64,000 nt of DNA, taken from IMG/VR virus record IMGVR_UViG_3300035670_000189, positions 1 to 64,000 of that record; one strand, given 5' to 3'. Of this stretch, positions 1 to 64,000 are shown one piece after another. The translations under genes were made by a program, and so were the position numbers. The notes under the pieces were generated by a model, which saw only the letters and a list, made by a program, of their open reading frames with translations, did not search any database and was not told the origin of the DNA. The DNA is from a virus. Every line of letters begins with the position of its first letter. The stretch's first letter is position 1.

Positions 1-205
1 CCCTCAAATATAGAAACACCCCCGGTAGGGAAGTTTGACATCCTTTGGCAAATCAAATTACACTGTGTGCATCGAAGGTCAAGCACAACCCTGAAAGCCA
101 GATCAACCAGTTTGTTCCAAGCTGTGCAGGATTGGGGGAACCCGGTCGCCTTCGATACCCGGTCAACTTTTGACTTGCGAACACGGCTATCGCCGTACCC
201 GGAGC
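1..205. promoter_or_regulatory. Left-end leader with candidate rightward promoter
   Basis: No gene is visible before the terminase small subunit. A perfect TTGACA -35 box lies at 35-40, but the hexamer 17 nt downstream (TTACAC, 58-63) is a poor -10. On the minus strand a TATATT -10-like box lies at 7-12. If the ends of the window join, this would be the divergent control region between the leftward early genes at the right end and the rightward late genes. Promoter activity is inferred from the -35 only. Confidence 0.3.
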
Positions 206-895
206 ATGACAATCGAGATTACTCCTGAATTGGGCGTCGAGTTGACGCCGGACATAGACTACCTTGACCTGCGCCAGCGGGCCGAGGCGGTGTGCCGTTC
301 CATCTTGCTGCTCGAAGATCACGGCCTTGACACCGAGGCAACACCCGAAGACGAGCAGGCGGCAGCTTCGCTGACCGCAGCCTACGCGGCAGACCCCCAG
401 AAAACTTCCCGTGCAGTCAACAACGTGCGAGCTTCGTCATTGACGCCTGCTTCACTTCAAAATATCCGTGCGTTCCTTGACGAATACGGTCGGCAGGTGG
501 TGTCACATGCTGTCGAAGTGCGCCATTTGGTGACAAACAAGCTGCTCGAAGAAGCTCAGAACCCCGATCCGCGCATCAGAATCCGTGCATTGGAACTGCT
601 GGGCAAGCACAGCGACGTGGGTTTGTTCTCCGAGAAGCAGGAAGTGACCATCACGCACCAGACAACCGACGAGTTGAAGGCCAAACTGCGTGCCAAACTG
701 CAACGACTCGTGCGAAAAGACGAGGCCGAGGACGCCCAGACCATCGAAATGGGTGGTGACATCATAGATGTTGATGCTGAACTGGGCCTAAACCCAAAAG
801 AACCCAACGAAACAGCCCCCGAAAGCGAAAATAACCCCGAAATTTGCGAAAAATCTGCAAAAACGGGCGATATTTGGGTGCCGGAACAAGAATGA
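206..895 (+). CDS. terS: Terminase small subunit
   Basis: This is the likely DNA-recognition subunit of the packaging motor, recruiting viral DNA to the large terminase. It is 229 aa and mostly helical. A central segment (LLGKHSDVGLFSEK, about residues 143-156) resembles the conserved core of phage small terminases, followed by a charged coiled-coil-like stretch and an acidic, disordered C-terminus. The reading frame extends back to TTG at 170, but ATG at 206 is preferred; its GGAG is unusually close. The stop overlaps the large-subunit start (ATGA), the usual translational coupling. The call rests on the motif, size and position next to terL. Confidence 0.75.
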   Translation: MTIEITPELGVELTPDIDYLDLRQRAEAVCRSILLLEDHGLDTEATPEDEQAAASLTAAYAADPQKTSRAVNNVRASSLTPASLQNIRAFLDEYGRQVVSHAVEVRHLVTNKLLEEAQNPDPRIRIRALELLGKHSDVGLFSEKQEVTITHQTTDELKAKLRAKLQRLVRKDEAEDAQTIEMGGDIIDVDAELGLNPKEPNETAPESENNPEICEKSAKTGDIWVPEQE

Positions 896-2448
896 GCGTT
901 GAACTCGACTTCACCAAGGAAGAAATCCAGTTGATGCTGGACAACTTGGACTCGTACACCCCCGAGGAGCAGGCCGAGATCGAGAAAATTGCGGACGTGC
1001 TGGAGTCCCGGGAGTTGGCACGTGCGTGCTACGACGACCTGATCGAGTTCTGCAAGCACATGCAGCCGGATTACAAGGTGGGCAAGCATCACCGCAAGCT
1101 GGCCAGCATGCTGATGGCGATCGCCACGGGCGAAAAAGACCGGGTGTGCGTGAACATGCCCCCGCGCCATGGCAAGTCACAGCTTGTCTCTATTTATTTC
1201 CCAGCATGGTTCCTTGGCCGGTATCCGAACAAGAAGGTGCTGATGGTGTCCCACACCACAGACCTCGCCGTGGACTTTGGCCGCAAGGTGCGTAACCTGA
1301 TTGACAGCGACGCGTATCGCCAAGTGTTCCCTAACACGTCATTGGCCGCAGATTCAAAGTCAGCCGGGCGCTGGAACACAAACGTCGGGGGCGAATACTT
1401 CGCCTGCGGCGTGGGCTCCGCTCTGGCCGGGCGAGGTGCAGACTTGCTGCTGGTGGACGACCCGCACAACGAGCAGGACATCATCAACGGAAACTTCGAG
1501 GTGTTTGACAAGGCGTACGAGTGGTTCACCTACGGTGCCCGTACCCGTCTGATGCCCGGTGGCCGGGTGGCTATCGTGCAAACGCGCTGGCACCAAGACG
1601 ACCTGACAGGCCGAGTCACCCGAGACATGGCCCAGAACGACAAGGCCGACCAGTACGAGGTGGTCGAGTTTCCGGCCATCCTGACGGTGGGCGAGCCGCC
1701 GGTCGAGAAGCCCCTGTGGCCTGAGTTCTTTGACATGGACGCGCTGTACCGGACGAAGGCATCCATGCCTGTGTTCCAGTGGAACGCCCAGTACCAGCAG
1801 AACCCCACGTCGGAAGAAGCGTCGGTCATCAAGCGCGAGTGGTGGAACGAGTGGACAAAGGACGAGCCGCCCTCGTGCGAGTACATCATCATGACGCTGG
1901 ACGCCGCAGCCGAGACCCACAACCGTGCCGACTTCACGGCAATCACCACATGGGGCGTGTTCTTCAACGAGGAGCGCGAAGGCCCGGGGGCAAACGCCTA
2001 CAACATCATCCTGCTCAACTCAATCAAGAAGCGCATGGAGTTCCACGAACTCAAGGAGTTGGCCATGGAGGAGTACCGGGAGTGGGAGCCCGACAGCTTC
2101 ATCGTGGAAAAGAAGTCCAGCGGGACGGCTCTCTATCAAGAATTGCGACGAACCGGCATCCCTGTGGGCGAATACACACCACATAGAGGTAGCGGCGACA
2201 AGTTAGCACGGTTAAACTCTGTTTCTGACATCGTGCGTTCTGGGCTGTGCTGGGTTCCGCAGACTCGCTGGGCAGAAGAAGTGGTCGAGGAGATTGCAGG
2301 ATTCCCGTTCATGGCGCACGATGACTTGGTTGATACCACGGTGATGGCACTTATGCGGTTCCGCCAAGGCGGCTTCATCCGGTTGCCGTCGGACGAGCCT
2401 GATGAGGTCAGGTACTTCAAATCCCGCCGACATGGTGGGTACTACTGA
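892..2448 (+). CDS. terL: Terminase large subunit (ATPase/nuclease)
   Basis: This is the packaging motor that pumps DNA through the portal and cuts the concatemer. At 518 aa it has family-typical length. The N-terminal ATPase has a Walker A variant PPRHGKS (90-96) and Walker B LLLVDD (185-190). The C-terminal RNase H-like nuclease shows acidic residues D337 (TLDAAAET), E406 (IVEKKSSG) and the HDD at 476-478. The start ATG 892 overlaps the terS stop; an upstream in-frame TTG (844) would run deep into terS and is rejected. The gene lies directly upstream of the portal. Confidence 0.95.
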   Translation: MSVELDFTKEEIQLMLDNLDSYTPEEQAEIEKIADVLESRELARACYDDLIEFCKHMQPDYKVGKHHRKLASMLMAIATGEKDRVCVNMPPRHGKSQLVSIYFPAWFLGRYPNKKVLMVSHTTDLAVDFGRKVRNLIDSDAYRQVFPNTSLAADSKSAGRWNTNVGGEYFACGVGSALAGRGADLLLVDDPHNEQDIINGNFEVFDKAYEWFTYGARTRLMPGGRVAIVQTRWHQDDLTGRVTRDMAQNDKADQYEVVEFPAILTVGEPPVEKPLWPEFFDMDALYRTKASMPVFQWNAQYQQNPTSEEASVIKREWWNEWTKDEPPSCEYIIMTLDAAAETHNRADFTAITTWGVFFNEEREGPGANAYNIILLNSIKKRMEFHELKELAMEEYREWEPDSFIVEKKSSGTALYQELRRTGIPVGEYTPHRGSGDKLARLNSVSDIVRSGLCWVPQTRWAEEVVEEIAGFPFMAHDDLVDTTVMALMRFRQGGFIRLPSDEPDEVRYFKSRRHGGYY

Positions 2449-2459
2449 AAGGAACGAGC

Positions 2460-4943
2460 ATGGCGACGAGCGGCATGGACAAAGGGTTATATCAAGCTCC
2501 AGTGGGCCTCACCGAGGACGACGAGGACGAGGGTGTAGCTGTCGAGATTGAAGGTGTGGCCCCGGCGGGCGAGATCGAGATCGTTGAACTGCCTGACGGC
2601 ACTGTCGAGGTCAACCTCGAAGGTGGCGATGAGGACGACGGCGAGGGTGAGTTTGGCGATAACTTGGCAGAGTACATCGACGAAGGTGTGCTTGGTCAGT
2701 TGTCAGGAGAACTCACTGAGCTTGTAGACGCTGACATCACATCACGTAAAGAGTGGGCTGACACATTCGTCAAGGGTCTGGAAGTACTTGGCTTCAAGTA
2801 CGAGGAGCGCACCGAGCCATGGGACGGCGCGTCTGGCGTGTTCTCCACGGTGCTCGCTGAAGCGGCAATCCGGTTCCAAGCCGAGACCATGAGCGAGACA
2901 TTCCCCGCCGCTGGCCCTGTCAAGGCAAAGATTCTTGGCAAGATCACCAAGGAGAAGGAAGAAGCCGCCGAGCGCGTCAAGGATGACATGAACTATCAGG
3001 TCACCGAGCGCATGGTCGAGTACCGCAGCGAGCACGAGCGCATGCTCTACTCTCTGGGTCTGGCAGGCTCCGCGTTCAAGAAGGTCTACTACGACCCCAA
3101 CATTGGCCGTCAGGTCTCTATCTACCTGTCTGCGGAAGACGTGATCGTGCCATACGGCACCAGCCACATCGAGACCGCCGAGCGCGTCACCCACGTGATG
3201 CGTAAGACAAAGAACGAGATCGACAAGCTCATGGCCAGCGGGTTCTACAAGGAGTGCGAGCTTGGTGAGCCGGTGGCGTTCCACACGGACATCGAGAAGA
3301 AAAAGGCCGAGGAGGGTGGCTACACCCTGCAAGATGACGATCGCTACACGCTGCTCGAAGTGCACGCAAACCTGTGCATCGAGGGTGTGGACGATGAGGA
3401 GAACGACCTCGCCAAGCCATACGTGGTCACAATCGACAAGGGCACCGGCAAGGTGCTGGCCGTGCGCCGTAACTGGGATGAGGAAGACCCCCTCATGCTC
3501 AAGCGCAACCACTTCGTGCACTACATCTACGTGCCGGGTTTTGGCTTCTACGGCCTTGGCCTGATCCACATCATCGGTGGCTACGCCCGCGCTGGCACGA
3601 GCATCATCCGTCAGTTGATCGACGCTGGCACTCTGTCGAATCTGCCGGGCGGCTTGAAGTCCCGTGGTCTGCGCATCAAGGGTGACGACACGCCGATCAA
3701 CCCGGGCGAGTTCCGCGACGTTGACGTGCCCTCGGGCTCCGTCAAAGACAACATCATGATGTTGCCGTACAAGGAGCCAAGCCAGACTCTGCTTGCGTTG
3801 TTACAGCGCGTGACGGAAGAAGGCCGACGCCTCGGGGCAATCTCTGACATGAACGTCAGTGACATGTCAGCACAAGCTCCTGTGGGCACGACACTGGCCC
3901 TGCTGGAGCGCACGCTCAAGCCCATGGCCGCTGTCCAGAGCCGCGTGCACTTCGCCATGAAGCAGGAGTTCAAGCTCCTCAAGTCAATCATCGCCGAGTA
4001 CGCCCCCGAGGACTACGCCTACGAGCCAGAGACCGGCTGGGTCAAGGCACGCCGCAGCGACTACTCGCTGGTGGACGTGATTCCTGTGAGCGATCCGAAC
4101 GCCAGCACGATGGCTCAGCGCGTGGTGCAGTACCAAGCTGTGTTCCAGATGGCCCAGAGCGCACCGCAGATTTATGACCTGCCGTACCTGCACCGCCAGA
4201 TGATCGAGACGCTGGGCGTCAAGAACGCTGACAAGATCGTGCCGACAAGCGACGATGCCAAGCCAAAAGACCCCGTGTCCGAGAACATGGCCGTGCTGGT
4301 GGGCAAGCCCGTCAAGGCGTTCATCTACCAAGATCAGGAAGCGCACATCGCCGCGCACCAAGCGTTCATGCAAGACCCGATGATCATGGCCAGCGTGGGT
4401 CAGAACCCGATGGGCCAGCAGATCATGGCGGCGCTGCAAGCGCACATCGCCGAGCACATGGCGTTTCAGTACCGCAAGCAGATCGAGGAGCGTCTGGGTG
4501 TTGCACTGCCCCCGCCCGACGAGGAGTTGCCAGAGGACATCGAGGTGCAGTTGGCCAAGCTCATCGCCGACGCTGGCAAGCAGCTTACCCAAGCTCACCA
4601 GCAGCAAGCCGCGCAGCAGCAAGCCCAGCAGCAAGCAGCCGACCCGCTGTTCCAGCTTGAGCAGGCCAAGGTGCAGGTCAAGCAGACCGAGGCACAAGCC
4701 AAGGCTCAGAAGATGCAGGCCGACACCGCCCTCGCACAGCAGAAGGCCATGACGCAAGCCCAGCTTGACGCCGCACGCCTGAAGTTGGAGCGCGATCGCG
4801 TGGCCATCGAGGCTATGAAAGAACGCAGCCGCCTTGAGTCGCAGGAGAAGCAGAACACGCAACGCCTGAAGCTCGATGCACTGAAGACCTTGGCTACGCC
4901 CAAGGCTCAACCCAAGCCGCCAGCCAGCGGAAAGAAGGAGTAA
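2460..4943 (+). CDS. Portal protein
   Basis: This is the dodecameric ring at one capsid vertex through which DNA passes, docking terminase and later the tail. At 827 aa it is long for a portal. The first ~65 residues are strongly acidic, the middle (about 70-600) is the conserved core, and roughly 660-827 is a Q/A/K-rich coiled coil. A segment around 430-500 with the run SAQAPVGTTLALLERTL matches podovirus-type portals from memory. AAGGAACGAGC before ATG 2460 supports the start. It sits between terL and the scaffold genes, the expected order. Confidence 0.9.
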   Translation: MATSGMDKGLYQAPVGLTEDDEDEGVAVEIEGVAPAGEIEIVELPDGTVEVNLEGGDEDDGEGEFGDNLAEYIDEGVLGQLSGELTELVDADITSRKEWADTFVKGLEVLGFKYEERTEPWDGASGVFSTVLAEAAIRFQAETMSETFPAAGPVKAKILGKITKEKEEAAERVKDDMNYQVTERMVEYRSEHERMLYSLGLAGSAFKKVYYDPNIGRQVSIYLSAEDVIVPYGTSHIETAERVTHVMRKTKNEIDKLMASGFYKECELGEPVAFHTDIEKKKAEEGGYTLQDDDRYTLLEVHANLCIEGVDDEENDLAKPYVVTIDKGTGKVLAVRRNWDEEDPLMLKRNHFVHYIYVPGFGFYGLGLIHIIGGYARAGTSIIRQLIDAGTLSNLPGGLKSRGLRIKGDDTPINPGEFRDVDVPSGSVKDNIMMLPYKEPSQTLLALLQRVTEEGRRLGAISDMNVSDMSAQAPVGTTLALLERTLKPMAAVQSRVHFAMKQEFKLLKSIIAEYAPEDYAYEPETGWVKARRSDYSLVDVIPVSDPNASTMAQRVVQYQAVFQMAQSAPQIYDLPYLHRQMIETLGVKNADKIVPTSDDAKPKDPVSENMAVLVGKPVKAFIYQDQEAHIAAHQAFMQDPMIMASVGQNPMGQQIMAALQAHIAEHMAFQYRKQIEERLGVALPPPDEELPEDIEVQLAKLIADAGKQLTQAHQQQAAQQQAQQQAADPLFQLEQAKVQVKQTEAQAKAQKMQADTALAQQKAMTQAQLDAARLKLERDRVAIEAMKERSRLESQEKQNTQRLKLDALKTLATPKAQPKPPASGKKE

Positions 4944-4946
4944 TCC

Positions 4947-5144
4947 ATGGCCAAAACCGTCTTTGACGTGCTGATCGAAAAGTTCGAGGAGGACATCTCC
5001 TCCTCGTCACAGTTCTTGGTAGGCGGAGGGGCTAAGAGCTTCGACGAATACAAAGAAGTGGTAGGCAGGATTCGAGGTCTCCAGCTTGCCATGCAAACAA
5101 CCAAAGACCTTTCGCGTTCTCAAATGGAAGAAGATGATGACTGA
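4947..5144 (+). CDS. Small conserved phage protein, unknown function
   Basis: This is a 65-aa acidic, helical protein with an S-rich/G-rich middle and an EEDDD C-terminus. It starts 3 nt after the portal stop and its stop overlaps the next start (ATGACTGA), so it is co-translated with the GroES-like gene. Small proteins at this position recur in related uncultured phages by recollection; no function is known to me. Confidence 0.7.
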   Translation: MAKTVFDVLIEKFEEDISSSSQFLVGGGAKSFDEYKEVVGRIRGLQLAMQTTKDLSRSQMEEDDD

Positions 5145-5511
5145 AGAAACTACCGCCGTGACCGAAGCAGAAGTTGAGGCTCAAATGCCGAAACCTGTCG
5201 GGTATCGGTTGCTGATCGCACTGCCGCAGATTGAAGAAACCTTCAACAATCTTGGCATCGTGAAAGCTGAACGAACACTGTACGAGGAGCAGTTGATGAC
5301 TGTGACTGGTGTGGTGCTCGATATGGGCGACCAAGCCTATTCCGACAAGGATCGTTTTCCCAACGGCCCTTGGTGCAAAGTGGGTGACTTCGTGGTGTTC
5401 CGCGCCAACTCTGGCACGCGCATCCGGGTCAATGGCGTGGAATACCGCCTGATGAACGACGACTCCATCGAAGCAGTCGTGGCTGATCCGCGTGGCATCA
5501 CGCGTGCGTAA
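5137..5511 (+). CDS. GroES-like co-chaperonin
   Basis: The 124-aa product has the Cpn10 beta-barrel signature. An opening KPVGYRLLIALP parallels 'RPLGDRVLVK' of GroES. A variable mobile-loop region (about 40-55, containing GIV) follows, then a TGVVLDMG strand, the turn CKVGDFVVF, and SGTRIRVNGVEYRLMNDDSIEAVV, corresponding to the '-G-E-Y-L-I-...-D-I-L-A-V' end of GroES. Known phage relatives (T4 gp31 and similar) cap host GroEL so that it can fold the capsid protein. Its place between portal and scaffold fits capsid folding. ATG 5137 overlaps the previous stop; ATG 5134 is an alternative. Confidence 0.75.
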   Translation: MTEETTAVTEAEVEAQMPKPVGYRLLIALPQIEETFNNLGIVKAERTLYEEQLMTVTGVVLDMGDQAYSDKDRFPNGPWCKVGDFVVFRANSGTRIRVNGVEYRLMNDDSIEAVVADPRGITRA

Positions 5512-5521
5512 GGAGGCTCTG

Positions 5522-5761
5522 ATGAACTTCGGAGATGCAATCGCCGCCTTGAAGGCTGGCAAAAAAGTGGCCCGTGAGGGTTGGAATGGTAAAGGTATGT
5601 GGATTGGTATCCACACGGAAAGTGGTACGTTCACACGTGAGGAGTGTGGAACCGAGCTTACTTACCGTGATTACATCACCATGAAGACTGTGGACAACCA
5701 ATTGGTTCCATGGACGGCCAGCCAAACCGACGTGTTGGCTGAAGACTGGACGGAGGTGTAA
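5522..5761 (+). CDS. DUF2829 / Tad2-like protein (candidate anti-Thoeris)
   Basis: At 79 aa this is essentially a complete DUF2829 domain: it opens MNFGDAIAALKAGKKVAREG, then WNGKGMWI, a DYITMKT strand and the ending VPWTASQTDVLAEDW. DUF2829 is the family of Thoeris anti-defence protein 2, which sequesters the cyclic ADP-ribose signal made by ThsB and, in some homologues, other cyclic nucleotides. The family match is clear by eye; activity here is inference. A strong SD (TAAGGAGG) precedes ATG 5522. Its place between co-chaperonin and scaffold is unusual for an anti-defence gene. Confidence 0.8.
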   Translation: MNFGDAIAALKAGKKVAREGWNGKGMWIGIHTESGTFTREECGTELTYRDYITMKTVDNQLVPWTASQTDVLAEDWTEV

Positions 5762-5763
5762 TC

Positions 5764-6813
5764 ATGCCTATGGAAAAAGTTGAGTTCTCGTTCCCCGATC
5801 CTGATCGGGACGCGAGCAAAGATGTCAAGATGAAAGAGGACGGCTCTGCCGAAATCGTCATCGACGGACGTCGTGACCCCTTTGAAGACGTCCCTGACCG
5901 GGACGACAAGCCTGCTGCCAAGGCGAAAGCCAAGGACGATGACGAGGACGACCTCGACATTGAGGTGGTTGACGACACACCCAAAAAGGATCGCGGCAAG
6001 AAGCCGTCCGCTCCCCCAGACGAACTGACCGATGACGAGTTGGAGTCCTACTCTGAGAAGGTCAAGAAGCGCCTCCAGCACTTCAGCAAGGGTTACCACG
6101 ACCAGCGCCGCGCTGCCGAACAGGCGGCACGCGAGAAGGCCGAACTGGAAGCCATGGCTGCACGCCTCGTCGAGGAGAACAAGAAGCTCAAGGGCACTGT
6201 TGGCCAGAACCAACAAGCCATGCTGGAGCAGGCCAAGAAGATGGCCGAGCGTGAGCTTGAGGAGGCCAAGGCCAAATTCAAGGCTGCCTATGATGCAGGC
6301 GAGTCAGATGCTGTTGTTGCAGCGCAAGATGAACTGACCAATGCCAAACTGAAAGCAGAGCGTGTAAACAATATCAAACTACCCGCTTTACAATCAGACG
6401 AAACTGAGGTACAAACTCAAACATCCGCCCCAGCAGTTGTTGATGGTCGGGCTCAGGAGTGGCAAGCTGCCAATCCTTGGTTCGGGCAAGATGACGAAAT
6501 GACCAGCTTTGCGTTGGGGTTGCATCAGAAGCTGGTTAAACAGGGTGTGAACCCACGCTCTGACGACTACTACGAGAAGATCAACTCTCGTATGCGCCAA
6601 GTCTTCCCAGATCAGTTCGCTGACGGGGATGACGAACCAGAGGAAACGAAGCCTCGTCGCAAGACGAACGTCGTGGCACCCGCAACTCGCAGCACTGCGC
6701 CCAAAAAGATCGTGCTGACACAGACGCAGGTGGCATTGGCCAAACGGCTTGGTGTGCCGCTGGAAGAATACGCCAAACAGGTTGCTATGGAAATGAGGAA
6801 ACAAAATGGCTGA
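5764..6813 (+). CDS. Capsid scaffolding protein
   Basis: The 349-aa protein probably guides capsid assembly and then leaves or is degraded. The first ~120 residues are very acidic and low-complexity. Residues about 95-215 form a long Glu/Lys/Ala coiled coil. The C-terminus is basic (from about 290, PRRKTNVV) and ends in a helix likely to contact the coat protein. This acidic-coil-basic architecture and the location just before the capsid gene define scaffolds; there is no enzymatic motif. The stop overlaps the next start by 8 nt. Confidence 0.8.
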   Translation: MPMEKVEFSFPDPDRDASKDVKMKEDGSAEIVIDGRRDPFEDVPDRDDKPAAKAKAKDDDEDDLDIEVVDDTPKKDRGKKPSAPPDELTDDELESYSEKVKKRLQHFSKGYHDQRRAAEQAAREKAELEAMAARLVEENKKLKGTVGQNQQAMLEQAKKMAERELEEAKAKFKAAYDAGESDAVVAAQDELTNAKLKAERVNNIKLPALQSDETEVQTQTSAPAVVDGRAQEWQAANPWFGQDDEMTSFALGLHQKLVKQGVNPRSDDYYEKINSRMRQVFPDQFADGDDEPEETKPRRKTNVVAPATRSTAPKKIVLTQTQVALAKRLGVPLEEYAKQVAMEMRKQNG

Positions 6814-7255
6814 GAACAGACTGAACCGTGAACTTGAGACCCGCGAAAAAACGGCCCGCAAACGCGCTTGGGTACGTGCAGACACCCTGCCCAACCCCAC
6901 GCCCGAAGACGGCTATGAATTTCACTGGGTTCGTGTGAGCACTCGTGGCGAAGTTGACCCCATGAACGTGTCCCTCAAACTCCGCGAAGGCTGGGAGCCT
7001 GTCAAAGCATCTGATCACCCAGAAATCTTTGTGGCTGGCGTCGAAAACGAACGCTTCAAAGACAACATTCTGATTGGTGGCCTGCTGCTGTGCAAAGCCC
7101 CCGTTGAAATGGTGCAGGATCGTAACGAGTTCTTTATGGGCGAATCTACGAACCAAATCCGTTCCGTCGATAACAATCTCATGCGCGAGAATGATCCTCG
7201 TATGCCGCTTTTCAATGAGCGCAAAACGAAGGTCACTTTCGGAAAAGGAACCTAA
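6806..7255 (+). CDS. Virion-region protein of unknown function
   Basis: The 149-aa charged protein begins with a basic helix (REKTARKRAW), followed by a predicted alpha/beta middle (YEFHWVRVSTRGE) and a C-terminal stretch rich in N, R and E. It lies between scaffold and the decoration-like protein and overlaps the scaffold stop. Conserved neighbours suggest a head-assembly or minor capsid role, but I recognise no domain. Confidence 0.65.
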   Translation: MAENRLNRELETREKTARKRAWVRADTLPNPTPEDGYEFHWVRVSTRGEVDPMNVSLKLREGWEPVKASDHPEIFVAGVENERFKDNILIGGLLLCKAPVEMVQDRNEFFMGESTNQIRSVDNNLMRENDPRMPLFNERKTKVTFGKGT

Positions 7256-7274
7256 CTTTTTTGGAGTCTGAAAA

Positions 7275-7868
7275 ATGGCATACCCCACCGTTTCTGCTCC
7301 CTATGGCCTAAAGCCTGTCAATCGTATTGATGGCATGCCGTACGCTGGTGCTACCCGTCAAATGGGTATCGCTTCTGGCTACGCAAGCAACATCTTCTAC
7401 GGCGACATGGTGACTGTGGTCACAGGCGGCGTTGTTGAAAAATTCTCCGGCACTACTTCTGGTGCTATGGTTGGCGTGTTCGTCGGCTGTCAGTACACTG
7501 ACCCGTCTTCCAAGCAGCCCCGTTGGAGCCAATACTGGCCCACTGGCACTGTTGCTTCGGACGCAGTTGCTTACGTGGTCGATGACCCGATGGCTCTGTT
7601 CCAAGTGGCCGTGACCAACTCGTCCAGCGAAGTTGTGGATTCCACGACCATCGCCGCGATTGGCGCTAACATGTCCGTCATTCAAGGTACCGGCAGCACC
7701 ACCACTGGTGATTCCGCTGTGTCCGTGTTGGCTGGCTCGGAAGCTACCACCGCTACCCTCCCGATCCGTGTGATCGCCGTGGTTCCTGCCACGAAGACCT
7801 CTACGGGCTATCCTGAACTTCTGGTGAAGCTGAACACTCATCAGTACAACTCGACCACTGGCGTCTAA
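7275..7868 (+). CDS. Putative capsid decoration / head stabilisation protein
   Basis: The 197-aa Thr/Ser/Val/Gly-rich protein is predicted to be nearly all beta. It opens PYGLKPVNRIDG, which in my memory is typical of proteins immediately upstream of capsid genes in aquatic podovirus-like phages. It has no signal peptide or catalytic motif. GGAG lies 9 nt before the ATG. It is 11 nt upstream of the major capsid gene, so coordinated high expression is likely. The decoration role is inference from composition and position. Confidence 0.6.
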   Translation: MAYPTVSAPYGLKPVNRIDGMPYAGATRQMGIASGYASNIFYGDMVTVVTGGVVEKFSGTTSGAMVGVFVGCQYTDPSSKQPRWSQYWPTGTVASDAVAYVVDDPMALFQVAVTNSSSEVVDSTTIAAIGANMSVIQGTGSTTTGDSAVSVLAGSEATTATLPIRVIAVVPATKTSTGYPELLVKLNTHQYNSTTGV

Positions 7869-7879
7869 GGAGTTGAATC

Positions 7880-8788
7880 ATGGCAATTTCTCGTGCCCAA
7901 CTACTGAAAGAACTCTTGCCCGGTCTGAACGCCTTGTTTGGTCTGGAGTACAAGAAGTACGGTGAAGAACACAAAGAGATTTTCGAGACCGAAACCTCTG
8001 AGCGTTCTTTTGAAGAAGAAACCAAGCTGTCTGGCTTCTCCGCCGCTCCGGTGAAGAACGAAGGCAGCGCAATGGCCTACGACAACGCCCAAGAAGCATG
8101 GACTGCACGTTACGTGCACGAGACCATCGCTATGGGTTTCTCGCTGACTGAAGAAGCCATCGAGGACAACCTGTACGACTCTCTGTCCAGCCGCTACACC
8201 AAGGCATTGGCTCGCGCCATGGCTTACACCAAGCAGGTCAAAGCTGCTTCGATCCTGAACCAAGCCTTCTCCGGCGGCCCCACCTACGGTGACGGTCAGG
8301 TTCTGTGCTCGACCGCTCACCCCCTGATCTCTGGTGGCACCAACAGCAACCGCCCCACCGTCGCTGCCGACCTGAACGAGACTTCTCTGGAAGCCGCCGT
8401 TATTCAGATCGCTGGTTGGACGGATGAACGCGGCCTGCTGATCGCTGCCAAGCCTCGCAAGCTGGTCGTTCCCCCAGCACTGCAATTCGTTGCTGAGCGT
8501 CTGTTGAAGACCGAACTGCGCGTTGCTACCGCTGACAACGACATCAACGCCATCAAGTCGATGGGTTCCATCCCCGAAGGTTACACGGTCAACCACTACC
8601 TGACCGACACCAACGCTTGGTTCCTGATGACTGACGTGCCTAACGGCCTGAAGCACTTTGTCCGCACCCCCATGCAAACTGGCATGGATGCTGACTTTGA
8701 CACCGGGAACTCCCGCTACAAGGCCCGTGAACGCTACTCCTTCGGGGTCAGCGATCCTCTGGGCATCTACGGTAGCCCCGGCGCGTAA
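7880..8788 (+). CDS. Major capsid protein
   Basis: The 302-aa coat protein is expected to have an HK97-type fold. The N-terminal helical segment (QLLKELLPGLNALFGLEY) and the motif SLSSRYTKALARAMAYTKQV (about 109-128) match major capsid proteins of this phage group from memory. The C-terminus has the Tyr/Phe-rich run YSFGVSDPLGIYG. A strong SD (TAAGGAG) precedes it and an intrinsic terminator follows 28 nt after the stop, as expected for the most abundant virion protein. Confidence 0.88.
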   Translation: MAISRAQLLKELLPGLNALFGLEYKKYGEEHKEIFETETSERSFEEETKLSGFSAAPVKNEGSAMAYDNAQEAWTARYVHETIAMGFSLTEEAIEDNLYDSLSSRYTKALARAMAYTKQVKAASILNQAFSGGPTYGDGQVLCSTAHPLISGGTNSNRPTVAADLNETSLEAAVIQIAGWTDERGLLIAAKPRKLVVPPALQFVAERLLKTELRVATADNDINAIKSMGSIPEGYTVNHYLTDTNAWFLMTDVPNGLKHFVRTPMQTGMDADFDTGNSRYKARERYSFGVSDPLGIYGSPGA

Positions 8789-8816
8789 CACAAAACCGCA
8801 AGGTTTGACACAAAAG

Positions 8817-8845
8817 AACGGCCCTTCGGGGCCGTTTTTCTTTTT
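8817..8845 (+). terminator. Intrinsic terminator after the capsid gene
   Basis: A perfect 8-bp stem AACGGCCC/GGGCCGTT with a UUCG tetraloop (8825-8828) is followed by TTTCTTTTT. It should end or attenuate transcription after the capsid gene and separates it from the HNH endonuclease. Confidence 0.9.
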
Positions 8846-8852
8846 CCGTTGT

Positions 8853-8886
8853 CCTGTGGTACATTACCCGTGTCAAACCACAGGAG
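8853..8886 (+). promoter_or_regulatory. Candidate extended -10 promoter inside an SD-masking inverted repeat
   Basis: Inverted-repeat arms CCTGTGGT (8853-8860) and ACCACAGG (8877-8884) flank a 16-nt loop. The right arm overlaps the SD (AGGAG, 8882-8886) of the HNH gene. A TGGTACATT extended -10 (8858-8865) lies across the left arm, so an RNA initiated there, about 8872, would lack that arm and leave the SD free, whereas read-through RNA would hide it. The -35 is poor (TTTCTT). The structure is seen; the regulation is inferred. Confidence 0.5.
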
Positions 8887-8892
8887 TTACAG

Positions 8893-9519
8893 ATGGACGT
8901 TTCAAACCTCCCCAAAACCCGTGCTGAAGCCAAAGCTACCGGGGCCAAGTATTACTTCACGGGAGAGCCGTGCAAGCATGGGCACGTTGCACCCCGCAAA
9001 ACAAAAGGGGCGTGTGTTGATTGCCTCAAAGAAGAATGGCGTAAAGGGGCAGAAACCCGGGCCGAGTACTTTCGCACATACAACCAATCAGCCGCAGGTA
9101 AGGCGGCAAAAGAGCGGTACTACGAGGCCAACAAAGCAGACGTGATTGCGAAGGCTAGAGCCACACCAAACGAACTGAAGAACGCATATAGGAAGGCGTG
9201 GGCGGATAACAATCTGCTGTCCATACGGGCGAATACAAAAGCTCGACGCCGTAAGCATCGACAAGCTACCCCGCCATGGTTGACAAGAGCCCAGAAGTCC
9301 GAGATTCGTGCGCTGTACCAAGCTGCTATCTTGTCCTCCCAGACCACTGGGGAGCGTTACGTCGTAGACCACATCTACCCGCTCCGATCCGAGGTCGTGT
9401 GTGGACTGCATGTTCCATGGAACTTACGGATTACCACTCAGGAGGAGAACCTGAAAAAATCAAACAATTTGCCAGACGACTCAATGGCGCTTGCGTTTCC
9501 GCCACGCACAGTGACATAA
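8893..9519 (+). CDS. HNH homing-type endonuclease with N-terminal zinc motif
   Basis: The 208-aa protein has an N-terminal zinc module (C27, H31, C41, C44 in PCKHGHV...GACVDC), a long basic helical linker, and a C-terminal HNH fold. The HNH shows D159-H160 in VVDHIYPLR, then CGLHVPWNL with N177 and the closing KKSNN. It likely cuts DNA and spreads itself by homing. It is inserted between the capsid gene and the next virion gene, behind a terminator, with its own promoter/hairpin. A paralogue lies at 30117-30677. Confidence 0.85.
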   Translation: MDVSNLPKTRAEAKATGAKYYFTGEPCKHGHVAPRKTKGACVDCLKEEWRKGAETRAEYFRTYNQSAAGKAAKERYYEANKADVIAKARATPNELKNAYRKAWADNNLLSIRANTKARRRKHRQATPPWLTRAQKSEIRALYQAAILSSQTTGERYVVDHIYPLRSEVVCGLHVPWNLRITTQEENLKKSNNLPDDSMALAFPPRTVT

Positions 9520-9540
9520 TGCTACAAACCGGGGTCATCC

Positions 9541-9583
9541 GGTGTTCTGACAGTCCCGGCTGGCGTCATGCAGACAGAACACC
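9541..9583. repeat. Inverted repeat after the HNH gene
   Basis: GGTGTTCTG (9541-9549) and CAGAACACC (9575-9583) form a 9-bp stem with a 25-nt loop in the 89-nt gap before the next gene. No T-tract follows, so it is not a typical terminator. It may protect mRNA or mark the edge of the HNH insertion. Nothing else is visible in this gap. Confidence 0.5.
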
Positions 9584-9608
9584 ATAACTCGCATGAGAGG
9601 AAACTCAA

Positions 9609-9917
9609 ATGGCTAATACCACCTTCAACGGGCCAGTTCGATCGGAGAACGGCTTTCAGTCCATCACCAAAAACGCCACCACTGGTGCAGTCACTGTCGA
9701 TGCCACCTTTGGCACCGCGACCAGCGTAGACAGCGTTACCGTCGCTGACTTCTTGGCCCTGACCCCCATCACAACCGCAGAACTGCCCGCCGCTGCCGCT
9801 GGCAACGAAGGTCAAGTCCGCTTGATCAACGACAACGGCGCTGGCGATGATGAGTACTGCTTGGTGATCAGCACCGGCTCTGCTTGGGTTACTGCTGTTG
9901 GCGCTGCTCTGAGCTAA
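9609..9917 (+). CDS. Small virion-type beta-rich protein
   Basis: The 102-aa protein is rich in Thr, Ala, Val and Gly. Its opening (MANTTFNGPVRSENGFQ) and later GQVRLINDNGAG stretch resemble virion-associated proteins of aquatic phages from memory. GAGAGGAAACTCAA precedes the ATG. It begins the block of small structural genes after the HNH insertion. The exact role is unknown; a head or tail accessory protein is plausible. Confidence 0.65.
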   Translation: MANTTFNGPVRSENGFQSITKNATTGAVTVDATFGTATSVDSVTVADFLALTPITTAELPAAAAGNEGQVRLINDNGAGDDEYCLVISTGSAWVTAVGAALS

Positions 9918-9929
9918 TAGGAGCACGCT

Positions 9930-10202
9930 ATGTCAACTGACATTTCAGCGGCGCAAGTAGACGAGACAGGCACAGCTTATGGCGCACGCACCCGCGTGCG
10001 TGGTTTGCTGGTCATGCCCACGGCGTCTGCTGGCTCCGTAGCTCTCAAGGACGGCGGCTCAAGCGGCACAAGCATGATGACCATCACAACGGCAGCGAAC
10101 GGTGAACCCTTCAGCGTCGTGATCCCCGCAGATGGCATCTTGTTTGAGACCGACGTGTACGCCACGGTGTCGAACGCAACTGCTCTGGTGTTCTATGGCT
10201 AA
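9930..10202 (+). CDS. Small virion-type protein
   Basis: The 90-aa predicted beta-sandwich-like protein has the segments RVRGLLVMPTASAGSVALKDG and FETDVYATVSNATALVFYG, the look of a small jelly-roll or decoration protein. TAGGAG precedes the start by 7 nt. The stop overlaps the next gene's start, so the two are coupled. Function not established. Confidence 0.65.
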   Translation: MSTDISAAQVDETGTAYGARTRVRGLLVMPTASAGSVALKDGGSSGTSMMTITTAANGEPFSVVIPADGILFETDVYATVSNATALVFYG

Positions 10203-10455
10203 ATCACCCGCATGGACTCGCAAGGAAGGCAAAGACCCCAAGGGGGGTCTCAACGCCAAGGGCCGCGCCTCTGCCAAAAAGCAGGGCATGAACCTCAAAC
10301 CCCCTGCACCCAACCCCAAGACCAAGGCAGACGCAGGACGCCGTGCGTCCTTCTGCGCCCGCATGGAGGGGATGAAGTCCAAGCTGACCGGTGAGAAAGC
10401 CAAGAAAGACCCGAACAGTCGAATCAACAAAAGCCTGCGGGCTTGGAACTGCTGA
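10195..10455 (+). CDS. DUF6321-like basic protein
   Basis: The 86-aa very basic protein opens MAKSPAWTRKEGKDPKGGLN and ends NSRINKSLRAWNC, which I recall as the DUF6321 family common in aquatic phages. ATG 10195 is chosen because the conserved sequence begins there and overlaps the previous stop; the upstream extension of the frame is out-of-frame coding of that gene. The basic nature suggests nucleic-acid contact; function unknown. Confidence 0.75.
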   Translation: MAKSPAWTRKEGKDPKGGLNAKGRASAKKQGMNLKPPAPNPKTKADAGRRASFCARMEGMKSKLTGEKAKKDPNSRINKSLRAWNC

Positions 10456-10465
10456 AGGTTAGCAG

Positions 10466-10714
10466 ATGGAACTGATGCTCTGGAACGTGGCCCTGTCGTT
10501 CATCTCCGCATTGATCCTCATGTGGATCAAGTCAACGGTGGACGAACTCAAGCGAGTGCAAATCCTGTTGAACCGTACCCGGGAAGAAATCGCCAAGGAG
10601 TACATCACCAAGACGGACGTGCACAGCGATATCAACCGCGTGCTTCAACGACTCGACCGATTGGATGAGAAGTTGGACGCGTACATGAAGGAGCAACGCA
10701 GTGCCATCAACTAG
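10466..10714 (+). CDS. Small membrane-anchored coiled-coil protein
   Basis: The 82-aa protein has one N-terminal transmembrane helix (about residues 3-20, LWNVALSFISALILMWI) followed by a charged coiled coil to the C-terminus. This topology is like an inner-membrane spanin or a holin-associated protein, but the gene is far from the holin/endolysin pair at 19.7-20.5 kb. Its end overlaps the next gene by 14 nt. Confidence 0.65.
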   Translation: MELMLWNVALSFISALILMWIKSTVDELKRVQILLNRTREEIAKEYITKTDVHSDINRVLQRLDRLDEKLDAYMKEQRSAIN

Positions 10715-11033
10715 CAAGAAGCAACATAATTTCATGGCAGCGGTGGCCAACAATCCGTCGTTTGCCAAGAAAGCAGGGGTTCCACAGTCCGTGGGGCAAG
10801 AGTTCACAAAGGCCGACAAGGGCCGTAAATTTGCGAAAGGTGGTAGCACTATGGCAACCAAAGACATGAAGAAGGCTCTGGCAGCGCATGCTGCCAAACC
10901 CGCATCCAAAGCCCACGCAGGTCTGAAGACCGGCGGTGCGGTGTTCCGCAAGTCCGCTGACGGTATTGCCAAAAAAGGCAAGACCAAAGGCACCGAGATC
11001 GTCATGAAGGCAAAAGGTGGGATGTGCAAATGA
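10701..11033 (+). CDS. Lys-rich small phage protein with FAKGG motif
   Basis: The 110-aa basic protein begins STSKKQHNFMAAVANNPSFA, recalled as a DUF3008-like phage family. It contains FAKGG at residues 44-48 and AKGG near the C-terminus, part of a motif repeated in six virion-region proteins here. Alanine/lysine-rich repeats fill the second half. It overlaps both neighbours, so it is translationally coupled. Function unknown. Confidence 0.65.
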   Translation: MPSTSKKQHNFMAAVANNPSFAKKAGVPQSVGQEFTKADKGRKFAKGGSTMATKDMKKALAAHAAKPASKAHAGLKTGGAVFRKSADGIAKKGKTKGTEIVMKAKGGMCK

Positions 11034-11290
11034 AAAAGAAATACGCTGATGGCGGTATCTACACCGCCGACATGGGTCAACCCCCTCAAGACATCGACGG
11101 CGCGTCTGCCGCCCCCAAGCGCCCCATGCCTGCCGAAGGCCGCATGATGGAGCGCGAAGGTCGTGGCATGGCCAAGGCTGACATGCAGAAGAAGATGATG
11201 GCTCCCAAAGGCTATGCCAAGGGTGGCTCTGTCTCTGCACGCGCTGACGGTATCGCCAAGCGTGGCAAGACTCACTGCAAGATGGTGTGA
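11030..11290 (+). CDS. Small basic protein with YADGG/YAKGG motifs
   Basis: The 86-aa Met/Lys/Gly-rich protein carries YADGG (5-9) and YAKGG (62-66). The second half shares the pattern ADGIAK-x-GKT with the preceding protein (SADGIAKKGKTKG versus RADGIAKRGKTHC), so the two are probably diverged duplicates. ATG 11030 overlaps the upstream stop (ATGA); a GTG at 11024 is less likely. No known domain. Confidence 0.65.
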   Translation: MKKKYADGGIYTADMGQPPQDIDGASAAPKRPMPAEGRMMEREGRGMAKADMQKKMMAPKGYAKGGSVSARADGIAKRGKTHCKMV

Positions 11291-11292
11291 CC

Positions 11293-11625
11293 ATGATGGC
11301 CAGCCGAGGCATGGGTGCAATCCGCAAGGACAAGATTCCGGGCGGCAAAACCATGCGCCGCAAAGACGGTGACAAGTTTAACGACAACGGTGTCGAAAAG
11401 CGCCGTAAGGACGGGGACGAGTTCACTCTCTTTGCGGAAGGCGGTAACGTAAAGTCCAAGGTCAACGCCGCTGGAAACTACACCAAGCCGGGTATGCGCA
11501 AGTCGCTTTTTGAGAAAATCAAGGGGCAGGCCGTGCAGGGCACTGGGGCAGGGCAATGGAGCGCCCGTAAGGCGCAGTTGTTGGCCAAGGAATACAAACG
11601 CAAAGGCGGGGGGTACAGAGATTGA
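11293..11625 (+). CDS. Conserved basic phage protein with FAEGG motif
   Basis: The 110-aa protein has a basic N-terminal half with FAEGG at 47-51. A well-conserved C-terminal half contains AGNYTKPGMRKSLFEKI and then GQWSARKAQLLAKEYK, ending GGGYRD, which I remember as widespread in aquatic phages without a function. ATG 11293 (or 11296) is preferred to the GTG at 11287. The next gene begins with TTG overlapping its stop. Confidence 0.7.
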   Translation: MMASRGMGAIRKDKIPGGKTMRRKDGDKFNDNGVEKRRKDGDEFTLFAEGGNVKSKVNAAGNYTKPGMRKSLFEKIKGQAVQGTGAGQWSARKAQLLAKEYKRKGGGYRD

Positions 11626-11855
11626 AGGCACCGCAAAAATCGCTCAAGGACTGGACTGACCAAAAATGGCGTACCAAGTCTGGCAAGCCGTCGAACAAGA
11701 CGGGGGAGCGGTATTTGCCCGAAGCAGCAATCAAGTCTCTGACTCCGGCTGAGTATGCAGCCACAACTCGTGCAAAACGTGCGGGTAAGGCCAAGGGCAA
11801 ACAGTTTGTTGCCCAGCCAAAGGCTATCGCCAAGAAAACAGCGGGGTTTCGGTAA
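11622..11855 (+). CDS. DUF5872-like small basic protein (TTG start)
   Basis: The 77-aa protein contains SLKDWTDQKWRTKSGKPSNK and TGERYLPEAAIKSL...EYAATTRAKR, which match the DUF5872 family from memory. It starts at TTG 11622, overlapping the previous stop (TTGA), with the G-rich stretch GGCGGGGGG upstream; no ATG is available before the conserved region. Basic and probably nucleic-acid or virion associated; function unknown. Confidence 0.75.
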   Translation: MKAPQKSLKDWTDQKWRTKSGKPSNKTGERYLPEAAIKSLTPAEYAATTRAKRAGKAKGKQFVAQPKAIAKKTAGFR

Positions 11856-12566
11856 ATGACAACTTCAGGCACATCCGACTTCAACCTCGAATTTACCGAG
11901 ATCGCTGAAGAAGCGTGGGAGCGTGCTGGCCGCGAGATGCGCACGGGCTATGACCTGCGCACGGCTCGTCGTTCCATGAACCTCATGACGATCGAGTGGC
12001 AGAACCGTGGTATCAACATGTGGACGATCGACGAAGGCGTCGTGAACCTCGTCCAAGGGCAGGCCGAGTATGACCTGCCAGCCGATACCATCGACTTGCT
12101 GGAGCACGTGATCCGTACGGGCGCAGGCAATGTGTCTACGCAGTCTGATCTGTCAATCACGCGTATCAGCGTGTCCACGTACGCCACGATCCCAAACAAG
12201 TTACAGCAGGCCCGCCCCATTCAGGTGTGGGTACGCCGCTTGCGTGACAACCCCAAGATCGTCGTCTGGCCGGTTCCTGATCAGGGCACTGAGGAAGACC
12301 CCTACTACATCTTCAAGTACTGGCGCATGCGCCGTATTGAGGACGCTGGCGCGGGTGTCCAGACGGCAGATGCCAACTTCCGATTCCTACCCGCGTTGAC
12401 CGCAGGGCTGGCGTACCACATCGCTATGAAGGTGCCAGAACTGTCCGACCGTCTCCCGATGCTCAAGGCAGCATACGACGAGCAGTTTGATCTGGCAGCG
12501 GGTGAAGACCGCGAAAAAGCTGCGGTGCGGTTTGTGCCGCGTCGCTCCTACATTGGGGGTGGCTGA
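11856..12566 (+). CDS. Head-to-tail connector / tail adaptor protein
   Basis: The 236-aa protein is probably part of the neck joined to the portal. It is helical at the N-terminus (EEAWERAGREMRTGYDLRTA), with beta segments in the middle (QARPIQVWVRRLRDNPKIVV) and a helical C-terminus, like gp4/gp11-type adaptors of podoviruses. ATG 11856 abuts the previous stop and the stop overlaps the next ATG. The assignment is by architecture and gene order rather than a named motif. Confidence 0.65.
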   Translation: MTTSGTSDFNLEFTEIAEEAWERAGREMRTGYDLRTARRSMNLMTIEWQNRGINMWTIDEGVVNLVQGQAEYDLPADTIDLLEHVIRTGAGNVSTQSDLSITRISVSTYATIPNKLQQARPIQVWVRRLRDNPKIVVWPVPDQGTEEDPYYIFKYWRMRRIEDAGAGVQTADANFRFLPALTAGLAYHIAMKVPELSDRLPMLKAAYDEQFDLAAGEDREKAAVRFVPRRSYIGGG

Positions 12567-12955
12567 TGGGTAATCGGTACGCGTCAGAACGTATAGCCAT
12601 TGCGATCTGTGATCGCTGTGGCTTTCAATTTCGTCTGCGCGAGCTTCGCACCCTGATCATCAAGACCAAAGAGGTCAACCTGCGCGTCTGCAAAGAGTGC
12701 TGGGAACCTGATCAGCCGCAGTTGCAGTTGGGTATGTACCCTGTGGATGACCCGCAGGCACTGCGCAATCCACGCAGGGATAATACGTACTATCAGTCAG
12801 GACAACTGGCCGACGGTTCGATTGGCGAAGGTAGCCGAAACATCCAGTGGGGTTGGAACCCCGTTGGCATGGCCCGAGGCTTTGATAGTGAGTTGACACC
12901 AAACAACTTGGTCGGAGCAGGACAAGTTGGTACAGTGTCTGTTGTGACAACGTAA
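12566..12955 (+). CDS. Zinc-ribbon virion protein
   Basis: The 129-aa protein has two Cys pairs, CDRC (15-18) and CKEC (42-45), 24 residues apart, forming a probable treble-clef or ribbon. The family-typical run YPVDDPQALRNPR follows, then a Gly/Asn-rich tail. It lies between two connector proteins and is coupled to the first by a stop/start overlap. I recall this family in many aquatic phages as structural but of unknown role; the zinc site would rigidify a small neck protein. Confidence 0.7.
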   Translation: MGNRYASERIAIAICDRCGFQFRLRELRTLIIKTKEVNLRVCKECWEPDQPQLQLGMYPVDDPQALRNPRRDNTYYQSGQLADGSIGEGSRNIQWGWNPVGMARGFDSELTPNNLVGAGQVGTVSVVTT

Positions 12956-12962
12956 GGAGTCA

Positions 12963-13154
12963 ATGATGGCAACCAAAAAACCCAATATGCCCAAGGTGGG
13001 CGAAGAATCTCAGCAACGCGACTTCGAGAAGCTGAGCGTGTCTGCGGGCAACATGCGCACGAGCGACTACCCCAAGACCAAAACCAGCGGCATCAAGATG
13101 CGCGGCGCTGGTGCGGCCACCAAGGGTACGATGTGCCGTGGCCCCATGGCATAA
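12963..13154 (+). CDS. Small basic structural-region protein
   Basis: The 63-aa (62 from ATG 12966) Lys/Met-rich protein ends with KGTMCRGPMA, similar in style to the small basic proteins at 10.2-11.9 kb. AAGGAGTCA precedes the tandem ATGs. It is followed 10 nt later by the adaptor gene. No domain recognised. Confidence 0.6.
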   Translation: MMATKKPNMPKVGEESQQRDFEKLSVSAGNMRTSDYPKTKTSGIKMRGAGAATKGTMCRGPMA

Positions 13155-13164
13155 GGAGTAGTTC

Positions 13165-13800
13165 ATGAACTACACCGAGTTGTGCGCAAACATCGAAAAC
13201 ATCTGCGAAAACGAGTTTTCGGCGGATGAACTCGCCATGTTCACTGAGCAGGCTGAGCAGAAGATTTACAACACGGTGCAGATTCCCGCCCTCCGCAAAA
13301 ACGTGACGGGTTCCATGTCTATCGGCAATCAGTACTTGCAAATCCCCTCGGACTTCTTGTACTGCTACTCGTTGGCTGTGATTGACGCTGACGGTGAGTA
13401 TCACTACCTCCTGAACAAGGACGTGAACTTTATCCGTGAGGCGTACCCCAAGAACAACTTGGCATCACGCGGACGCCCCAAGCATTACGCCAACTTCGAT
13501 GACTCTGCGTTCATCCTTGGCCCGACGCCGGATATTGCGTACAGCGCGGAACTGCACTACGGGTACTATCCTGAGTCCATCGTGACTGCGGGTACCACGT
13601 GGTTGGGCGATGAGTTTGATTCCGCACTGCTCAACGGTGCTCTGGTTGAAGCGATCCGCTTCATGAAGGGCGAGCAGGACATGATTACTCTGTACGAGAA
13701 ACTGTATGTGCAGGCCATCGGCCTGTTGAAGCAACTGGGCGACGGCAAGCTGCGACAGGATGCGTACCGCTCTGGACAAGTTCGTATCCCTGTCAGTTAA
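13165..13800 (+). CDS. Phage adaptor (neck) protein
   Basis: The 211-aa protein matches, from memory, proteins annotated as phage adaptor in podovirus-like genomes: EQKIYNTVQIPALRKNVTG, PSDFLYCYSLAV, FILGPTPDIAYSAELHYGYY, then an all-helical C-terminus ending GDGKLRQDAYRSGQVR. These proteins bind below the portal to build the neck. The SD AAGGAG is strong. The gene lies between the zinc-ribbon protein and tail genes. Confidence 0.75.
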   Translation: MNYTELCANIENICENEFSADELAMFTEQAEQKIYNTVQIPALRKNVTGSMSIGNQYLQIPSDFLYCYSLAVIDADGEYHYLLNKDVNFIREAYPKNNLASRGRPKHYANFDDSAFILGPTPDIAYSAELHYGYYPESIVTAGTTWLGDEFDSALLNGALVEAIRFMKGEQDMITLYEKLYVQAIGLLKQLGDGKLRQDAYRSGQVRIPVS

Positions 13801-13812
13801 TAGGAGGCCAAT

Positions 13813-14247
13813 ATGGCAATTTCTCAAAGCATGTGCACCTCATTCAAAGTTGGCATTTTGGCCGCAGACTTTGATTTTGGGTCGGGCACTTCTCAAACAT
13901 TCAAGATCGCCCTGTACACGTCGTCTGCGACGCTGGGCGCAAGCACCACGGCTTACTCCGCTTCCAACGAGGTCAGCGGCACGGGCTATTCTGCTGGCGG
14001 TCAGGCGCTGACGATCAGTCAGGTGCCCACATCGAGTGGCACCACGGCTTATCTGGACTTCGATGACGTCACATGGACTACCGCTACGATCACTGCTCGT
14101 GGCGCTCTGATCTATTTGGCCAACGGCACGACCAACCCTGCGGTTGCTGTGTTGGACTTCGGCGGCGATAAGACTTCAACTGCTGGCGACTTCACCATCC
14201 AGTTCCCCACCGCAGACGCTTCCAGCGCCATTCTGCGTATTGCTTGA
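13813..14247 (+). CDS. Beta-rich virion protein
   Basis: The 144-aa protein consists of Thr/Ala/Gly-rich strands. SFKVGILAADFDFGSG at the start and FKIALYTSSATLGASTTAYS recur in aquatic phage structural proteins. TAGGAGG precedes the start. Position between the adaptor and the repeat protein suggests a tail-hub or tail-tip component. No catalytic residues are seen. Confidence 0.65.
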   Translation: MAISQSMCTSFKVGILAADFDFGSGTSQTFKIALYTSSATLGASTTAYSASNEVSGTGYSAGGQALTISQVPTSSGTTAYLDFDDVTWTTATITARGALIYLANGTTNPAVAVLDFGGDKTSTAGDFTIQFPTADASSAILRIA

Positions 14248-14257
14248 TGGTGAGTAG

Positions 14258-15226
14258 GTGGCTGATGCAAAGGTAGCCTTTGAAGGATGGGGTGCCTCGG
14301 GCGTTGCTTGGGGCTCCCAAGGCTGGGGTGTCGGTCACTCAGATGTCACGGGTACAGGCGCGGTCGGAACCGTCGCCGTCACTGCTGACGCAAACGTCTA
14401 CCCCTCGGGCTTAGAGGCCACGGGGGCCGTAGGCACAGTCGCTGTCGCCGCAGCGGCCAATGTATTCCCCACAGGGGTTGAAGCCACAGGTGCCGTGGGC
14501 ACCGTCGTGGTTGTTGCAACCGCCGTTGTCTACCCCACTGGAGTAGAAGCCACTGGGGAGTTGGGTACCACCACCGTTACCGGCGACGCCAATGTGTACC
14601 CTTCCGGGCTGGAAGCCACGGGCCAAGTCGGTACGGTGGTTGTACAAGCCAATGCGCTCGTGGAAGTCACGGGCGTCACGGGTACCACACAGCTTGGTAC
14701 TGTCACAGTCACCGCAGACGCCAACGCCCCGGTTTCCGGGCTCGCAGCCACAGGCGCAGTTGGCACCGTCACCATCGTTGCTGAAGCCGTCGTTTACCCC
14801 ACCGGGGTCTCGGCTACCGGTGCGATTGGTACTGCGGTTGTCACCGGCACAGCCAACGTCTTCCCCTCGGGGGTCGAAGCTACTGGGGCAGTGGGCGACG
14901 TGTCGTTTGCCCTCTCGATCGTCGTTTATCCGACCGGTGTGTCGGGTACGATGTCACTTGGTAGCGTCGTAGCCACCGGTGGCGCAACAGCCTTGCCATC
15001 TGGTGTGGTTGGAACGGGTATAGTGGGACAAGTTAATGTTTGGGGCCAGATTGATGACAATCAGGACGCAGACTGGGGCGGCATAAATGACGGGCAGAGT
15101 GCTTTGTGGTCACAAGTTAATGACACACAGGGCGCAAACTGGCAAAATATCAACGATACCCAATCGCCGACATGGGCGACAGTGGGTGATACGCAAATCG
15201 CGGACTGGCAAGAGATTGCCGCATGA
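14258..15226 (+). CDS. 22-residue tandem-repeat virion protein with C-terminal 11-residue repeats
   Basis: The 322-aa protein starts at GTG 14258. After a Trp/Gly-rich N-terminus (1-31) come ten full 22-residue units plus a partial one (32-261), consensus ATGAVGTVxVxAxANVYPTG, then five and a half 11-residue units beginning with Trp (262-322; W-x-x-I/V-x-D-x-Q-x-x-x). No catalytic motif. The regular spacing suggests a fibrous beta-solenoid or spacer ending in a small repeated binding unit. It lies between neck and tail-fibre genes, so a fibre-adaptor role is inferred. Confidence 0.75.
   Translation: MADAKVAFEGWGASGVAWGSQGWGVGHSDVTGTGAVGTVAVTADANVYPSGLEATGAVGTVAVAAAANVFPTGVEATGAVGTVVVVATAVVYPTGVEATGELGTTTVTGDANVYPSGLEATGQVGTVVVQANALVEVTGVTGTTQLGTVTVTADANAPVSGLAATGAVGTVTIVAEAVVYPTGVSATGAIGTAVVTGTANVFPSGVEATGAVGDVSFALSIVVYPTGVSGTMSLGSVVATGGATALPSGVVGTGIVGQVNVWGQIDDNQDADWGGINDGQSALWSQVNDTQGANWQNINDTQSPTWATVGDTQIADWQEIAA
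14351..15010 (+). repeat. 66-bp coding tandem repeats (10 units)
   Basis: Ten units encode the 22-residue motif; several keep near-identical DNA around GAAGCCACNGG and GTNTACCCC. The array could expand or contract by recombination and so vary fibre length. Confidence 0.85.
15041..15223 (+). repeat. 33-bp coding tandem repeats (about 5.5 units)
   Basis: Units encode an 11-residue motif with invariant Trp, Asp and Gln, each exactly half the length of the preceding 22-residue unit. Confidence 0.8.
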
Positions 15227-15239
15227 CAAGGGGAACTGA

Positions 15240-18200
15240 ATGACCACCCAATACACGCCGATTCTTAAACTGGCTCTCCCTGTCACGGGCGAGCTTTCTG
15301 GTTCGTGGGGCGATGTCGTCAACGACAACATCACTTCGATGGTGGAGCAGGCCATTGCTGGTCTGGCCACAATCAGCACATGGACTGCCAATGCGCACAC
15401 GTTGACCACTGCCAACGGCACGACTGATGAGTCACGCTGCGCCATGCTGGTCGCTGAAGACGGCGCTGGCCTTGCCGCCGCAGGTGAGATCATCTGCCCG
15501 GCATCCTCCAAGCTGTACGTGCTCAAGAATGACACGTCGTACGCCATCACCCTGAAGACTTCGGGTGGCTCTGGCGTGGCTGTGGCCTCTGGCGAGACTG
15601 CTTTCTTGTTCTGTGATGGCACCAACGTCAACGCTTGCGTGACGACCATCATCGACGGCCACATCACCGGCAACCTGACCGTGGACGGCAACGCCACGAT
15701 CAACGGCAACACCACGCTGGGCAACGCCACTTCGGACACCATCACTGCCACTGCGCGGTTCGCCTCCGGCCTGACCCCCTCCGCAGACAACACCTACGAT
15801 CTGGGCTCGTCTGGCAACTCGTGGAAAGATGTTTACATCGACGGTACCGCGTACGTTGCCTTGGTGGACATCAATGGTGGCACCATCGACGGCGTGTCGA
15901 TTGGCGCTACAACCCCTGCGACTTTCCTCGCGGTGGACAACCTGAGCCTCAACGGCAACACGATTGCTTCGACTGACACCAACGGCAACGTGGTGATCGC
16001 CCCCAACGGGACTGGCGATGTGCAACTGGACGCTGACACGGTGCGTGTGGGCGACTCTGCCGCTGCTGTGACCCTGACTTCCAACGGTGCTGGTGCGCTG
16101 ACCGTGACGACTGGCGGCGCGGCTGATCTGACCCTCTCGACCAACTCTGGTACGACCTCGGGCACGATCACGATCGCCAACGGCGCGAATGGCAACATCA
16201 CGCTGACTCCTGACGGTACGGGCGACGTTCGCCTGCTGGCCGACACCACGGTGCTGGGTGACTCCAACACTGATACCTACCTGACCACCAACGGTACGGG
16301 TAACCTGAACCTGACGACCAACGGCGGCACCAACAGTGGTGTCATTCAGATTGCTCAGGGCGCAAACGGCAACATCACGCTGACCCCCAACGGCACCGGC
16401 TCTGTCTCGGTGCCCAAGCTCGTTGTGTCTACTGGTACTGCAACTCGCGTGCCTTACATCACGACCGGTGGTCTGATCACCGACTCTGCCAACCTGACTT
16501 TCAACGGCACTGACCTGACGGTCTCTGGCGCAGTCAACGCTGGCTCTATCAACGCTACCACGCTCGACCTAACAAACCTCGAAGTCACCAACATCAAGGC
16601 CAAGGACGGTACAGCCGGGATGCAGATTGCTGACTCCACTGGCGTGGTGTCTTTTACAGCCAACCCCACTCTGTCTGGCGGCACAGCCAACGGCGTGGCC
16701 TACCTCAACGGCTCCAAAGTTCTCACCACAGGCAGTGCGCTGACGTTTGATGGTTCTACGCTGGCCACAACCGGCGCTCTGACTGTTGATGGCAACGCCA
16801 CGCTTGGTAATGCCTCGGGCGATGTAGTGACGATCAGCGGCAAACTTGGGTTTGGCTCGGCTCCTGCTACAAACACAGGCATCTACTATCGTTCTACTGG
16901 GTCTCAAATCACTGGATCAACGAGCGCCTACGGCATCTACATGGATGTGCCTTTTGCCAGCGATGTAACAACCCTTGCTGACGCTGCCCGTTTCCGAGTG
17001 AACACGGCGGCTGCGGCGTATACGCTCTCCAATGCCATTGGGCTTCGCCTTGTTGATGCCGTAAAAGGCTCCGGCTCCACCATCACCACCTTGCATGGCC
17101 TCTACGTTGCTGACCAGACTCAGGGCGCAACTAACTACGGTATTCGTTCGCTTGTCACTTCCGGCTCGAACAAGTGGAACCTCTACGTTGATGGTACAGC
17201 GGATAACTACTTTGCTGGGGACGTGGGGATTAACACTGATACTCCCGATTTTCCATTGGATGTGAACGGAGAGGCCCGTATCACCACTTCTGCTGGGTAC
17301 AACCTCATATATCAGACTTCCAACAGCCGCTATCGTCTGAATTTTGTCAATGATGCTGGCAGTGCAAACGTAGACGCAACACTCAGAGCAACAAGTTTCT
17401 TGTTTCTGGACAGCGCTGGCAGCACGACCATGAGCCTTGATTCATCCGGTGTGCTCTATGTCGGTAACCGCACCAGCTCCGTTACTGGATCAAAACTAAC
17501 CGTTTACGGTGATGACAGCGATACAGCAGCCACAGTAGCTGCGTTTGGCCAGTACAACGCTGCAGGAACAGATCGCGCATATCTTGCGATAAAGGCTGAT
17601 CCAGTTGGAAACGGGATTACGCTTGACTCAACGGGCACGGGGGCTGGATATTTAGCTATTGCCGAAGGCGGTACCGAAACTATCCGCTTTACCACATCGA
17701 ATACCATTGGGATTGGCAATAATGGGTCTAACTCCGTTACCGTCTACAACGGAAAGGACATTACAGGATCAACAACCGCATACGGCTTCTATCTGACGGG
17801 CACGGTGCAGTCCGATGTTACGTCCACCGCAATCGGGTACAGATCAAGTATGGGCACTGAGGCTGCGTCGTTTACGGTCACAGCCATGATGCAGTTCTAC
17901 GCGAGTCAAGCCACCTTTGGTGCAGGCTCTGCCGTAACAAGCCAGCATGGGTTCTATGCCAGCTCAACCCTCAGTGACGCCACAAATAACTATGGCTTCA
18001 CGGGGGCACTCGCTGCGGCCTCAAACACCTACAACCTGTATATGCCGGGTTCAGCGCAGAACTATTTTGCTGGGAATCTGGGGCTCGGCGTCGCAGTTCC
18101 TCTGGCACAGCTCCACATCGTTGGCTCTGACACCACAAACCAAGTCATTATTGAGAACACAGATGCGGCGAGCACTTCCGCACCTGACTTGCAACTGTAT

Positions 18201-18884
18201 CGCAACTCTTCAAGCCCTGCCGCTGCTGACACATTGGGCGTCCTTTATTTCGCGGGGAATAACGCCGATATTAACGACCTTAACTATGCGTATGTTGCGG
18301 GGAGGATCACTAGCACAACATCTGGTTCCGAAGACGGGCAACTTTATTTTGGAGTAGCGCAAAACGGCGTATCCACTGAAGTAGCCACCATTGATTATCA
18401 GGGCCATTTGATCGTCCCTGCTGGCATCACACTCGGCACATCCACTGCTACATACGCCGCAGCCAACACCCTCGACGACTACGAAGAAGGCACTTGGACG
18501 CCTGTGATTGCTGATGCTACAACTGGCGGTAATACTGGGTCTGCGACAATCAGCTATGCCAACTACACCAAGATTGGTCGTCAGGTTACTCTTTCCGCGC
18601 AGCTTGCTAACGTCGTCACTACTGGAATGACAGCCGGAAATATTTTGTATGTTCGCGGGCTACCGTTTACTTCTTCAGCGACAAACTCTGCTACAGGCGC
18701 AGTGACAGCAGACACCCTTGCATACGCAGCGTCAAGAACCAACGTAGTGGCTTATATTGCCCAGTCAGACTCATGGTTGTATTTTCCCACCAGCGGAAGC
18801 GGACAAGCAGATTCTAATACGCTTGTATCTTATGTAACCTCTGGAACAACGGATATTTGGTTCACCGTCACCTACATCGTTTAA
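15240..18884 (+). CDS. Tail fibre / receptor-binding protein
   Basis: The 1214-aa protein is likely the host-recognition fibre. The N-terminus (about 1-150) is the conserved virion-attachment part. Residues about 150-500 are beta-repeat shaft with Gly/Asn/Thr motifs such as GNITLTPxGTGxV. A module around ITGST-x-AYG occurs twice (about 545-675 and 835-960), each ending in YFAG. The C-terminus contains LDDYEEGTWTP, a sequence often heading receptor-binding or carbohydrate-binding tips. The distal third is visibly less GC-biased at third positions than the shaft, consistent with module exchange. Confidence 0.82.
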   Translation: MTTQYTPILKLALPVTGELSGSWGDVVNDNITSMVEQAIAGLATISTWTANAHTLTTANGTTDESRCAMLVAEDGAGLAAAGEIICPASSKLYVLKNDTSYAITLKTSGGSGVAVASGETAFLFCDGTNVNACVTTIIDGHITGNLTVDGNATINGNTTLGNATSDTITATARFASGLTPSADNTYDLGSSGNSWKDVYIDGTAYVALVDINGGTIDGVSIGATTPATFLAVDNLSLNGNTIASTDTNGNVVIAPNGTGDVQLDADTVRVGDSAAAVTLTSNGAGALTVTTGGAADLTLSTNSGTTSGTITIANGANGNITLTPDGTGDVRLLADTTVLGDSNTDTYLTTNGTGNLNLTTNGGTNSGVIQIAQGANGNITLTPNGTGSVSVPKLVVSTGTATRVPYITTGGLITDSANLTFNGTDLTVSGAVNAGSINATTLDLTNLEVTNIKAKDGTAGMQIADSTGVVSFTANPTLSGGTANGVAYLNGSKVLTTGSALTFDGSTLATTGALTVDGNATLGNASGDVVTISGKLGFGSAPATNTGIYYRSTGSQITGSTSAYGIYMDVPFASDVTTLADAARFRVNTAAAAYTLSNAIGLRLVDAVKGSGSTITTLHGLYVADQTQGATNYGIRSLVTSGSNKWNLYVDGTADNYFAGDVGINTDTPDFPLDVNGEARITTSAGYNLIYQTSNSRYRLNFVNDAGSANVDATLRATSFLFLDSAGSTTMSLDSSGVLYVGNRTSSVTGSKLTVYGDDSDTAATVAAFGQYNAAGTDRAYLAIKADPVGNGITLDSTGTGAGYLAIAEGGTETIRFTTSNTIGIGNNGSNSVTVYNGKDITGSTTAYGFYLTGTVQSDVTSTAIGYRSSMGTEAASFTVTAMMQFYASQATFGAGSAVTSQHGFYASSTLSDATNNYGFTGALAAASNTYNLYMPGSAQNYFAGNLGLGVAVPLAQLHIVGSDTTNQVIIENTDAASTSAPDLQLYRNSSSPAAADTLGVLYFAGNNADINDLNYAYVAGRITSTTSGSEDGQLYFGVAQNGVSTEVATIDYQGHLIVPAGITLGTSTATYAAANTLDDYEEGTWTPVIADATTGGNTGSATISYANYTKIGRQVTLSAQLANVVTTGMTAGNILYVRGLPFTSSATNSATGAVTADTLAYAASRTNVVAYIAQSDSWLYFPTSGSGQADSNTLVSYVTSGTTDIWFTVTYIV

Positions 18885-18934
18885 CCCCAATACCCCGGCT
18901 GGACTGTCGGGGCTGACCTTGAAAGGAAACTAAA

Positions 18935-19228
18935 ATGGCTCTCGAAAAACAAACCTCTGTGGACAAGATTGAAGTGCTCGAACAAGGGCAAGTTCAAGTC
19001 CGTACAGCAACACGCATTGTGGAAGACGGCAAAGTCATCTCCTCAAACTTCCACCGTCATGTGGTTGTGCCCGGTGATGATTACAGCCAAGAGGACGCGC
19101 GCGTTCAGGCCATCTGCGCCGCCACTCACACTGCTGAAGTTGTCGCTGCTTATCAAGCGGCACAAACCCCTGTGCAGGTCGCACCCGATGTGGCAAACTC
19201 TGCTGCAACAGAAGAACCCGTAGCCTGA
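18935..19228 (+). CDS. Small tail-fibre-associated protein, unknown
   Basis: The 97-aa protein has a motif RHVVVPGDDYSQEDARVQAI that I recall next to fibre genes in related phages, and an acidic/Ala-rich C-terminus. GAAAGGAAACTAAA precedes the ATG. It directly follows the fibre gene and ends in a weak terminator, so it may be a fibre chaperone or accessory protein; this is inference. Confidence 0.6.
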   Translation: MALEKQTSVDKIEVLEQGQVQVRTATRIVEDGKVISSNFHRHVVVPGDDYSQEDARVQAICAATHTAEVVAAYQAAQTPVQVAPDVANSAATEEPVA

Positions 19229-19245
19229 CGGTCTCAGGCGTTTTT
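19223..19245 (+). terminator. Weak intrinsic terminator
   Basis: Stem GCCTGA/TCAGGC with loop CGGTC is followed by GTTTTT. The stem overlaps the upstream stop codon. With only 6 bp it probably attenuates rather than stops transcription. Confidence 0.6.
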
Positions 19246-19259
19246 AGAAGGAAACTGAA

Positions 19260-19496
19260 ATGGCAAATACAAAAACCCCCATTTCCATCGACGGTACTGA
19301 GTACCAATTTGAAGACCTGAGCCAGCAACAGCAGGCCATGGTCAACCATGTGGCTGATCTGGATCGCAAGCTGGCCTCGGCCCGCTTCAACGTGGATCAA
19401 CTCCAAGTTGGCCGCGACGCGTTCTTCGCTATGCTCAAGCAGTCGTTGGCTCAAGAGGTCAAAGATGAAGCTGCACAACCCGCCGAAAACGCTTGA
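19260..19496 (+). CDS. DUF6447-like small coiled-coil protein
   Basis: The 78-aa protein opens ISIDGTEYQFEDLSQQQQAM and continues as a helical heptad segment, like the DUF6447 family from memory. SD AGAAGGAAAC. The downstream zinc-ribbon gene starts inside its 3' end. Function unknown; it lies in the block leading to the lysis genes. Confidence 0.6.
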   Translation: MANTKTPISIDGTEYQFEDLSQQQQAMVNHVADLDRKLASARFNVDQLQVGRDAFFAMLKQSLAQEVKDEAAQPAENA

Positions 19497-19677
19497 TGAC
19501 GGCACGGTAGAGCCTGCTCACACGGTGCATGCCGTGTGTGCGGCTTGTGGCTACGACTTGGATGAGGCCGAACTGGCCGCAGACACTTGCTCGGATTGCG
19601 GGGCACCCCTCAATCTCAAGCAGTCGGTGTCCATCCAAGTCACCACACTGCCCCCGCTGTTTGGCACTACGCTGTAA
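19465..19677 (+). CDS. Small zinc-ribbon protein
   Basis: The 70-aa protein has CAACG and CSDCG pairs about 20 residues apart, a classic four-Cys ribbon. ATG 19465 is chosen: AGAGG lies upstream and the longer frame would be shadow coding of the preceding gene, which it overlaps by 32 nt. It is 9 nt before the holin-like gene. Role unknown. Confidence 0.65.
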   Translation: MKLHNPPKTLDDGTVEPAHTVHAVCAACGYDLDEAELAADTCSDCGAPLNLKQSVSIQVTTLPPLFGTTL

Positions 19678-19686
19678 GGAACTGCG

Positions 19687-20214
19687 ATGCCGATTCCCGC
19701 GTTTCTCGCCCCGCTTCTTGGCCAAGGTCTCAACCTGCTGGCCAATGCCGCCATGGCAAAGGGCAAGGAATGGGTGGAAGAAAAAACCGGCGTAAAACTG
19801 GAGCCCAACATGTCCGACAAAGACTTGTTGGCGCTTCGCCAATACGAGATGGATCACGAGGAAGAACTCCTGCGCATTCGTCTGGAGAACAACAAACTTG
19901 ACTTGCAGGCGTTTGAACTGGAAGTCAAAGACCGCGACAGCGCCCGTGAGCGCGATGCGTGGTACGTGAGGATGGGCCAGCACAACTACCGTGCGGACTT
20001 GATGTTCCTGCTGGCCGTGTGCATGATTGCCGCCCTCGTCTACATCGTGTGGCAAGACCCCGCGATCAATGAGTACGTCAAAGGCATCTTCACGTTGGTC
20101 TTGGGCCGATTCCTTGGCTACCTCGACAACATCTACAACTTCGAGTTCGGGACGACCCGTGGCTCCAAGAACAAGGATGAGACCATCAAGAATCTGAGCG
20201 GAGGTGGGCAATGA
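19687..20214 (+). CDS. Holin-like membrane protein
   Basis: The 175-aa protein has a hydrophobic N-terminal segment (about 5-22), a charged helical middle, and hydrophobic helices at about 103-122 and 130-145. A conserved tail, YNFEFGTTRGSKNKDETI, follows; the layout is like 3-TM holins. Immediately downstream and overlapping (ATGA) is the endolysin, giving a two-gene lysis cassette. It would form inner-membrane lesions that release the endolysin. Confidence 0.7.
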   Translation: MPIPAFLAPLLGQGLNLLANAAMAKGKEWVEEKTGVKLEPNMSDKDLLALRQYEMDHEEELLRIRLENNKLDLQAFELEVKDRDSARERDAWYVRMGQHNYRADLMFLLAVCMIAALVYIVWQDPAINEYVKGIFTLVLGRFLGYLDNIYNFEFGTTRGSKNKDETIKNLSGGGQ

Positions 20215-20549
20215 GTCTCGTCGCCGAACAGTGGGCTTTCCTGCAAGACGTATGCAAGCTGGTCGAGAAGGCCAAGGAGCTTGGCTTTGTGGTGACCGGT
20301 GGCGAGTTGTTTCGTACCGTCGAGCAGCAGCGTATCCACTTCAACGCCGGACGGTCTAAGACCATGAACTCGGTGCACATGAAACGGTGCGCGATCGACT
20401 TCAACTTCTTCAAGGATGGCAAGCTGATCTGGGACAAGGCCACGCTGGCCCCGCTGGGCGAGTACTGGGAGTCCCTGCATGAGAAAAACCGCTGGGGTGG
20501 TAACTTCCGCTCGTTGGTCGATGTGCCCCACTTTGAACGGAACGTATAA
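20211..20549 (+). CDS. Endolysin, M15-family peptidase
   Basis: The 112-aa protein has the zinc ligand pattern of M15 (VanY/L-Ala-D-Glu peptidase-like) enzymes: S54-x-H56-x4-A61-x-D63 and D104-x-x-H107. It would cleave the peptide stem of peptidoglycan to lyse the cell. It has no signal peptide, in keeping with release through the adjacent holin. The short length is normal for single-domain phage M15 lysins. The start overlaps the holin stop. Confidence 0.82.
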   Translation: MSLVAEQWAFLQDVCKLVEKAKELGFVVTGGELFRTVEQQRIHFNAGRSKTMNSVHMKRCAIDFNFFKDGKLIWDKATLAPLGEYWESLHEKNRWGGNFRSLVDVPHFERNV

Positions 20550-20551
20550 CC

Positions 20552-22654
20552 ATGCCACTCAAGAAAATCGTACTCAAGCCCGGTGTCAACCGCGAGAACA
20601 CCCGCTACACGAACGAGGGTGGCTGGTATGAGAGCGACAAGGTGCGCTTTCGTCAAGGCACGCCCGAGAAGATCGGCGGCTGGCAGCGCATCTCTGCAAA
20701 CACGTTTTTGGGTGTCTGCCGAAGCCTGTGGAACTGGGTGACTCTGGGCTCCATCAACTTGGTTGGTGTGGGCACCAACCTCAAGTTCTATCTGGAAAAT
20801 GGCGGTGCGTACTACGACATCACACCGTTCCGTGATCAGGTCACGCTGACCAACCCCTTCGAGACTTTCAACGGCTCCCCGATCGTGGAAGTGACTGACG
20901 CCAACGGTGGCTACATCGACGGCGACTTTGTGACGTTCTACGGTGGCTCCGCAGTGGGTGGGCTGACCATCCGAGGCACATACGAGATCACGGTCACGGG
21001 CACCAACACCTACACGATCGACGTGGGCACTGCGGCTTCATCCGACGCCACGGGTGGCGGTACGGTCTATGCGCTGTACCAGATCAACGTCGGCCCTGCA
21101 TACGTGCAGCCGCTGACTGGCTGGGGCGCAAGCACATGGGGTTCTGGCACGTGGGGTATTGGCGCATCTTCGACCGACGCGCTGCGCCTGTGGAGCCAAC
21201 AAAACTTTGGCGAAGACTTGGTGTTCGGCCCTCGCGGGGGCGAAATCTACTACTGGGACGCCACTACCGGACTCACGGCGCTGTCGTTCTCCGCTACGGT
21301 GGCCAACCCCACAGTCATCACCGCTGCCGCTGCATACCCTGACGGCACACCAATCCGGTTCGCTCCTGATTCTGGGGCCACGCTGCCCCTTGGTATCGAG
21401 CCGGGCAAGATGTATTTTGTCGAGAACGCCTCGGGCACCTCGTTCAACATCTCGGAAACCTATGGTGGGGCGCTGGTTGAAGTCACGGGGGCCGGGACGG
21501 GTATCAGCCGAATCCTGCCAAATGCGTACGCCCTGAGCGATTTTGGTGGCTCCTCTGACGTGCCGACACATCAGAACTACCTGCTGGTGTCGGACATCAG
21601 CCGCTTTGTGTTTGCCTTCGGTTGTAACGACTACGGCTCAGCTACGGTTGACCCGATGCTCATTCGCTGGTGCGATCAGGAAGACCCCTACAACTGGACA
21701 CCTGCATCAACCAACCAAGCGGGTTTCCTGCGCCTGTCCCGTGGCTCTGAGATCATCACGGCCACCCAGTCTCGTCAGGAAATCTTGGTGTGGACGGACG
21801 CCGCTGTGTATTCGCTCCAGTACGTCGGTGCCCCGATCGTGTGGTCTGGACAGTTGGTGGGCGAGAACATCTCCATTGCTGGCCAGAACGCAGTGGCGTA
21901 CGCCAACGGCGTGTCTTACTGGATGGGCAAGGACAAGTTCTACAAGTACGACGGTCGCACCCAACCGCTGCCTTGTGACCTGCGCCGTTACGTCTTTGAA
22001 GACATCAACACCTCCCAGTACGCACAGATCGTCGCTGGCACAAACGAGGGCTTCCACGAAATCTGGTGGTTCTACTGCTCGGCCAACTCGACTGACATCG
22101 ACCGCTACGTCGTCTACAACTACTTGGAAAACGTGTGGATGTACGGCACCATGGCTCGCACCGCGTGGCTGGATTCCGGTCTGCGTGAGTACCCACTGGC
22201 CGCGACGTATGTCAACAACCTCGTCAACCATGAGCAGGGTCTGGACGACAACATGGGGGCAACCCCGCTGCCGATCGAGGCGTATATCGTCTCGTCTGAA
22301 TTTGACCTCGATGACGGCCACAACTTCATGTTTGTCTGGCGCGTGCTGCCTGACATGACGTTTGCCAATTCGACGGCTGCGGCCCCCACAGCAACGATGT
22401 ACCTGCTGCCTCTGAAGAACTCGGGCTCTGGGTACTCTGTGAACACCGCGACAAACGCCAACCACTCGGTCGCCAACAGTAGCTTTGCCAGCGTCACCCG
22501 CACGGCGGTGCTGCCGGTCGAGCAGTTCACCGGGCAGATTTTTACCCGCGTGCGCGGTCGCCAGATGGCCATGAAGATCGAGTCCACTGATCTGGGCGTG
22601 ACGTGGCAGTTGGGTGCACCCCGTATTGACATGCGCCCTGATGGACGTAGGTGA
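20552..22654 (+). CDS. Tail nozzle / tail tubular protein B-like
   Basis: The 700-aa mostly beta protein starts with a T7 gp12-like signature (ESDKVRFRQGTPEKIGGWQ, about 28-46) followed by propeller-like repeats with SLWNW and LRLWSQQNFGEDLVFGPRGG. Such nozzle or hub proteins form the tail tip and hold back the DNA. The gene lies between the lysis genes and a jelly-roll protein. P22 gp10-like hub is an alternative name for the same role. Confidence 0.75.
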   Translation: MPLKKIVLKPGVNRENTRYTNEGGWYESDKVRFRQGTPEKIGGWQRISANTFLGVCRSLWNWVTLGSINLVGVGTNLKFYLENGGAYYDITPFRDQVTLTNPFETFNGSPIVEVTDANGGYIDGDFVTFYGGSAVGGLTIRGTYEITVTGTNTYTIDVGTAASSDATGGGTVYALYQINVGPAYVQPLTGWGASTWGSGTWGIGASSTDALRLWSQQNFGEDLVFGPRGGEIYYWDATTGLTALSFSATVANPTVITAAAAYPDGTPIRFAPDSGATLPLGIEPGKMYFVENASGTSFNISETYGGALVEVTGAGTGISRILPNAYALSDFGGSSDVPTHQNYLLVSDISRFVFAFGCNDYGSATVDPMLIRWCDQEDPYNWTPASTNQAGFLRLSRGSEIITATQSRQEILVWTDAAVYSLQYVGAPIVWSGQLVGENISIAGQNAVAYANGVSYWMGKDKFYKYDGRTQPLPCDLRRYVFEDINTSQYAQIVAGTNEGFHEIWWFYCSANSTDIDRYVVYNYLENVWMYGTMARTAWLDSGLREYPLAATYVNNLVNHEQGLDDNMGATPLPIEAYIVSSEFDLDDGHNFMFVWRVLPDMTFANSTAAAPTATMYLLPLKNSGSGYSVNTATNANHSVANSSFASVTRTAVLPVEQFTGQIFTRVRGRQMAMKIESTDLGVTWQLGAPRIDMRPDGRR

Positions 22655-22655
22655 C

Positions 22656-22715
22656 ATGTATACCGATCGCAAAGTTACGTGTATGCTTGAACGCCTGCAC
22701 TGGGGGATTACGTAA
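22656..22715 (+). CDS. Possible 19-codon mini-ORF
   Basis: ATG 22656 begins one base after the upstream stop and reads 19 codons to a TAA that overlaps the next ATG (TAATG). The spacing suggests a coupling leader rather than a functional peptide; codon evidence is too short to judge. Confidence 0.25.
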   Translation: MYTDRKVTCMLERLHWGIT

Positions 22716-23362
22716 TGTCAGGGAACCTCGGACAAGTCGAACCCCCAGCACTCCCGCTGGGGCCAGAACAGTACAACCGGCCTTACCAAGACCAGTTGAA
22801 CAACGTGCACCGCCTGTTCTACAACCGTCTGACCAACGCGTTCAATGCCATCCTCGGCACCAACGGTGGCAAGTACATCGACTGCCCCAACGGGCTGTTT
22901 TTCAACACCGCCGACCAGACGTTCGCTCTTGCAAACACAGCGTACCCGATCGTCTACAACCAGACGTATTTGAACAACGCCGTGGCTATCCAGTCGGGTA
23001 GCACGAGCAGAATTGAAGTCACCGTCGGGGGCATCTACAACTTCCAGTACACCGGGCAGCTTGAAAGCACAAACAGCAGTTCAAAAGACTTCTTTGTGTG
23101 GATTCGCCGTGACGGGGTGGACATTGGGTACTCCACTCGTGCGTACAGCATTTCTGGCAGCGGCACGTACCGCCCAGTTTCATACTCGTTTGACATTGAC
23201 GTTCAGGCGGGGCAGTACATCGAACTGATGGTGTCCGCTTCGGACACATCGCTTAATCTTGGCGCATCTTCGGCGGTCAGCCCCCACCCCGGAATCCCGT
23301 CGTCTGTGATGACGGTGAACTTCATTGCGCCGCTGCCAGCCACGTTGCCTACCCCGCCGTAA
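22715..23362 (+). CDS. Jelly-roll (C1q-like) tail protein
   Basis: The 215-aa protein has a helical N-terminus (1-50) then a probable C1q/TNF-like beta sandwich: NGLFFNTADQTFALANTAYP, RIEVTVGGIYNFQYTGQLES, FFVWIRRDGVDIGYSTRAY, AGQYIELMVS. Such trimers commonly form tail spike or fibre tips. It follows the nozzle gene, fitting a tail-tip component. Family recognition is by pattern. Confidence 0.65.
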   Translation: MSGNLGQVEPPALPLGPEQYNRPYQDQLNNVHRLFYNRLTNAFNAILGTNGGKYIDCPNGLFFNTADQTFALANTAYPIVYNQTYLNNAVAIQSGSTSRIEVTVGGIYNFQYTGQLESTNSSSKDFFVWIRRDGVDIGYSTRAYSISGSGTYRPVSYSFDIDVQAGQYIELMVSASDTSLNLGASSAVSPHPGIPSSVMTVNFIAPLPATLPTPP

Positions 23363-23377
23363 TAACAGGACTGTACT

Positions 23378-23429
23378 CCCGTGCAGGATGGCGGTAAACT
23401 ACACGGGCCCTTACTAAACACACCGCCAT
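23378..23429 (+). promoter_or_regulatory. Candidate H-type pseudoknot masking a start codon
   Basis: Two interleaved inverted repeats are visible: CCCGTG (23378-23383) with CACGGG (23402-23407), and ATGGCGGT (23388-23395) with ACCGCCAT (23422-23429). The order a-b-a'-b' can fold as an H-type pseudoknot. The last arm covers the AT of the next gene's ATG (23428), which has no SD. Confidence 0.4.
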
Positions 23430-23889
23430 GAAACTTGTTGACAGCCGCACTAAGCAGTTGGATTACGCGCAAATTTTGCACGCGTACCATAGCAACGAGG
23501 CCAAAAGCGGTAAGTTGAAAGATTTTAAGGTGTGGATGCTGGCAACCGCCGCCGCTATTTCCAAGTTGAACGCTGATGGCGCAATCATTGGGAACACGTT
23601 TTTTATGGCCAAACGTGGCGCGGGTAGCAACAGCAACAAAGCTATGGTCTGGGCGATGAACGCCGACACTCTGCAAAACATGGTGGACAACGTAGCGGAA
23701 GGGCTCACCCGATTGGTAAACGACGGCGTGCAAGAAGTAGTGGCCATGTACAGAAGTCCTGCCATAAGTCGTGTACTTAAACAGGCGTTCAACAAGATTA
23801 AAACTGGCGACGACACCATTACTTTTACCAAGACTGCCAAGGGCATGATCATCATGCAGATGAAACTTGATGGGGGCGACAATGTGTGA
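23428..23889 (+). CDS. Conserved virion-region protein, unknown
   Basis: The 153-aa alpha/beta protein has the conserved-looking stretches MVWAMNADTLQNMVDNV and VVAMYRSPAISRVLKQAFNK, recalled from marine phages without function. The architecture is faintly like a GNAT fold, but no acetyl-CoA motif is clear. It lacks an SD and follows the pseudoknot-like leader. The stop overlaps the next gene's start. Confidence 0.65.
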   Translation: MKLVDSRTKQLDYAQILHAYHSNEAKSGKLKDFKVWMLATAAAISKLNADGAIIGNTFFMAKRGAGSNSNKAMVWAMNADTLQNMVDNVAEGLTRLVNDGVQEVVAMYRSPAISRVLKQAFNKIKTGDDTITFTKTAKGMIIMQMKLDGGDNV

Positions 23890-26800
23890 TCCAGTCCAAG
23901 AACTCGAAAACGCGTTTGACGCAGTTGGTGATTTTGTAGAAGACGTAGTAGACGCGGTTGGAGACGCAGTTGACTGGGTTGTCGATGAAATCATTGACCC
24001 CGTGATGACCACGGTGGGTAATGTGATCGAGGCTGCGCTGGACGACCCGGTAAAAGCTATTGCTCAGGTCGCTGCGATTGCAACAGGTAACGCATGGGCA
24101 CTCCCCCTGATCGAAGGCGCAGACGTAGCCATTGCCGGAGGTGACCTCGGCGATGTACTCGAAGCTACTGCCAAAGCCTATGTGGCCCAGCAGGTTGGCT
24201 CCTACGTAGGCAAAACTGTCGGCAGTGCAGTGTCCAACGCGGGAACCGCTGCCGAATATGGCGTCAAAGCGGGGTCTCAGCAAGCAGCGATGCTGGCGGC
24301 GCAAGAAGCCGGTATGCAGACTGCATCCCAGATCGCCGGGCAGATCGTCGGTGCTGGAGCAGCGTCCTCCGCTGTTGCTGTCGTCACTGGGCAAGACCCA
24401 GTAAAGGCGTTCATCACTGGGGGTGTGGGTGCGGCAGTTCCTGCGGCTTTGGGCCAAGTGCCCGGTTTCACCAAGCTGCCTCCTTCTGCGCAGCAGGTCA
24501 TCAAACAGGCAGTAGCAACTCAGCTTGCAGGTGGTAATGTCACCACAGCCGTTATCGGCTCCGCGATTCAAGCCTCGGGCATCGTCACTGACATCATCAA
24601 CAGCTTCGACCCCAAAGGAACCAAGCTGACCGATGCACAACGTGCTATTGCTACTGACGTGCTCATGGGGTCAACAACTGCGGCTTTGTCCGGCGGCAAA
24701 GTGTCTGCGGCGGTGCAAGCTGCCCTGATGAAGAACGGCTCCAAAGCCCTCGGCGACATGATTACCGACGGGTTCAAGAAAGCTGTCGATGGGGTGTCAA
24801 CCAAGTATGACGCTGCCGAAAAGGCTGCTGCCAAGGTAGACGCCAACATCGCTGCGCAGGAAAAAACTGCTGCCGCGTATAACAAGGTTGTCAACGAACT
24901 CAATGGGCGTGTGGCTGAGCAGGACAAGCTCAAAGCCGCGTACGACAAAGCGGTTACGGCGCAGAAAGCCAATCCGACACAGGCAACGACGGATGCTGCA
25001 AACGCTGCCGCCAAAAAGTACAACGACTACGTGTCGAAGCTCAACACGGACTACGCCAACACATACAAACCACAGATCGACAAGTATGCTGGGGAGTTGG
25101 CTGCAATCCAGAAGGAGTATGGCAATCTGGAGGAGGTCTACTCCAACGCCATGAAAGCTGTTGGCACCGCGACTGACGCGGTGAAAACCCAACTCGACTC
25201 CACGGTGGACACCAGCAACAAGGCGTTTGTCGAAGCACTCGACCCCAGCTTCAATGCTGACCAATACCGCAAGCTCAACGGGCTGGGTGCAGGTGTGGAT
25301 GTGTACGACCACTGGCTGTCCAAGGGTCAGTTTGAAGGGCTCAAGACCAACAACACTGCGGCCCAAGCCGATTTCACCGCACAGAAGGTGCGCCTCATTG
25401 ACGAGTTGGCCAACGCCAAAGGTATCAGCCTGTCGCAGATCAGTGACGTGGACGCCAAGAACTTCTTTGCCAACGTCGATTCCAAGTACGGTGGTGACCT
25501 GAACGCACTCAAGGGTGCGTCGATTCAGGACTTCCTGACTGGCAACACCAAAACTTATGACGACCTGCTCAAGGACTCCAAGTCCGACGGGTTCAAGGTT
25601 GAGATCAACGGTCAAGCCTACGGTGATTGGAACAAGAGCCAACTGAGCGGGTACACCCCTCCGGCGGGCACCCGGCTGGCCACGCAAGACGAGTTCGAGA
25701 ACAACACCGCTGTCTTGTCGTACACCAACGACGGCAAGCCCGTGTGGATCGCACAAGATCAGGGCGTGCGAGTCTGGGACTCCAAGCTCGGCGATTACGT
25801 CTACCAGATGCCCGAAGTCATCGTCACGGCTCCCAAGCTCGAAGACCTGCAAGCCAACGACCCAGAAGCATGGCTCGTCATGGCCGGGAGCATCCCGGGC
25901 GACGGTAAAGGTGGCATCGACGACTTCCTGTACAACTTCGCCAAATCCACGATGGAGTTGGCCAAGACCACGGGTAACTCGACCATCATCAACGGTGCGG
26001 GTAACGCGCTCAAGGCGGGTGGTGGCATCCTCCAAGCGTTCAACGGCCTCGTCACTCTGGCTGGTATCAACCCCAACAACACGGCTGTCGGCAAGTTTGC
26101 CGAGAAGCTGACCAACCTCGGCAAGGCCACAACCACTGCGGAGTACCAAGCCGCTGTTGCTGACATCAACAAGACAATCGGTGAAGCCAAGGGTGTCATG
26201 GGCACCGCCAAGGCGATCTGGGGCGCAGCCACCCAGTACCCTGCTGAGTTCTTGGCCGAGATCGTTGGTGTGGAAGGCATGCAGGAAGTTGTGCCACTGC
26301 TCATCGGTGGTGGTGCGGCAACCGCAGCCAAAGGCTTGGCCCTTGCACGGGGTATGGGTACGAAGCTGGCCGCTGAATGGGGCGCAAAGGCGGGTATCAC
26401 CGCCGCTGCCGCGTCTGACATCGCCGAGAGTACTGGCGGTGCGGCGCAAAGCGCGTTCACTGAAGCCTACAACGTAGCCCGATCCAAGGGTATGTCCGAG
26501 GCTGATGCGACCAAGACTGCGCTGGAGATTGCCAGTCGTACTGGCCTGACCGCAGGTGTGATTACTGCAACTACTCTGGGCATCGGTGGCGCTGCTCTGG
26601 AGAAAGCCATCCTTGGCAAAGCCGGTACCGGCGAGTTGGCCAGCGTCATCGACGCGCTCGGCAAACGGGTCAAAGAAGGTGGCACCATCACCATCAAGGA
26701 AGGCGTCGTTGAGGGTATCGAAGAAGGTCTGACTCAGGGCTACCTCGAAGGTCAGTTGTACCAGCTTGACCCAACCCGTGACATCGCAGGCAACATCACG

Positions 26801-29188
26801 TCGTCCTCGATCCTCGGTGCCATTGCCGGGGGTGGTGTTTCTGGCGGTGCATACGGCGCGGCCAAGACTGGTGATGTGGTGTCCAACCTACTCATGTCGT
26901 CCAACCCGACGGTGGCCAGCACGGTGCAGAACTCTGCAAACGCTGCTGCTGCAACCACGGCGCTGAACAATCTGGGCATCACGGATGCCAAACTGCAAGC
27001 CAACCTGCTCGACACCAAGTACGACTCCGCATACACCAGCGCCGCCGAGGCCCGCGCCGCACTGAGCGACCGCTCCGACTTTGCTGCATCTGAGGCAGAC
27101 ATCAACGCACTGGTGGGCGCAACTTCGGACGTCAACCTTGCTGGCGCAGTCGAGAAGTACGTCGATCCAAGGGTCGTGGACATCGCTGAAATTCAAGCCG
27201 CAGCCAAGGCTGAAGGCTACACACTCAGTGATGCAGAAGCCGCCAAGCTCGTCGGTCAAAAGGACGAGGCCACGGCAATCGCCGCTGCTAAGAAACAGTT
27301 TGACCCGCTGGCCACCACATACGATGAGGCCAAGCAGTTCTTCGCGTCGCAGGGGTACACCCCCAGCGCAGCCGAGATCAATCAATTTGTCGCCAGCAAG
27401 GCTGAAGCTGATCAAACCAAAGCAGTTGCTGCCTATGTGAACCCCCGTCAAGTGACGGAGACCGAGGCACGCAAGTACCTGACCGATCTGGGGTACAAGC
27501 CCACGGACGCAGAGGTCAAGAAGTTTGTTGGCCAAGTCAATGAAGCCGAGCAAGCTACCAAGATTGGTGCCTATGTCGATCCGCGCATGGTGGATGCAGG
27601 TGAAGTCACGGCTGCATACGAAGCACTGGGCCTCAAGCGCCCAACACAGGATGACATCCAAAAGCTCATTGGTCAGTACGCCGAAACCGATCTGACGGGT
27701 AAGGCTACCGAGTACCTACCCACTGCACGGTACAACTCCGTGCTGGAGCAACTTGACGCACTGGCCGCATTGAGTGGCCAAGACCAAGAGATTCTGGATG
27801 CCATCGAGTTGGTGAAGTCTGACTTCTCCAACCAAGTCAAAGACCTTGGCTTCAAGATTGACGATCAGACTGGCAAGCTCACCGACCAGATCACCACAAC
27901 CGAGAAGAACATTCTCGACAAGGTGGCTGAGTATGAGAAGGCCGGTATCACCCGCGACGAGGCAATCACAAAGGCCGTCGATGATGTCGCTGCCGATTTG
28001 GGCACCACACGAGACGACCTGCTCAGCCGAATCGACACCACAGAGGAAAACCTCACCAAGTCGATTGACACCCTGTCCAAAGATGTCAGTGCGCTCAGCA
28101 CCAAGGTCGGTGACGTCGAGACCAATATCTTGGCCAAGATGGCCGAGTACGAGAAGACCGGCATTGCACGTGATGAGGCACTGTCCAAGGCGATTGACGA
28201 CGTAGCCACCAACCTCGGCACCACCCGCGAAGACCTGCTCAAGCAAATCGGCACAACCGAGGAGACTCTGGCCAAGCAGGTGACCGATGTTGAGACCAGC
28301 CTCGGCACCAAGATCACGGACTCGCAGGAAGCCATCCTCAAGGAACTGGGTCTCACCAAGACCGCGCTGTCCGAAGAAATCACGGGGGTGCAGGAATCCC
28401 TCGAAGGTACGATTGCTGAAGTAGAAGCCAACGTGCTCGACCGTATGGCCGAGTATGAGAAGGCAGGCATCGGTCGTGATGAAGCCTTGGGTCGGGCAAT
28501 CGACGATGTGGCCACTCAGCTTGGTACCACACGCGATGACATCCTCACACAGATTGGCCAGACCGAGGCTGCACTGACAACCAAGCTCGGTGAGACTGAG
28601 CAACGTCTTGGCACCCAGATCACTGACGTACAGACAACTCTGGGCCGTCAAGGTGCGCAAGCCACGCAGGGCGATCTGGACGCGATCATCAACATCTTGG
28701 AAAGCCAAGGTGCGTACGACGCGAACTACGACTACAACGCCGACCAGAAGATTGACCAAGCCGACAAGGATGCGATCCAGCAGTACCTCCTGAGCCAAGA
28801 GCCCGGGTACACACCGGACACGGACACCCCGTTTGCTTTCAATCCTGCCACCGGCTCGAAGTGGGCACCCACAGGGGTGTTTTCTACTATTGCTGATGAG
28901 GCCGAACGCACCCGCCAAGCGCAGGCTGCCGCTGCGCTGAAGACACAGCGCATGGGCAACGTCAACACCATGATGGGCATGCTCATGCAGTCGCCTGATC
29001 TTGGAGGTCAACAGGTTAGTGTAAAAACCCCCGATCCGGCAAAGATTGGGTACATTTATGACTGGAGCAGCATTTTTGCTAATCCGTCGCAGGAAAAGAT
29101 GTTTGCATCTCCTTATGCCAAGGGTGGTGCAGTCCGCAGCGATCTGGATGATGTCAACGATGAACTGCTGAAGATGCTGAGAGGGTAA
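23882..29188 (+). CDS. Giant internal virion protein with repeats and dockerin-like calcium loop
   Basis: The 1768-aa protein starts at ATG 23882, overlapping the previous stop. An N-terminal Ala/Val/Gly-rich, membrane-active-looking part (1-~330) is followed by coiled-coil stretches, four ~46-residue repeats with the pattern YVDPRxV...GYxxxxAExxxxVG (27160-27720), and three ~48-residue coiled-coil units beginning AEYEKAGI. A loop D-x-N-x-D-x-x-I-D-x-x-D (residues 1617-1628) matches a dockerin/EF-hand site. The C-terminus carries YAKGG. It is likely a core/ejection protein; the role is inferred from size, repeats and neighbours. Confidence 0.65.
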   Translation: MCDPVQELENAFDAVGDFVEDVVDAVGDAVDWVVDEIIDPVMTTVGNVIEAALDDPVKAIAQVAAIATGNAWALPLIEGADVAIAGGDLGDVLEATAKAYVAQQVGSYVGKTVGSAVSNAGTAAEYGVKAGSQQAAMLAAQEAGMQTASQIAGQIVGAGAASSAVAVVTGQDPVKAFITGGVGAAVPAALGQVPGFTKLPPSAQQVIKQAVATQLAGGNVTTAVIGSAIQASGIVTDIINSFDPKGTKLTDAQRAIATDVLMGSTTAALSGGKVSAAVQAALMKNGSKALGDMITDGFKKAVDGVSTKYDAAEKAAAKVDANIAAQEKTAAAYNKVVNELNGRVAEQDKLKAAYDKAVTAQKANPTQATTDAANAAAKKYNDYVSKLNTDYANTYKPQIDKYAGELAAIQKEYGNLEEVYSNAMKAVGTATDAVKTQLDSTVDTSNKAFVEALDPSFNADQYRKLNGLGAGVDVYDHWLSKGQFEGLKTNNTAAQADFTAQKVRLIDELANAKGISLSQISDVDAKNFFANVDSKYGGDLNALKGASIQDFLTGNTKTYDDLLKDSKSDGFKVEINGQAYGDWNKSQLSGYTPPAGTRLATQDEFENNTAVLSYTNDGKPVWIAQDQGVRVWDSKLGDYVYQMPEVIVTAPKLEDLQANDPEAWLVMAGSIPGDGKGGIDDFLYNFAKSTMELAKTTGNSTIINGAGNALKAGGGILQAFNGLVTLAGINPNNTAVGKFAEKLTNLGKATTTAEYQAAVADINKTIGEAKGVMGTAKAIWGAATQYPAEFLAEIVGVEGMQEVVPLLIGGGAATAAKGLALARGMGTKLAAEWGAKAGITAAAASDIAESTGGAAQSAFTEAYNVARSKGMSEADATKTALEIASRTGLTAGVITATTLGIGGAALEKAILGKAGTGELASVIDALGKRVKEGGTITIKEGVVEGIEEGLTQGYLEGQLYQLDPTRDIAGNITSSSILGAIAGGGVSGGAYGAAKTGDVVSNLLMSSNPTVASTVQNSANAAAATTALNNLGITDAKLQANLLDTKYDSAYTSAAEARAALSDRSDFAASEADINALVGATSDVNLAGAVEKYVDPRVVDIAEIQAAAKAEGYTLSDAEAAKLVGQKDEATAIAAAKKQFDPLATTYDEAKQFFASQGYTPSAAEINQFVASKAEADQTKAVAAYVNPRQVTETEARKYLTDLGYKPTDAEVKKFVGQVNEAEQATKIGAYVDPRMVDAGEVTAAYEALGLKRPTQDDIQKLIGQYAETDLTGKATEYLPTARYNSVLEQLDALAALSGQDQEILDAIELVKSDFSNQVKDLGFKIDDQTGKLTDQITTTEKNILDKVAEYEKAGITRDEAITKAVDDVAADLGTTRDDLLSRIDTTEENLTKSIDTLSKDVSALSTKVGDVETNILAKMAEYEKTGIARDEALSKAIDDVATNLGTTREDLLKQIGTTEETLAKQVTDVETSLGTKITDSQEAILKELGLTKTALSEEITGVQESLEGTIAEVEANVLDRMAEYEKAGIGRDEALGRAIDDVATQLGTTRDDILTQIGQTEAALTTKLGETEQRLGTQITDVQTTLGRQGAQATQGDLDAIINILESQGAYDANYDYNADQKIDQADKDAIQQYLLSQEPGYTPDTDTPFAFNPATGSKWAPTGVFSTIADEAERTRQAQAAAALKTQRMGNVNTMMGMLMQSPDLGGQQVSVKTPDPAKIGYIYDWSSIFANPSQEKMFASPYAKGGAVRSDLDDVNDELLKMLRG
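27160..27720 (+). repeat. Four ~46-residue coding repeats
   Basis: Each unit begins with a Y/F-x-D/N-P pattern and carries a helix-turn with GYxxxxAE and FVG or LVG. DNA identity between units is low, so they are old duplications. Confidence 0.65.
27917..28620 (+). repeat. Three ~48-residue coiled-coil coding repeats
   Basis: Units start with A-E-Y-E-K and contain DEAxxKAxDDVAxxLGTTRxD. The first is at about 27917, the second at 28139 and the third at 28444. DNA is strongly similar around GCCGAGTANGAGAAG. Confidence 0.75.
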
Positions 29189-29190
29189 TC

Positions 29191-30120
29191 ATGGACGAAA
29201 CGTACGAAATTGACGTTGGCGAAATTCTGCCGGGAGACCCGGGGTATGGATGGACGTACTACTCGGATGGCACTGCTATTTCCCCAGAGGGTGTCTACTA
29301 CTACGAAGGCGAAGAAGTCTATGACCCTTCCTCGCAGGGTGGTGACATCTGGAATTGGCTGTCCAACGCAGGTGGTAGCTTGGCCTCTGGGCTGAAAACC
29401 GCGTTCACTGACCCCAAAACCGGCGGGGTAAACACCCGGGCGTTGGCAGGAGTTGCAGGTGGTCTGTACGGCCTGTACCAAGCCAACCAGCCGCAGGAAA
29501 AGACGGGCTACCAAGGGGGCATCCCCAAGTACGACGCCATCCGTGAAGGGGTGCAAGGTAGCCAGTACGACCCGAACCGTCGCCCCGGCAGTGGTGGCCA
29601 GCGGTATTTCTCTGATGTCCGCTACGCCAAGGAAGGCGAAGGCGAAGCCGCACGCGCTGCGGCAAAAGAGGAAGCTGCCGGTCTGGAAGCCCTCAACCGT
29701 GCAAACCTCGCACGGGAGGAGCGCCGCAGCCCCACGGCTGAAGCTGTGGCCAAGGCCGAAGAATCTGCCAAGGTCAATGAAGGCACCGACGCCTCCAAGG
29801 TGGTTGAGACCGTGCCGGTTCCAAAGTATGCCCATGGGGGCATCACCACTCTCGCAAAGGGTGGCGCACCACGATATTTATCTGGCGCAACAGATGGCAT
29901 GGCTGATAAAATTCCAGCACAGATTGATGGAAAACAGGAGGCCCGGTTGAGCCACGGCGAGTTTGTCGTTAGTGCTGATGTGGTTAGCGCCCTCGGCGGG
30001 GGTAACTCTGAGGCTGGGGCGCAGAGGCTGTATGAAATGATGGATCGTATCCGCACTGCTGCACACGGCAAAAAACAACAGATGCGCCCTGTAAACCCCG
30101 CAAAGGTGTTACCAAAATGA
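29191..30120 (+). CDS. Virion protein with YAHGG/LAKGG motifs
   Basis: The 309-aa protein has a Tyr/Asp-rich N-terminus, an Ala/Glu coiled region (about 150-205), YAHGG and LAKGG, then a conserved C-terminal block ATDGMADKIPAQIDGKQEAR followed by LSHGEFVVSADVVSALG, which I recall in internal proteins of aquatic phages. It starts 2 nt after the giant protein and its stop overlaps the HNH gene. Likely part of the ejection apparatus. Confidence 0.6.
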   Translation: MDETYEIDVGEILPGDPGYGWTYYSDGTAISPEGVYYYEGEEVYDPSSQGGDIWNWLSNAGGSLASGLKTAFTDPKTGGVNTRALAGVAGGLYGLYQANQPQEKTGYQGGIPKYDAIREGVQGSQYDPNRRPGSGGQRYFSDVRYAKEGEGEAARAAAKEEAAGLEALNRANLAREERRSPTAEAVAKAEESAKVNEGTDASKVVETVPVPKYAHGGITTLAKGGAPRYLSGATDGMADKIPAQIDGKQEARLSHGEFVVSADVVSALGGGNSEAGAQRLYEMMDRIRTAAHGKKQQMRPVNPAKVLPK

Positions 30121-30677
30121 CCGCAAGGGGGCCGCGTTTTATCGCACAACAGCAAGGGTTACGTACGTACACCACGGGTATTCCCTGTAAGCGTGGGCAC
30201 GTTGCCGAGCGTGAAACGCGCTCGGGGCAGTGTTTGCTCTGTAAGTGCCAGTGTGAAGCTGAACGTATTGCGCTAAACCGCGAAGCGTACAACACCCGTA
30301 AACAGCGGGAACGTGCGCACAGGCTAACAGAAATCGCCGCTCGCGCACGGAACACTCGTGCAACAGAAACTCCAGAGAAACGTGCTGTTCGGCTTAGTCG
30401 GGCAAAGGCAAAAGCCAAGCTCTGGAGAGCCGCAAACCCAAAGCACCATTTGGCGTTGACTAACGCCCACAAGCGTGCGATTAAGCTACGTACGCCAGCA
30501 TGGGCTGATATGGGTGCGATTGTGCAAGTGTATAAGGGTTGTCCAGTAGGTCATCAGGTTGATCACGTTATCCCATTACGCGGCGAACTTGTATCTGGGC
30601 TCCATGTAGCGGACAATCTCCAGTATTTACCCTCGGCTGAAAACCGGGCTAAATCAAACAAATTTTTGCCAACGTGA
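30117..30677 (+). CDS. HNH endonuclease, paralogue of the 8.9-kb gene
   Basis: The 186-aa protein has the same layout as the 8893-9519 product: zinc module PCKRGHVAERET...GQCLLC (C24, H28, C39, C42), an Arg/Lys-rich helical middle, and the HNH core HQVDHVIPLRGELVSGLHVA with a closing KSN. It sits between two virion genes and overlaps the previous stop (ATGA). Its codon use is less GC-biased than that of its neighbours, in keeping with a mobile gene. Probably a free-standing homing enzyme. Confidence 0.82.
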   Translation: MTARGPRFIAQQQGLRTYTTGIPCKRGHVAERETRSGQCLLCKCQCEAERIALNREAYNTRKQRERAHRLTEIAARARNTRATETPEKRAVRLSRAKAKAKLWRAANPKHHLALTNAHKRAIKLRTPAWADMGAIVQVYKGCPVGHQVDHVIPLRGELVSGLHVADNLQYLPSAENRAKSNKFLPT

Positions 30678-30685
30678 GGTAAACA

Positions 30686-31609
30686 ATGGCCACGGCACCT
30701 ACTACCACTCCAACGACTACCTCGACGACGGCTGCAACTACCGGCGTTGGGCAGCAAACCGGCACCGAGTCATCCCTTTCCAACTGGGTTGGCCCGTACG
30801 TCACTGAGATGCTTGGCAAAGGTCAAGCGCTCTCCAACCAGCCTTACCAAGCCTACACCGGCCCCCTGACAGCGGGTGCATCGGGTGCGCAAGAAGCAGC
30901 GTTCCAAGGTATCGCTGGTCTGACCATCCCGACTGAGCAGATGCAGGCGTTCACTCCTACGCAGTTCACTGCCGAAGATGCACAGCGTCTGATGAACCCC
31001 TACCTGCAATCTGCGCTCGATCCGCAGATTGCCGAAGCTCAGCGCCAAGCCCAGATTCAAAATCTGGCCAACCGCACTGCACTGACCAAGGCGGGTGCCT
31101 TTGGTGGTGGTCGCGGCGCTCTGATGGAGTCCGAGAGCCAGCGTAATTTGCTGTCGAATCTGGCCAACATCACCGGCACCGGCTACAAGACGGCCTACGA
31201 TCAGGCCATGGCTCAGTTCAATCGTGAGCAGGAACAAGGCCAGCAGGCCACAACCGCTGCACAGAACTACGGCCTCGCCGCCCTACAAAAGCAAGCCGAA
31301 CTCGGCGGGCTTGAGCGCGGTATCGAGCAAGAAGGCATCGCCGCTGACATTGCACAGTTCAAGGAAGAACGTGACTTCCCGTACAAGCAGGTGCAGTACC
31401 AGCAGTCGCTGCTCCAAGGTCTGCCTCTGGCAGCACAGTCCTACACGTACTCGCAACCCAGCGCCCTGTCGCAGATTCTGTCTCAGTCTGGTGGCCTCAT
31501 GAGCCTCTATGACCAACTGTTTGGTGGTAGCGGCAACACGCCGACGAGCACTGCCAATGGTACGACCGCAGCGGGTACGAGTTCTTCTACTACCACGACC
31601 GGGGGTTAA
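30686..31609 (+). CDS. Internal virion protein with Thr-rich ends
   Basis: The 307-aa protein has Thr/Ser/Ala-rich tails at both ends (about 1-30 and 280-307) and a Gln/Ala-rich helical core with NPYLQSALDPQIAEAQRQAQ and KAGAFGGGRGALMESESQRN. I recall such proteins next to giant virion proteins in related phages as ejection components. No enzyme motif. SD GTGAGGTAAAC. Confidence 0.6.
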   Translation: MATAPTTTPTTTSTTAATTGVGQQTGTESSLSNWVGPYVTEMLGKGQALSNQPYQAYTGPLTAGASGAQEAAFQGIAGLTIPTEQMQAFTPTQFTAEDAQRLMNPYLQSALDPQIAEAQRQAQIQNLANRTALTKAGAFGGGRGALMESESQRNLLSNLANITGTGYKTAYDQAMAQFNREQEQGQQATTAAQNYGLAALQKQAELGGLERGIEQEGIAADIAQFKEERDFPYKQVQYQQSLLQGLPLAAQSYTYSQPSALSQILSQSGGLMSLYDQLFGGSGNTPTSTANGTTAAGTSSSTTTTGG

Positions 31610-31612
31610 TCC

Positions 31613-33493
31613 ATGCAAGCACCTAACGCACAAGGACTTATGGGGCTTGCAGCCCAAGGTCGCGCACCGCAGGGCGCTCCGCAGCAACAACCGGCACCGA
31701 ATCCGATGAAGGCCAGCCCGATGGCTGGTTTGGGTTCTGTGGAAGATCGCGTGGCCGCATACCGTGGCAACCCTGCACCCCTGCAACAGCGTTACACCAT
31801 GAGCCAAGACCTGCTCGACCTGCTTGCTCTCCAAAAGATCAAGTCCGAAAAGGAAGCTGCCGCTCGTGACATGCAGTTGAAGATGTCACAGCAAGCTGCG
31901 GCACAGGGCGCAGAAACTCCGACGGTTGCCGCGCAGCGCGAGAAAGAGGTCATGGAGTTGACCAAGAACGAACTCGCCCAACAGCGTGGCGAGACTGCCA
32001 ATCAGCAAGTCGCACAGCAACAAGGCATGATGCAGAAGCTGATGGGTGGTATCGCTGCCGCCCCCGGCGCACAGGCCGCTGCCCAGCCGAAAATGATGGC
32101 CACTGGCGGCATCGTGGCGTTTGCTGAAGGTGGCTCCTCTGACAAAGAGGAGACCGATGAGGAAAAAGAGCGCAAGCAGCGCGAAGGTGATCGTGCCGCT
32201 ATGGCCAACACCCTGCGCAAGCTCAAAGCCGCTGGCATGGACGTGCTGACACTTCCCGGGCGTGGTCTGGCAGGTGCGGCTGAGTCCGTTATCACTCGAC
32301 CCTTGCGTGCCATGGGCGTGGATGTGCCGTACCTCCCCAAGGAGTTCTACGGTGGCGATGCCTCCAGCATGACCCCCTACATGGACAAGCTGCGCCGTGA
32401 AGAAGCTGAGCAAGCTGCCCCGGCCCCCGTACAGGCTGGCACCCCACCCATGCCCGGTGCTGCTCCCGCTGCTCCGGCTTCGGCTGCTCCCGCTCCTGCT
32501 GCCCCGCGTCCTCCCGCTCCGGCTGGCTTGGCTGGTATGCCCGGTGCCCAAGGCGCTCCGTCTACCGCTGGCCGTCCCACTGCCCCCGGTGCTGCTCCCG
32601 CTGCCCCCGGCACTCCGTCGGATGGCCTTGGCTCTTTGCTTCGCACCGAAGCCGAGAAGTCCATGCAGATCGACCCCGAGGCAGTCGAGCGCAAGCGCCG
32701 TGAAGAAATCACCAAGCTCATGGAGTTCCCAGAAGAGCGTGCACGCCGCCAGAAATACATCGAGGATCAGCGCCGCATGATGGGTGAGGAGTTCGACCCT
32801 GAGAAGCAGCGCCGTCGCCAGATGGCCGAAGCCCTGATGGGTGCCGGTGGTCGCCGTTATGGTGAGTTTGCTGGCGCAGCCAAGGCTGGTCTGTCCTACG
32901 AAGATGCACAGCGTGCTGCCAAGCGTGAGCGCCTGAAGGGTATCGAGGACTCCGAGCAGGGTCTGTTTGGCTTGCAGAAAGCTGCGGTCGAGAAGGGTAT
33001 CGCTGGCGGTGAGAAGGGCTACGAGCAGTCGAGCATCCTCAAGCGTCAAGGTATGGAGACTGGCCGTGGTGTTTACGGCACCGACGTGCAGTCCCGCGAC
33101 GCCGCGCTCAACCGTGAGATCGACCGGATGAAGGTCGCCGCAAGCAACGAAGCCAACCGTATCCAGCGTGAGGGTCTGAACCTCAGCCGTGCACAGACGC
33201 TGTACTCGACCACGATGAACCGACTACAACAGTTGGAGCGGAATCTGGACGAAGACTTCGCCGGGGCCAACGGAATGTTGATCATGGCCGAGCAAAGTGG
33301 CAAGATTGACCCTGCACAAAAGAAGCAGCTTGATATTGCACGGCTTGAGTTGCAGCGCCAGAAAGCCCAGATTCGCAAAGAAATGGAGCCGGTGCTGGCA
33401 CCGATCCGTAAGCAACTGGGCGCGTCGTCATCCGCTGGTATGTCAACACAAGATCAAGCACTGGTGGACAAGTATCTGAACAAGGGCAAGTAA
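31613..33493 (+). CDS. Internal virion protein with MATGG/FAEGG and Pro/Ala linker
   Basis: The 626-aa protein has a Gln/Ala-rich helical N-terminus (1-160), MATGG and FAEGG (about 162-174), an acidic patch, a Pro/Ala-rich linker (about 270-340), then a long charged coiled coil to the C-terminus. It starts 3 nt after the previous gene and precedes the 2047-residue protein. The architecture suits a flexible core/ejection protein; function inferred from context. Confidence 0.6.
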   Translation: MQAPNAQGLMGLAAQGRAPQGAPQQQPAPNPMKASPMAGLGSVEDRVAAYRGNPAPLQQRYTMSQDLLDLLALQKIKSEKEAAARDMQLKMSQQAAAQGAETPTVAAQREKEVMELTKNELAQQRGETANQQVAQQQGMMQKLMGGIAAAPGAQAAAQPKMMATGGIVAFAEGGSSDKEETDEEKERKQREGDRAAMANTLRKLKAAGMDVLTLPGRGLAGAAESVITRPLRAMGVDVPYLPKEFYGGDASSMTPYMDKLRREEAEQAAPAPVQAGTPPMPGAAPAAPASAAPAPAAPRPPAPAGLAGMPGAQGAPSTAGRPTAPGAAPAAPGTPSDGLGSLLRTEAEKSMQIDPEAVERKRREEITKLMEFPEERARRQKYIEDQRRMMGEEFDPEKQRRRQMAEALMGAGGRRYGEFAGAAKAGLSYEDAQRAAKRERLKGIEDSEQGLFGLQKAAVEKGIAGGEKGYEQSSILKRQGMETGRGVYGTDVQSRDAALNREIDRMKVAASNEANRIQREGLNLSRAQTLYSTTMNRLQQLERNLDEDFAGANGMLIMAEQSGKIDPAQKKQLDIARLELQRQKAQIRKEMEPVLAPIRKQLGASSSAGMSTQDQALVDKYLNKGK

Positions 33494-33494
33494 C

Positions 33495-36400
33495 ATGACT
33501 CTCCAAGAAGTGCTGACCGCGCTACGCAACGCAGACGCAGCCGGTGATGTCGAAGCAGCGAGACGGTTGGCACAGATTGCGGAGTCAATGCAGTCACAGG
33601 CCAGCCAGTACGACGTCCAGACACAGGATATCGACCGCCGCTTAGCCGAGCTACGCGCTCAAAAGATCAAGCCGGAAACGACGTTTGGCGGCGAAGTCAA
33701 GGAAGCGTTCAAGGGCGTGGTGCCCGGTGCCATTGGCCTGCTTGAAACAGCAGGAACTGGTATCAGCGCACTGCTGCCTGACGAGACTGAGAAGTCCGCA
33801 CGCGAGAAGATCAAAGAGATCGCCGGTATCGCCAAGAAGCCGTTTGAAGCGGCTGAAGGCTACGAGGATTCTGTCGGTCGCCGACTCGGTGAAGGTCTGG
33901 GTTCGACCCTGCCGTTCTTTGCCGCTGGCCCACTGGGTCTGGCCGGGCGCGTCGGTGCCGCTGGTCTGGGTGTGTCTGCTGGTGCAGGCGAAGCCCGGCA
34001 GCGTGCCGAAGCCGAAGGAGCCACAGGCGAAGCCCGTGCAACCGCAACCCTGATGGGCGCACCTACTGGCCTGCTCGACTTGCTGGCCCCCAACATCGGC
34101 CCACTCAAGAACATCATCACCACGGCATTGGCCCGTGGCGGTATCGAAGGCGCAACCGAAGCTGCCCAGCAAGTTGCCCAGAACCTGATTGCCAAGGGCT
34201 TGTACAAGCCTGAGCAGGCAGTCGTCGAGGGCGCAGGCGAAGAAGGTGCGTACGGTGCTGGTGTCGGTGCCATTGCCAGTGTGATTCTGGACTTGACCCT
34301 TGGACGCAAGGCACGTGGCCGAGCCACCCCGGGTGAAACAGAGGATACCCGTACTGAGGGTACCCCTCCGGCGGGGCCGACGGCTGAGCGCCCACAGGGT
34401 GAGTTGTTCCCCAGTGAATTGGAAACCGCGCAGCGCGAGCTTGAGTCCGTCATGGGGCCGACAAAGCCCGTGGCCGAGGAGCCTGCACCTGCCGAGCGTA
34501 CCGCTGCCGAAGCTGGCCAGATGTCCTTGTTCGAGGGCGAAGCTGGCCCGAGCGAACTCGAAACCACGCAGCCTGATCTGTTTGGTGAGATCGTGCCCAC
34601 ACGGGAAGAAGCTACCACGGAAGCCGTCAAAGAACCGACAGCCGAACGTGACACGCAAACCCGGGACATGATCGACGAGTTGGAAACGGCCCAGATCGAA
34701 GAACTCGAAGCTGAGGAGCAATCGGCCCGGCTGCGCAAGGAACTCGAAACCCAAAAGGCCGAGGCCAAGCAAGAACGACTCAAGATGGAGTCGGACATCG
34801 CCGAACTGGATGGGCGCATCAAGGCCAAGGAGCAAAAGACAACTGAGGACAAGCGCCTCGGTTTGCTGCTGCCAATCATCGAGTCCGAAGTCAAGAACAT
34901 CCCCAAGGCGTTCGTGCAGTCCCTCAAGCGTGAGGGGTTCACCAATGCCAACCTGACCGACCGTGAGCGTCAACTGATCAACCGTGCGTATGACGTGCGG
35001 CTGGCAGAAGAACCGGTGCCGGTGGAAGAACCCACGATTGCACAGCCCAAGGGCCAAGTTGAGGCGCTGGAAGCGCAGGTGCCTGAGAAGAAGGCACGGC
35101 GTGAGCCTGAGCAGATGAGTTTTCCCGGCATGGGCAAACCCAAGGGTGCCAAAGCCGAGCCTGTTGTTGAGGAAGAAGTTGCGGTCGAGGAGAAGCCGTT
35201 TGCCACGGTGCTGTCTGCCGACGTGCTGGCACAGACGGGCCTGCCCAAGCAGTCTGGTTTCTACAAGCAACTGATCGACATGGATATGGCCGACCCGGCG
35301 CAGCAGCCAGTGGTGGCCAACATCTTTGCCAAGGTGCGCACGAACCCCAACGTCAAGCCTGCAACCAAAGATGCCATCGAGAACATGGCGATGCAAGCAT
35401 TTGGCGGGCTGGCCAAGCAACAGGAACTGTTCCCCACGAAGGGTGCAAAACCTGCCAAAGCAAAGAAGGAGGCACCGAGTGAAAAGTCAGGAACTGACGC
35501 AGAGCCAACTGGAACTCGCGCTGGTGATCGTGAACCAAGCGTATCAAAACCAGCAGCCGCTGAGCGCCCTGCTGCTCCCAAGCGAACTGAGGCACCTAAG
35601 CCCAGTGGACTGGGAGATACTGGACAACCTGTACGTGACGCTGGAAAGCGAGAAAGCGTGGAGCCGGGTGCACTGAAGAAGGAAGCACCGAAAGCGGAAG
35701 CCAAGGCTGAGCCCAAAGCCGAAGCCAAGGCTGAAGCTAAGCCTACTCGCACCAAGGAAACATCGCAGGGTAAAGGACTCCCACTTGGGGACAACGCATA
35801 CCAAGCTGCCAAAGAGGCTGGTGAAGTTGACCACGCCATCCGAACTCTTGCCGCTGATGCGTACCTGAACACTGCTGAGGATTACAGCGTCAAGAAGGCA
35901 CAGCAGATGATTGCTGCGCTGGAAGAAGGCAACGTGCCTGAACTGAAGTTCGGCACCAACAACTCCAACGGCCCGGGCACAGGCGGCAAGTTTGCCAAGG
36001 AGTTCTACGCCTCGCTGGACAAGGACGAGCAAGCTAAATTCCGCAAGGAGTTGCAAGACTTCCTGTATTCGGAGATCAAGTCCAAAAACTTCATGGACGC
36101 ACATAACCGTCAGCAGGCTGCTACCCGTGAGGAAGCCGCCGCGTACGACGAGAACTCTCCGCTGTACAAAGACATCAAGGGTGCAGCCACAGCGTTGCAC
36201 CCCATGGTCGTGCGCATGCTCAAGGACAACAACCTCGTGGGAGCCCTGCGCTTCATCGGGCAGCAGCAACTTGGCCGTGCGTCTACCGTGGCGTCTCAAC
36301 TGGCCGACGTGCTCGGCGGGGTCAACGTCGAAATCTCTGACTTCAGCAAGCCGAGTGGCAAGTACGAGAAGCTGCTCAAGCAGTACCCGGAAGCCGCTGG

Positions 36401-39400
36401 TTCGTCTGGCGCGTACATCACCACCAAGGGTGGCGAGCGCACGATCTTGTTGGACTCCAAGACGGGCATGGACGTGTGGTCACTCTTGCACGAGGCCACC
36501 CACGGTGCAGTCAACCAGACCCTGAACAACACCAACAGCCCCCTGACCAAACAACTCACGCAGTTGTTCAACGACGTGAAGGACTCGCTCGATACCGCCT
36601 ACGGTGCCAGCGATGTCAAGGAGTTCGCCGCCGAAGCCTTCAGCAATCCAGCCTTCCAACAGAAGCTGGCCGCGATCAACCCCAAGGGGGAGAAGATCAC
36701 TGCATGGCAACGCTTTGTGCACGCGGTCAAGAACTACCTGCGCAACATGATCGGCCTGCCGACCAAGGGTATGGGCACCGCGCTGGATTCTGCCGACCAC
36801 ATGATCGAGGCTATCGTCAACGGTCACCCCGGCACCAGCAACTCCCTGCAAACTGTGTCCCTGCTCAACAAGGGCGCAGAGTTCTTCACCGCCATGGGCA
36901 AACGTGCTGAGTCACTGCCCGGCCTGAACGCCGAGCGTGTTGGTCGCATCCATGAGATGTTCAGCGGCACCCTGCCGAATACCGTGAAGAACGTGATTCG
37001 CCAAGCCCTGCCCCTGAACGCCCTCGTCGAGGTGGCGCAGAAGTACATCCCCATGGCCCCCAAGCTGGACGTGATGGTGGGTGAGCGTGCTGGCGCAGAG
37101 AACCGCCGCAACCAAGCGATTGAGCCGGTCATTGACCGCGTGAACGCATGGGCTAAGGCCAACCCCGCGCTGGTGGACAAGCTCAACAACGTCATCTACC
37201 GCAGCACGCTCGACCAAGTTGACCCCGGCAAGCCTCGTGCAGAGTACGCAGGCAAGATGGACGACAGCGGCAACCGCAAGGACGAGGCATGGGATGCCAT
37301 GCAAGCTGACTGGAAAGCCCTCGGTGCATCCGGCCAGACGACCTACAAGCTGATGCGCGATACGTACAAGAAGATGTACGACGATGTTCGCCGTGTGCTG
37401 GACACCCGCATTGACGACGCACTGGAGGATGCCGACACCCGCAAGAAGGTGAAGGCTGAAATCTACCAGCGTCTGTTTGCATCCGGCCACATCGAGCCGT
37501 ACTTCCCCCTGACCCGTAGCGGTAAGTACTGGCTGTCCTACACGTTGGGCAACGAGTTCTTCGTTGAAGCGTTTGAGACCAACTACCAGCGTGACCAAGC
37601 TGTAAAAGAACTTAGGACAGAAGGTGCTACCGACGTGCAGCGGTTCGCCAATCTGAATCAGGTCAACTACCGCAAGGCACCGGCCACATCCTTCGTGAAC
37701 AACGTGCTGCGCACGCTCGAAGCCAACAAGGTCAACGCCAACGTGACTGAAGAAGTTATGCGGTTGTTCCTCAACACCCTGCCCGAGACATCGTTCGCAC
37801 AGTCGTTCCGCAAGCGTAAAGGCACGCTGGGTTTCCAACGTGACGCTGTGGGCGCACTGCGCATGAAGGCGTTTAACCTGTCTCGCCAACTCTCCAACAT
37901 GGAGTACGGTGCCAAGCTGGAAAAGCTACGCGCCGACATGAAAGAGTACGTGCGCAGCCAAGGCAACCCGGATGAGGCAGTGGAGATGATGAACGAGCTT
38001 GACGCTCGTATCGACTACGCCATCAGCCCACAGGTTCCCCAGTGGTCAAAGCTGGCCACGTCGTTCGGCTTCAACATGACACTGGGTTTCAACGTGTCCT
38101 CCGCACTGGTGAACTTGTCCCAGATTCCGCTGGTCGTGATGCCTTACCTTGGTGGTAAGTACGGCTACTCTGAGACGAGCAAGGCACTCGGTCGCGCCTC
38201 CCGCTACTTCGCTGGCTCGGGATTCAAGCGTGAAGTTGAGATGCTGGTGCCCACCGATAAGGGCGAGAAGACGATGAAGGTGCGTGCCTTCCCGTCGCTG
38301 GACAACTACGACTTCGATGCCAAGGATGCACCAAAACATCTGAAGGTGTTGTCTGAAGTTGCTGGCGCTCGCGGGCAGCTTAACCGCTCACAGGTGTACG
38401 ACATTCTGGACGTGGATGAGAGCCAGAGCGTGATGACCAAGATCAACGCAGCTTCCGGTTTCGTGTTCCACCACGGTGAACGCATGAACCGCCAAGTCGC
38501 CATGATCGCCGCGTACGAGTTGGAGCTTCAGCGACTGGTGGGTGCAGGTAAAGACCTTACCAGTGCATCCGAGAAACAGATGCGCCAAGCCGCCGACTAC
38601 GCTGTGTACGTGACCGAATTGACCAACGGTGGCACCGCTGCCGCCGCTGCGCCGCGTCTTGCGCAAAGCGCGATCGGCAAGGTTGTGTTCATGTACAAAC
38701 GCTATGGCGCGTCGATGTACTACATGCTGTTCAAGACGGCACGTGAGGCGCTGAAGTCTGCTGATCCAGAAGTTCGCAAAGCCGCCAAGCGCCAGATCGC
38801 TGGTATCTACGCATCGTCCGCACTGATGGCTGGCGTGCAGGGTATCCCGATGTTCGGTATGGCCGCGATGATCTACAACCTGATCTTCAAAGACGATGAC
38901 GACGATGACTTCGACACCGCCGCACGCAAGTATCTGGGTGAAGGCATTTATAGCGGTGCACTCAACGCACTGACTGGGCTCGAAATCTCTGGCCGTATCG
39001 GTCTGTCCGACCTGCTGTTCCGTGACACCAACACCCGCCCAAGCGACAGCGTGATGCTCAGCTTGATGGAAGTTGCTGGTGGCCCAGTGATCGGTGTGGC
39101 AAGCCGAGTCGAGCGTGGACTGAAGCTGATTGGTGAAGGTCACATCGAGCGTGGTGTGGAGCAGATTCTGCCCAGCGCCATTGGCAACGGACTCAAGGCG
39201 GTGCGGTTTGCAACGGAGGGTGCCAACACCCTGCGCGGTGACCCGATCGCCGGAGAGATCGGCCCGTGGAACTCCTTTGCTCAGTTCTTCGGGTTCGCAC
39301 CCGCCGAGTACACCCGCCAGCTTGAGATCAACTCTGCGCTCAAGAACATCGAGCGCACCGCGCTGGAAGATCGCACCAAGTTGTTGCGTAACTACTATGT

Positions 39401-39638
39401 GGCCATGCGCATGGGCGACACACAGGAAGCGGCAAACATTGCCGCCGAGATGCTGAAGTACAACCGCAAGCACCCCGGTGCCGCGATCACGGCAGACACT
39501 GTGAAGAAGTCCATGGCGCAACACATGAAAACAACCAAGGACATGTACCACGGCATCACGCTGAGCAAGTCCCTGCGTCCACAACTCCTGATGAACGCCG
39601 CCGAATACGACGACGGTATCAAGCTGATCGAGGAATAA
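33495..39638 (+). CDS. Polyvalent internal virion protein with HExxH and LPD38-like C-terminus
   Basis: The 2047-aa protein has an N-terminal Gly/Ala-rich hydrophobic part (about 60-275), acidic coiled coils (about 280-570) and a low-complexity K/A/P/E linker (about 650-760) that overlaps a nested gene. A metallopeptidase-like HEATH (H999-H1003) sits in VWSLLHEATHG. Long helical regions follow, then a C-terminal hydrophobic segment with GIYASSALMAGVQGIPMFGM and an Asp run, resembling LPD38. Polyvalent proteins enter the cell with the DNA. It is the last late gene. Confidence 0.75.
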   Translation: MTLQEVLTALRNADAAGDVEAARRLAQIAESMQSQASQYDVQTQDIDRRLAELRAQKIKPETTFGGEVKEAFKGVVPGAIGLLETAGTGISALLPDETEKSAREKIKEIAGIAKKPFEAAEGYEDSVGRRLGEGLGSTLPFFAAGPLGLAGRVGAAGLGVSAGAGEARQRAEAEGATGEARATATLMGAPTGLLDLLAPNIGPLKNIITTALARGGIEGATEAAQQVAQNLIAKGLYKPEQAVVEGAGEEGAYGAGVGAIASVILDLTLGRKARGRATPGETEDTRTEGTPPAGPTAERPQGELFPSELETAQRELESVMGPTKPVAEEPAPAERTAAEAGQMSLFEGEAGPSELETTQPDLFGEIVPTREEATTEAVKEPTAERDTQTRDMIDELETAQIEELEAEEQSARLRKELETQKAEAKQERLKMESDIAELDGRIKAKEQKTTEDKRLGLLLPIIESEVKNIPKAFVQSLKREGFTNANLTDRERQLINRAYDVRLAEEPVPVEEPTIAQPKGQVEALEAQVPEKKARREPEQMSFPGMGKPKGAKAEPVVEEEVAVEEKPFATVLSADVLAQTGLPKQSGFYKQLIDMDMADPAQQPVVANIFAKVRTNPNVKPATKDAIENMAMQAFGGLAKQQELFPTKGAKPAKAKKEAPSEKSGTDAEPTGTRAGDREPSVSKPAAAERPAAPKRTEAPKPSGLGDTGQPVRDAGKRESVEPGALKKEAPKAEAKAEPKAEAKAEAKPTRTKETSQGKGLPLGDNAYQAAKEAGEVDHAIRTLAADAYLNTAEDYSVKKAQQMIAALEEGNVPELKFGTNNSNGPGTGGKFAKEFYASLDKDEQAKFRKELQDFLYSEIKSKNFMDAHNRQQAATREEAAAYDENSPLYKDIKGAATALHPMVVRMLKDNNLVGALRFIGQQQLGRASTVASQLADVLGGVNVEISDFSKPSGKYEKLLKQYPEAAGSSGAYITTKGGERTILLDSKTGMDVWSLLHEATHGAVNQTLNNTNSPLTKQLTQLFNDVKDSLDTAYGASDVKEFAAEAFSNPAFQQKLAAINPKGEKITAWQRFVHAVKNYLRNMIGLPTKGMGTALDSADHMIEAIVNGHPGTSNSLQTVSLLNKGAEFFTAMGKRAESLPGLNAERVGRIHEMFSGTLPNTVKNVIRQALPLNALVEVAQKYIPMAPKLDVMVGERAGAENRRNQAIEPVIDRVNAWAKANPALVDKLNNVIYRSTLDQVDPGKPRAEYAGKMDDSGNRKDEAWDAMQADWKALGASGQTTYKLMRDTYKKMYDDVRRVLDTRIDDALEDADTRKKVKAEIYQRLFASGHIEPYFPLTRSGKYWLSYTLGNEFFVEAFETNYQRDQAVKELRTEGATDVQRFANLNQVNYRKAPATSFVNNVLRTLEANKVNANVTEEVMRLFLNTLPETSFAQSFRKRKGTLGFQRDAVGALRMKAFNLSRQLSNMEYGAKLEKLRADMKEYVRSQGNPDEAVEMMNELDARIDYAISPQVPQWSKLATSFGFNMTLGFNVSSALVNLSQIPLVVMPYLGGKYGYSETSKALGRASRYFAGSGFKREVEMLVPTDKGEKTMKVRAFPSLDNYDFDAKDAPKHLKVLSEVAGARGQLNRSQVYDILDVDESQSVMTKINAASGFVFHHGERMNRQVAMIAAYELELQRLVGAGKDLTSASEKQMRQAADYAVYVTELTNGGTAAAAAPRLAQSAIGKVVFMYKRYGASMYYMLFKTAREALKSADPEVRKAAKRQIAGIYASSALMAGVQGIPMFGMAAMIYNLIFKDDDDDDFDTAARKYLGEGIYSGALNALTGLEISGRIGLSDLLFRDTNTRPSDSVMLSLMEVAGGPVIGVASRVERGLKLIGEGHIERGVEQILPSAIGNGLKAVRFATEGANTLRGDPIAGEIGPWNSFAQFFGFAPAEYTRQLEINSALKNIERTALEDRTKLLRNYYVAMRMGDTQEAANIAAEMLKYNRKHPGAAITADTVKKSMAQHMKTTKDMYHGITLSKSLRPQLLMNAAEYDDGIKLIEE
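35479..35676 (+). CDS. Nested small gene in +1 frame of the 2047-codon gene
   Basis: The 65-aa product starts at GTG 35479 with a perfect SD, AAGGAGG (35466-35472), 6 nt upstream. The sequence is well-formed and helical (QLELALVIVNQAYQNQQPLS, then LSPVDWEILDNLY, ending WSRVH) and resembles a small phage protein family I remember from marine phages. The overlapping frame of the big gene is low-complexity exactly here, as if it had read through a former independent gene. Function unknown. Confidence 0.7.
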   Translation: MKSQELTQSQLELALVIVNQAYQNQQPLSALLLPSELRHLSPVDWEILDNLYVTLESEKAWSRVH

Positions 39639-39640
39639 AA

Positions 39641-39667
39641 AATCCCCCGGGGGTTAGCCGGGGGATT
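39641..39667 (-). terminator. Convergent terminator between late and early halves
   Basis: Stem AATCCCCC/GGGGGATT has an 11-nt loop. On the minus strand it is followed by TTTTTTA, a good terminator for the leftward transcript; on the plus strand the T-tract is weak, but the hairpin lies 3 nt past the last late gene. It probably works in both directions. Confidence 0.8.
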
Positions 39668-39725
39668 CCCACTTTTCACTAGGAGAGACGAGATAGCGGT
39701 GGAGAAGCCGCTGGGGTGGATACTA

Positions 39726-39932
39726 TCACAGGACGCGCCAAACGCGAACCCCCCACCTGCCGCCCTCAATCGCTGTGCGAATGTCCAGCGTCCAGTCGTA
39801 GAAGGTGCCGATCTCGTAAATCTGACGCACGCACTCCAGTGTGTTCACGCACGGTACAAAGATAGATGACCCCGGGACAAACTTGTCCCACGCAACCCGG
39901 ATGGGAACTCCATCCGGTGCGAGGTCGCCCAT
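39726..39932 (-). CDS. Small protein at the end of the replication operon
   Basis: The 68-aa protein opens MGDLAPDGVPIRVAWDKF and ends with a Trp/Arg-rich RWGVRVWRVL. ATG 39932 lies 1 nt after the primase stop (TAAGATG), so it is probably translated by re-initiation; the longer in-frame start is shadow coding. No known domain. Confidence 0.6.
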   Translation of the reverse strand: MGDLAPDGVPIRVAWDKFVPGSSIFVPCVNTLECVRQIYEIGTFYDWTLDIRTAIEGGRWGVRVWRVL

Positions 39933-39933
39933 C

Positions 39934-42804
39934 TTAATTCTGTGCTTGAAAGAGAGCGGCGGTAGTCGCCATAGTTTGCTCAGCTTCATCGTCCAAGAAT
40001 CCAGAGCAGTCGAGAACAAGAACATCAACGGGTGGCAAGTTCATGTGGGTACCCTTGGACAACCGCACCTTGGCTTTGATCGCTTTGGTACGGCTGGTCT
40101 TGAGTCCTTCCACAAACCCAGCGTAGTTGATCTGCTGTTTGCCGCACCATTCCTTGAGGGGCTTGGGAAGCAGGTACAGCTTCTTGATGTCGAACTCGTA
40201 ACGAGCCACAAAGTTGTTACCCCGTGGTGAAGCCTCGGGAAGAATCAGATGGTCAAGCCCAACTGGCTGGCTACGTGCGTCGTCTGTTGACTTGATACGC
40301 AGCATGCTGTTGTAGTGCTCGGCCAAGTAATCCGTGAGGATGGCTTCAACGTCGGTGTTCATCTCTTGCACGGTGTTCTGTGCACGGCGCATGACCTCGA
40401 TGACCCACTTCACGATCGGCTCGATCTTCCAGTCGATGAGTCCAGCTTTCTTGGCGATCATCAAACCTGCGATGTCACGAGACACCAGCACAGACCAGAA
40501 ACGATTTTCAGCGGTCAACCCGGCTTCGCGGTCGAGCTTTTGCTGGACAGCATTGGCCAGAGTCTTGCAGGCTTCGAGGTTGTTCATCACGTACTGGATG
40601 TACACGATACCCGCGTGCCCGAAGTTCTCCTTGATCTCCAAAGCAAACTGGTCGGTCTCATGCTTGGTGGCAAACTGCACTCGCTCGACTCGGTGTTCCA
40701 GCACCCGCTGGGCCTCGGCCTTGGGGAGTGCCTTGTACAGAGAGATGCGTTCGAGCATTGAGGTGTTACCCGTCGTGCCGAACAGAGTCTTCCACGGCTT
40801 GCCACGTGCACGCTCGGTGTTGGCCTTCGGCCCCATGCGGTTGCGTTGCAGACCACTGGGCATCTGGTACAGCCAGTCTGACAAGTCCTGCGGCTTGGTG
40901 TTGGTCATCTCGTCCATGTACACGGCGTAGTTCTTGTAGACCTCCGCACGGTTCATCTTCGAGTTGAACGTGTCACGCTCTTGGAGCATCAGCAGATCAG
41001 GGTCACCCCAGATCGACGCACCTGCCAGCATACCGGTTGTCTTGCCAAGGCCCGACTCCTTGCTGTACATGTGGAACGCGGCGGCGTTGATCGACTGGAA
41101 CTCCATGAGTTGTGCACCGAACTGCAAGCCCACCATGAATTGATGCGCCTCCATGCCCGGGCGGTTGTAGAACTCCATGGTCTTCTTCCACCCCTCCATC
41201 GTGCCCTTGGGCTGGAAGTAAGGGAACAAGCCGACCGTTGCGCCGGACGGTGCGTTGACCTCGATGCGGTCTTTGTAGATCAGCATGTTGCCAGCGGCAA
41301 AGCATGTGCCAGTATCGTCAAGCCACCCAAACTGTCGCTGAGCTTCTTCGGCTTCAGCTTTGAACTGCAAGTCGTTTACCCATTTCATTGTGTACTCCAT
41401 TAGCTCTGTCACATTGAGCACAGCTACGCCGTGCATGGCCAGATATTTTCTGAACTCGTCCTTGGAACCTACCGCCGCAAGCGGCACTGTGAACTCCCGC
41501 ACTCCGTCCTTGGGCAGGTGCAGTCGCACCACCAAGGCTTCGCCTAGCTCGGGGTCACGCAACCGACGCACGATGTACATGTCGTTGAAGTAGACCAGCA
41601 CATCTTTGGGGTTGCCTTCCTCGTCCTTGCCGTGCTTGAACACGCCACCGGACTTGCCCCGGAAGTAGGGGTGTGGGTATTTGGGTATGACGTATTGGAG
41701 TGGAACTGCATCGGGAATACCAATGGGCGCTTGCACCACGATGTTGTCGTTGGGGTCAGCCTCCTCAACTTCGCGGCCCAGCGATATGGGGGACTTTATC
41801 TTGCCCCAGTGCTTGCAGTCAGGGCAGACACCCGGACGGTATTCGTCGAAGCGTGCACACAGGTACGGCCCTCTGATCAGGCCAGCCTTTGCCTCGGTCG
41901 CCTCCGCTGAGTAGTCTGGGTGCTTGTTGGAGATGCGGTGGATGGCCTTGCCACCATCAACGCAGAACTTCGCAATGGACAATCCCGCACGCCACATGGG
42001 CTCGGTCAGGTTCTCTTGGTTCTGCACCACCTCGCCAAGCTGGGCACAGCCTGAGCCGTCCAGTGTCTTGATCATGATGGTCTTGAACCGGCTGATGTAG
42101 CTACCCGAGAGGGCTTGCATCACAGCATCTTGTTCTCGCGGCACGTACTTGGACGATGCGTTGAAAACCGAATCGGCTTCATCGGCGGTGCCGAGAAGAT
42201 TCGAGAACGTGACAAACTCGACTGGCTCACCGGGTGAGCCTACGATCTCCACCGCAGTGGCGGGGTCGTCTTTGTGGTTGTGGGTGCCCGGAACACGCAA
42301 CACCCGGGCCGCGTCAGCGGTCACCACGGGGTCAGCGTTAAGCCCATGCCGTCGGCACAGTGCCTTCAACCGTTCCGCAAAGGGGAGCCATGTTTCACGT
42401 GAAACCGGCGCAGTGAGTGGCCAGTACACATGGACGCCCCGGCCCGAGTTGACAAGCGTCGGGCGCGGTAGGTTGAGTTGTTTACAGAACGCTCTCAGTG
42501 CTTTGACTGCACTGGACTGATCTGCGTAATCTTTTGTTGGCCCACAGTCGAGGTCAAGAAAGAAAGCCCTGAGTTGTTTTACATTGGCCGCATCCCGAGA
42601 CCCAGCCTCGTTAAACGTGCCCATTGCGAAATACGCATCGTAGCCTTCATCATCCAAATTGTGGGCAGCATGGATAACAGCGTCGAGGTCGCCGTAGAAC
42701 TTCTGCACCTTGCGCTTGTCGGAAATCCGATTCGCCCATACGCAGTAGGTTCCTTCGTCCCCTAACACCGTCTCCAGAAATGTTTTTGTGTCCATAGCCG
42801 CCAT
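39934..42804 (-). CDS. Bifunctional AEP-type primase and DUF927-like helicase
   Basis: The 956-aa protein has an N-terminal archaeo-eukaryotic-type primase of the RepB/prim-pol class: FLDLDCG (82-88), NSGRGVHVYWPL (119-130) and VLRVPGTHNHK (168-178). A linker with CPDC (327-330) precedes a DUF927-like RecA/SF3-type helicase with Walker A SKESGLGKTTG (581-591) and Walker B YAVYMDE (626-632). It would unwind and prime at the fork. ATG 42804 is used; 42795 is an alternative. It lies downstream of the SSB-like gene, past a terminator. Confidence 0.85.
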   Translation of the reverse strand: MAAMDTKTFLETVLGDEGTYCVWANRISDKRKVQKFYGDLDAVIHAAHNLDDEGYDAYFAMGTFNEAGSRDAANVKQLRAFFLDLDCGPTKDYADQSSAVKALRAFCKQLNLPRPTLVNSGRGVHVYWPLTAPVSRETWLPFAERLKALCRRHGLNADPVVTADAARVLRVPGTHNHKDDPATAVEIVGSPGEPVEFVTFSNLLGTADEADSVFNASSKYVPREQDAVMQALSGSYISRFKTIMIKTLDGSGCAQLGEVVQNQENLTEPMWRAGLSIAKFCVDGGKAIHRISNKHPDYSAEATEAKAGLIRGPYLCARFDEYRPGVCPDCKHWGKIKSPISLGREVEEADPNDNIVVQAPIGIPDAVPLQYVIPKYPHPYFRGKSGGVFKHGKDEEGNPKDVLVYFNDMYIVRRLRDPELGEALVVRLHLPKDGVREFTVPLAAVGSKDEFRKYLAMHGVAVLNVTELMEYTMKWVNDLQFKAEAEEAQRQFGWLDDTGTCFAAGNMLIYKDRIEVNAPSGATVGLFPYFQPKGTMEGWKKTMEFYNRPGMEAHQFMVGLQFGAQLMEFQSINAAAFHMYSKESGLGKTTGMLAGASIWGDPDLLMLQERDTFNSKMNRAEVYKNYAVYMDEMTNTKPQDLSDWLYQMPSGLQRNRMGPKANTERARGKPWKTLFGTTGNTSMLERISLYKALPKAEAQRVLEHRVERVQFATKHETDQFALEIKENFGHAGIVYIQYVMNNLEACKTLANAVQQKLDREAGLTAENRFWSVLVSRDIAGLMIAKKAGLIDWKIEPIVKWVIEVMRRAQNTVQEMNTDVEAILTDYLAEHYNSMLRIKSTDDARSQPVGLDHLILPEASPRGNNFVARYEFDIKKLYLLPKPLKEWCGKQQINYAGFVEGLKTSRTKAIKAKVRLSKGTHMNLPPVDVLVLDCSGFLDDEAEQTMATTAALFQAQN

Positions 42805-42828
42805 TCGTAGGTGTGAGAGGGAAAACTG

Positions 42829-42858
42829 AAAAAGAGGGGTAGGGAGCGACCCTACCCC
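42829..42858 (-). terminator. Intrinsic terminator between SSB-like gene and primase
   Basis: On the minus strand GGGGTAGGG, loop TCGCT and CCCTACCCC form a perfect 9-bp stem followed by TCTTTTT. It should lower primase expression relative to the SSB-like protein. Confidence 0.88.
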
Positions 42859-42868
42859 GAACTAACTA

Positions 42869-43804
42869 TCAGTCGTCCCAATCACCCACGATGTCGGACA
42901 GGTCGGCCTTCTCAGCGGGTTCAGCCGCAGGGGTAGCCTTCTTGACGACCTTCTTGGGTTCTTCCACTTCCTCAGCCTCAGCCTTGGGAGTCTCAACTTT
43001 CACAGCGGCAACCTCGGCCTTGGCCGCAGGGGGTGCCACCATCGGTGCAGGTGCACTGACTTCGGTATCGCTCGTGTCCATCTGGCTCACGGTCATCGTG
43101 ATGGCCTTCTGGGTATCGGGGTGATCGCGCAGTGCCAAGACCTGACGCAGTTCGCCTTCGGTCAACGCACGAATCGGCTTGAACACCAGCTTCATCTGGC
43201 CAGCAGAGTCGAACTTCATCTCGGTGACCACGCTGATGACGTGCGTGTTGTGTGCCTTGAGGTAGCGACCGTAGGCTTGCAGTGGCATCTTCTGGCCGTC
43301 AGCGTCACCGAACACAGAGGTAGCAGGCAGGCTGATCTGGTAGATGTTGTCATCCACACCGTTGTCACCGGCCAGAGCGACAGCGAGGCGCTGGCTGAAG
43401 CGGCATGCACGGCCATCACCTTGGGCGGCAGAGCCCTTGATGTTCTGCTTGCAGTCTTTGCAGAAGTTGGCTTGGCGTTGGTCAGCAGGCACGGCGGGGT
43501 CGGGCGACTGGGTGTCGGCAGACCAGCAGGTCGGCTTCATCTTCTGGCCTTTGACGTAGGTGCCAGCGTAGTAGGTGCGGCCAACAGCGGCGGCGCTGAT
43601 GATCACCACTTGCATGGCGCGGTCGTCAGACACACGAACTTCTTTACCGCCAATGATCTCGCGGAACACGTTGCCTTCGATGCTGATGCGGCGGTTGACA
43701 CCACCGGAGCCAGCAATCTTGCTGGTCAGGTCATCTTCGAGCCCTTGCAACAGGGCAAGTGCGGAATTGGATTGGTTACCAAACAGGGTCATTTCGTTGC
43801 TCAT
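42869..43804 (-). CDS. SSB-like replication protein with zinc site and acidic tail
   Basis: The 311-aa protein has a beta-rich OB-like front (RISIEGNVFREIIGGKEVRV), four cysteines (CW..., FCKDC, ACRF) suggesting a zinc site, and an Ala/Glu/Pro-rich linker. It ends in an acidic, aromatic tail DLSDIVGDWDD like those through which SSB and T7 gp2.5 contact partners. It is first in the replication block. SSB function is inferred from composition, tail and context. The start has the GGAGAAACGAA-ATG leader seen at several genes here. Confidence 0.6.
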   Translation of the reverse strand: MSNEMTLFGNQSNSALALLQGLEDDLTSKIAGSGGVNRRISIEGNVFREIIGGKEVRVSDDRAMQVVIISAAAVGRTYYAGTYVKGQKMKPTCWSADTQSPDPAVPADQRQANFCKDCKQNIKGSAAQGDGRACRFSQRLAVALAGDNGVDDNIYQISLPATSVFGDADGQKMPLQAYGRYLKAHNTHVISVVTEMKFDSAGQMKLVFKPIRALTEGELRQVLALRDHPDTQKAITMTVSQMDTSDTEVSAPAPMVAPPAAKAEVAAVKVETPKAEAEEVEEPKKVVKKATPAAEPAEKADLSDIVGDWDD

Positions 43805-43821
43805 TTCGTTTCTCCAGTGGG

Positions 43822-44103
43822 TTAAGCGTCTTCGTCAGGGTTGTTGAAATCCAGTTCAAGCTGGACGGGGGTATCGTCCTCGGCAGGTGCCTCGGTCGGT
43901 GTTTCTTGCACGGGTTCTGGTGCGGCGGCAGGTGCAGTCAAAGCCTCAACCACCTTCGACACGCAGAATCGGTAGGTGTTGCCTACCTTGACATACGTGT
44001 GCTTGGGGATAAGGTCTTGGCGCACCCATGCACGCACCGTAGAAACCGAGACAGTGAAGTGCTTGGCCAAGTCTTCGATTGGCACAAAGGGTTCAGTGCT
44101 CAT
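43822..44103 (-). CDS. Helix-turn-helix DNA-binding protein
   Basis: The 93-aa protein has an N-terminal MerR/excisionase-type HTH (IEDLAKHFTVSVSTVRAWVR, about 9-28, then the wing TYVKVGNTYRFCVS) and a Pro/Ala/Glu acidic tail. It could regulate transcription or assist replication or recombination. The start overlaps the preceding gene (ATGA). No integrase is visible, which argues against a true excisionase. Confidence 0.72.
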   Translation of the reverse strand: MSTEPFVPIEDLAKHFTVSVSTVRAWVRQDLIPKHTYVKVGNTYRFCVSKVVEALTAPAAAPEPVQETPTEAPAEDDTPVQLELDFNNPDEDA

Positions 44104-44507
44104 TTTTTCCTCACGGTGATGGTGTATTCGCTGTCCACATTCAGGCCCGGGGGCAGCGTGTCCGGGTGTTCTTCGAGAAACTGCTTCATGTTGCCTTGGT
44201 GTAGGCGCTTCTCAAGCAGTTCGGGTGCGTTGTGTTCAACCACAAAGCGGCCCATCTCCTCCCAGTTGTTCGTCCAGTAGCGTGTCTTCACACCACGGTA
44301 GAACAGACCTTCACCGGTTCGCACCGACTCTACGTTCTGTTCCTTGCAGTATGCCAACAGCGCCGACTTGACCTTGGCCATCTGGTCGCTCAGTTGCTTC
44401 TCCTCCGCCTCGTATGCCGCCTTCATCTCGCTGAGCTTGGCGTTCATCTTGAGGTAGACCTTGACCAGCTTCTCCACTGGTACATCAGGCTTTGTTTCTT
44501 CCGTCAT
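44100..44507 (-). CDS. Conserved phage protein, unknown (coiled coil plus conserved domain)
   Basis: The 135-aa protein has an N-terminal coiled coil (about 10-50) and a conserved part with ESVRTGEGLFYRGVKTRYW, APELLEKRLHQGNMKQFLEE and LPPGLNVDSEYTITVRKK. I recall it widely in phages next to replication genes but know no function. AAAGGAGAACGAG precedes ATG 44507 and a good promoter lies just upstream. Confidence 0.7.
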   Translation of the reverse strand: MTEETKPDVPVEKLVKVYLKMNAKLSEMKAAYEAEEKQLSDQMAKVKSALLAYCKEQNVESVRTGEGLFYRGVKTRYWTNNWEEMGRFVVEHNAPELLEKRLHQGNMKQFLEEHPDTLPPGLNVDSEYTITVRKK

Positions 44508-44536
44508 CTCGTTCTCCTTTGGTTAGTGGGAAATGT

Positions 44537-44565
44537 AGTATAGCGAAGTTTTCTCCTTTATTCAA
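44537..44565 (-). promoter_or_regulatory. Sigma70-type promoter for the HTH/SSB/primase genes
   Basis: TTGAAT (44565-44560) and TATACT (44542-44537) are separated by exactly 17 nt, with a predicted start near 44530. It overlaps the 3' end of the helicase gene and drives genes leftward from 44507. Confidence 0.75.
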
Positions 44566-46096
44566 GCAAATCTTTGTAAAGATCAACAACTTTTGAGTGA
44601 ACGTCGATTTTGTTATCCAATAAGTTGTAAACGTGTCTTTCTACACCAGAGCCCGCAAGCTGAACCACTGTCGATGGGTGGCGCTGGCCGCTTCGATGCA
44701 CCCGGGCGTTGGCCTGTGCGTAAATCTCCAGACTGGACGTTGGCCCCCACCAGACCACTGTGTTGGCGGCTGTCAGGGTCACACCGTGCGCGGCGGCTTG
44801 GGGCTGGATGACCAGCACTCTCGGCTCGGGGTCGTTCTGGAACGCACGGAAGATTTCAGCACGCTTGCCAGCAGAGACATCCCCGCTGATTACCTCGTTG
44901 GTGTAGCCGTCCTCGGTCAGCTTCTGGGACAGGATTCCGATCACGTGCTTGAACGGCACAAAGATCAGCACCTTCTGGCTGGCCTCGTCGATCACCTCGG
45001 TGAGCACGTTGTACCGCTTACTGATGTCGAACTCCAGCGTCTCGCCCGTGTCGGAGTACACCGCACCACAGGAAATTTGCAGGAGCTTGGACATGTTGAC
45101 GGCGGCGTTGACGGCTGTGATCTCCTCGCCAGCGGCTTGGACGGTCATGCGTTTCTTGAGCAGGTCGTAGTACTTCTGCTGTTGCTTGGTCAATTCGACG
45201 TTGCGTTTGACGTAGGTCATTTCGGGCAGGTCAAGGCACTCGTCCTTGGTGAACCGGATGGCCGGTTGCAGTGCGTTGAACACCGTCTGGGTGGCTGTCT
45301 CCTTGGCGACCCATTTGAAGTTGGTCAGCTTGACCATCACCATGTCGCGGAACGACGTGAAGTAACGTGGCACCCCGCTCGGGTTCACGAGCTTGGCCAG
45401 ACCGTAGGCATCCAGCGGCGACTGGGCGGCAGGGGTGCCGGTCATCATCCACAGCCATGTCTCGGGCTTGATCAGGGAGTTGAGGGTCTTCCAGCGTTTC
45501 GTCTGGGCGTTCTTGTAGGCGTTGGCTTCGTCCACCACGATCAGATCAAAGCCGCCCCGTGCGATGTCATCGGCCACGAGTTCAACCCCGTCGTAGTTGA
45601 TGATGACAATCTCGGCAGGGCCGTTGATCACGGCGCGGCGTTTCTCCTTGGCACCGTAGGCAATGTCCACTTGGCGGTGCATTGCAAACTTGAAGCAGTC
45701 CGCACGCCATGCCGAATCCATAATCGACAGGGGGCAGATCACCAGCACGCGGCGCACCTGCTTGGCTTTCATCAGGTAGTCAGCGGCCCAGATCACCGAG
45801 CCAGTCTTGCCAGTGCCCTGCTCATTGAGGCAGAAGGCACGGCGGTTCATGGTCAGAAACCCAGCGGTGGTGCGCTGGTGGTCAAAGGGTCGGTGCAGTC
45901 CCGGCCAGTCGTAGCGGCCAAGGATGGGGGAGGGTACGTTCTTCACCCGCATGTTGCGGAGCACTTGGGCTTCTTCCAAGCCCCAGTGAACGACGACACG
46001 ATTCCCCGGCAACTCCTTGCTCTTGGGAATAACGGTCGTAATCTGCTGAGGGTTACGCACCTTCAGCAGTAATGCTTTGTTCTCGATGATCTCCAT
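44558..46096 (-). CDS. SNF2-family (SF2) DNA helicase/translocase
   Basis: The 512-aa protein shows motif I EQGTGKT (92-98), motif Ia VLVICPLSIM, motif II DEAN (189-192), motif III MTGTP (218-222), and motif VI QANARVHRSGQ in the C-terminal domain. Such phage enzymes remodel or unwind DNA in replication and recombination. The start ATG 46096 has its SD (GGAG, 5 nt away) inside a hairpin. It has a separate promoter at 46165-46193. Confidence 0.88.
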   Translation of the reverse strand: MEIIENKALLLKVRNPQQITTVIPKSKELPGNRVVVHWGLEEAQVLRNMRVKNVPSPILGRYDWPGLHRPFDHQRTTAGFLTMNRRAFCLNEQGTGKTGSVIWAADYLMKAKQVRRVLVICPLSIMDSAWRADCFKFAMHRQVDIAYGAKEKRRAVINGPAEIVIINYDGVELVADDIARGGFDLIVVDEANAYKNAQTKRWKTLNSLIKPETWLWMMTGTPAAQSPLDAYGLAKLVNPSGVPRYFTSFRDMVMVKLTNFKWVAKETATQTVFNALQPAIRFTKDECLDLPEMTYVKRNVELTKQQQKYYDLLKKRMTVQAAGEEITAVNAAVNMSKLLQISCGAVYSDTGETLEFDISKRYNVLTEVIDEASQKVLIFVPFKHVIGILSQKLTEDGYTNEVISGDVSAGKRAEIFRAFQNDPEPRVLVIQPQAAAHGVTLTAANTVVWWGPTSSLEIYAQANARVHRSGQRHPSTVVQLAGSGVERHVYNLLDNKIDVHSKVVDLYKDLLE

Positions 46097-46101
46097 GTGC
46101 T

Positions 46102-46145
46102 CTCCGCAGACGACATTGCGGAGCGAAGTGGGTCTCCACTCGCTC
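46102..46145 (-). promoter_or_regulatory. Competing leader hairpins masking the helicase SD
   Basis: In the leftward RNA, CTCCGCA and TGCGGAG (46123-46117 and 46108-46102) form a 7-bp stem containing the SD GGAG. An upstream stem, GAGCGA-GTGG with CCAC-T-TCGCTC (46145-46121), shares three bases (46121-46123), so the two structures partly exclude each other. The structure is read directly; regulation is inferred. Confidence 0.5.
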
Positions 46146-46164
46146 TCGCCGTCGTCGAATTTTT

Positions 46165-46193
46165 AATGTACCGCTATCAGCGGTGTCGGTCAA
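46165..46193 (-). promoter_or_regulatory. Promoter with operator-like inverted repeat, upstream of the helicase
   Basis: TTGACC (46193-46188), a 17-nt spacer and TACATT (46170-46165) form a good promoter. The spacer holds ACCGCT-GAT-AGCGGT (46184-46170), a perfect 6-bp inverted repeat of the kind bound by dimeric repressors. Confidence 0.65.
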
Positions 46194-46486
46194 GAGGGTT
46201 TTTTACCACCCGGTTCGCGCACACTATGACCATTGCGTGCACGGTTCTTGGCAGGGGACTGGAGGCGCAGGCCGGTCTTGTTTGACCCACCCTTTGATAA
46301 CATCTTCACATGGTCGATGTCCTTACCTTCGCGCTTGTCAGCTTTGCCGTTGCCGTTCTTGTCGGCACCCGTCTTGTCCATGGCGCGTCGCGCTCGTTGG
46401 CGTTCCATGCGATCGGCATGTTCGCCGCGCTCCTTCTGCTTTTGGTACTCGGCCTTGTAAGGCCGTGGTGATTTGGTGTAGGGCAT
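46190..46486 (-). CDS. HNH-like nuclease protein with EF-hand-type loop
   Basis: The 98-aa very basic protein has a C-terminal core DIDHVKMLSKGGSNKTGL...NRARN, matching HNH proteins that use the D-H...N pattern. Just before it is DKNGNGKADKRE, a textbook 12-residue EF-hand-type loop (Asp/Asn at 1, 3, 5, 9; Gly 6; Glu 12). CTAGGAGTTGTC precedes the ATG. It may be a nicking enzyme in replication or a homing remnant. Confidence 0.7.
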   Translation of the reverse strand: MPYTKSPRPYKAEYQKQKERGEHADRMERQRARRAMDKTGADKNGNGKADKREGKDIDHVKMLSKGGSNKTGLRLQSPAKNRARNGHSVREPGGKKPS

Positions 46487-46494
46487 GACAACTC

Positions 46495-46764
46495 CTAGTA
46501 GGTGCGTTGCAGAGATTCACCAATTTTAGACCGGATGGTGTGCATCAGGGAACCATCTGACATGATGGCTTCGATCAGCAGGGAACGCATCAGACTTTGA
46601 ATTTGCCCAAGGTTCTGGGCGTCATAAGCCTGCTCAATCTCCTTCTCGCGCCAGTGGCCAGCGGTAGGGGTAAGCATCCGGTGCAGTGCCAGTGCAATCC
46701 GTTTGTCCACCTCGATGTGCATCATCAGGTTCAGGGTGGCGTGGTCTTGTGTAACTTCTTCCAT
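46495..46764 (-). CDS. Small helical protein, unknown
   Basis: The 89-aa protein is all helical, with HIEVDKRIALALHRMLTPTA and QIQSLMRSLLIEAIM. ATG 46764 overlaps the nuclease stop (TGATG) with GGGAG upstream. It sits between a Cas4-like nuclease and an HNH protein, so a DNA-metabolism accessory role is possible. Confidence 0.6.
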   Translation of the reverse strand: MEEVTQDHATLNLMMHIEVDKRIALALHRMLTPTAGHWREKEIEQAYDAQNLGQIQSLMRSLLIEAIMSDGSLMHTIRSKIGESLQRTY

Positions 46765-47441
46765 CACGATCTCCCGTTATGTGGGCACGACAGCACCACG
46801 CAGTGTTTCTTGCAGAGCCCCGATGTCTTGGGGTTCCAGACGTTGTTCTCGTAGGCACGCTTCATCTTGCCGTAGTCGGCCAGCCACTTGCCCCACATGA
46901 TTGATTCCTGCTGGCGGTCATAGGTCGCCTTGGGGAACGCACGTGCGATGACAAACAACAGCCCAGCCTTGACGCGCTTGACCTCGGGGAAGTGCTTGAA
47001 CACAGCCAGCGCCATCAACTCAAGCTGTCCGGTGTCGGCATACTTGGCGCTCTTTCCGGTCTTGTAGTCCACGACTCGGGCGGTGCCGTCATCCTCGATG
47101 ATGATCAAGTCAGCGATACCACGCCACCACACGTTCGGGTCTTTGAATCCGCACGGCTCAAGGTTGGCTGTCAGGCCCATCTCGTACTCGCACAGCTTTT
47201 GGCCCGGCCTGTGCTTGAGGTTGTCCAGTGCGCTCTTGGCAAAGTGGAACTCGGGCGGCAGGGGTGTGTCGTCGCGGATGTAGAACTCAGCGGCCTCGTG
47301 GAACTTGGTGCCGTAGGTCAGGTGCTCAACGTTCTGATCTTCCTGAAAGTCCTTGGCCACCTTGAGGTGGTAGTACTTCTTCGGGCACTGCTCGAACGTC
47401 TTGATGGACGAGAACGACCATGCGGGGATTTTGACTGTCAT
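46764..47441 (-). CDS. Cas4/RecB-like PD-(D/E)XK exonuclease with Fe-S cysteines
   Basis: The 225-aa protein has the nuclease core H48, D111 (GIADL), D125-Y-K127 (VVDYKTG) and Q139. One cysteine lies near the N-terminus (C19 in FEQCPKKYY) and three near the C-terminus (C210, C214, C219), the arrangement that holds a 4Fe-4S cluster in Cas4 and AddB. It probably processes DNA ends during recombination-dependent replication. Its ATG overlaps the upstream stop (ATGA). There is no CRISPR context. Confidence 0.85.
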   Translation of the reverse strand: MTVKIPAWSFSSIKTFEQCPKKYYHLKVAKDFQEDQNVEHLTYGTKFHEAAEFYIRDDTPLPPEFHFAKSALDNLKHRPGQKLCEYEMGLTANLEPCGFKDPNVWWRGIADLIIIEDDGTARVVDYKTGKSAKYADTGQLELMALAVFKHFPEVKRVKAGLLFVIARAFPKATYDRQQESIMWGKWLADYGKMKRAYENNVWNPKTSGLCKKHCVVLSCPHNGRS

Positions 47442-48010
47442 GGGGTACTTCCTTCAGGTGCGAGTGCACTCAACAGGCTACCGGCAAGGGCTTCCTTCGT
47501 AGCCGACATGGACTTGGCGAGGTTGGTTGCGTACTGCCCAGCGATAGACTGCGACCCGTCGTACTCCTTCTTCCGAGCTTGCACTCGGTGCATGCAGGTG
47601 AGGATCGCAACCTTCTCCTCCTCGGAGTACAACTCCCCGGAGCTTTCCTCCAGCAGGTCGTCCATGACTTGTTGCAGTACCTCGCGCTTGTCCTTGTCAC
47701 GCAGGTCGTTCCATTGGTTGCGGCACCACTCGGTGAACACCTTACCGGCTTCGTTGGCGTTGCCCTCGAACTCCATGGTGCCCTTGCTGAAGTCAAACCG
47801 ACCCACCTCTTTACCTCCGGGGCCGTGGAAGACGATGGTGTTGTTTGGTGCAGTGTTAGAAATCTGGAGCCCAGATGTGTTTGTCGCCGCGTACGTGTAC
47901 GTGTTGGCATCGTATGAGGAGCCGACAACCCCCGTGTTGGCCACCGCACCGGGAATCACGGTGCCAACTTCTTGCGCGTTGAATCCGTAAGCTGTGTTCT
48001 CGTAGTTCAT
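47438..48010 (-). CDS. Unknown protein with YxEEExxAILT motif (1)
   Basis: The 190-aa protein has an Asn/Thr/Gly-rich N-terminal half with a beta-type stretch NTIVFHGPGGKEVGRFDFSK and a helical second half containing YSEEEKVAILTCMHRVQARK. The same motif occurs in the neighbouring gene (48007-48474). ATG 48010 is chosen for its AAAGGAG SD and ATGA overlap, rather than the upstream GTG 48019. Confidence 0.65.
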   Translation of the reverse strand: MNYENTAYGFNAQEVGTVIPGAVANTGVVGSSYDANTYTYAATNTSGLQISNTAPNNTIVFHGPGGKEVGRFDFSKGTMEFEGNANEAGKVFTEWCRNQWNDLRDKDKREVLQQVMDDLLEESSGELYSEEEKVAILTCMHRVQARKKEYDGSQSIAGQYATNLAKSMSATKEALAGSLLSALAPEGSTP

Positions 48011-48474
48011 TTCATCCACTCCTTTGGGTTAACAATGTTGCTCCAGCGCACCTCCTGCGCCGCTTCGTCGAACGTGATGTGTGTGGCGGTGAGGCCGCGA
48101 ATTGCGGCCTGCTCAAACTCCATAGCCTTCGCGTCCATCATGGATCGGTACAGTGCGGACTGATACTGCTTATGCTGAATCTGCCGCTTCTCGGCTTCCA
48201 TCGCGTCACGTGCAGTCACACGTTCCTTGCGCATCTCCTTCAGCCGCTCCGTGGCGGTCAGGATGGCGATGCGTTCTTCCTCGGTGTAGGTCGGCACGTT
48301 GGCTTCTTCCATGCACTCGACGATGCACCGCTCAAGGATGCGTGCCTCGACCTCAGCAGTCACGGTGCGAAGGCGAACCGCCACGTCGTAGTGGCTCTCC
48401 TCGCGCTCCTTCATCAGTTGCTTGCGCAGACTTTCAATCTCGCGGTGCAGGTGGTTGGTGTTGTGGTTTGCCAT
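48007..48474 (-). CDS. Unknown protein with YxEEExxAILT motif (2)
   Basis: The 155-aa charged, mostly helical protein has YTEEERIAILTATERLKEMR near residues 63-82, matching the motif of the next gene. It starts with a coiled coil. Both neighbours overlap it, so it is tightly coupled with them. No known domain; the shared motif suggests a common fold or a shared partner. Confidence 0.65.
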   Translation of the reverse strand: MANHNTNHLHREIESLRKQLMKEREESHYDVAVRLRTVTAEVEARILERCIVECMEEANVPTYTEEERIAILTATERLKEMRKERVTARDAMEAEKRQIQHKQYQSALYRSMMDAKAMEFEQAAIRGLTATHITFDEAAQEVRWSNIVNPKEWMK

Positions 48475-48779
48475 CACTTCTTCTCCGGCGCGGCCTTGAT
48501 GATGGCGTTCAGGTACTTGGCGTCACGGTTGTAGCTGTACGTATCGCCCTCACCGCCCCACGCCTTCGCGGCACTGCGCCCGAACTTCCCCCACTCGTCG
48601 GAAGATGCGATCGTCTTGGCGATGATTTGCACCACGGCGTAAATTGCGCCGCCAATAACCAGCCCGTTGAGCAGTGCGAACCCATACTTTGCGGCGAAGT
48701 ACCAGATCGCCACGGCCTTGGCATCACCCGACACAGCGGCAACAGTTTCCAGAACAAGTTTCAATTCATTGATGTCCAT
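48474..48779 (-). CDS. Small membrane protein next to DNA polymerase
   Basis: The 101-aa protein has a hydrophobic region WYFAAKYGFALLNGLVIGG and on (about 26-55), forming one long or two short membrane helices, with a charged C-terminus. ATG 48779 lies 1 nt after the polymerase stop with GGAG 9 nt upstream. It could anchor or antagonise a membrane process; unknown. Confidence 0.6.
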   Translation of the reverse strand: MDINELKLVLETVAAVSGDAKAVAIWYFAAKYGFALLNGLVIGGAIYAVVQIIAKTIASSDEWGKFGRSAAKAWGGEGDTYSYNRDAKYLNAIIKAAPEKK

Positions 48780-48780
48780 A

Positions 48781-50607
48781 TCAGCAGTCTCCATAAGATT
48801 TACCCATGCCCGACTCGCAGTTCACTGGCAGTCCAGCGGCCCACTCGGGTACCCAGCGCATGCACTCCTCGACGTACTTCTGCGCATCCTCAGCGTCACA
48901 CTCACGCACGCACACAGCGATGGCGTCATGCACGGTCAGCACAACCTTGTACCGCTTGGCGATCTTGACCATCTGCTCGGCGATGATGCAACGGGCAATC
49001 GCTTGGCACACGTTCTCCACCACCTTGCCGCCGTAGATACGGGTGCGCCCCTTGCGGGTCTGGTAGTGAAACTCCACACCCTTCTCGGTCTGGTCAAAGC
49101 GCAGGTCGTCGTAGCGCATCAGCAAGCCAGAGGGCAGACGGATGGCGCGTTCCTTGGGCACAACCTCAAGCACACCGGCACGGCCCAGCGGAGCAGAGTC
49201 ACCACGTGACAAGTTCACCAGCATGTTCTGAGCTTGACGCCACAGACGCGAGATCGCGTCGTTGGTGCGACGGTAAATGTCGATGATGCGTCGGGCTTCT
49301 TCCAAGTCCACCTCAACACCAAAGGTCTTCAACTGTGCTTGGAACTTCACAGCCCCCATGCCGTAGCCTGCACCGAGAATTGTGGTCTTGCCCACGAACC
49401 GCTCGTCCTTGGTGATTGCCTCGATGTCCTTGGCGTAGATGGCCGATGCCATCTTCTTGTACACGTCCCGGCCCAGCGTGAAGTCCTCGACCAGATCGTT
49501 CTGCTCGGCCAGCCATGCCAGCACACGGGCTTCAATCTGTGCAGAGTCAGCGTCAATGATGACGTAACCCTTGGGCGCGATGATGGCCTTCTTGAGTTGG
49601 TTGGCGTTCTTCCCACGGCTGGGCAGGTTTTGCAGGTTGATCTTGTCGTCACCACCGAACCGGCCAGTGTGCGCAGCGTAGTAGCGAATCGGCACAGGCA
49701 GGTTGCCACGCGATGCAATCTCGATGAACCGCTGGGTGCGGGTCTCCTCCAGCGTTGACTTGTTACCCAGTCGTGCGTTGACGATAGTCTGCACCCGAGC
49801 ATCTTCGTGTTCAGCCAGAGCCTTGAACTCCTCGTCGTTCTTGGCGAACGCATAGGCCAGCTTGCCCGTGGTCGGGCTGATCTTCATCGGAGGCGAGACG
49901 CCGAACGATTCGAGCAGACGTGCGAACTTCTCATTGGACATGAGTTCAGACTTGTCCACGCCAGCGGCAGTAAGCAAGTCCTCCTTCATCATCTGCACCG
50001 TGCGCAGGTGACCTTCCAACAACTCCGTGTCCAACTCCAGAATCGGCTCGATGAACATACGCAGGGTCAGGTCAATGATCTTGAGTTCCTGCTTGGGAAA
50101 CCCACGCGCCATCTTGTTGAACAGCTTGTACGTCAACTCGACATCGTTTACACAGTAGTCCCCGTATCTTGCGAGGTCGGCTTCGCTGAAATGGTGTCGG
50201 CGTTTTCCGATGGCGTTGAGGACTTCGGTTCCCTTCTGTCCGATGGCATACCGCTCAGCCAGAGCTTTAAGCGAACCGCCAACTTCCACACCGTGAAGGG
50301 CACGGCCCATACACAGAGTGTCAAGCCAACCCCGAGGACTAATACCGAAGCGCCAACCAAGGATAGCCCCGTCAAAAAGGGTGTTGTGCGCCAAGACCAT
50401 AGAGTCCGACCACTTAAACGACTTCTGAAGCCATTGCTTGAGTTCTTCATGTGTTCCACTTGCCCACTCCGTTTCTCCGTTGTTGACCTTCACACCAATG
50501 CCGATGACCTCAAACTGAGGGCTCCGCACGTATTCTTCGGTCGTGATTTTAGAAAGACTGAAATCCCTATCATAATAGGTCTCCATGTCAATTGTAATTA
50601 AATCCAT
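48781..50607 (-). CDS. Family A DNA polymerase
   Basis: This 608-aa replicative polymerase has a 3'-5' exonuclease domain (D7-M-E9; HNTLFDG; Y-x3-D in YCVND) and a Pol I-type polymerase domain. Motif A is DSAQIEAR (354-361). Motif B is RFVGKTTILGAGYG, with K407, L411 at the E. coli F762 position and Y415. Motif C is VHDA (559-562), where most family members have HDE. No 5' nuclease domain. The SD (AAGGA) lies in the last codons of the adjacent HNH gene. Confidence 0.93.
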   Translation of the reverse strand: MDLITIDMETYYDRDFSLSKITTEEYVRSPQFEVIGIGVKVNNGETEWASGTHEELKQWLQKSFKWSDSMVLAHNTLFDGAILGWRFGISPRGWLDTLCMGRALHGVEVGGSLKALAERYAIGQKGTEVLNAIGKRRHHFSEADLARYGDYCVNDVELTYKLFNKMARGFPKQELKIIDLTLRMFIEPILELDTELLEGHLRTVQMMKEDLLTAAGVDKSELMSNEKFARLLESFGVSPPMKISPTTGKLAYAFAKNDEEFKALAEHEDARVQTIVNARLGNKSTLEETRTQRFIEIASRGNLPVPIRYYAAHTGRFGGDDKINLQNLPSRGKNANQLKKAIIAPKGYVIIDADSAQIEARVLAWLAEQNDLVEDFTLGRDVYKKMASAIYAKDIEAITKDERFVGKTTILGAGYGMGAVKFQAQLKTFGVEVDLEEARRIIDIYRRTNDAISRLWRQAQNMLVNLSRGDSAPLGRAGVLEVVPKERAIRLPSGLLMRYDDLRFDQTEKGVEFHYQTRKGRTRIYGGKVVENVCQAIARCIIAEQMVKIAKRYKVVLTVHDAIAVCVRECDAEDAQKYVEECMRWVPEWAAGLPVNCESGMGKSYGDC

Positions 50608-50608
50608 G

Positions 50609-51112
50609 TCAAATGTCCTTGTAAGTTTCTCGTCGTACGACGAGGCTGATGACTCGTTGGCTTACACCAAACTCGTTGGCTAGGGGGACTTGCTTCGCCT
50701 CCCCAGCGTCGTACCTTCGACGAATTTCCCGCACCTGCTCAGGGGTTAGCTTCGCGTTGGTGTGTTCGCTCTGTGGTTGTCGCTTCCGCCCCTTTGCATA
50801 AGCGTCAAGCTGGTTGGTTCGCATCGACCCTAAGAACAAATGCTCTGGGTTACAGCACAGTCGGTTGTCGCACTTGTGTAGGACAAACCGCTTGTACGTC
50901 TTGGCTTTCCCCTCGTGGCGAAATCCTGTCTCAAGACCGATGCCCCCGTGCGTGAGGAAGTACGCCACCCGATGCGCTTGTACACGTAGGCCGTGCCACG
51001 ACAAGTTACCGTACCCGGCGCTTGTCGTTGACCCTTGCCACTCCCAGCAATCTGTTGGGTGCTTTCGACGTACTTTGGCCCAGAAGTTTTCAGGTGTGTT
51101 TTTTGCGCTCAT
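50609..51112 (-). CDS. HNH_3-type homing endonuclease with C-terminal HTH
   Basis: The 167-aa protein has a DCWEWQGSTTSAGYGN front, the HNH core VLHKCDNRLCCNPEHLFLGS, and a C-terminal helix-turn-helix (LTPEQVREIRRRYDAGE, then FGVSQRVISLVVR), the domain order of free-standing phage homing enzymes. It abuts the polymerase start. ATG 51112 is preferred; GTG 51127 is an alternative. Its own promoter predicts a nearly leaderless mRNA. Confidence 0.85.
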   Translation of the reverse strand: MSAKNTPENFWAKVRRKHPTDCWEWQGSTTSAGYGNLSWHGLRVQAHRVAYFLTHGGIGLETGFRHEGKAKTYKRFVLHKCDNRLCCNPEHLFLGSMRTNQLDAYAKGRKRQPQSEHTNAKLTPEQVREIRRRYDAGEAKQVPLANEFGVSQRVISLVVRRETYKDI

Positions 51113-51118
51113 GTGGGT

Positions 51119-51149
51119 ATTGTACACAGTCTACGTGACGTTGTGTCAA
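51119..51149 (-). promoter_or_regulatory. Promoter for the HNH/DNA polymerase genes
   Basis: A perfect TTGACA (51149-51144) and TACAAT (51124-51119) are 19 nt apart, slightly long. Transcription would start at about the HNH ATG (51112), giving a leaderless message. It overlaps the end of the DUF3310 gene. Confidence 0.6.
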
Positions 51150-51388
51150 ATCCAAGTCTCTCCGCCCGTCAACTCATTGAGCTTTTGTTTGTAGTGGAAG
51201 TACTTGCCAGCATCGGGGCTGTCCTTCTTGCCTTGGCGCATGGCGTACTTGATCATGTTGCCCTTGAGGTAGCCGCGAAACTCCTCCGGGGTCAGCAGTG
51301 CTTGCATCACATCCCACGGTTGTGGTGACATGTCTTTGTAGTGGGTGCCACCCACCTGCACATCGTCGGCTTTCTGTACTTCGGTCAT
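51146..51388 (-). CDS. DUF3310 protein
   Basis: The 80-aa protein contains the DUF3310 signature: VGGTHYKDMSPQPWDVM, GYLKGNMIKYAMRQGKKD and AGKYFHYKQKL. The family, named after a nucleotide kinase-like phage protein, is common beside phage replication genes, with no firm biochemical role. ATG 51388 has GGAG 5 nt upstream. An in-frame TTG at 51463 also has an excellent SD (GAGGAGG) and overlaps an upstream stop, so a 105-aa form is possible. Confidence 0.8.
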   Translation of the reverse strand: MTEVQKADDVQVGGTHYKDMSPQPWDVMQALLTPEEFRGYLKGNMIKYAMRQGKKDSPDAGKYFHYKQKLNELTGGETWI

Positions 51389-51459
51389 TTCTACTCCATC
51401 AGTGTCAAATCGGGAGTCATAGCATGCGCACCCCCGTTCAGCGCATCCACGATCGGCAA

Positions 51460-51651
51460 TCAAAACAATGCCTCCTCGCAGTCGTCAATCGTTGTGCTCT
51501 TTGGCGCGTGCTTTCGGCCCCACTTCTTCAGTTCTTTTGGGCACACCGTTCCAAAGGGCCACACGGGATACTTCAAGGATGCGTGCCAATGCGTCTTGGA
51601 GTCCATCTCTGTCTGCTTGGATTGCGTTGAGTTCTTTTTCAAGTCGTTCAT
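51460..51651 (-). CDS. Possible small gene overlapping the coiled-coil gene
   Basis: A 63-aa frame (48 aa from the internal ATG 51606) overlaps the 3' end of the next listed gene. Its C-terminal part (PKELKKWGRKHAPKSTTIDD, then CEEALF) looks protein-like and has more G/C third positions than the competing frame, and its stop overlaps the TTG of the longer DUF3310 form. The SD is weak. Uncertain. Confidence 0.35.
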   Translation of the reverse strand: MNDLKKNSTQSKQTEMDSKTHWHASLKYPVWPFGTVCPKELKKWGRKHAPKSTTIDDCEEALF

Positions 51652-51832
51652 TTCTTGCTCTCATCATTCGGTTTTCTGTCTCTAGTTCTGCGACCAATAG
51701 GTCAAGTTCTCTGTCGTCCATACTGTCTCCTTCCGGTCGTTGGATTACGTCGTGCCCCGATTGCTTGTAAGCCTCGGCTCTCCACAGCGCGGCGCGGTAC
51801 CTGTTGCGTTCACATAAGGGGCACGTGTGCAT
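51485..51832 (-). CDS. Small coiled-coil protein, unknown
   Basis: The 115-aa protein has a CPLC near the N-terminus and a coiled coil (ELDLLVAELETENRMMRARN and on). ATG 51832 overlaps the previous stop (TGATG); an internal ATG at 51721 has a perfect SD (GGAAGGAG) and may make a 78-aa product. No known domain. Confidence 0.55.
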   Translation of the reverse strand: MHTCPLCERNRYRAALWRAEAYKQSGHDVIQRPEGDSMDDRELDLLVAELETENRMMRARNERLEKELNAIQADRDGLQDALARILEVSRVALWNGVPKRTEEVGPKARAKEHND

Positions 51833-52260
51833 CAGTACAGCCCCTTCAGATCAGGTGGTGCGTAGTTCGGCCCCTTCGTGATCTTGCCGTTGGCATCGAA
51901 GATGGGCTTGCCCTCGTGGTCATACTTGCTCCAGTTGGAGCGGTTGACTCGGTAGATTGCTTCGGTCGGCTTCATCTTGGCGCAGTGGCCCACACCAACC
52001 GCTGTTACCACTTGGTCAGCCAGCGAGTCGAGCAGTGGCTCAGGGTCAATCATGGCGATCTCGATCGTGCCGCGCTTCAAGCCCTCGGACAACTCAATGA
52101 GCTTGTCCATCAGCGGCGTGAGGCCAAAGCCTTCGAGTGCAATACTCTCCAACATCTCCGTGAACTCCTCGACGTGACAGCCCAACTGCACGTTCAGGTC
52201 TTTGTCTGTCGGGTTCGGGCGTGCACGCTGGTGCCACATTTCAATCAGGTCAGTGCTCAT
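51832..52260 (-). CDS. MazG/PRA-PH-like nucleotide pyrophosphohydrolase
   Basis: The 142-aa all-helical protein has acidic metal-binding patterns (HVEEFTEMLE and later LLDSLADQVV) and a conserved end NRSNWSKYDHEGKPIFDANG...KGPNY, typical of MazG-like NTP pyrophosphohydrolases in phages. It would hydrolyse (d)NTPs or alarmone-type nucleotides, shaping the nucleotide pool. ATG 52260 has AAAGGAA upstream and overlaps the previous stop (ATGA). Confidence 0.75.
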   Translation of the reverse strand: MSTDLIEMWHQRARPNPTDKDLNVQLGCHVEEFTEMLESIALEGFGLTPLMDKLIELSEGLKRGTIEIAMIDPEPLLDSLADQVVTAVGVGHCAKMKPTEAIYRVNRSNWSKYDHEGKPIFDANGKITKGPNYAPPDLKGLY

Positions 52261-52472
52261 GAGGTAATTCCTTTTGCGATGCGTCGATACTGTGCGATGT
52301 TGTTCTTGAGTGAACGTGGGTCGCACGCGTTCTTGGTTACTATTTGAGGCTGATCGAACTCAGCGAACTTGAGCAGGAAGTGACTACCACTTCGCGGCTC
52401 CACATCAACGACGTGGAAGCCAGCCTTCTCGTATGCCTTGACCTGCTCACGCAGGACTCTTGGTACGTTCAT
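52257..52472 (-). CDS. HicA-like small protein
   Basis: The 71-aa protein has a beta-alpha layout: GFHVVDVEPRSGSHFLLKF, then DPRSLKNNIAQYRRIAKG. The glycine-serine-histidine turn before a beta strand is like HicA/YcfA dsRBD-fold proteins, where His is catalytic in the RNase. No HicB antitoxin is adjacent. It could be a solitary phage nuclease or an RNA-binding protein; family assignment is tentative. Confidence 0.5.
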   Translation of the reverse strand: MNVPRVLREQVKAYEKAGFHVVDVEPRSGSHFLLKFAEFDQPQIVTKNACDPRSLKNNIAQYRRIAKGITS

Positions 52473-52941
52473 CTTTCTTCTCCACTATGGGCACCATCTT
52501 GTGTGACCGGTACTCTTGGTCAACAAGTTTCAGCGCGTTCTCCATGTCTTTGATTGTTGCCACGTCCATCTGGGCGTCGTGCAACTCGACCAGCGTGTTG
52601 AGGGCTGACATCTCAGCCGCACGCAGAATGAATCGGTGGGACTCAGCCCCACGTCGTGCCGTATCTCGCAGTGCATTGAGCCCGGCCTTTACTTCGTTGC
52701 CGTACTCTGCGCCAAAGCCGAGGCGGTACAGTGCTTCAGTGACGTTGCCCATGGTGATGAGCACATCTATGTCAGCACGTGTTGCCATGCCAGTGGTCAA
52801 CGCAGTCAACGCCGCATGGTTCTTGATTTTGAGGTCAAGCAGATACGAGTTGTGCGCGGCCAGCGGTGACATGCTCTCCAGCACGTAGCCCAGCGGGTTC
52901 AGTAGAACCCCCTTGGGCCTGTACTTACTGCGCTTGCGCAT
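52447..52941 (-). CDS. Conserved phage protein of unknown function
   Basis: The 164-aa helical protein opens with basic KRSKYRPKGVLLNPLGYVLE and contains LKIKNHAALTALTTGMATR, ADIDVLITMGNVTEALYRLG and AQMDVATIKDMENALKLVD. I recall homologues in Burkholderia and related beta-proteobacterial phages, with no function. ATG 52941 has GAGG upstream and overlaps the previous gene by 17 nt. Confidence 0.65.
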   Translation of the reverse strand: MRKRSKYRPKGVLLNPLGYVLESMSPLAAHNSYLLDLKIKNHAALTALTTGMATRADIDVLITMGNVTEALYRLGFGAEYGNEVKAGLNALRDTARRGAESHRFILRAAEMSALNTLVELHDAQMDVATIKDMENALKLVDQEYRSHKMVPIVEKKDERTKSPA

Positions 52942-53116
52942 CAAGTCCTCGCTTGGCTAAGTCGATCAACCTGCACAGTTCATCGGCACGGAGCCCGACA
53001 CTCCATGAGCCCACGTCGTACGTCTTGTTGTGCAGGTGGTCGTCAATCTCACAGCCCGACAGCATCCTGTAAGTCACAAGGGTCTCAAGGCGCTCAATCA
53101 ACTCTTGATCATCCAT
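52925..53116 (-). CDS. Small acidic helical protein
   Basis: The 63-aa protein consists of DDQELIERLETLVTYRMLSG, then a His/Asp-rich middle and a C-terminal helix. ATG 53116 is 1 nt downstream of the preceding stop (TGACATG). No domain recognised. Confidence 0.55.
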   Translation of the reverse strand: MDDQELIERLETLVTYRMLSGCEIDDHLHNKTYDVGSWSVGLRADELCRLIDLAKRGLDAQAQ

Positions 53117-53117
53117 G

Positions 53118-53294
53118 TCACACCCCAAACATTCTGCGCCACACGCGCTCGTACCACGGGGTATGGATGCCAAGCAACGCACGTTGTAGCAACTCAGCGT
53201 GCACACCCATGTCCACTACGCGGCGGGGCGGCGTGTACATACAGCCGATCTTGATCTTGCCCGTGTCGTACGGGATCACAGTGTTGTGAGCCAT
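53118..53294 (-). CDS. 58-residue protein missed by length cut-offs
   Basis: An ATG at 53294 with a strong SD (AAGGAG, 7 nt away) opens a 58-aa frame: GKIKIGCMYTPPRRVVDMGV, then a helical stretch ending WYERVWRRMFGV. It fills the gap between the VRR-NUC gene (overlap 19 nt) and the next small gene (1-nt spacing). Basic, Trp-rich C-terminus; possibly membrane- or DNA-associated. Confidence 0.7.
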   Translation of the reverse strand: MAHNTVIPYDTGKIKIGCMYTPPRRVVDMGVHAELLQRALLGIHTPWYERVWRRMFGV

Positions 53295-53566
53295 GATGTC
53301 ACTCCTTCCATGTTGTCTTCGTTAACGACCCACACCGCGCCGCCCTGCGCGGCGATGGAGTCGATGTTCTTCTGTTGTAGGGCGGTGGGTTTGTTCTTAC
53401 CAGCCTTGCACTCGATGGCAAAGAACTTACCCTTGTAGCAACCCACGATGTCAGGCACACCACTGCCGCCGTACCCGCCAGTGACGGGGTAGAAAAAGTA
53501 CGCACCCAACAACTTGAGTTGTGCCACGACCTTCTTCTTGACTTTGACTTCTGGGGTGTCGGCCAT
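53276..53566 (-). CDS. VRR-NUC domain nuclease
   Basis: The 96-aa protein is a complete small VRR-NUC domain: YPVTGGYGGSGVPDIVGCYK with the catalytic GVPDI Asp, FFAIECKAG with E-x-K, and LQQKNIDSI. Stand-alone phage VRR-NUC proteins are structure-specific nucleases, possibly acting on Holliday junctions or flaps at packaging or recombination. It overlaps the previous gene's stop. Confidence 0.88.
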   Translation of the reverse strand: MADTPEVKVKKKVVAQLKLLGAYFFYPVTGGYGGSGVPDIVGCYKGKFFAIECKAGKNKPTALQQKNIDSIAAQGGAVWVVNEDNMEGVTSWLTTL

Positions 53567-54000
53567 TACGACCTCCCACCCAGTGCACGCACGAGGTTGC
53601 GGAAGCGTTCACGCACTTTGTCGAACACGGTTGGCTCGGGCTCGATCATGGTGATGGCAAACGGTGGTTTGTCCAAGAACTCGGGGTGGTGGCGCAGGGT
53701 CTCTTTGACCAATGCGCGTTGTTGCTCAGGACTCAGCGCAGATTTTTGTTTGCGTTCGGCCTCGATAATTGATGCCAGTTCCTTGGGTCTGACTTTGCGC
53801 TTCGGGGGTGCGCCTATGCCCTCGGCAGGTTTCGGCGCAGGTTTGCCGATCGAGCCAAGGCCACGCTCTTTGTTGATTTGGTAGCGCAGGTTGTAGACGA
53901 CTTGGGGTTTGACGCCCAGCTTCTCGATGATCACCTTGTTGGTGTACCCGCGATCAATCATCTCACGCACGCGTTGAGACATACTCTTTTGCTTTGCCAT
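53566..54000 (-). CDS. HTH DNA-binding protein
   Basis: The 144-aa protein has an N-terminal resolvase-type HTH (VREMIDRGYTNKVIIEKLGV then PQVVYNLRYQINK), a basic Pro/Lys-rich linker with PPKRKVRPKE, and a helical acidic C-terminus. Probably a transcription regulator or a DNA-binding partner of the VRR-NUC gene it overlaps. GGAGAGAAGAA precedes ATG 54000. Confidence 0.7.
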   Translation of the reverse strand: MAKQKSMSQRVREMIDRGYTNKVIIEKLGVKPQVVYNLRYQINKERGLGSIGKPAPKPAEGIGAPPKRKVRPKELASIIEAERKQKSALSPEQQRALVKETLRHHPEFLDKPPFAITMIEPEPTVFDKVRERFRNLVRALGGRS

Positions 54001-54043
54001 TTCTTCTCTCCATTGCCACCCCGTAGGGTGGACTTCACACACG

Positions 54044-54631
54044 TCAAGCGGACGTGGACGCAACTGATGCAGTGGTAGGGGCATACACCCAGAACACTGA
54101 CTCAGATATTCGACGACCTACACCAGCCAACTCTCCAGTAGGCGGGGTGCTATCCAGCACCATCAACACGGCAAGACGTTCCTTAACCCAGTCGGGTAGA
54201 TCGTCCACTCGATCATAGTGTCCCTCCAGTGCCGAGTCAACACTTTCGAGACCGAAACAGACCACATCAATACCCTCGGCGTAAACACGCACCCGGTATG
54301 TCTTGTCATCTGGCACTGTGCCCCCTTGCGACGTGCCCCCTTCGGGCGTGGTCGATACCATGTACAAGTACCCACCCGAGGCGATGTACAAGTCCTTGCG
54401 CTTGACGTGCTCCACTGCCTTACCACGCTCGGCCCAATCACGACCGCTCAGCAGGACACGTCGGGCTGTCCTGTCAGCAGGCTCGTTCGGGTACCACTTC
54501 TCAGGGTCAGCATGATGTGCCATTGCAAGGTAGGCGTCAGCGTGGTGATCTGTTATGGGTACGCCCTTGTCGATCATCATCTGTACCATGCGTAGCTCGG
54601 TCAGTCCGACCTGAAACTTGCGCCCACTCAT
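54044..54631 (-). CDS. Unknown phage protein
   Basis: The 195-aa protein opens with a helical front (VGLTELRMVQMMIDKG), a KWYPNEPADRTARR segment, a central beta region (YLYMVSTTPEGGTSQ), and a Ser/Thr/Ala-rich end. It overlaps the upstream gene's stop (ATGA). No recognised domain. Confidence 0.6.
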   Translation of the reverse strand: MSGRKFQVGLTELRMVQMMIDKGVPITDHHADAYLAMAHHADPEKWYPNEPADRTARRVLLSGRDWAERGKAVEHVKRKDLYIASGGYLYMVSTTPEGGTSQGGTVPDDKTYRVRVYAEGIDVVCFGLESVDSALEGHYDRVDDLPDWVKERLAVLMVLDSTPPTGELAGVGRRISESVFWVYAPTTASVASTSA

Positions 54632-55596
54632 TGCAACACCCAGTAGGATGTTGGCGACACGCGCATGCCCAGACCTTCGACGAACGCCTCGCCCTCCAGC
54701 ATAGACAGCGCGGCGATCTTGTGCCCAATGTCCTCGGGCAACTCCTCGGGGGTGTATGCCTTGATCTCGCCCAAGTTGCGGACAGTCGCACGCTTCATGT
54801 CCAGTACCTCAGCCACGTCAAACATCTGACCACCTGCGAAGTCGCGCACCAGCACGTACCACCCGTGGTGGGCTTGGTTCTGCCGCTCCACTGACTCCTT
54901 GTACTTGGCAATCAGGTCACGTGCAACGTCACCCAGCACAGGGTTGTTGAACTGATACCCCGAGTTGATGATCGCTTCCAACTCCATCTCGAACGACAGG
55001 TTGTTGACGAAACTCTCCTTGGCACTCCGATGCTCAGACGATGCTGTCCACATAGCGGATGACAACTTATGCTGAAAGTCAGACAGAGACATCATGGCCA
55101 CCTCGGGTGTACCGTAGCGGCGCAGATACTTCTTGGCGTTCTTGACTGCCTTGGTCACGTCCACACTCATCGCCATGTAGTACTGATCATGATCTTCACC
55201 GAACTTCTCGTTCTTGATACCACGTGCATACACCGCGAACTTGTCATCACCCGTGCCCGACACAGCAAAATCGGCGTAGCCCACCAGACCCAGCGCGTAC
55301 TCGTCGCCGGGGTAGTACGCCCACAGGGTTTGCAGAACCACGTTGCTACCCTTCCACACGGTCTTGGCACCACTGCGGCTGTACCCGAACTTGATACCGC
55401 GCAACTCTTTGCGCAGTGCTTCACAGAACGTCGCTGTCTGCACGTCCACACCATGCACCCCATCTACGTTTCGGGTCACCATGGCGTAGTACCGCTCGTC
55501 CGACTCGTTGGTTGTGCGCACCTCGGACTTGGCTTTGTCGATGTACTTCTGGGTCTCCGACTCCAGTCGGGACACTTTCAAATGGTTGAAACTCAT
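54628..55596 (-). CDS. Unknown phage protein (322 aa)
   Basis: ATG 55596 is used (AAGG, 7 nt upstream; 1 nt after the previous stop). The protein is alpha/beta with conserved-looking LWAYYPGDEYALGLVGYADF and DKFAVYARGIKNEKF, a helical middle, and WYVLVRDFAGGQMF near the end. Size and soluble character suggest an intracellular role. It is paired with the next upstream gene (55598-56545). Confidence 0.6.
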   Translation of the reverse strand: MSFNHLKVSRLESETQKYIDKAKSEVRTTNESDERYYAMVTRNVDGVHGVDVQTATFCEALRKELRGIKFGYSRSGAKTVWKGSNVVLQTLWAYYPGDEYALGLVGYADFAVSGTGDDKFAVYARGIKNEKFGEDHDQYYMAMSVDVTKAVKNAKKYLRRYGTPEVAMMSLSDFQHKLSSAMWTASSEHRSAKESFVNNLSFEMELEAIINSGYQFNNPVLGDVARDLIAKYKESVERQNQAHHGWYVLVRDFAGGQMFDVAEVLDMKRATVRNLGEIKAYTPEELPEDIGHKIAALSMLEGEAFVEGLGMRVSPTSYWVLQ

Positions 55597-55597
55597 G

Positions 55598-56545
55598 TCA
55601 CACCTTCTCAATCTTGTAGAAGCCAAGGGCTTGGTTCATCACGCGGTTGTATGCCGCCTTGATACTGCGGATGTCATCTTGCGATTCAATCGCACGCTTG
55701 CCACCGATGTCGGCGATCACCATTGCGGCCACGGCTACACGCAGTGGATGTTCTTCCTGTGTGACGATCTCACGCACCAGTTCAGTCGGCATGTGCTTGA
55801 CACTGCGAACCCACGGGTTATCAATACGCCCCCCTGCGGGTAACTGCGCGATGCGCCATTCCCTGATCAGCGTTGCATACTCTTGCTGACCACCCCATGT
55901 GGTGTCAATCATTGGTGCGATCGCCGCACAGTACGTGTAGAAGCTGTCCACACGTTCACGCCATTGCTTCTTGAGTTCTTTGTCCACGCGCTTCACCTCT
56001 ACTTCAAGTTCTTCCCCTACACGGGTAAACGTACCGTCACCGTTCACACGGAACATGAGGTACACGTTGTCGTCTGTAAACTTCTTCGTGCCGTGATCAA
56101 ACCGCACGTCACACTTGGGCAAGCGGAACTCCGCATACCCTGTCGGTGTCTTGGCACGCACCCAGTGCTGGCCCTGCTGGTTGTAGTGAAACCGCATGTC
56201 CATTGGCAGGTGCCAGTGCAAGAAGTTATAGCGAGTCACACTGACGTTGCGTCTGGTGTGGTTGCGTATACGGATGAAATCGCCGTCCTCGCGCCGCATC
56301 CACGTGATCGCCGCCATGGTGTTCTCCCACGCATGTTGCTCGGGATGGATCGAGCCCCAGATGGTGTTGCCATAGTTGCCGTCGAGCAGTGCGTAGGTGT
56401 TCTCGTCGATCTTCTTGATGCGCTCCCACTTGCGGCCACGGTCACCGATAGGACGCACGTCGTGCTCCTTCGTGTGATGCTTGCTGATCATGGGCTTGGT
56501 GCGTTCGTACCACGACACCACTTGTTCAAACTTGTCGAATCTCAT
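55598..56545 (-). CDS. Unknown phage protein (315 aa)
   Basis: The Trp/His/Arg-rich protein has NTYALLDGNYGNTIWGS, FLHWHLPMDMRFHYNQQG and a helical C-terminus with VAVAAMVIADIGGKRAIESQ. It forms a unit with the following gene (TGACATG junction). I recognise no family and cannot assign a function. Confidence 0.6.
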   Translation of the reverse strand: MRFDKFEQVVSWYERTKPMISKHHTKEHDVRPIGDRGRKWERIKKIDENTYALLDGNYGNTIWGSIHPEQHAWENTMAAITWMRREDGDFIRIRNHTRRNVSVTRYNFLHWHLPMDMRFHYNQQGQHWVRAKTPTGYAEFRLPKCDVRFDHGTKKFTDDNVYLMFRVNGDGTFTRVGEELEVEVKRVDKELKKQWRERVDSFYTYCAAIAPMIDTTWGGQQEYATLIREWRIAQLPAGGRIDNPWVRSVKHMPTELVREIVTQEEHPLRVAVAAMVIADIGGKRAIESQDDIRSIKAAYNRVMNQALGFYKIEKV

Positions 56546-56769
56546 TTCTCGTCCCTCGCTTTGATCATGGCATCGGCCACAGCATAGGAGGCGAATGCGT
56601 AGGTTGAGTCACTGCTTGCGCCAAAGGTCGTGCCGTTCGGGGCCGAGCGAATGAGTGATTGCATCGCCTTGGCCGCAAAGTAGTCGCGCAGGGTCATGCC
56701 TTGCAGATTGCGAATCAATGCTCCTTCGTCAACGGGAAACGCTGGCCCGCCTGTGTTTGTATTGTTCAT
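56542..56769 (-). CDS. Small conserved phage protein (GGPAFP type)
   Basis: The 75-aa protein has TGGPAFPVDEG and GMTLRDYFAAKAMQSL followed by AYAVADAMI-like helix residues, a family frequent in phages and prophages of Proteobacteria (from memory) with unknown role. It overlaps the next gene's start. Confidence 0.7.
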   Translation of the reverse strand: MNNTNTGGPAFPVDEGALIRNLQGMTLRDYFAAKAMQSLIRSAPNGTTFGASSDSTYAFASYAVADAMIKARDEK

Positions 56770-56782
56770 GTTGGTTACTCCG

Positions 56783-57052
56783 TTACTTAGTTACTTCGCG
56801 CATCGAAAAATGTTTGACTTGATCGGCACGGATGCACAACGTGTCGCTGTCATTCCACAGGGTCAGATACCCGGTGTTCTTCATTTCCTTCACAAGGTGT
56901 GGCACCACACTGGGTGACGCCTTCACCATGAACTCATGCTTGGTGCCATCCATGAACACAATCTCAGCGATTGAGTAGGCATCACGGTATTCCGGTTCGG
57001 CTTCTTGATCCCAGTGTGGGACACGTCGTGGTTGCTGTGTATAGATAGCCAT
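56783..57052 (-). CDS. Small unknown protein
   Basis: The 89-aa protein has beta segments SIAEIVFMDGTKHEFMVKAS and TLCIRADQVKHFSM. GGAGG lies 6 nt before ATG 57052, which is 1 nt after the upstream stop. No domain recognised. Confidence 0.6.
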   Translation of the reverse strand: MAIYTQQPRRVPHWDQEAEPEYRDAYSIAEIVFMDGTKHEFMVKASPSVVPHLVKEMKNTGYLTLWNDSDTLCIRADQVKHFSMREVTK

Positions 57053-57053
57053 G

Positions 57054-57278
57054 TCAGTCCTCCATGCCGAACTTGAGTTCAGCCTCTTTCTTGTCCTTGA
57101 GAATGGCACGCAACTCATCACGCATGTGATCGTCCTCGATCAACTTCTTCGTGAAGATAGACGCACCCATGAGTAACTTCTCACGGTGCTTGGCAATGCC
57201 GTAGTAGTGGCCAGCCGCCGCACTCGCACCCGCCGCCCAGATGAGCAGGATGGCTTCCAGTGTTGTGATCTCAATCAT
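57054..57278 (-). CDS. Small single-TM protein
   Basis: The 74-aa protein has an N-terminal membrane helix (about 5-27, LEAILLIWAAGASAAAGHYY) and a charged helical tail. It starts with the AGGAGCAACGAA-ATG leader shared with several neighbours. Role unknown. Confidence 0.6.
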   Translation of the reverse strand: MIEITTLEAILLIWAAGASAAAGHYYGIAKHREKLLMGASIFTKKLIEDDHMRDELRAILKDKKEAELKFGMED

Positions 57279-57538
57279 TTCGTTGCTCCTTCGCATTGTT
57301 TACGTAGCGCACTCAGCGTCTCCTCACAGGTACGCCCGTTTGCAATCTCGATGAACTCATCAGGCTCACCATCCACTGTGTTGCCCGTGTCGGCGTAGAC
57401 AACAATCGTGTCACCGATGTCTTCCATACTTACCTTCACGTTGTGTTCGACGAACCACTGCTCATCTTCTGGCAGTACGTTGCGCACGTCGATCACTTCG
57501 GTGCGCCCATCAGGGCGCTTGTAAAGCGTCACATTCAT
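57275..57538 (-). CDS. Small acidic protein, unknown
   Basis: The 87-aa protein has beta strands (MNVTLYKRPDGRTEVIDV; DTIVVYADTG) and a helical end, with acidic character. AGGAGCAACGAA precedes ATG 57538; both ends overlap neighbours. DNA-mimic or inhibitor function is conceivable but unsupported. Confidence 0.6.
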   Translation of the reverse strand: MNVTLYKRPDGRTEVIDVRNVLPEDEQWFVEHNVKVSMEDIGDTIVVYADTGNTVDGEPDEFIEIANGRTCEETLSALRKQCEGATK

Positions 57539-58011
57539 TTCGTTGCTCCTTGCTTGGGCCAGCCGAGCTTGCTCAGGTCAGCCATCACGTTTGCCAGTGC
57601 TGGCAGGTTCTTGGTCGGTTCCATCTCAGTGGGGTAGTACTTCTTGAACTCAGGGAACGTGGTCATAGCTTGCTTGAGCGTGTTGATGCCACTGAACGCA
57701 TGCGTCAGCTTGCGGTGCATGTCGCTACGTTCTTGCTCCTCTTGCTTGTACGGCGCAGTGATTTCTTTGATGACGTCGTTGCTCACGTCACCCACGATGA
57801 CATCGTGCCAGTTGAAGTACTGGTTGGTGTAGGCCACACTCGTGCGGCGCAGTGCATCGGGCTTAGTCTTGTACAGCTTGCGCACCTCGGGCGACATGGC
57901 TTTGACGATCTTGGCGATGATGTCCTCGGCGCGTTTCACCTTGTCGATAGGTGGGGTGTCCTGCATGATGGCGCGGACGATAGCTTCTTTGTGCAGTTTG
58001 GTCAGTTTCAT
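57535..58011 (-). CDS. Nmad5-like phage protein (tentative)
   Basis: The 158-aa protein starts MKLTKLHKEAIVRAIMQDTP, the kind of opening found in the Nmad5 (nucleotide modification-associated) family, followed by a charged helical region and YTNQYFNWHDVIVGDVSN. Nmad5 proteins occur near DNA-modification enzymes; none is evident here, so the assignment is weak. GGAGAAACGAA precedes ATG 58011. Confidence 0.45.
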   Translation of the reverse strand: MKLTKLHKEAIVRAIMQDTPPIDKVKRAEDIIAKIVKAMSPEVRKLYKTKPDALRRTSVAYTNQYFNWHDVIVGDVSNDVIKEITAPYKQEEQERSDMHRKLTHAFSGINTLKQAMTTFPEFKKYYPTEMEPTKNLPALANVMADLSKLGWPKQGATK

Positions 58012-58024
58012 TTCGTTTCTCCAG

Positions 58025-59254
58025 TTAGTCTTCAATGTGAATAGTCTTGCCGATGTCAGCCACGGCATGCTTGTTACCTTGGATGCACCACAGCACGGGT
58101 ACAGTCCATGTGCCCCAGCTACCGCCGAGGTATCCGTCAGTCAGCACCACCACCGCTTGCGGCTTAATGGCTTGCTCTGTCATGTACTCAGGCACACACT
58201 CGACCATGGTGCCGCCACCACCAGCAGGCTTGGTACTGCTCGTGATGTTCTCGACCTCGGTGCCCACGTACTTCTCATCGGCGCACACCGCCGTGTCCCA
58301 GTACAGCAGACGCACGCAGTCTGGCTTGACCTGATCACAGATGCCCTTGACCTCGCCGAGGAACTGCGCCAACTCACGGCCACCGATGGAGCCCGATGTG
58401 TCGATTGCGATGACAAGTTCGCCCACCTGTTCACTTACCCCGGAGGGTAAGTAGTAACCGCTACTGACAAATCGCCTGTTCGGGCGCTTCCACGTTGAGT
58501 AGTCATTGCCTGCACACGTTGTGCTGATGAACTCACGCAGTGCTTCGCGCCAGTCGATCTTGGTCTGCAACAAGTCATCGAACATGCGGTCACCGCCTGT
58601 GCCCAACTTGCCAGCCATGAGCGCACCCTGACGGATGGCCTCATCGAGGTCACGTTCAAGCGACTTGCGTTCTTCGACAGTCATGTCCTGCGCACCTTCC
58701 CAGTCGTGGGTATCGAGCCCAGAGCCGGGCGAGGAGATGCCAGTTCCCGAGCCGCCGCCCGAGCCATCGCCACCACCGCCGCCTTGTGGGGGGTTCTCCT
58801 TCTTCAGGATGTTGTACACCTGCGCGGAGTCCATGCCACGGAAGCGCACGTCGAGTGCACCCACGGCCTTGCCCCCCTTGGATGGCATGACTGCGAACCC
58901 GTCCTTGTTGTCGTCGGTGATCTTGATGTTGATCACGTAGTCACACGCCACGTTGGCCAGAGGTGCGCACTCATCGTAGAGGTGACGCCACGTGGTCAGG
59001 TGTTTGTACAACTTGTGATAGCACTCGTGCAGGACAAGGAAGCGCAACTCAGCGTCGTTGAGTCCTTCAACAAAGGCGCGTCCATACATCTCATCACGTC
59101 CGTTCGTACACGCTGTAGGAATGGCATCGTTGATCTCACGCTTGCCCACCATGAGCACCCCTGCGAGGGCGACATACTTGGGGCTTGCCATGATGTCCAC
59201 GACTGCCTTGGTCAGCCGCTGTTCAGCGGTCAGTTGTTTACCGATCATCAGCAT
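58025..59254 (-). CDS. VWA domain protein with N-terminal HExxH metallopeptidase-like domain
   Basis: The 409-aa protein has an N-terminal DUF2201-like metallopeptidase region with H76-E-x-x-H80 (VLHECYHKLYKH), a Gly/Ser-rich linker (157-172), and a C-terminal von Willebrand A domain with a complete MIDAS: D285-T-S287-G-S289, T349 and D373 in LTDGY. Such proteins pair with MoxR AAA+ ATPases, which remodel VWA-bound targets. It follows the AAA+ and microprotein genes. ATG 59254 has GGAG 6 nt upstream. Confidence 0.85.
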   Translation of the reverse strand: MLMIGKQLTAEQRLTKAVVDIMASPKYVALAGVLMVGKREINDAIPTACTNGRDEMYGRAFVEGLNDAELRFLVLHECYHKLYKHLTTWRHLYDECAPLANVACDYVINIKITDDNKDGFAVMPSKGGKAVGALDVRFRGMDSAQVYNILKKENPPQGGGGGDGSGGGSGTGISSPGSGLDTHDWEGAQDMTVEERKSLERDLDEAIRQGALMAGKLGTGGDRMFDDLLQTKIDWREALREFISTTCAGNDYSTWKRPNRRFVSSGYYLPSGVSEQVGELVIAIDTSGSIGGRELAQFLGEVKGICDQVKPDCVRLLYWDTAVCADEKYVGTEVENITSSTKPAGGGGTMVECVPEYMTEQAIKPQAVVVLTDGYLGGSWGTWTVPVLWCIQGNKHAVADIGKTIHIED

Positions 59255-59255
59255 T

Positions 59256-59369
59256 TCACACTCCAATCCATCTCACGGCAAAAAAGCCGATACTGGTACA
59301 CACCATCGCGATGGCGACCTCGCGCAACACCATACGGCGTACTTGCTTCTTCTGTTCATTGGTCAACAT
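59256..59369 (-). CDS. 37-residue membrane microprotein between AAA+ and VWA genes
   Basis: An ATG at 59369 with SD GAGGACAACC opens a 37-aa frame: a basic helix (NEQKKQVRRMVLREV) then a membrane segment (AIAMVCTSIGFFAV) and RWIGV. The stop lies 1 nt before the VWA start (TGAAATG). It could anchor the AAA+/VWA complex at the membrane. It is too short for standard gene calling; its placement and SD support it. Confidence 0.6.
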   Translation of the reverse strand: MLTNEQKKQVRRMVLREVAIAMVCTSIGFFAVRWIGV

Positions 59370-59377
59370 GGTTGTCC

Positions 59378-60472
59378 TCACTTCTTATCAGCCGCGAACA
59401 TGTAGTTGTTGGCCATGGCCCACTGTGTGAACTTCTTGTTGGTCATCACGAGGGCTTGCTTGTTGTACTTCGGGTTGCGCACGCCATTGGCGAACAGACC
59501 CTGCGCTTCTTTGTCAAGACGCGCCATGTAGTCCATCCACGCATCCATCCAGTCACGGTCGATCGTGGACAGCGTGCGGTACACCACCATGCACACAGCC
59601 GCATCGCTCTCGGGCACCTTGGCTTGCATCGGGTCTTTCTTGATCGAGTCAAGGCTCGGCAGTTGGTCGCTCAGCTTGACGAACGCCATCAAGTCCATGG
59701 CCGCACGCTCACCGATCGTGCCCATCAGCATCGCAGTCAGGCTCTGGTCGTCCATGCCATCACGGACTTTCAGCCAGTCGCTTGCCGCTTCGAGTGAACG
59801 CGGTGTCACGAACGCAGTACGTGGTGCCTTCGGGTGGAAGATGTACGGGTTCTGGTCGGGGTCTTTCACGTCCTCGAACGAGTGGAACAGTTGCGGGTTG
59901 TCTTTGCACCAGCCCAGCAGGGTGTGATCGACGCCGTTGTTGATGCCCCATTCAATCCATTCCATGTTGGTCGGCTTGCGTGACGTGACCACGGTGATGC
60001 GGTTGCGTGCATGTGGTGGCAGGATGTCACCCACGCCCTCGGCACCGAGGTTGGTCGTGGCAAACACTAACGAGTCAGGGTGCAACTCGTAACTACCCAT
60101 CTTGCGCTCAAGCAACAGACGGAGCATGGCGTTCTTGACTGCGGGGTTGGCCTTGCCGTACTCGTCAACCATCAGGATGATCGGCTTGTTCAGGTGCAGA
60201 CCCAACTCCTCGTTGGTGACGTAGCGCACGAACCCCTCGTCGTCGATCGCTTGCAACTGCGGGATGGTGATGTCACCGAGGTCTTTGGTCGTGCAGTCGA
60301 AGTAACACGCCGTGTGCGTTGGCAGGGTGGACTTGAGTGCCTTGAGCAGGGAGGACTTGCCTGTACCCATGTGACCTTGCACGAGCATGGTGCGCTTCTT
60401 GCCCCCGAGTCGGATGGCAGTCTCGATCTGGTCGAGGCCCAGTGCGTACATGGCGATTGCTTGATTAGACAT
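59378..60472 (-). CDS. MoxR-type AAA+ ATPase
   Basis: The 364-aa protein has Walker A GHMGTGKSS (33-41), Walker B ILMVDE (99-104), sensor 1 VFATTN (136-141) and PPHARNRI, then a C-terminal helical lid. MoxR/CbbQ-type ATPases act with VWA proteins to remodel or activate target complexes using ATP. AAGGAAACATC precedes the ATG. Upstream lies a 17-bp palindrome and the DUF3150-like gene; downstream the microprotein and VWA gene. Residues for ATP binding and hydrolysis are intact. Confidence 0.88.
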   Translation of the reverse strand: MSNQAIAMYALGLDQIETAIRLGGKKRTMLVQGHMGTGKSSLLKALKSTLPTHTACYFDCTTKDLGDITIPQLQAIDDEGFVRYVTNEELGLHLNKPIILMVDEYGKANPAVKNAMLRLLLERKMGSYELHPDSLVFATTNLGAEGVGDILPPHARNRITVVTSRKPTNMEWIEWGINNGVDHTLLGWCKDNPQLFHSFEDVKDPDQNPYIFHPKAPRTAFVTPRSLEAASDWLKVRDGMDDQSLTAMLMGTIGERAAMDLMAFVKLSDQLPSLDSIKKDPMQAKVPESDAAVCMVVYRTLSTIDRDWMDAWMDYMARLDKEAQGLFANGVRNPKYNKQALVMTNKKFTQWAMANNYMFAADKK

Positions 60473-60549
60473 GATGTTTCCTTAGTTTCAGTTGAGTTTG
60501 ATTACGGGTGACTTACGTCTTTACCCGCTTGATTGGTTTGTAGTAACTT

Positions 60550-60566
60550 GTTAGTCGGCGACTAAC
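60550..60566. promoter_or_regulatory. 17-bp palindrome, copy 1 (perfect)
   Basis: GTTAGTCGGCGACTAAC is a perfect 8+1+8 palindrome in the ~95-nt leader between the DUF3150-like and AAA+ genes. Copies 2 and 3 lie at 61511 and 63439. Confidence 0.8.
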
Positions 60567-60567
60567 A

Positions 60568-61458
60568 TCACATTCCCAGTCCGGGCAGGTTGTCGATGAT
60601 CTTCTTGACCTCATCCACTTGCCGCTTGGTCTGGGCACGCAGGTATGCGTCCTCACGCAGGGCGTCAGGGGTCACACCACGCAGTGCTTGGTCGAGCTTG
60701 CGCTGGGCTTCGCTCATCACGGGGTCGCCTGTCACGTTGCACGCATCGAGCAGGTCGATGATGTCGGTGACGTTGGACACCAGCGAGTCACGAAACACCT
60801 TCTTTGTCTGGCTGTCGGCGTAGTCGAGGCGTTCGCTCATCTTACTCAGCGCATCGTGGGCACGAGTCCACACGTCGTTCATGGCCTTGGTCAACTGCTC
60901 ACCGTAGAACTTCTCATACTGCTCACGCATGGACTGGGCCGCCTCGTTCTCGATGTCGAGCCGCCAGTCGCCAGCGTCAGGCATGGGCACAGCCACGTAG
61001 CGGAACCGGAACTTGTCAGTCAGCGCCTCGCGTGACGGGTACTCGTCGGGGTTGAACAGTGCACCGAGCTTGAGTTGGGCGTTCTGAATCTCCCAGTCGT
61101 ACGCATCGAGGAACACGGTCACCAGTCGGGTGAACTCGGTTTGCAGGGCGGTCATGCTCTCGTGGTACTTGAAGTACTGCTTCGTGGGGCACAGCCGCAT
61201 GCCAAGGTCTGACCACGGCATTGTCATGGCGTAGTGTGCGTTGCGTGCATTGGCCGCGAACTTCTGCACTGCATCCAATTCGGCGCAGTCGCCGAGCAAC
61301 TTCTTGGACACGTTGGCCACGCCGGTGGCGGCGTTGTTCTGTGTGGTGACATCCTTGGATGCACGCTTGTCGAGCTTGCGGCCCGTCCATGTACTGATGG
61401 ACAGATCAATGAGCACTGCACTGGAGGCGATGCTCGGGGCTGAAATGTTTGGGTTCAT
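60568..61458 (-). CDS. DUF3150-like partner of the AAA+/VWA module
   Basis: The 296-aa mostly helical protein opens with SSAVLIDLSISTWTGRKLDK (about 12-31), resembling DUF3150 proteins, which occur beside CbbQ/MoxR ATPases and VWA proteins on mobile elements. The rest includes ALFNPDEYPSREALTDKF, FRYVAVPMPDAGDW and a long coiled C-terminus. GGAGAAAGAA precedes the ATG. It is the first gene after promoter P2, so it is likely co-expressed with the AAA+ and VWA proteins. Function unknown. Confidence 0.65.
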   Translation of the reverse strand: MNPNISAPSIASSAVLIDLSISTWTGRKLDKRASKDVTTQNNAATGVANVSKKLLGDCAELDAVQKFAANARNAHYAMTMPWSDLGMRLCPTKQYFKYHESMTALQTEFTRLVTVFLDAYDWEIQNAQLKLGALFNPDEYPSREALTDKFRFRYVAVPMPDAGDWRLDIENEAAQSMREQYEKFYGEQLTKAMNDVWTRAHDALSKMSERLDYADSQTKKVFRDSLVSNVTDIIDLLDACNVTGDPVMSEAQRKLDQALRGVTPDALREDAYLRAQTKRQVDEVKKIIDNLPGLGM

Positions 61459-61510
61459 TTCTTTCTCCTGAAAGGTTGGTTGGTTCGTGCACCGTGAGGT
61501 GCTTCGTTCT

Positions 61511-61527
61511 GTTAGTCGGCGGCTAAC
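61511..61527. promoter_or_regulatory. 17-bp palindrome, copy 2
   Basis: GTTAGTCGGCGGCTAAC, with one mismatch in the second arm, lies in the 5' leader of the DUF3150-like gene, about 35 nt downstream of the predicted P2 start. Confidence 0.75.
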
Positions 61528-61567
61528 ACTGGGTTGGTTATCACTGGACGCCGTATCCAGTATTTGT

Positions 61568-61596
61568 ATTATGCCACACTTGCCTATCTAAGTCAA
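61568..61596 (-). promoter_or_regulatory. Leftward promoter P2 (extended -10)
   Basis: TTGACT (61596-61591), 17 nt, CATAAT (61573-61568) preceded by TGG, an extended -10. It nearly duplicates P1 at 63505-63533, including a GTGATGTTTTGT block upstream (plus-strand reading). It drives the DUF3150-like/AAA+/VWA genes. Confidence 0.85.
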
Positions 61597-61614
61597 GTGT
61601 TTCGTGATGTTTTG

Positions 61615-61797
61615 TTAGCGTTCGTGGTGTTTTATGAGGATACATTCGCTGTTCTTGGCGACGGCACGCACTGCACCTTTCGAGTCGATGTATGTCTGCC
61701 CACACCCGGCGGTGTAGTCCAGCAGGGCCACGAGCGTGAACCCCATGAGCACCAGCCCGATGATGGCTTGCACCAGCCACGTGATGAACGCTCTCAT
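61615..61797 (-). CDS. Small membrane protein with Cys-rich tail
   Basis: The 60-aa protein has an N-terminal membrane helix (ITWLVQAIIGLVLMGFTLVA) and a short periplasmic-type tail with YTAGCGQTYIDSKG and SECILI. ATG 61797 overlaps the upstream stop. It may be exported and disulphide-bonded. Last gene of the P1 operon. Confidence 0.6.
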   Translation of the reverse strand: MRAFITWLVQAIIGLVLMGFTLVALLDYTAGCGQTYIDSKGAVRAVAKNSECILIKHHER

Positions 61798-62000
61798 TTG
61801 CTTTCCTCCCAGCCGAAGGCTGTCACGTTTGATGGTTGGCTCTGCTCGGTGTAGCGGTACATCTGCAACGCCTTGGTTTTGCTCAGCCCACGCCACTCGG
61901 TCGTCGCACCGTCTGCTGTCCTGACGTAGAACATGTAACGGTGCTTGGCCGGTGCGCTCCCAAACATGTCAATGGTTGCGTTGTCTTCAGGCTGTTTCAT
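61794..62000 (-). CDS. Small protein, unknown
   Basis: The 68-aa protein has HRYMFYVRTADGATTEWRGL and then a helix (KTKALQMYRYTEQS). Coupled to both neighbours by overlaps. No domain recognised. Confidence 0.6.
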   Translation of the reverse strand: MKQPEDNATIDMFGSAPAKHRYMFYVRTADGATTEWRGLSKTKALQMYRYTEQSQPSNVTAFGWEESK

Positions 62001-62235
62001 CTTTGCTCTCCTGTTCTTTCTTCACGAGTGCGCCAGCGGCGGCGCTGAACGCTTGGCTCACGTTGAGCAGGTCTGCGAGTTCCCTCTGCACCTGTTTCAG
62101 CACATTGGCGGCGATCACTTTGCTCATGCCCTCCATGAGGGCGGTGGCGATCTGCGGCTTGCGCCGCATGGCCTTGCGCAGGATGTCGAGGGCGTTCTTC
62201 TCCTCATATGTCAGCGTGGCGCGTGCTTCAGTCAT
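61987..62235 (-). CDS. Small helical protein, unknown
   Basis: The 82-aa protein is almost entirely helical, basic at the front (NALDILRKAMRRKPQIATAL) and acidic at the end. It overlaps neighbours at both ends. No domain recognised. Confidence 0.55.
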   Translation of the reverse strand: MTEARATLTYEEKNALDILRKAMRRKPQIATALMEGMSKVIAANVLKQVQRELADLLNVSQAFSAAAGALVKKEQESKDETA

Positions 62236-62470
62236 TTGCTTTCCTTTCGAGCATCTGGTTGTAGGTGTGGTTGTCGGTCGGCTTGCCGTTGCACATCATG
62301 TTGTAGGCGTGGCGCACGTCGCGTGCTTCGTCCTTGGTATCGCACCGTGCGATCTCAATGCGTGTGTCCAGTCGTTGCCCCTCGAACTGATTGCCCGGCC
62401 TGTCCCACCGTTCGGCAGTTGCCCACCGAAACCACCCATCGTGGTCTTTGTAAACCACAAACCCGCTCAT
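62228..62470 (-). CDS. Small protein, unknown
   Basis: The 80-aa protein has a beta-type opening (GFVVYKDHDGWFRWATAERW) and a charged helical end. Coupled by overlap with both neighbours. No family known to me. Confidence 0.55.
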   Translation of the reverse strand: MSGFVVYKDHDGWFRWATAERWDRPGNQFEGQRLDTRIEIARCDTKDEARDVRHAYNMMCNGKPTDNHTYNQMLERKAND

Positions 62471-62814
62471 CCTCGGCTCCCCGCCGCCACGCCTGCGATG
62501 CCATCACGCACGAGTGCTTGCAACATGGCCGTGGTCATCGGCATGAGCTTGACGTACGACGGGCGTGCTTGGCTTTGGTGGCGGGTTGTGCTCTGGCTGT
62601 ACTTGCCCTCGTTCTCGTACCAGTGCACCTCACCGTTGTCGCCCACCTCGGCGACATAGATCGGGAAGTGTGGCCCGTAGCTGTACACCACGTAGATGTC
62701 AGTGTGCCCGTGGCTTGCCGTGCGCCGCTCGGCGTACAGGTTGCTCCCCTTGAACGGTTGGCGTGCTTCGACGAACTTGCGTGCGTTCTTGTTGGCTATC
62801 AGGTGAGTTGTCAT
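62467..62814 (-). CDS. Conserved small phage protein, unknown
   Basis: The 115-aa protein includes HTDIYVVYSYGPHFPIYVAE and WYENEGKYSQSTTRHQSQAR, a pattern I recall in many phage genomes (DUF8033-like, tentative). ATGA overlap with the upstream gene. Possibly an early host-takeover protein. Confidence 0.6.
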   Translation of the reverse strand: MTTHLIANKNARKFVEARQPFKGSNLYAERRTASHGHTDIYVVYSYGPHFPIYVAEVGDNGEVHWYENEGKYSQSTTRHQSQARPSYVKLMPMTTAMLQALVRDGIAGVAAGSRG

Positions 62815-62993
62815 GGCGTTCCCTTTCGTTGGTTGGTGGTGGCTGAATTGAAAACTTCTCGTGCGAGTTCATGCACCTTCCTCAGCACGTCCTCGGGCGT
62901 TTGCATGTTGCCGATTGGTGGACGAGTCCAGTTGCGTATTACCCAAAGGGCGTGGAGCGCGGGGTCTGTTGGCGGCTTGAATTCGGTGTTCAT
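62811..62993 (-). CDS. Small protein, unknown
   Basis: The 60-aa protein contains PALHALWVIRNWTRPPIG and a helical PEDVLRKVHELAREVF. ATGA overlaps on both sides support translation. No domain recognised. Confidence 0.55.
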   Translation of the reverse strand: MNTEFKPPTDPALHALWVIRNWTRPPIGNMQTPEDVLRKVHELAREVFNSATTNQRKGTP

Positions 62994-63214
62994 GTTGTCC
63001 TCTTGGGGTTGAGTTGTTTAAGAAGTTCTGTATCGGCGATGTAAAAGTAATTACTTTTATTCATCGGGGCGATAGTGTGCTTGACGCGCTGGGCGGCTGT
63101 CTCGCCGCATGACAGGCACGTGCGGTAGCCGAGCCGGGCTCGGGCCGGAGGCACACGCTCTGCATAGCACTCGGTGCAGATGAGTTGGTGATAGTGGTGG
63201 GTGGAGTCAGGCAT
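62990..63214 (-). CDS. Small zinc-ribbon protein
   Basis: The 74-aa protein has CTEC and CLSC pairs about 20 residues apart, giving a four-Cys zinc ribbon, with His-rich HHYHQ just before. ATG 63214 has GAGG upstream; the longer frame is shadow coding. Early small zinc proteins often bind host RNA polymerase or nucleic acid; that is inference. Confidence 0.65.
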   Translation of the reverse strand: MPDSTHHYHQLICTECYAERVPPARARLGYRTCLSCGETAAQRVKHTIAPMNKSNYFYIADTELLKQLNPKRTT

Positions 63215-63425
63215 GTGCCACCTCGAAGTTGCCAATCTCAAGGCAGTTGAGCAGATAACCCCGCTCGGTGTGGTCGAGGCGGGATGCACGGATGATGTGC
63301 TGTGCACGGGTTGCGGCGTCGGTGGGTTGCACCTCACCTTTGAACTCCACGGTGTAGCGTGCTTGGGTTGAACCGTCCGGCTGGCGGAACGGCGCGATGG
63401 ATATTGCTGTGCGTTGAGTTGTCAT
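63207..63425 (-). CDS. First gene of the P1 operon, small unknown protein
   Basis: The 72-aa alpha/beta protein has QARYTVEFKGEVQPTDAATR and a helical RAQHIIRASRLDHTERG. AAGGAGCCACAGC precedes the ATG, and the third palindrome lies directly upstream of this SD. Likely an early gene; function unknown. Confidence 0.6.
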   Translation of the reverse strand: MTTQRTAISIAPFRQPDGSTQARYTVEFKGEVQPTDAATRAQHIIRASRLDHTERGYLLNCLEIGNFEVAHA

Positions 63426-63438
63426 GCTGTGGCTCCTT

Positions 63439-63455
63439 GTTAGCCGCCGACTAAC
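63439..63455. promoter_or_regulatory. 17-bp palindrome, copy 3
   Basis: GTTAGCCGCCGACTAAC, with one mismatch, lies between promoter P1 and the SD of the first gene of that operon. Confidence 0.75.
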
Positions 63456-63504
63456 ACGATGTCAGTCTGTGCGGCGTTGGGCCGTTCATCGACCCAACAC
63501 CTAT

Positions 63505-63533
63505 ATTATGCCACAGTATCTTATCTAAGTCAA
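63505..63533 (-). promoter_or_regulatory. Leftward promoter P1 (extended -10)
   Basis: TTGACT (63533-63528), 17 nt, CATAAT (63510-63505) preceded by TGG. Nearly identical to P2. It drives the small genes from 63425 leftward to 61615. Confidence 0.85.
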
Positions 63534-63568
63534 GTAAATGGTGATGTTTTGTAGTGTTTTGTTATGTT

Positions 63569-63991
63569 TCATTCATCCAATAACTCGGGGCGGATTCCAA
63601 GCTCCTCGCGCTGTGCTTCACTCAGATATGGGATGAACTCACGTGGCACCAGCACACCATGGTCGGCTTCAACGAGCACCCGACGGCCAGCCCAGCGGCG
63701 GTTGTCCTTGGCGGCAACGAGGTTGTCGATCAGGATGTTGGATTGGTCTTCGTCGCGGCTCAAGATGTACTTGGGCAGGGTTGCGGGTTCGCCGTTGAAC
63801 TGTCGGCGGCACAGGACATAGACGATCACCTTGGGTGTCAGTACCTTGGTGCCAACGCGCACGGTGGTGATGGGTTTGATGGGCCGAGCGGCTTTGGTGT
63901 CCCAGAGCGGGGTGCCGTATTCATGCACGAGGTCGGGGTCGTAGCGGTAGCGGCTGTGAATCAGCAAGACTTGGGCGGCGGTCAACTTCAT
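63569..63991 (-). CDS. Degenerate HNH-like or unknown early protein
   Basis: The 140-aa protein has a beta-rich middle (RVGTKVLTPKVIVYVLCRRQ) and YILSRDEDQSNILIDNLV, which has the spacing of an HNH core but lacks the usual His. The start ATG 63991 has GGAG 5 nt upstream, at the very edge of the window, so its promoter is not visible. Either an inactive relative of homing enzymes or an unrelated fold. Confidence 0.5.
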   Translation of the reverse strand: MKLTAAQVLLIHSRYRYDPDLVHEYGTPLWDTKAARPIKPITTVRVGTKVLTPKVIVYVLCRRQFNGEPATLPKYILSRDEDQSNILIDNLVAAKDNRRWAGRRVLVEADHGVLVPREFIPYLSEAQREELGIRPELLDE

Positions 63992-64000
63992 GGCGGCTCC

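Follow-up and report, generated by a model that had tools for sequence, protein, structure and literature searches.

A gene triad of DUF3150, MoxR-type AAA+ and VWA-metallopeptidase families in an aquatic phage family: a candidate early remodelling protease shared with plasmids

Background

What does a phage do with a MoxR-type ATPase and a VWA protein that carries a metallopeptidase motif, both encoded beside a gene of the DUF3150 family? The question is raised by a viral genome of which nearly all was analyzed (IMGVR_UViG_3300035670_000189, positions 1 to 64,000 of a record of 65,669 bases; this stretch of 64,000 nucleotides is called the window). The original prediction, made from the DNA sequence alone, placed four genes at positions 58025-61458 and assigned them to one dedicated machine, in which a 37-residue protein would serve as membrane anchor. 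All four open reading frames (ORFs) are present there on the minus strand (Table 1).

Results and discussion

Genomic context

The structural genes (terminase, portal, capsid, tail) are on the rightward strand and the DNA-metabolism genes (primase, helicase, polymerase, exonuclease) on the leftward strand. The DUF3150, AAA+ and VWA genes are located near the beginning of the leftward block, on the same strand as the DNA-metabolism genes and opposite to the structural genes. The last gene on the structural strand (33495-39638) encodes a protein of 2047 residues with an LPD39 polyvalent-protein domain. As a weak hint to the host, triads are found on one contig binned as Methylophilaceae and on another binned as an uncultured bacterium.

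Table 1. Features of the window in and around the gene triad
Feature	Coordinates	Strand	Evidence or position
DUF3150-family protein, 296 aa	60568..61458	-	PF11348 match
MoxR-type AAA+ ATPase, 364 aa	59378..60472	-	motifs, AAA_5, phrog_1297
37-aa ORF, one hydrophobic stretch	59256..59369	-	relatives only in identical sequence
VWA-metallopeptidase protein (DUF2201_N + DUF2201), 409 aa	58025..59254	-	HExxH, MIDAS, phrog_1314
d6, downstream gene, 315 aa	55598..56545	-	in 40/57 relatives with room
d7, downstream gene, 323-332 aa	54628..55626	-	in 50/50 relatives with room
d8, downstream gene, 195 aa	54044..54631	-	C-terminal domain as in d7
Palindrome copy	60549..60567		directly 3' of DUF3150 stop codon
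Palindrome copy	61510..61528		between promoter-like site and DUF3150 gene
Palindrome copy	63438..63456		downstream of second promoter-like site
Sigma-70-like promoter site	61568..61596	-	upstream of module
Promoter-like site, second copy	63505..63533	-

Linkage of the three genes

Scans of IMG/VR returned more than 200 loci and at least 584 relatives of the DUF3150 protein. Linkage was counted over deduplicated loci with enough sequence, all from one viral family, and the counts describe linkage inside that lineage: the DUF3150 gene is beside the AAA+ gene in 104/104 loci, the VWA-metallopeptidase gene follows the AAA+ gene in 92/92, and the DUF3150 gene is accompanied by both partners in 87/87. 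The order of the genes is DUF-AAA-VWA in 91 loci, AAA-DUF-VWA in seven and AAA-VWA-DUF in one, the cluster being kept throughout. Because the order varies, and because the same trio is found in cyanophage MinM2 and on Burkholderiales plasmids, the three proteins are likely to be functionally linked. Co-occurrence of all four genes had been predicted; it holds without exception in the family for DUF3150, AAA+ and VWA, which supports a dedicated MoxR-VWA machine with DUF3150, and fails for the microprotein. A gene at 57535-58011 encodes the C-terminal part of nucleotide modification associated domain 5 (Nmad5, E 8e-9); an Nmad5-like neighbour was rejected as a component of the module, being next to it in 1/80.

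Families, motifs and predicted folds

The assignment to DUF3150 was confirmed by a match to PF11348 (E 9.7e-7, 28.8 bits against a cut-off of 24.9) that covers only the first 160 of 257 model positions; the same model is matched by 38/53 relatives. An AlphaFold2 model of this protein is mainly helical. Compared with solved structures, it had no match below E 0.001, and its matches among viral predicted structures are mostly unnamed proteins, of which the best is a DUF3150 protein. In the literature library searched, no paper names DUF3150.

The ATPase has Walker A, Walker B and an arginine finger, in agreement with the predicted MoxR-type AAA+ protein with intact Walker motifs, as well as a FATTN sensor. 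It matches AAA_5 (22.6 bits against a cut-off of 22.0) and phrog_1297 (E 3e-45), and no CbbQ_C domain was matched in it. Among 106 AAA+ relatives, Walker A is conserved in all, Walker B in 103 and the arginine finger in 102.

The third protein has the predicted full MIDAS (DxSxS) and HExxH motifs, and matches DUF2201_N (PF13203, putative metallopeptidase) and DUF2201 (PF09967, VWA-like) at 74.8 and 62.1 bits, above the cut-offs; an N-x-A-x-D motif is found downstream of HExxH. Among its relatives, which include N4-like, jumbo-phage and plasmid proteins, HExxH is conserved in 95/95 and DxSxS in 94/95. The best solved matches to its model include the MIDAS domain of MDN1 and NorD in NorQD; a further match to the zincin selecase (E 0.01) may belong to the N-terminal domain. 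Each structure was modelled as a single chain, with moderate confidence (pTM 0.50 and 0.51), and a sequence search of the PDB with the VWA and AAA profiles gave no useful match. The motifs are conserved well enough to predict that the ring is active, that the MIDAS depends on metal and that a zincin site is present. The PHROG label of the VWA family, HNH endonuclease, is unsupported, as the Pfam domains are metallopeptidase and VWA. The same label, apparently wrong, is widely attached to DUF2201 VWA-metallopeptidases (phrog_1314) in many phage records.

Proposed function and alternatives

The proposal that we prefer, with belief and doubt in about equal measure, is that the triad is an early or middle remodelling protease machine directed at a host or DNA-transaction protein and not at virion building. 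The DUF3150, AAA+ and VWA proteins would form one machine. On the model of CbbQ-CbbO, NorQ-NorD and RavA-ViaA, its MoxR ring would dock on the MIDAS of the VWA partner and remodel a captured protein. The zincin-type metallopeptidase of the VWA partner itself would let remodelling end in cleavage, with the Asp of N-x-A-x-D as the likely third zinc ligand, and DUF3150 would be the probable adaptor that brings the target. That target may be a host or DNA-transaction protein, and the action would be accessory and early or middle. A role in host takeover or counter-defence, as raised in the original prediction, is possible. The module is absent from HTVC023P, HTVC027P, DSL-LC04 and 023Pt_psg01, all scanned whole, the terminases of which are 46-48% identical. 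An early-acting remodelling protease is favoured because plasmids carry the module and these four phages with related terminases do not.

Virion maturation, also among the functions first suggested, is unlikely because the module is absent from these four phages with related virion genes (terminase and tail) and present on plasmids, which have no virions. As a chaperone-protease for virion assembly or maturation, the pair would fold and clip structural proteins. This is the role, assembly with proteolysis, proposed for the MoxR/vWA-metallopeptidase pair of group 2.2 jumbo phages, on the analogy of ATV tail chaperones (PMC7824862), and virion genes of roseophage RPP1 are near homologues of the N4 genes gp24 and gp25 (PMC4193335). 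The position of the triad in the early/DNA-metabolism block weighs against it, as does the assignment of the N4 homologues to the middle genes (PMC4193335).

An equally improbable alternative is that the machine is a cofactor of DNA replication or recombination, loading, stripping or degrading proteins on the DNA of mobile elements. In the IncA plasmid pRA1, bet and exo lie between the genes of the triad, and the phage triad shares a strand block with primase, helicase, polymerase and exonuclease. However, the phage and Burkholderiales copies do not adjoin recombinase genes, and deletion of bet, exo, s067, s068 and s070 from SXT cut transfer at most 10-fold (PMC2791158), s067, s068 and s070 being neighbours of bet/exo among which the DUF3150 and VWA genes may be found.

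The 37-residue ORF

That the four genes encode a machine anchored in the membrane by the 37-residue protein is very improbable, and is largely refuted, on sequence evidence, by absent conservation: homologues among relatives were found only in an identical contig, and most of 79 deduplicated AAA+/VWA slots have no such microprotein ORF. In its favour, the ORF looks coupled, is preceded by a plausible ribosome-binding site and encodes a single hydrophobic stretch, and unrelated short hydrophobic ORFs occupy the slot in a few relatives. The median AAA+/VWA gap is 62 bp long; in other phages the slot holds a palindrome (49 of the 79), nothing or unrelated ORFs. The 37-residue ORF is best read as putative accessory cargo inserted in a variable slot. 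In five loci, small homeodomain-like putative DNA-binding proteins are encoded between the AAA+ and VWA genes.

Downstream genes

Constant 3' of the VWA gene, and missed in the original prediction, are d7 and d8 (54044-55626), which end in a shared domain of about 90 residues (LP..I..KLAVL..L......GVGRRI....FWV). In 23/24 relatives, two ORFs encode it. A Pfam search gave no match to d7 or d8, and a search of known phages gave none to d7. The two proteins could be partners or substrates of the machine.

Promoter-like sites and the palindrome array

The sigma-70-like site upstream of the module, TTGACT-17-CATAAT with an upstream TG, has a second copy in the window, and both copies share TTGACTTAGATA...GGCATAAT, where 0 are expected in shuffles. 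The predicted promoter of the module's own stands as this duplicated site, whereas promoters in general are not in excess in the region (4 against 4.1 in shuffles); it may be called strong because it is duplicated, not because of the count.

The repeated palindrome that had been predicted is real, with three copies in the window against 0.2 expected, and a collinear contig has two more copies outside the window; its family-wide and genome-specific nature had been overlooked. There are typically 4-11 copies per locus. Short gaps between the DUF3150 and AAA+ genes contain a palindrome with a stem of 7 or more in 55 of 70 cases, compared to 0.7 in shuffles, and many copies lie only a few bases away from the DUF3150 or AAA+ stop codon. 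On long contigs, almost all of the palindromes fall in one stretch of about 5-12 kb, compared with 0 or 1 hits for a control pattern that was reversed.

The arms of the palindromes (in the window, 60549-63456) resemble each other within one genome and differ from one genome to the next: agreement of two copies from the same genome is 0.917, compared to a mean of 0.70 and a maximum of 0.756 over 1000 permutations that ignore kinship. Changes between copies within a genome are one-sided in 170 cases and compensatory in 8, in a search that allowed up to three mismatches, by which some of the copies counted may be due to chance. Because compensatory changes are so rare, DNA sites with a co-evolving factor fit better than RNA hairpins, and a hairpin-only explanation is further disfavoured by broken pairs that have no G-U preference (29 versus 27 A-C). 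An intrinsic terminator was rejected, since the palindrome has no T-run and does not appear in a terminator scan. The helix-turn-helix protein d9 was rejected as specificity factor, as its recognition helix is near-identical where the sites are different, and it does not follow the site class across genomes; a 172-residue protein at the start of the array is a candidate regulator.

These properties are as expected of operators that co-evolve with a putative regulator. Our tentative reading, which we consider somewhat more likely to be wrong than right, is that in a widespread aquatic phage family palindromic operators at stop codons control an early operon that includes the plasmid-shared remodelling protease, and that the sites switch along with the putative regulator, as a dimer-type, stoperator-like code of immunity or timing. 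The genome-specific array makes control of the operon directly testable, and may be a new example of operators that co-evolve with their regulator.

Comparison with known systems

By tblastn, relatives of the VWA protein are found in 757 phage records, of the AAA+ protein in 398 and of the DUF3150 protein in 3. The AAA+/VWA-metallopeptidase pair is already described, as gp24/gp25 of N4 and in jumbo phages; both belong to the core gene set of N4-like phages and count among the middle genes of N4 (PMC4193335). In Schitoviridae, S-TIM5, rV5-like and jumbo phages, as in the window, the AAA+ gene is usually next to or near a gene for a DUF2201-type VWA-metallopeptidase, with HExxH conserved and N-x-A-x-D present in most, at about 23-35% identity to the window proteins. 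Six loci sampled from N4-like, jumbo, S-TIM5 and rV5-like phages have no DUF3150 gene within 5 kb; because such pairs do without a recognisable DUF3150 at that distance, DUF3150 is not a general requirement of the pair. Genes of the gp24/gp25 type occur in hundreds of phages, and the triad bears on their role.

On Burkholderiales plasmids and in cyanophage MinM2/Pag-Yong1, all three families are adjacent or a few kb apart, as in the window, with profile matches at an E-value of about 1e-79 or lower. Their order is AAA-DUF3150-VWA, unlike that of the window, and d7 and d8 were not found in these clusters. In the SXT-like IncA plasmid pRA1, AAA, DUF3150 and VWA genes are likewise annotated close together but are split by bet/exo; the pRA1 ATPase is of the CbbQ_C type and its VWA protein is CobT-like without the DUF2201 metallopeptidase, both unlike the window proteins. 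Direct profile comparison of the window and pRA1 DUF3150 and VWA proteins was not significant, and the IncA DUF3150 protein appears tied to that of the window weakly, through the Pfam model only. The association of DUF3150 with mobile elements, noted in the original prediction, is observed on Burkholderiales plasmids and pRA1, and at the level of protein families DUF3150 is a link between these phages and conjugative plasmids. A triad common to both narrows the options away from virion building and provides tractable carriers.

RavA-ViaA, CbbQ-CbbO and NorQ-NorD combine a MoxR ring with a MIDAS partner, as here. To our knowledge, the partners in these systems have no HExxH domain and the systems have no DUF3150. 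The window pair differs from the RavA-ViaA type in the DUF2201_N peptidase domain of its VWA partner, and from the CbbQ-CbbO and NorQ-NorD type in an ATPase without CbbQ_C.

The nearest parallel to the palindromes is the stoperators of cluster A mycobacteriophages, which are many repressor sites across the genome with a sequence that differs between phages. A stoperator is an asymmetric site to which a monomer binds (PMC9283540, PMC6550527), unlike the palindromes described here, which are dyads; the trait that the two have in common is the presence of multiple genome-specific sites at gene boundaries.
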